Assembly: GCA_026416715.1 (NCBI GenBank)
Contig: JAOAEQ010000044.1
Coordinates: 1 to 6,258 of the forward strand
From: a bacterium
GTDB lineage: Bacteria > UBP4 > UBA4092 > JAOAEQ01
DNA length: 6,258 nt
Direction of reading: 5' to 3'
Position 1 is the stretch's first letter. The number at the start of each line of letters is the position of its first letter. The position numbers were made by a program, and so were the translations under genes. The notes under the pieces were generated by a model. That model did not search any database. It was not told where the DNA came from and worked only from the letters and a program-made list of their open reading frames with translations. This document shows, one piece after another, positions 1 to 6,258 of this stretch.

Positions 1-10
1 TGATTGATTT

Positions 11-129
11 CAGCCGTCCCTAGCGGGACTTTATAATATTACCGTTTATTTTTCCCAGCATTGCATGCTGGGCTAAAATCAGATGCCCCTAGCGGGGCTA
101 ACAAAATGCTTTTAATTAACCGCATTATA
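11..129. repeat. Palindromic half cassette A-B-C (left copy)
   Basis: Three small hairpins follow in fixed order. A is GTCCC-TAGC-GGGAC at 16-29, B is CCCAGCAT-TGC-ATGCTGGG at 54-72, and C is GCCCC-TAGC-GGGGC at 85-98. A linker reading taacaaaatgctttt and then aattaaccgcattatac leads into the next A hairpin at 130. The same half cassette recurs at 1885-2005 with near-identical linkers. It is non-coding, and the short open frames crossing it are products of the palindromes. It resembles REP/BIME-type elements in general form; no transposase is present in the window. Confidence 0.85.
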
Positions 130-327
130 CAGTCGTCCCTAACGGGACTATATGTTCGTCACATCATTTTTTCCCAGCATTATATGCTGGGCTAACCCCA
201 ATCGCCCCTAGCGGGGCTACCAAAATGCTTTGGGTTAATCCCGTTAGGGAAGATTGGAATTAGCCCAGCCATTCATGGCTGGGGACATTTCAGCGGAAAT
301 AATTATGAGTCCCGTTAGGGACGACTG
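130..327. repeat. Full palindromic cassette A-B-C-C'-B'-A' (copy 1)
   Basis: Six hairpins occupy about 198 bp: A 135-148, B CCCAGCAT-TAT-ATGCTGGG 173-191, C GCCCC-TAGC-GGGGC 204-217, C' TCCC-GTTA-GGGA 239-250, B' CCCAGCCAT-TC-ATGGCTGGG 264-283, and A' GTCCC-GTTA-GGGAC 309-322. The second half is the inverted counterpart of the first. The outer 20 bp are an exact inverted repeat: cagtcgtccctaacgggact at 130-149 matches the reverse complement of 308-327. The element ends 4 bp from the stop codon of the TPR gene, so the A' hairpin would form the immediate 3' end of that mRNA and could act as a terminator or stabiliser (inference). No U-run follows it. Confidence 0.88.
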
Positions 328-331
328 GTGG

Positions 332-1621
332 TTATTTCTCGCCGAGCCATGTTTTCACTTTTTGTTGAATTGCGACCGCTGCAGGTTCTTCGGTAGATAC
401 TGCAAGTATCTGGTTCAACAAGTCACGCGCTTCCTTATTTTTCCCGCAATACCATGCGGATAGCGCTAGTTGGTATCGTGCTTGCATAACTTCCGGAAAC
501 GCTGCATAATTCGGTTGAACGGCAAGGAACGCTTCTAGTTCTTTTTCATTCAGGCCAGGTTCAGGTTGATAGGGAGCGATAAGCGTATCTAATACCGTCT
601 GAAAATGATTGTATGCTTCCAGATAGTTTCCTTTTTTCAATTCAATCCATCCTTTTGTATCAAGATACGCTGTTGGGTTAGAATCAGGTTCTGCGGATAC
701 TAATCGGAGTGCACTATCAATCAATAAGGTTGCTCGGTCTAGGTTAAATCCGTTTTCAGCGTAAAAGTATGCGAGATTATTTAATAGTGTAGGACTTTTC
801 GGGTCACGAGCGAGACAATATTCATAGAGCATTTCTGCACTGTTGATTCGTCCCATGAGTGAATACGTATTTGCGAGTTCATAGAATACTTGCGGATGGT
901 CCGGAACAAGTTTTTGCGCGGTATATAATTGCGATACGGATTCGTTATATTTGTTCTGATTGCGCAACTGGATTCCGTAAGCTACATAAAGGTTAAATAG
1001 CATTGCTTTATTCTGCTCCGTTTTCGCTTTCCGATATAGAGTATCCGCTAGCTGGATTGCTGAAGGGTAATCTCGTAGGGTTTGATATATTTGAATTTTA
1101 AATTCAGTAGCTGTGGTTAAATCCGGTTTTAACTGAAGGACGGTATCTAGTGCTTGTAATGCTTCTTGATATTTTCCTATTCGGTGATACCCTACTGCAA
1201 GTTGATAGTATGCTTTATAATTTTTCGGATTGAGTTTGACTACGGTCTGGAATGTATTGATTGCTTCCTGCGTGCGATACGCTTGCGGATGGATATAAAC
1301 CAACCCCAGATTATAATAAGCAGCTTCAAATTCCGGATCTAGCTCAATTGCTTTTTTCCAGGCAGCTACCGCATTATCATATTTTTCTAGATAGACATAC
1401 GCTAAACCGAGGTTGTAATATGCTTTAGCATTCGTTGAATCTGTAGTTAGATATTGTTCAAACACCGTAGTCGCTTCAGCATATTTTTCTTGTTTTAATA
1501 ATTCTATTCCTTGGTTGTATAGATTTTGTATTGCAGATTGTTCAGGTTGAGTTGTAGAAGCGTAAGTTAGTGAAAAATAAATTAATATTGATACCGTAAA
1601 TAATATAGATATTCTATTCAT
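332..1621 (-). CDS. Secreted tetratricopeptide-repeat (TPR) protein
   Basis: A 429-residue protein made almost entirely of about nine to ten TPR units. Clear examples are residues 67-97 (AKAYYNLGLAYVYLEKYDNA), 101-133, 136-168, 245-276 and 317-350, with the usual small and aromatic positions (YYNLG, Y..A, LDP). The third unit carries a short insertion (HPQAYRTQEA). The first 21 residues form a Sec signal peptide: M-N-R, a hydrophobic core, then a likely cut after L-T-Y-A. I chose the ATG at 1621 over one at 1645 because AAGGA at 1633-1629 sits 7 nt before it and because the signal peptide begins there. No lipobox is visible, so the protein is probably periplasmic or secreted. TPR arrays bind other proteins; the partner cannot be inferred. 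The gene is enclosed by palindromic repeats, 4 bp after its stop and 33 bp before its start, and has no coding neighbour on the left within the window. Confidence 0.93.
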   Translation of the reverse strand: MNRISILFTVSILIYFSLTYASTTQPEQSAIQNLYNQGIELLKQEKYAEATTVFEQYLTTDSTNAKAYYNLGLAYVYLEKYDNAVAAWKKAIELDPEFEAAYYNLGLVYIHPQAYRTQEAINTFQTVVKLNPKNYKAYYQLAVGYHRIGKYQEALQALDTVLQLKPDLTTATEFKIQIYQTLRDYPSAIQLADTLYRKAKTEQNKAMLFNLYVAYGIQLRNQNKYNESVSQLYTAQKLVPDHPQVFYELANTYSLMGRINSAEMLYEYCLARDPKSPTLLNNLAYFYAENGFNLDRATLLIDSALRLVSAEPDSNPTAYLDTKGWIELKKGNYLEAYNHFQTVLDTLIAPYQPEPGLNEKELEAFLAVQPNYAAFPEVMQARYQLALSAWYCGKNKEARDLLNQILAVSTEEPAAVAIQQKVKTWLGEK

Positions 1622-1628
1622 AAGTACA

Positions 1629-1634
1629 TCCTTT
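1629..1634 (-). promoter_or_regulatory. Ribosome-binding site that decides the TPR start
   Basis: AAAGGA on the minus strand lies 7 nt before ATG 1621. No comparable Shine-Dalgarno sequence precedes the upstream in-frame ATG at 1645, where the palindromes begin 10 bp away. Confidence 0.6.
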
Positions 1635-1654
1635 TTGCATAACATAAATTTACT

Positions 1655-1857
1655 CAGTCGTCCCGAACGGGACTTTATTATACTATTAAATCATAATTAC
1701 CAGCAATAAATTGCTGGGCTAGAATCAATCGCCCCGTATCGGGGCTAACAAAATGCATTTGGTTAATCCCGAAGGGATGATTGGGATTAGCCCAGCCATT
1801 TATGGCTGGGAATGTAATTGCCGGAATCAAATAATGTAGTCCCTCGGGGACGAATGA
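1655..1857. repeat. Full palindromic cassette A-B-C-C'-B'-A' (copy 2)
   Basis: The order of six hairpins matches 130-327: A GTCCC-GAAC-GGGAC 1660-1673, B CCAGCAA-TAAA-TTGCTGG 1700-1717, C GCCCC-GTATC-GGGGC 1731-1745, C' ATCCC-GAA-GGGAT 1766-1778, B' CCCAGCCAT-TT-ATGGCTGGG 1791-1810, and A' GTCCC-TCG-GGGAC 1839-1851. The centre reads taacaaaatgcatttggtta. Loops and linkers differ from the other copies while the stems stay paired. Unlike the other two full cassettes, no half cassette stands before it. It begins 33 bp upstream of the TPR start codon and must contain or adjoin that gene's leader. Confidence 0.87.
1677..1711 (-). promoter_or_regulatory. Possible promoter of the TPR gene inside a palindromic cassette
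   Basis: A perfect -10 hexamer TATAAT lies at 1682-1677 on the minus strand, in the AT-rich spacer between hairpins A and B. The best -35 candidate is TTGCTG, which overlaps the arm of hairpin B, with a long 19-bp spacing. Transcription would start within hairpin A, about 50 nt before the TPR start codon. The -35 match is weak and AT-rich spacers give TATAAT by chance, so this is tentative. Confidence 0.3.
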
Positions 1858-1884
1858 ACCATAGGAAAATATGAGGATTGGTTT

Positions 1885-2005
1885 CAGCCGTCCCTAACGG
1901 GACTTTACAATATTACCGTCTATTTTTCCCCAGCATTGCATGCTGGGCTAGAATCAATCGCCCCGTATCGGGGCTAACAAAATACTTTTAATTAACCACA
2001 TTATA
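1885..2005. repeat. Palindromic half cassette A-B-C (right copy)
   Basis: The hairpins are A GTCCC-TAAC-GGGAC 1890-1903, B CCCAGCAT-TGC-ATGCTGGG 1929-1947, and C GCCCC-GTATC-GGGGC 1960-1974. The linkers (ttacaatattaccgtctattttt; acaaaatacttttaatta) closely match those at 11-129, so the two half cassettes are copies of each other and not independent assemblies of common hairpins. The next A hairpin follows 121 bp after this one starts, compared with 119 bp in the left copy. Confidence 0.86.
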
Positions 2006-2206
2006 CAGCCGTCCCTAGCTGGACTCCACGAGGTTTCGCATCTTACCTTCCCAGCAAAAAATTGCTGGGCTAGAATCAATCGCCCCTGTCGGGGCTGACA
2101 AAATGCGCTTTCGGTTAATCCCGTTAGGGATGATTGATTATATCCCAGCTATTCATGGCTGGGAACCAATGAAGGTAAAACCGAGAATCCCGTTCGCGAC
2201 GATTGA
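2006..2206. repeat. Full palindromic cassette A-B-C-C'-B'-A' (copy 3, partly degraded)
   Basis: The hairpins are A GTCCC-TAGC-TGGAC 2011-2024 (one mismatch), B CCCAGCAA-AAAA-TTGCTGGG 2050-2069, C GCCCC-TGTC-GGGGC 2082-2095, C' ATCCC-GTTA-GGGAT 2118-2131, B' CCCAGCTAT-TC-ATGGCTGGG 2144-2163 (one mismatch), and A' at 2187-2200 (ATCCCGTTCGCGAC). Both outer A hairpins have decayed while the inner stems are largely intact. With the half cassette at 1885-2005 it forms a composite that matches 11-327. Confidence 0.85.
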
Positions 2207-2251
2207 ACCCTGAACCTAAACCCCGAACAATTACCAAAAATATTTTGATAT

Positions 2252-2296
2252 AAAAAAACCAGGGTCGGTCGATTTAATTTTCGACCTTCCCTGGTT
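2252..2296 (-). terminator. Intrinsic terminator of the 827-residue protein gene
   Basis: On the minus strand the stem is AACCAGGG (2296-2289) with CCCTGGTT (2264-2257), continued by GGTCGA (2286-2281) with TCGACC (2272-2267) across a 2x2 internal loop. A run of seven T (2258-2252) follows directly. It lies about 40 bp after the stop codon at 2338. No matching T-run exists on the plus side, so the terminator acts in one direction. Confidence 0.88.
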
Positions 2297-2313
2297 AAAA
2301 ATGAGCTACAACC

Positions 2314-2367
2314 CTTTCTCGGTTGAACTATCGATTGTTAATTAATCAAAGCTTCAAACCGAGAAAG
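2314..2367 (-). other. Hairpin spanning the stop codon of the 827-residue protein gene
   Basis: CTTTCTCGGTTGAA (2314-2327) pairs with TTCAAACCGAGAAAG (2353-2367), giving 14 bp with one bulged A. The 25-nt loop contains the stop codon (2340-2338). The upstream arm encodes the L-S-R-F-E part of the C-terminal motif. The true terminator is a separate structure about 20 bp further on. Confidence 0.6.
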
Positions 2368-4821
2368 TTCTACTGGAACGGCTTTCGGAGATGTCCACAT
2401 GTAGATTTGTCCGTACGGTCTTGTTGCAGCTGTTCCTGCCCAGGCACCGAATATAACCCTCGTGCTGCCATCCGGGTAAATTGCGACATCTGCGCCACGT
2501 GGTGTCGGTCCATTGTTAGCTAAATTATCAGTAGAATAGACACCTTCAATAGTTCCATCCGTCTTCATTACGGTTAATTGGTCAATACCTTCACAGGTAA
2601 CATTGTTATCCCGTGGAGTACCAATGTATACTAACGTAACACTTCCACCGATAATCGCTGGAATAGTTTTCACACGTAACGCTGATGACATAGCACGGAA
2701 TCCTGAGGTTCCATTGGTTCCTCTGCATGCACCAAGGTAGAACGGTAAATCTTCCTGGACATAGGTATCAAGTCCAGCACCGGTTTTCTTAAACCGCCAG
2801 ACGATACCATTTCCGTCAGCCCAGTAGATATCCTGCGTCGGACTTGCCGTATCGCAACTAATCTGACCTCGGGTAACTTGTGAGAGTGACCCACGAACTG
2901 GATACCAGGCGATATGGTCACCGTTTGCCGCATGGGCATTGAATCCCCAGTATGACCATAAGCTCGTCACGAAATAGTTCCCGTCTTTATCGAAGGTAAC
3001 ACCGTATGGGTTCGCCGTTACTGAGCGGTTCCCAGCGGTTCCTGGACCAGTATAGTTGTACGGATTCGCTCCGGCTTGTCTCAGATAGCAAATATAAACT
3101 GTATCGCCAACAGATAAGAGATTGGTTAACCCAGTAGCATAAACTTTAACCCGGTTGTTTGCAACATCTAATCCGTTGTTGAATGCGACACGGACCCAAA
3201 CATCCGGCGTTCCCGGTAACGGATTCGTGAGAATTAGCGTGCCAGTCGTATCCATCAGATTATGGACAGCGACGTTAACATTTTCTGGTGGTTCACCAGT
3301 ATATACGACAAACGCTGAACCGAGCGATAACGTCGTATCAATTCCGCCGGTTGCTGCATAGATTCGCGGTGCAGTTGGGCTGATACTCCAGTATCCACCA
3401 GGTCCGATACCGAGGTACCGAGATGTGGTATCACCAGTTTCTCGGCCGGTGAAGAAGTTCATACCAACACGATTAATGTTCGTAAAGATACCGGTTACCG
3501 TTCGAATCGGTCCCCATGGACAATCGACATAATCCAGATTCGTTACCGGAACCCATTCAGCGCAAGTGCGAGAGCTCCAGAAGTTGATACCAGCCATATT
3601 TGCGTCAGTATATACACCGAGTACACCGGAAATCGGTTTTCCCGCTAACGGAATCCCGGTTATCAAGGTTGAACTCGCTGGAGTGATAGGTCCGAACATT
3701 GTTGTTCCATAGCTTGAGTAGATTAACCGCGATTTCGCAGTATTGAATCCAGGAACTTTCCCTGCAATGAACTGGTCAGTGATAACGCCTGACATTCCAC
3801 CTAGTTCATACGTAGTAATAGTACTAACGCTTAACACATTCGCTACCGTAACAGGTTCCCACATTACCGGATGACCGTAAATATTCAATGCAGTTTCAGC
3901 GGCTAACGTTGCGGCGTCGTATTTCCATACCGCACGATGTCCTGGCTGTAATTGACCGACATGGACAAATAGCATTTGACCAGGAGGATGTGGTGCGTTC
4001 AGTTCAATTACACCTGTAATCGGGTCAAACCGACCGAATGAACCGCTAACATAAACTGTTCTCGGAGCACTAGGAATTTGCGTGTTAACCCAGATTGTTC
4101 GTGCCGCTTCATCGAAACCACCGCCAGTATAGAAGTTGGTACCTAACCCCGTAGCATTCGTGAATACACCGGTTACGGCAACTAACGCTTGGGTGCCAGG
4201 AAGTTTAACACACCATCCGTTCGCTTCGCAGGTTACCGGAATAAGCGTAAATGCGGTTGCACCAGCATACAGTTGGGTACCGCCCCAGGTATCTTCAACA
4301 GCGGTTGATGCTGTTGTCGAAATGCCGGTAACGTTATATAACGGATATTTTGCGCTCACATACGGGAAGGTTACGGTAACACTATCCGCATTAACTGGAC
4401 AGTAGGTTCGAGGAACCATGTTTAGGTTATCGAATCCCCAGCGGTCGCAAACGAAATGCATTTTGCCACCGTACATATCAGCATTACCGAACATTGATTT
4501 CAGCGCTACCAGTTTATCTCCGTTTGGAAATACTCGTTCACGAATGATATATTTCGGCGTAACGCTATCGTAGGTCGGATCAGTTGAATCCATTGACCAA
4601 CCAAGGATAAGCGCCCGGCTACCAGTGCCAGTAAAATACTGACCGACAAACGCAGCGTCTAGAATCGGGTTATATAACACGCAACCGTTAACTTTATTAC
4701 TGGGATCACCAGGTACGTTGAACGCTAACGAGGTCAAAAACGAATAGTTGACAATATTCCCAGCAAACGATACTGATGCGAGCAAAACAACCATTAAACT
4801 TAATCCTAAAAATTTTTTCAT
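2338..4821 (-). CDS. Large secreted modular protein with C-terminal P-V-E-L-S-R-F-E-A motif
   Basis: An 827-residue exported protein of unrecognised family. The signal peptide is MKKFLGLSLMVVLLASVSFA, with the likely cut after A20. A repeated segment of form V-T-G-[VI]-[FY]-T-[ND]-x-N-x-x-G-x-N-F-[YFW] occurs near residues 217-235, 400-415 and 442-458. Two copies continue to S/T-A-P-R-[TI]-[VI]-Y, which suggests tandem beta-sandwich or stalk modules. From about residue 605 on, blade-like strands (YGVTFDKDGNYFVTS; DIYWADGNGIVWRF) suggest an NHL- or propeller-like part. The protein ends P-V-E-L-S-R-F-E-A at 816-824, three residues before the end; the 256-residue protein shares this motif. I prefer ATG 4821 because it opens the signal peptide and has GGAGG 10 nt upstream; an in-frame ATG at 4881 also has a strong site. 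It has its own promoter and terminator. A surface or extracellular role is inferred; no catalytic motif is visible. Confidence 0.88.
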   Translation of the reverse strand: MKKFLGLSLMVVLLASVSFAGNIVNYSFLTSLAFNVPGDPSNKVNGCVLYNPILDAAFVGQYFTGTGSRALILGWSMDSTDPTYDSVTPKYIIRERVFPNGDKLVALKSMFGNADMYGGKMHFVCDRWGFDNLNMVPRTYCPVNADSVTVTFPYVSAKYPLYNVTGISTTASTAVEDTWGGTQLYAGATAFTLIPVTCEANGWCVKLPGTQALVAVTGVFTNATGLGTNFYTGGGFDEAARTIWVNTQIPSAPRTVYVSGSFGRFDPITGVIELNAPHPPGQMLFVHVGQLQPGHRAVWKYDAATLAAETALNIYGHPVMWEPVTVANVLSVSTITTYELGGMSGVITDQFIAGKVPGFNTAKSRLIYSSYGTTMFGPITPASSTLITGIPLAGKPISGVLGVYTDANMAGINFWSSRTCAEWVPVTNLDYVDCPWGPIRTVTGIFTNINRVGMNFFTGRETGDTTSRYLGIGPGGYWSISPTAPRIYAATGGIDTTLSLGSAFVVYTGEPPENVNVAVHNLMDTTGTLILTNPLPGTPDVWVRVAFNNGLDVANNRVKVYATGLTNLLSVGDTVYICYLRQAGANPYNYTGPGTAGNRSVTANPYGVTFDKDGNYFVTSLWSYWGFNAHAANGDHIAWYPVRGSLSQVTRGQISCDTASPTQDIYWADGNGIVWRFKKTGAGLDTYVQEDLPFYLGACRGTNGTSGFRAMSSALRVKTIPAIIGGSVTLVYIGTPRDNNVTCEGIDQLTVMKTDGTIEGVYSTDNLANNGPTPRGADVAIYPDGSTRVIFGAWAGTAATRPYGQIYMWTSPKAVPVELSRFEALIN

Positions 4822-4831
4822 TATACTATCC

Positions 4832-4839
4832 CCTCCTTT
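4832..4839 (-). promoter_or_regulatory. Shine-Dalgarno for the preferred start at 4821
   Basis: AAAGGAGG on the minus strand lies 10 nt before ATG 4821, in the context gaaaggaggggatagtata. It resembles the site at 4893-4900 closely in sequence and spacing. Confidence 0.7.
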
Positions 4840-4892
4840 CTGTAGGGAAATGGTTTTTACCATACTACTTTTTTCAAACATTATGATTTATC

Positions 4893-4900
4893 CCTCCTTT
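4893..4900 (-). promoter_or_regulatory. Second Shine-Dalgarno, for the upstream in-frame start at 4881
   Basis: AAAGGAGG lies 11 nt before ATG 4881, which is in frame with the 827-residue gene and has no stop in between. Use of this start would add MFEKSSMVKTISLQKGGDSI before the signal peptide. Confidence 0.55.
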
Positions 4901-4904
4901 CTTT

Positions 4905-5048
4905 TGTAAGATGAAATCAATAGCTAGAGCTAGCTGTAGCTTTGGTAAGCCTAGTTTCGGTGAGCTTTTCAAACAGATTATGTTGCAGCCAACCATAGGT
5001 GAACCCTTCAAGAAGCGTGAGAAAATTTTAGCGCCCAAATTTTCCTTA
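4905..5048 (-). promoter_or_regulatory. Long 5' leader with several hairpins, possible cis-regulatory RNA of unknown class
   Basis: Between the predicted transcription start (about 5048) and the first Shine-Dalgarno lie roughly 150 nt with several possible stems on the minus strand. AAAATTT/AAATTTT (5043-5037 with 5028-5022) encloses gggcgcta. TATGGTTG-GCTG-CAACATA (4997-4979) has one bulged G. AGCTA-GCTC-TAGCT lies at 4935-4922. A nonamer of form RRGYUYACC occurs three times, at 5006-4998, 4967-4959 and 4952-4944. This stretch is richer in GC than the flanking AT-rich DNA. It overlaps short open frames on both strands, but none has a good start and ribosome-binding site. I do not recognise a known riboswitch consensus. 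Confidence 0.4.
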
Positions 5049-5054
5049 CTATTT

Positions 5055-5083
5055 AATTTACAACTAAATTCGATTCTTGTCAA
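5055..5083 (-). promoter_or_regulatory. Sigma70-type promoter of the 827-residue protein gene
   Basis: A consensus -35 TTGACA (5083-5078), exactly 17 bp of spacer, and -10 TAAATT (5060-5055, four of six matches) lie on the minus strand. Just upstream, 5084-5135 is rich in A-tracts on this strand, as expected for an UP element. The start site would be near 5048, leaving about 165 nt before the first start codon. Confidence 0.7.
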
Positions 5084-5135
5084 GTATTTTTTGATATTTT
5101 ATACATTTTTTTTCATTTTTTTATTTCTATAAAGT

Positions 5136-5401
5136 TTTACCACTAGTTTTTTTGTAAATTTTTTTTCGCAAACCGGCTTTACCCGGAATAGACGGTTGGT
5201 TGTTTTAGTTTCACCGCAGCAGAATAGGCAAAATCCACTGAGAAAATATCGATTCTGGTTATTATCAAAGCTTGAACACAGCGAGTTGTAGTAAAAAAAT
5301 TATTTTCGTCCCGAGTTCAGCCAGATGCTACTATTTTATCTTATATTTTTGAATGCAATTACTCTCATCACGAAAATAATTCAATAATAAAAAATAAAAA
5401 T
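5136..5401. other. Intergenic spacer, no gene seen
   Basis: About 265 bp of AT-rich DNA between the terminator at 5402-5441 and the promoter region at 5055-5135. I see no open frame with a credible start in either direction. It contains one perfect 12-bp inverted repeat, AATTATTTTCGT at 5298-5309 and ACGAAAATAATT at 5370-5381, separated by 60 bp. Confidence 0.5.
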
Positions 5402-5441
5402 AAAAAAGCAGCGAAATAGATAAAAAATATATTCGCTGCTT
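5402..5441 (-). terminator. Intrinsic terminator of the 256-residue protein gene
   Basis: A perfect 10-bp stem, AAGCAGCGAA (5441-5432) with TTCGCTGCTT (5415-5406), encloses a 16-nt AT-rich loop. A run of T at 5407-5402 follows on the minus strand, with more T-rich DNA beyond. It sits about 20 bp after the stop codon. It separates this gene from the promoter of the next one, so the two surface-type genes are not one operon. Confidence 0.88.
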
Positions 5442-5461
5442 AAAAATTTTTTATATAAAGA

Positions 5462-6232
5462 TTATGGTAGAATATTCGCTTCAAATCGGGATAATTTTAC
5501 CGGAGTATATGTTTCCTGTCCCGGATAAATTGTCCACGGCCCACTAGTTTTCGTCCCAAGTAGGTTATTATTCAAATCGCGATATTCGATAAATGCTACT
5601 TGCCCAACTGGTACCGCCATTTTAACATATCCGGGGACTGTCGGATATCCTTCGGAAATACCATTATCTTCGGTAATATAACTACCGAGAATATTCCCCA
5701 TACTATCTTTAGCTAATGCAACGATTTTTGCACCGAATGCGCAGGTATCAATTAACCAACCCGCCATGCTCGCATTCCATGCCATCAGTTCCGGACGAGT
5801 ATAAGTATCATAGTTTGAACTTCCAAAACGCATACGAACAACACAGGTACTCATCCCAACATTTAATGATGTTGATTTTGCAAATAACCAACCAGAAACA
5901 GTACCACTAGATACAATAGGTAGATGATGACTCGAAGGCCACGCTTGCGCATCATTCGTCCATGCCGGACTTACGATAGCGGTGTTCCAAGTATAAGCAT
6001 TCGTGAGTGTATTGATACCCCATGCGGGTAGCTGTAATCGCACTTTACAAGTTACCATACTATGACTGCCGATGACAGTTGTCCAACTGCTAAACCAAAC
6101 TGCAAACGGTGTGGTTGTATCCGCCATATAACCGGCAGGAGCGATTACGATATCACTTGCATAAGATATTCCGGCACCTGCGACAATTGATAGCATTACT
6201 AACCCGAAAATAAATAATTTAATTAATTTCAT
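5462..6232 (-). CDS. Secreted protein with C-terminal P-V-K-L-S-R-F-E-A motif
   Basis: A 256-residue protein of unrecognised family. The first 25 residues are a Sec signal peptide (M-K-L-I-K, hydrophobic core, A-G-I-S-Y-A before S-D). The mature part is rich in Trp, Ser, Thr and Tyr and looks all-beta, with features such as TPFAVWFSSWTTV, TCKVRLQLPAWG and VSGWLFAKS, and three isolated Cys residues (in VTCKV, STCVV and DTCAF). It ends P-V-K-L-S-R-F-E-A at 244-252, four residues before the end, like the neighbouring 827-residue protein although the rest of the two is not obviously related. ATG 6232 was chosen over a GTG at 6247 because the signal peptide starts there and the Shine-Dalgarno AAAGGAGGT (6254-6246) overlaps that GTG; it lies 14 nt before the ATG. 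An extracellular or surface role is inferred. The promoter lies beyond the right end of the window. Confidence 0.88.
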   Translation of the reverse strand: MKLIKLFIFGLVMLSIVAGAGISYASDIVIAPAGYMADTTTPFAVWFSSWTTVIGSHSMVTCKVRLQLPAWGINTLTNAYTWNTAIVSPAWTNDAQAWPSSHHLPIVSSGTVSGWLFAKSTSLNVGMSTCVVRMRFGSSNYDTYTRPELMAWNASMAGWLIDTCAFGAKIVALAKDSMGNILGSYITEDNGISEGYPTVPGYVKMAVPVGQVAFIEYRDLNNNLLGTKTSGPWTIYPGQETYTPVKLSRFEANILP

Positions 6233-6245
6233 TGAGATAAGGTTC

Positions 6246-6254
6246 ACCTCCTTT
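6246..6254 (-). promoter_or_regulatory. Shine-Dalgarno of the 256-residue protein gene
   Basis: AAAGGAGGT on the minus strand, 14 nt before ATG 6232. The spacing is long but follows the 10-11 nt seen at the next gene. The site rules out the GTG at 6247-6245, whose first base is the last G of GGAGG. Confidence 0.6.
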
Positions 6255-6258
6255 AAGA

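Follow-up and report, generated by a model that had tools for sequence, protein, structure and literature searches.

The 6,258-nt stretch of DNA analysed here (contig JAOAEQ010000044.1, hereafter the window) carries hairpin cassettes that are probably arrays of end modules of a non-autonomous, REP/REPIN-like single-strand transposon, which a Y1 transposase (TnpA) of subclass 1.2 would move, or would formerly have moved, in trans. The cassettes match, both in sequence and in layout, arrays that border an IS200-type transposase gene in other phyla and therefore look like small mobile elements whose transposase is missing here. Their halves recur in copies of fixed internal order, come in two unlike types and are associated with the subclass 1.2 group in several phyla.

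Hairpin halves in the window and in the source genome

The window contains eight halves, each made of three hairpins in the order A-B-C; six of them form three cassettes and two are extra halves (11-102 and 1885-1978). Each half was matched by R1, a covariance model built from 43 halves, and each B-C pair by the Rfam family RF01687 (Acido-Lenti-1). An unpaired type 1 half on the plus strand (11-102; R1 88.9 bits, E = 3.7e-19; RF01687 at 54-99, 31.6 bits) precedes copy 1, in which a plus-strand type 1 left half (130-221; R1 89 bits; RF01687 at 173-218) and a minus-strand type 2 right half (234-327; R1 90.1 bits; RF01687 at 237-283) are separated by a 12-nt hinge from C to C′ (222-233). Copy 2 likewise comprises a plus-strand type 1 left half (1655-1749; R1 83.9 bits; RF01687 at 1699-1746), a 12-nt hinge (1750-1761) and a minus-strand type 2 right half (1762-1856; R1 73.7 bits; RF01687 at 1765-1810). 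A 28-nt A′-A junction (1857-1884) joins this right half to the second extra half, which is of type 1 on the plus strand (1885-1978; R1 93.6 bits; RF01687 at 1929-1975), and 1762-1978 as a whole is a C′B′A′-ABC doublet, the prevailing form in other genomes. Copy 3 consists of a plus-strand type 1 left half (2006-2099; R1 79.3 bits; RF01687 at 2050-2096), a 14-nt hinge (2100-2113) and a minus-strand type 2 right half (2114-2205; R1 70.2 bits; RF01687 at 2117-2163) with a degenerate A′ (CGTCGCGAACGGGATT).

Exact and near-exact repeats bore out the original prediction of three A-B-C-C′-B′-A′ cassettes at 130-327, 1655-1857 and 2006-2206, as well as its claim that the outer 20 bp of copy 1 (130-149 and 308-327) form a perfect (100%) inverted repeat. 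The central hinge that it described as aaaatgc...ggttaat is present, but proved to consist of two tails (TAACAAAATGC) in inverted orientation that are joined at TGC. When folded as single-stranded DNA, copy 1 reached −58.7 kcal/mol (z = −10.9), and none of 200 shuffled sequences folded as well. The consensus flanks of the hairpin unit read CAGYCG at the 5′ side and TAACAAA at the 3′ side. Plus-strand and minus-strand halves differ in their C stems (C1, GCCCC..GGGGC, versus C2, ATCCC..GGGAT, with TTCCC in copy 1) and also in their B stems (AGCAT/AGCAA versus AGCCAT).

A search of the source genome (2.96 Mb, 64 contigs, rated 100% complete) with R1 gave 78 matches representing 75 distinct halves in 38 clusters. 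The half order A-B-C was constant throughout, as had been predicted, and random order was not seen; the variants lack A or are chained as A-B-C-B-C. In the chained forms C doubles as the next A (overlaps of −22/−23 nt), which shows A and C to be the same kind of hairpin. Of the three hairpin families originally proposed, the fixed order thus stands, while A and C collapse into one kind and C is not the same as C′. At least seven contig ends lie inside the repeat (C15, C21, C26, C43, C44, C46 and C48); the assembly therefore breaks there and copies are undercounted. At the start of contig C48 (L069, 1-190), a 73-nt B-C unit occurs three times in tandem, and A hairpins are absent. At six loci (L056, L057, L058, L059, L062 and L064), a second repeat, approximately CACCGCAGAG...CTCTGCGGTGAAAA, adjoins the C end of type 2 halves; next to or inside hinges, it widens the C-C′ gaps to 53-125 nt.

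With genes called by simple ORF rules, 31 of 33 mapped clusters overlapped no predicted gene; among the 33 examined, 15 lay between codirectional, 8 between convergent and 4 between divergent genes. Inverted junctions comprised 15 C-C′ and 13 A′-A, the latter mostly 25-38 nt wide. In having many copies (75 halves), lying outside genes (31/33 clusters) and forming inverted doublets (15 + 13 junctions), the repeat resembles REP-like extragenic repeats.

Doublets of two unlike halves

In a sample of 100 loci from other genomes, picked by hairpin pattern, there were 60 A′-A junctions versus 3 C-C′ junctions, and isolated C′-B′-A′-A-B-C doublets made up 56 of the clusters. The original prediction was therefore right in proposing a defined repeated unit of conserved order but not in taking A-B-C-C′-B′-A′ as that unit: the latter is one phase of an array, and the generic doublet has A inside.

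The two types of half can be told apart by their stems: type 1 has B = CCAGCAT..ATGCTGG and C = GCCC..GGGC, and type 2 has B = CCAGCCAT..ATGGCTGG and C = ATCCC..GGGAT. By B type, unlike halves are joined at 25 of 26 junctions, the remaining one being untypable and a few labels having been resolved by eye. Among 25 doublets taken from several other genomes, reading of the C hairpins and tails revealed two different ends in 24, with one ambiguous. The simplest reading is an element whose left and right ends differ.

Four loci in Planctomyces-like genomes (L163, L168, L179 and L181) carry an extra outer inverted repeat, approximately ACTCAAACTGAGCGGTTTTGT, beyond the C hairpins, and a match in G019 (L071) appears to follow the same grammar with other stems.

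A transposase of subclass 1.2 beside the arrays

An ORF for a Y1 transposase adjoins the same arrays in six loci, which come from Acidobacteria, Planctomycetes, Verrucomicrobia and Hydrogenedentota. The encoded protein is short and IS200-like, and has the Y---Q--HH motif of subclass 1.2 TnpA_Y1 (PMC6006769), a group described as near the IS200 transposases, present in low copy number and generally lacking typical IS200 terminal structures, and said not to share IS properties (PMC6006769). Class 3 TnpA was considered as the partner and dropped, since its Y motif differs (YV[VI][AENY]EQ with NHVH (PMC6006769), versus YIxxQxxHH in the flanked proteins).

We compared 90 Y1 loci, 49 encoding proteins with Y---Q--HH and 41 encoding proteins without it. 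Of the 49 Y---Q--HH genes, 27 had halves at a distance of no more than 400 bp, versus none of the remaining 41 (Fisher p = 8e-10); 21 of these 41 came from the same 12 cassette-bearing genomes. All 49 Y---Q--HH proteins fell into one clade (support 0.82), and in 14 of 18 genes flanked on both sides A was the hairpin nearest the gene on each side, giving the arrangement C′B′A′-tnpA-ABC. Y1 genes were present in all 12 cassette genomes tested, and a profile built from flanked proteins (A2) likewise matched in all 12, with 1-9 copies each, so that every one of them encodes subclass 1.2 TnpA. Six of these genomes had been picked because tnpA lies near a hairpin, which inflates the association; in the six picked by hairpin only, the flanked gene was found in five.

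Model R1 found no half at 22 of the 49 subclass 1.2 genes. Among 116 genomes not chosen by hairpins there were seven full-length subclass 1.2 genes, of which five were bordered by stem-loops upstream as well as downstream and a further one (L295) by a strong stem-loop upstream only, as scored by a simple script without random control. These stem-loops were mostly of sequences unlike the present family and R1 recognised only some of them, suggesting that the 22 unflanked genes may carry diverged arrays. At L302 and L292-L294, in unrelated genomes, two or three hairpins whose sequences are quite different border subclass 1.2 tnpA. Elsewhere, in a cassette-bearing genome, a Y1_Tnp ORF has a group II intron (RF02001/RF01998) as its immediate neighbour (L212, 1114-1400).

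The original prediction had called for a search for REP-associated tyrosine transposases (RAYT) flanked by the same hairpins. A flanked transposase of Y1 type does exist in other genomes, but it is not RAYT proper: all three flanked proteins tested passed the NCBIfam cut-off for IS200/IS605 (NF033573), whereas they scored at most 20.5 bits against the REP-transposase family NF047646, whose cut-off is 80. Our repeats share with REP, BIME and REPIN sequences their extragenic palindromes, inverted doublets, high copy number and, in a REPtron-like manner, a repeat-flanked Y1 HuH transposase, and these likenesses would suit classic REP/BIME elements moved by RAYT (TnpAREP, class 2). We nevertheless consider that origin very improbable, since none of the Y1 proteins with the Y---NP motif has a half next to it, the partner is of the IS200-like subclass 1.2, each half has three hairpins rather than one, left and right halves differ, and the consensus flanks of the halves contain no GTAG or GTGG foot beside a hairpin. 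CGTC-tagged REPs (PMC3733652), which we compared by reading only, are similar in having CGTC at one palindrome end, inverted dimers and no known dedicated transposase, but differ in stem and tail consensus, and no CCA tail was seen in our repeats. The features shared with IS200/IS605 elements and their small derivatives are a partner that passes NF033573 and has the Y---Q motif, and distinct hairpin-bearing left and right ends; what sets the present arrays apart is that each end has three hairpins and that the ends are in inverted orientation.

That the window itself lacks a transposase, as originally noted, was confirmed. The trans-acting gene envisaged elsewhere in the source genome did not materialize, as neither PF01797 nor profile A2 detected a Y1 gene there; the repeats are thus orphans in this genome, or tnpA lies within an assembly gap at the repeats. 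A same-class relative (G001) has neither the tnpA gene nor the repeat, and overall the repeat is patchily distributed, occurring in the source genome and in one of 115 others. This pattern bears on the idea that the hairpins are architectural repeats, such as binding sites for gyrase or a nucleoid protein or recombination hot spots, immobile and kept by selection. Their extragenic position, with 31 of 33 clusters clear of predicted genes, would fit such a role, but the patchy distribution, the absence from the same-class relative and the link to a transposase leave it hardly any probability.

Among the loci compared we saw neither a clean empty site nor a target duplication, which speaks against the end-module reading, as do the lack of a Y1 gene in the source genome, the 22 subclass 1.2 genes where R1 found no half and the published description of that subclass. 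One orthologous intergenic region (L156 versus L122) lacks the doublet in one genome, and the two sequences are too diverged to show a footprint. Two further length differences were set aside, the 182-bp difference between L125 and L162 being a short gene-like insert rather than a doublet and the approximately 260-bp difference after tnpA between L149 and L204 being unrelated to the hairpins.

In IS200/IS605 and REP systems the transposase binds hairpins in single-stranded DNA, cuts and rejoins the strand; IS200/IS605 elements are excised as single strands and inserted 3′ of a short target without target duplication. By analogy, each half of approximately 93 nt would be a recognition module in the end-module reading that we prefer, and two unlike halves in inverted orientation would form one element with a left and a right end. 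A Y1 HuH TnpA of subclass 1.2 would bind the single-stranded hairpins, cleave the DNA next to them and then rejoin the ends. The autonomous form may be the C′B′A′-tnpA-ABC unit of approximately 700 bp, and the doublets of approximately 200 bp may be tnpA-less forms moved in trans; the elements of the source genome would then be orphans or would depend on a tnpA hidden in an assembly gap.

Acido-Lenti-1 and the surroundings of the cassettes

RF01687 is entered in Rfam as an sRNA whose function is unknown. The original publication describes Acido-Lenti-1 as a candidate RNA of Acidobacteria and Lentisphaerae that is not cis-regulatory, and draws no link to transposases (PMC2864571). The B-C hairpin pair fits the family in all eight window halves, with one (1765-1810, 44.7 bits) exceeding the gathering score of 37 bits and the other seven scoring 21.8-31.6 bits, and the source genome has 14 copies above the gathering score. 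In contrast to the RNA description, the pair here belongs to a longer DNA repeat, which adds a third hairpin and has a partner in mirror image. Matches to miRNA families in Rfam fell below their gathering scores and were taken as chance.

The hairpins might instead function at the RNA level, either as the Acido-Lenti-1 sRNA or by terminating transcription or stabilising mRNAs at gene ends. Besides the Rfam entry, such a role is favoured by covariation of the stems (94.5% of cells paired, with 51 double changes; 0 of 500 shuffles), by the location of most loci between genes that are codirectional (15) or convergent (8), versus 4 between divergent ones, and by 10 terminator-like sites in window positions 1-2400 where 2.1 are expected. 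The doublet, however, is self-complementary and occurs in both orientations, and stem mismatches comprise, in small number, G·T and A·C equally (12 each), whereas an RNA would favour G·U; this equality suits selection on DNA in both strands over one RNA strand. An RNA role would also leave the link to one transposase clade unexplained, and we regard it as unlikely.

Set against the more specific end-module reading, a broader proposal, for and against which the chances appear evenly balanced, is that Y1 proteins of subclass 1.2 and multi-hairpin arrays make up a distinct system of single-strand transposition that is widespread among bacterial phyla and has unlike three-hairpin ends, with Acido-Lenti-1 as its DNA end module, and that some genomes, including the source genome, keep the arrays without the transposase. 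What appears to be new, judged from sequence comparison, is the interpretation of Acido-Lenti-1 at the DNA level, the pairing of subclass 1.2 TnpA with a DNA partner, and ends that have three hairpins and fall into distinct left and right types. An Rfam family now filed among the sRNAs would thereby acquire a DNA-level meaning, and a transposase subclass described without IS-like ends would gain its cognate DNA. Three hairpins and unlike ends would be a new end architecture for HuH Y1 enzymes, and the source genome offers a test of how a REP-like population behaves once its transposase is gone.

The interval between A′ of copy 1 (ending at 327) and A of copy 2 (starting at 1655) holds a minus-strand gene for a TPR-repeat protein (332-1645; Pfam TPR_1, E = 4.5e-32). 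We considered this gene as cargo and found no support, other clusters lying at varied distances from varied genes; it is more probably a neighbour. A strong hairpin resembling an intrinsic terminator (2258-2297) follows a minus-strand gene of 847 aa, and the promoter of the TPR gene therefore probably lies within or right beside the cassette array. Farther along the window, 2338-4881 and 5462-6247 encode two secreted-looking proteins, which had no match in Pfam or NCBIfam and have in common a C-terminal PV[EK]LSRFEA motif resembling a sorting signal.
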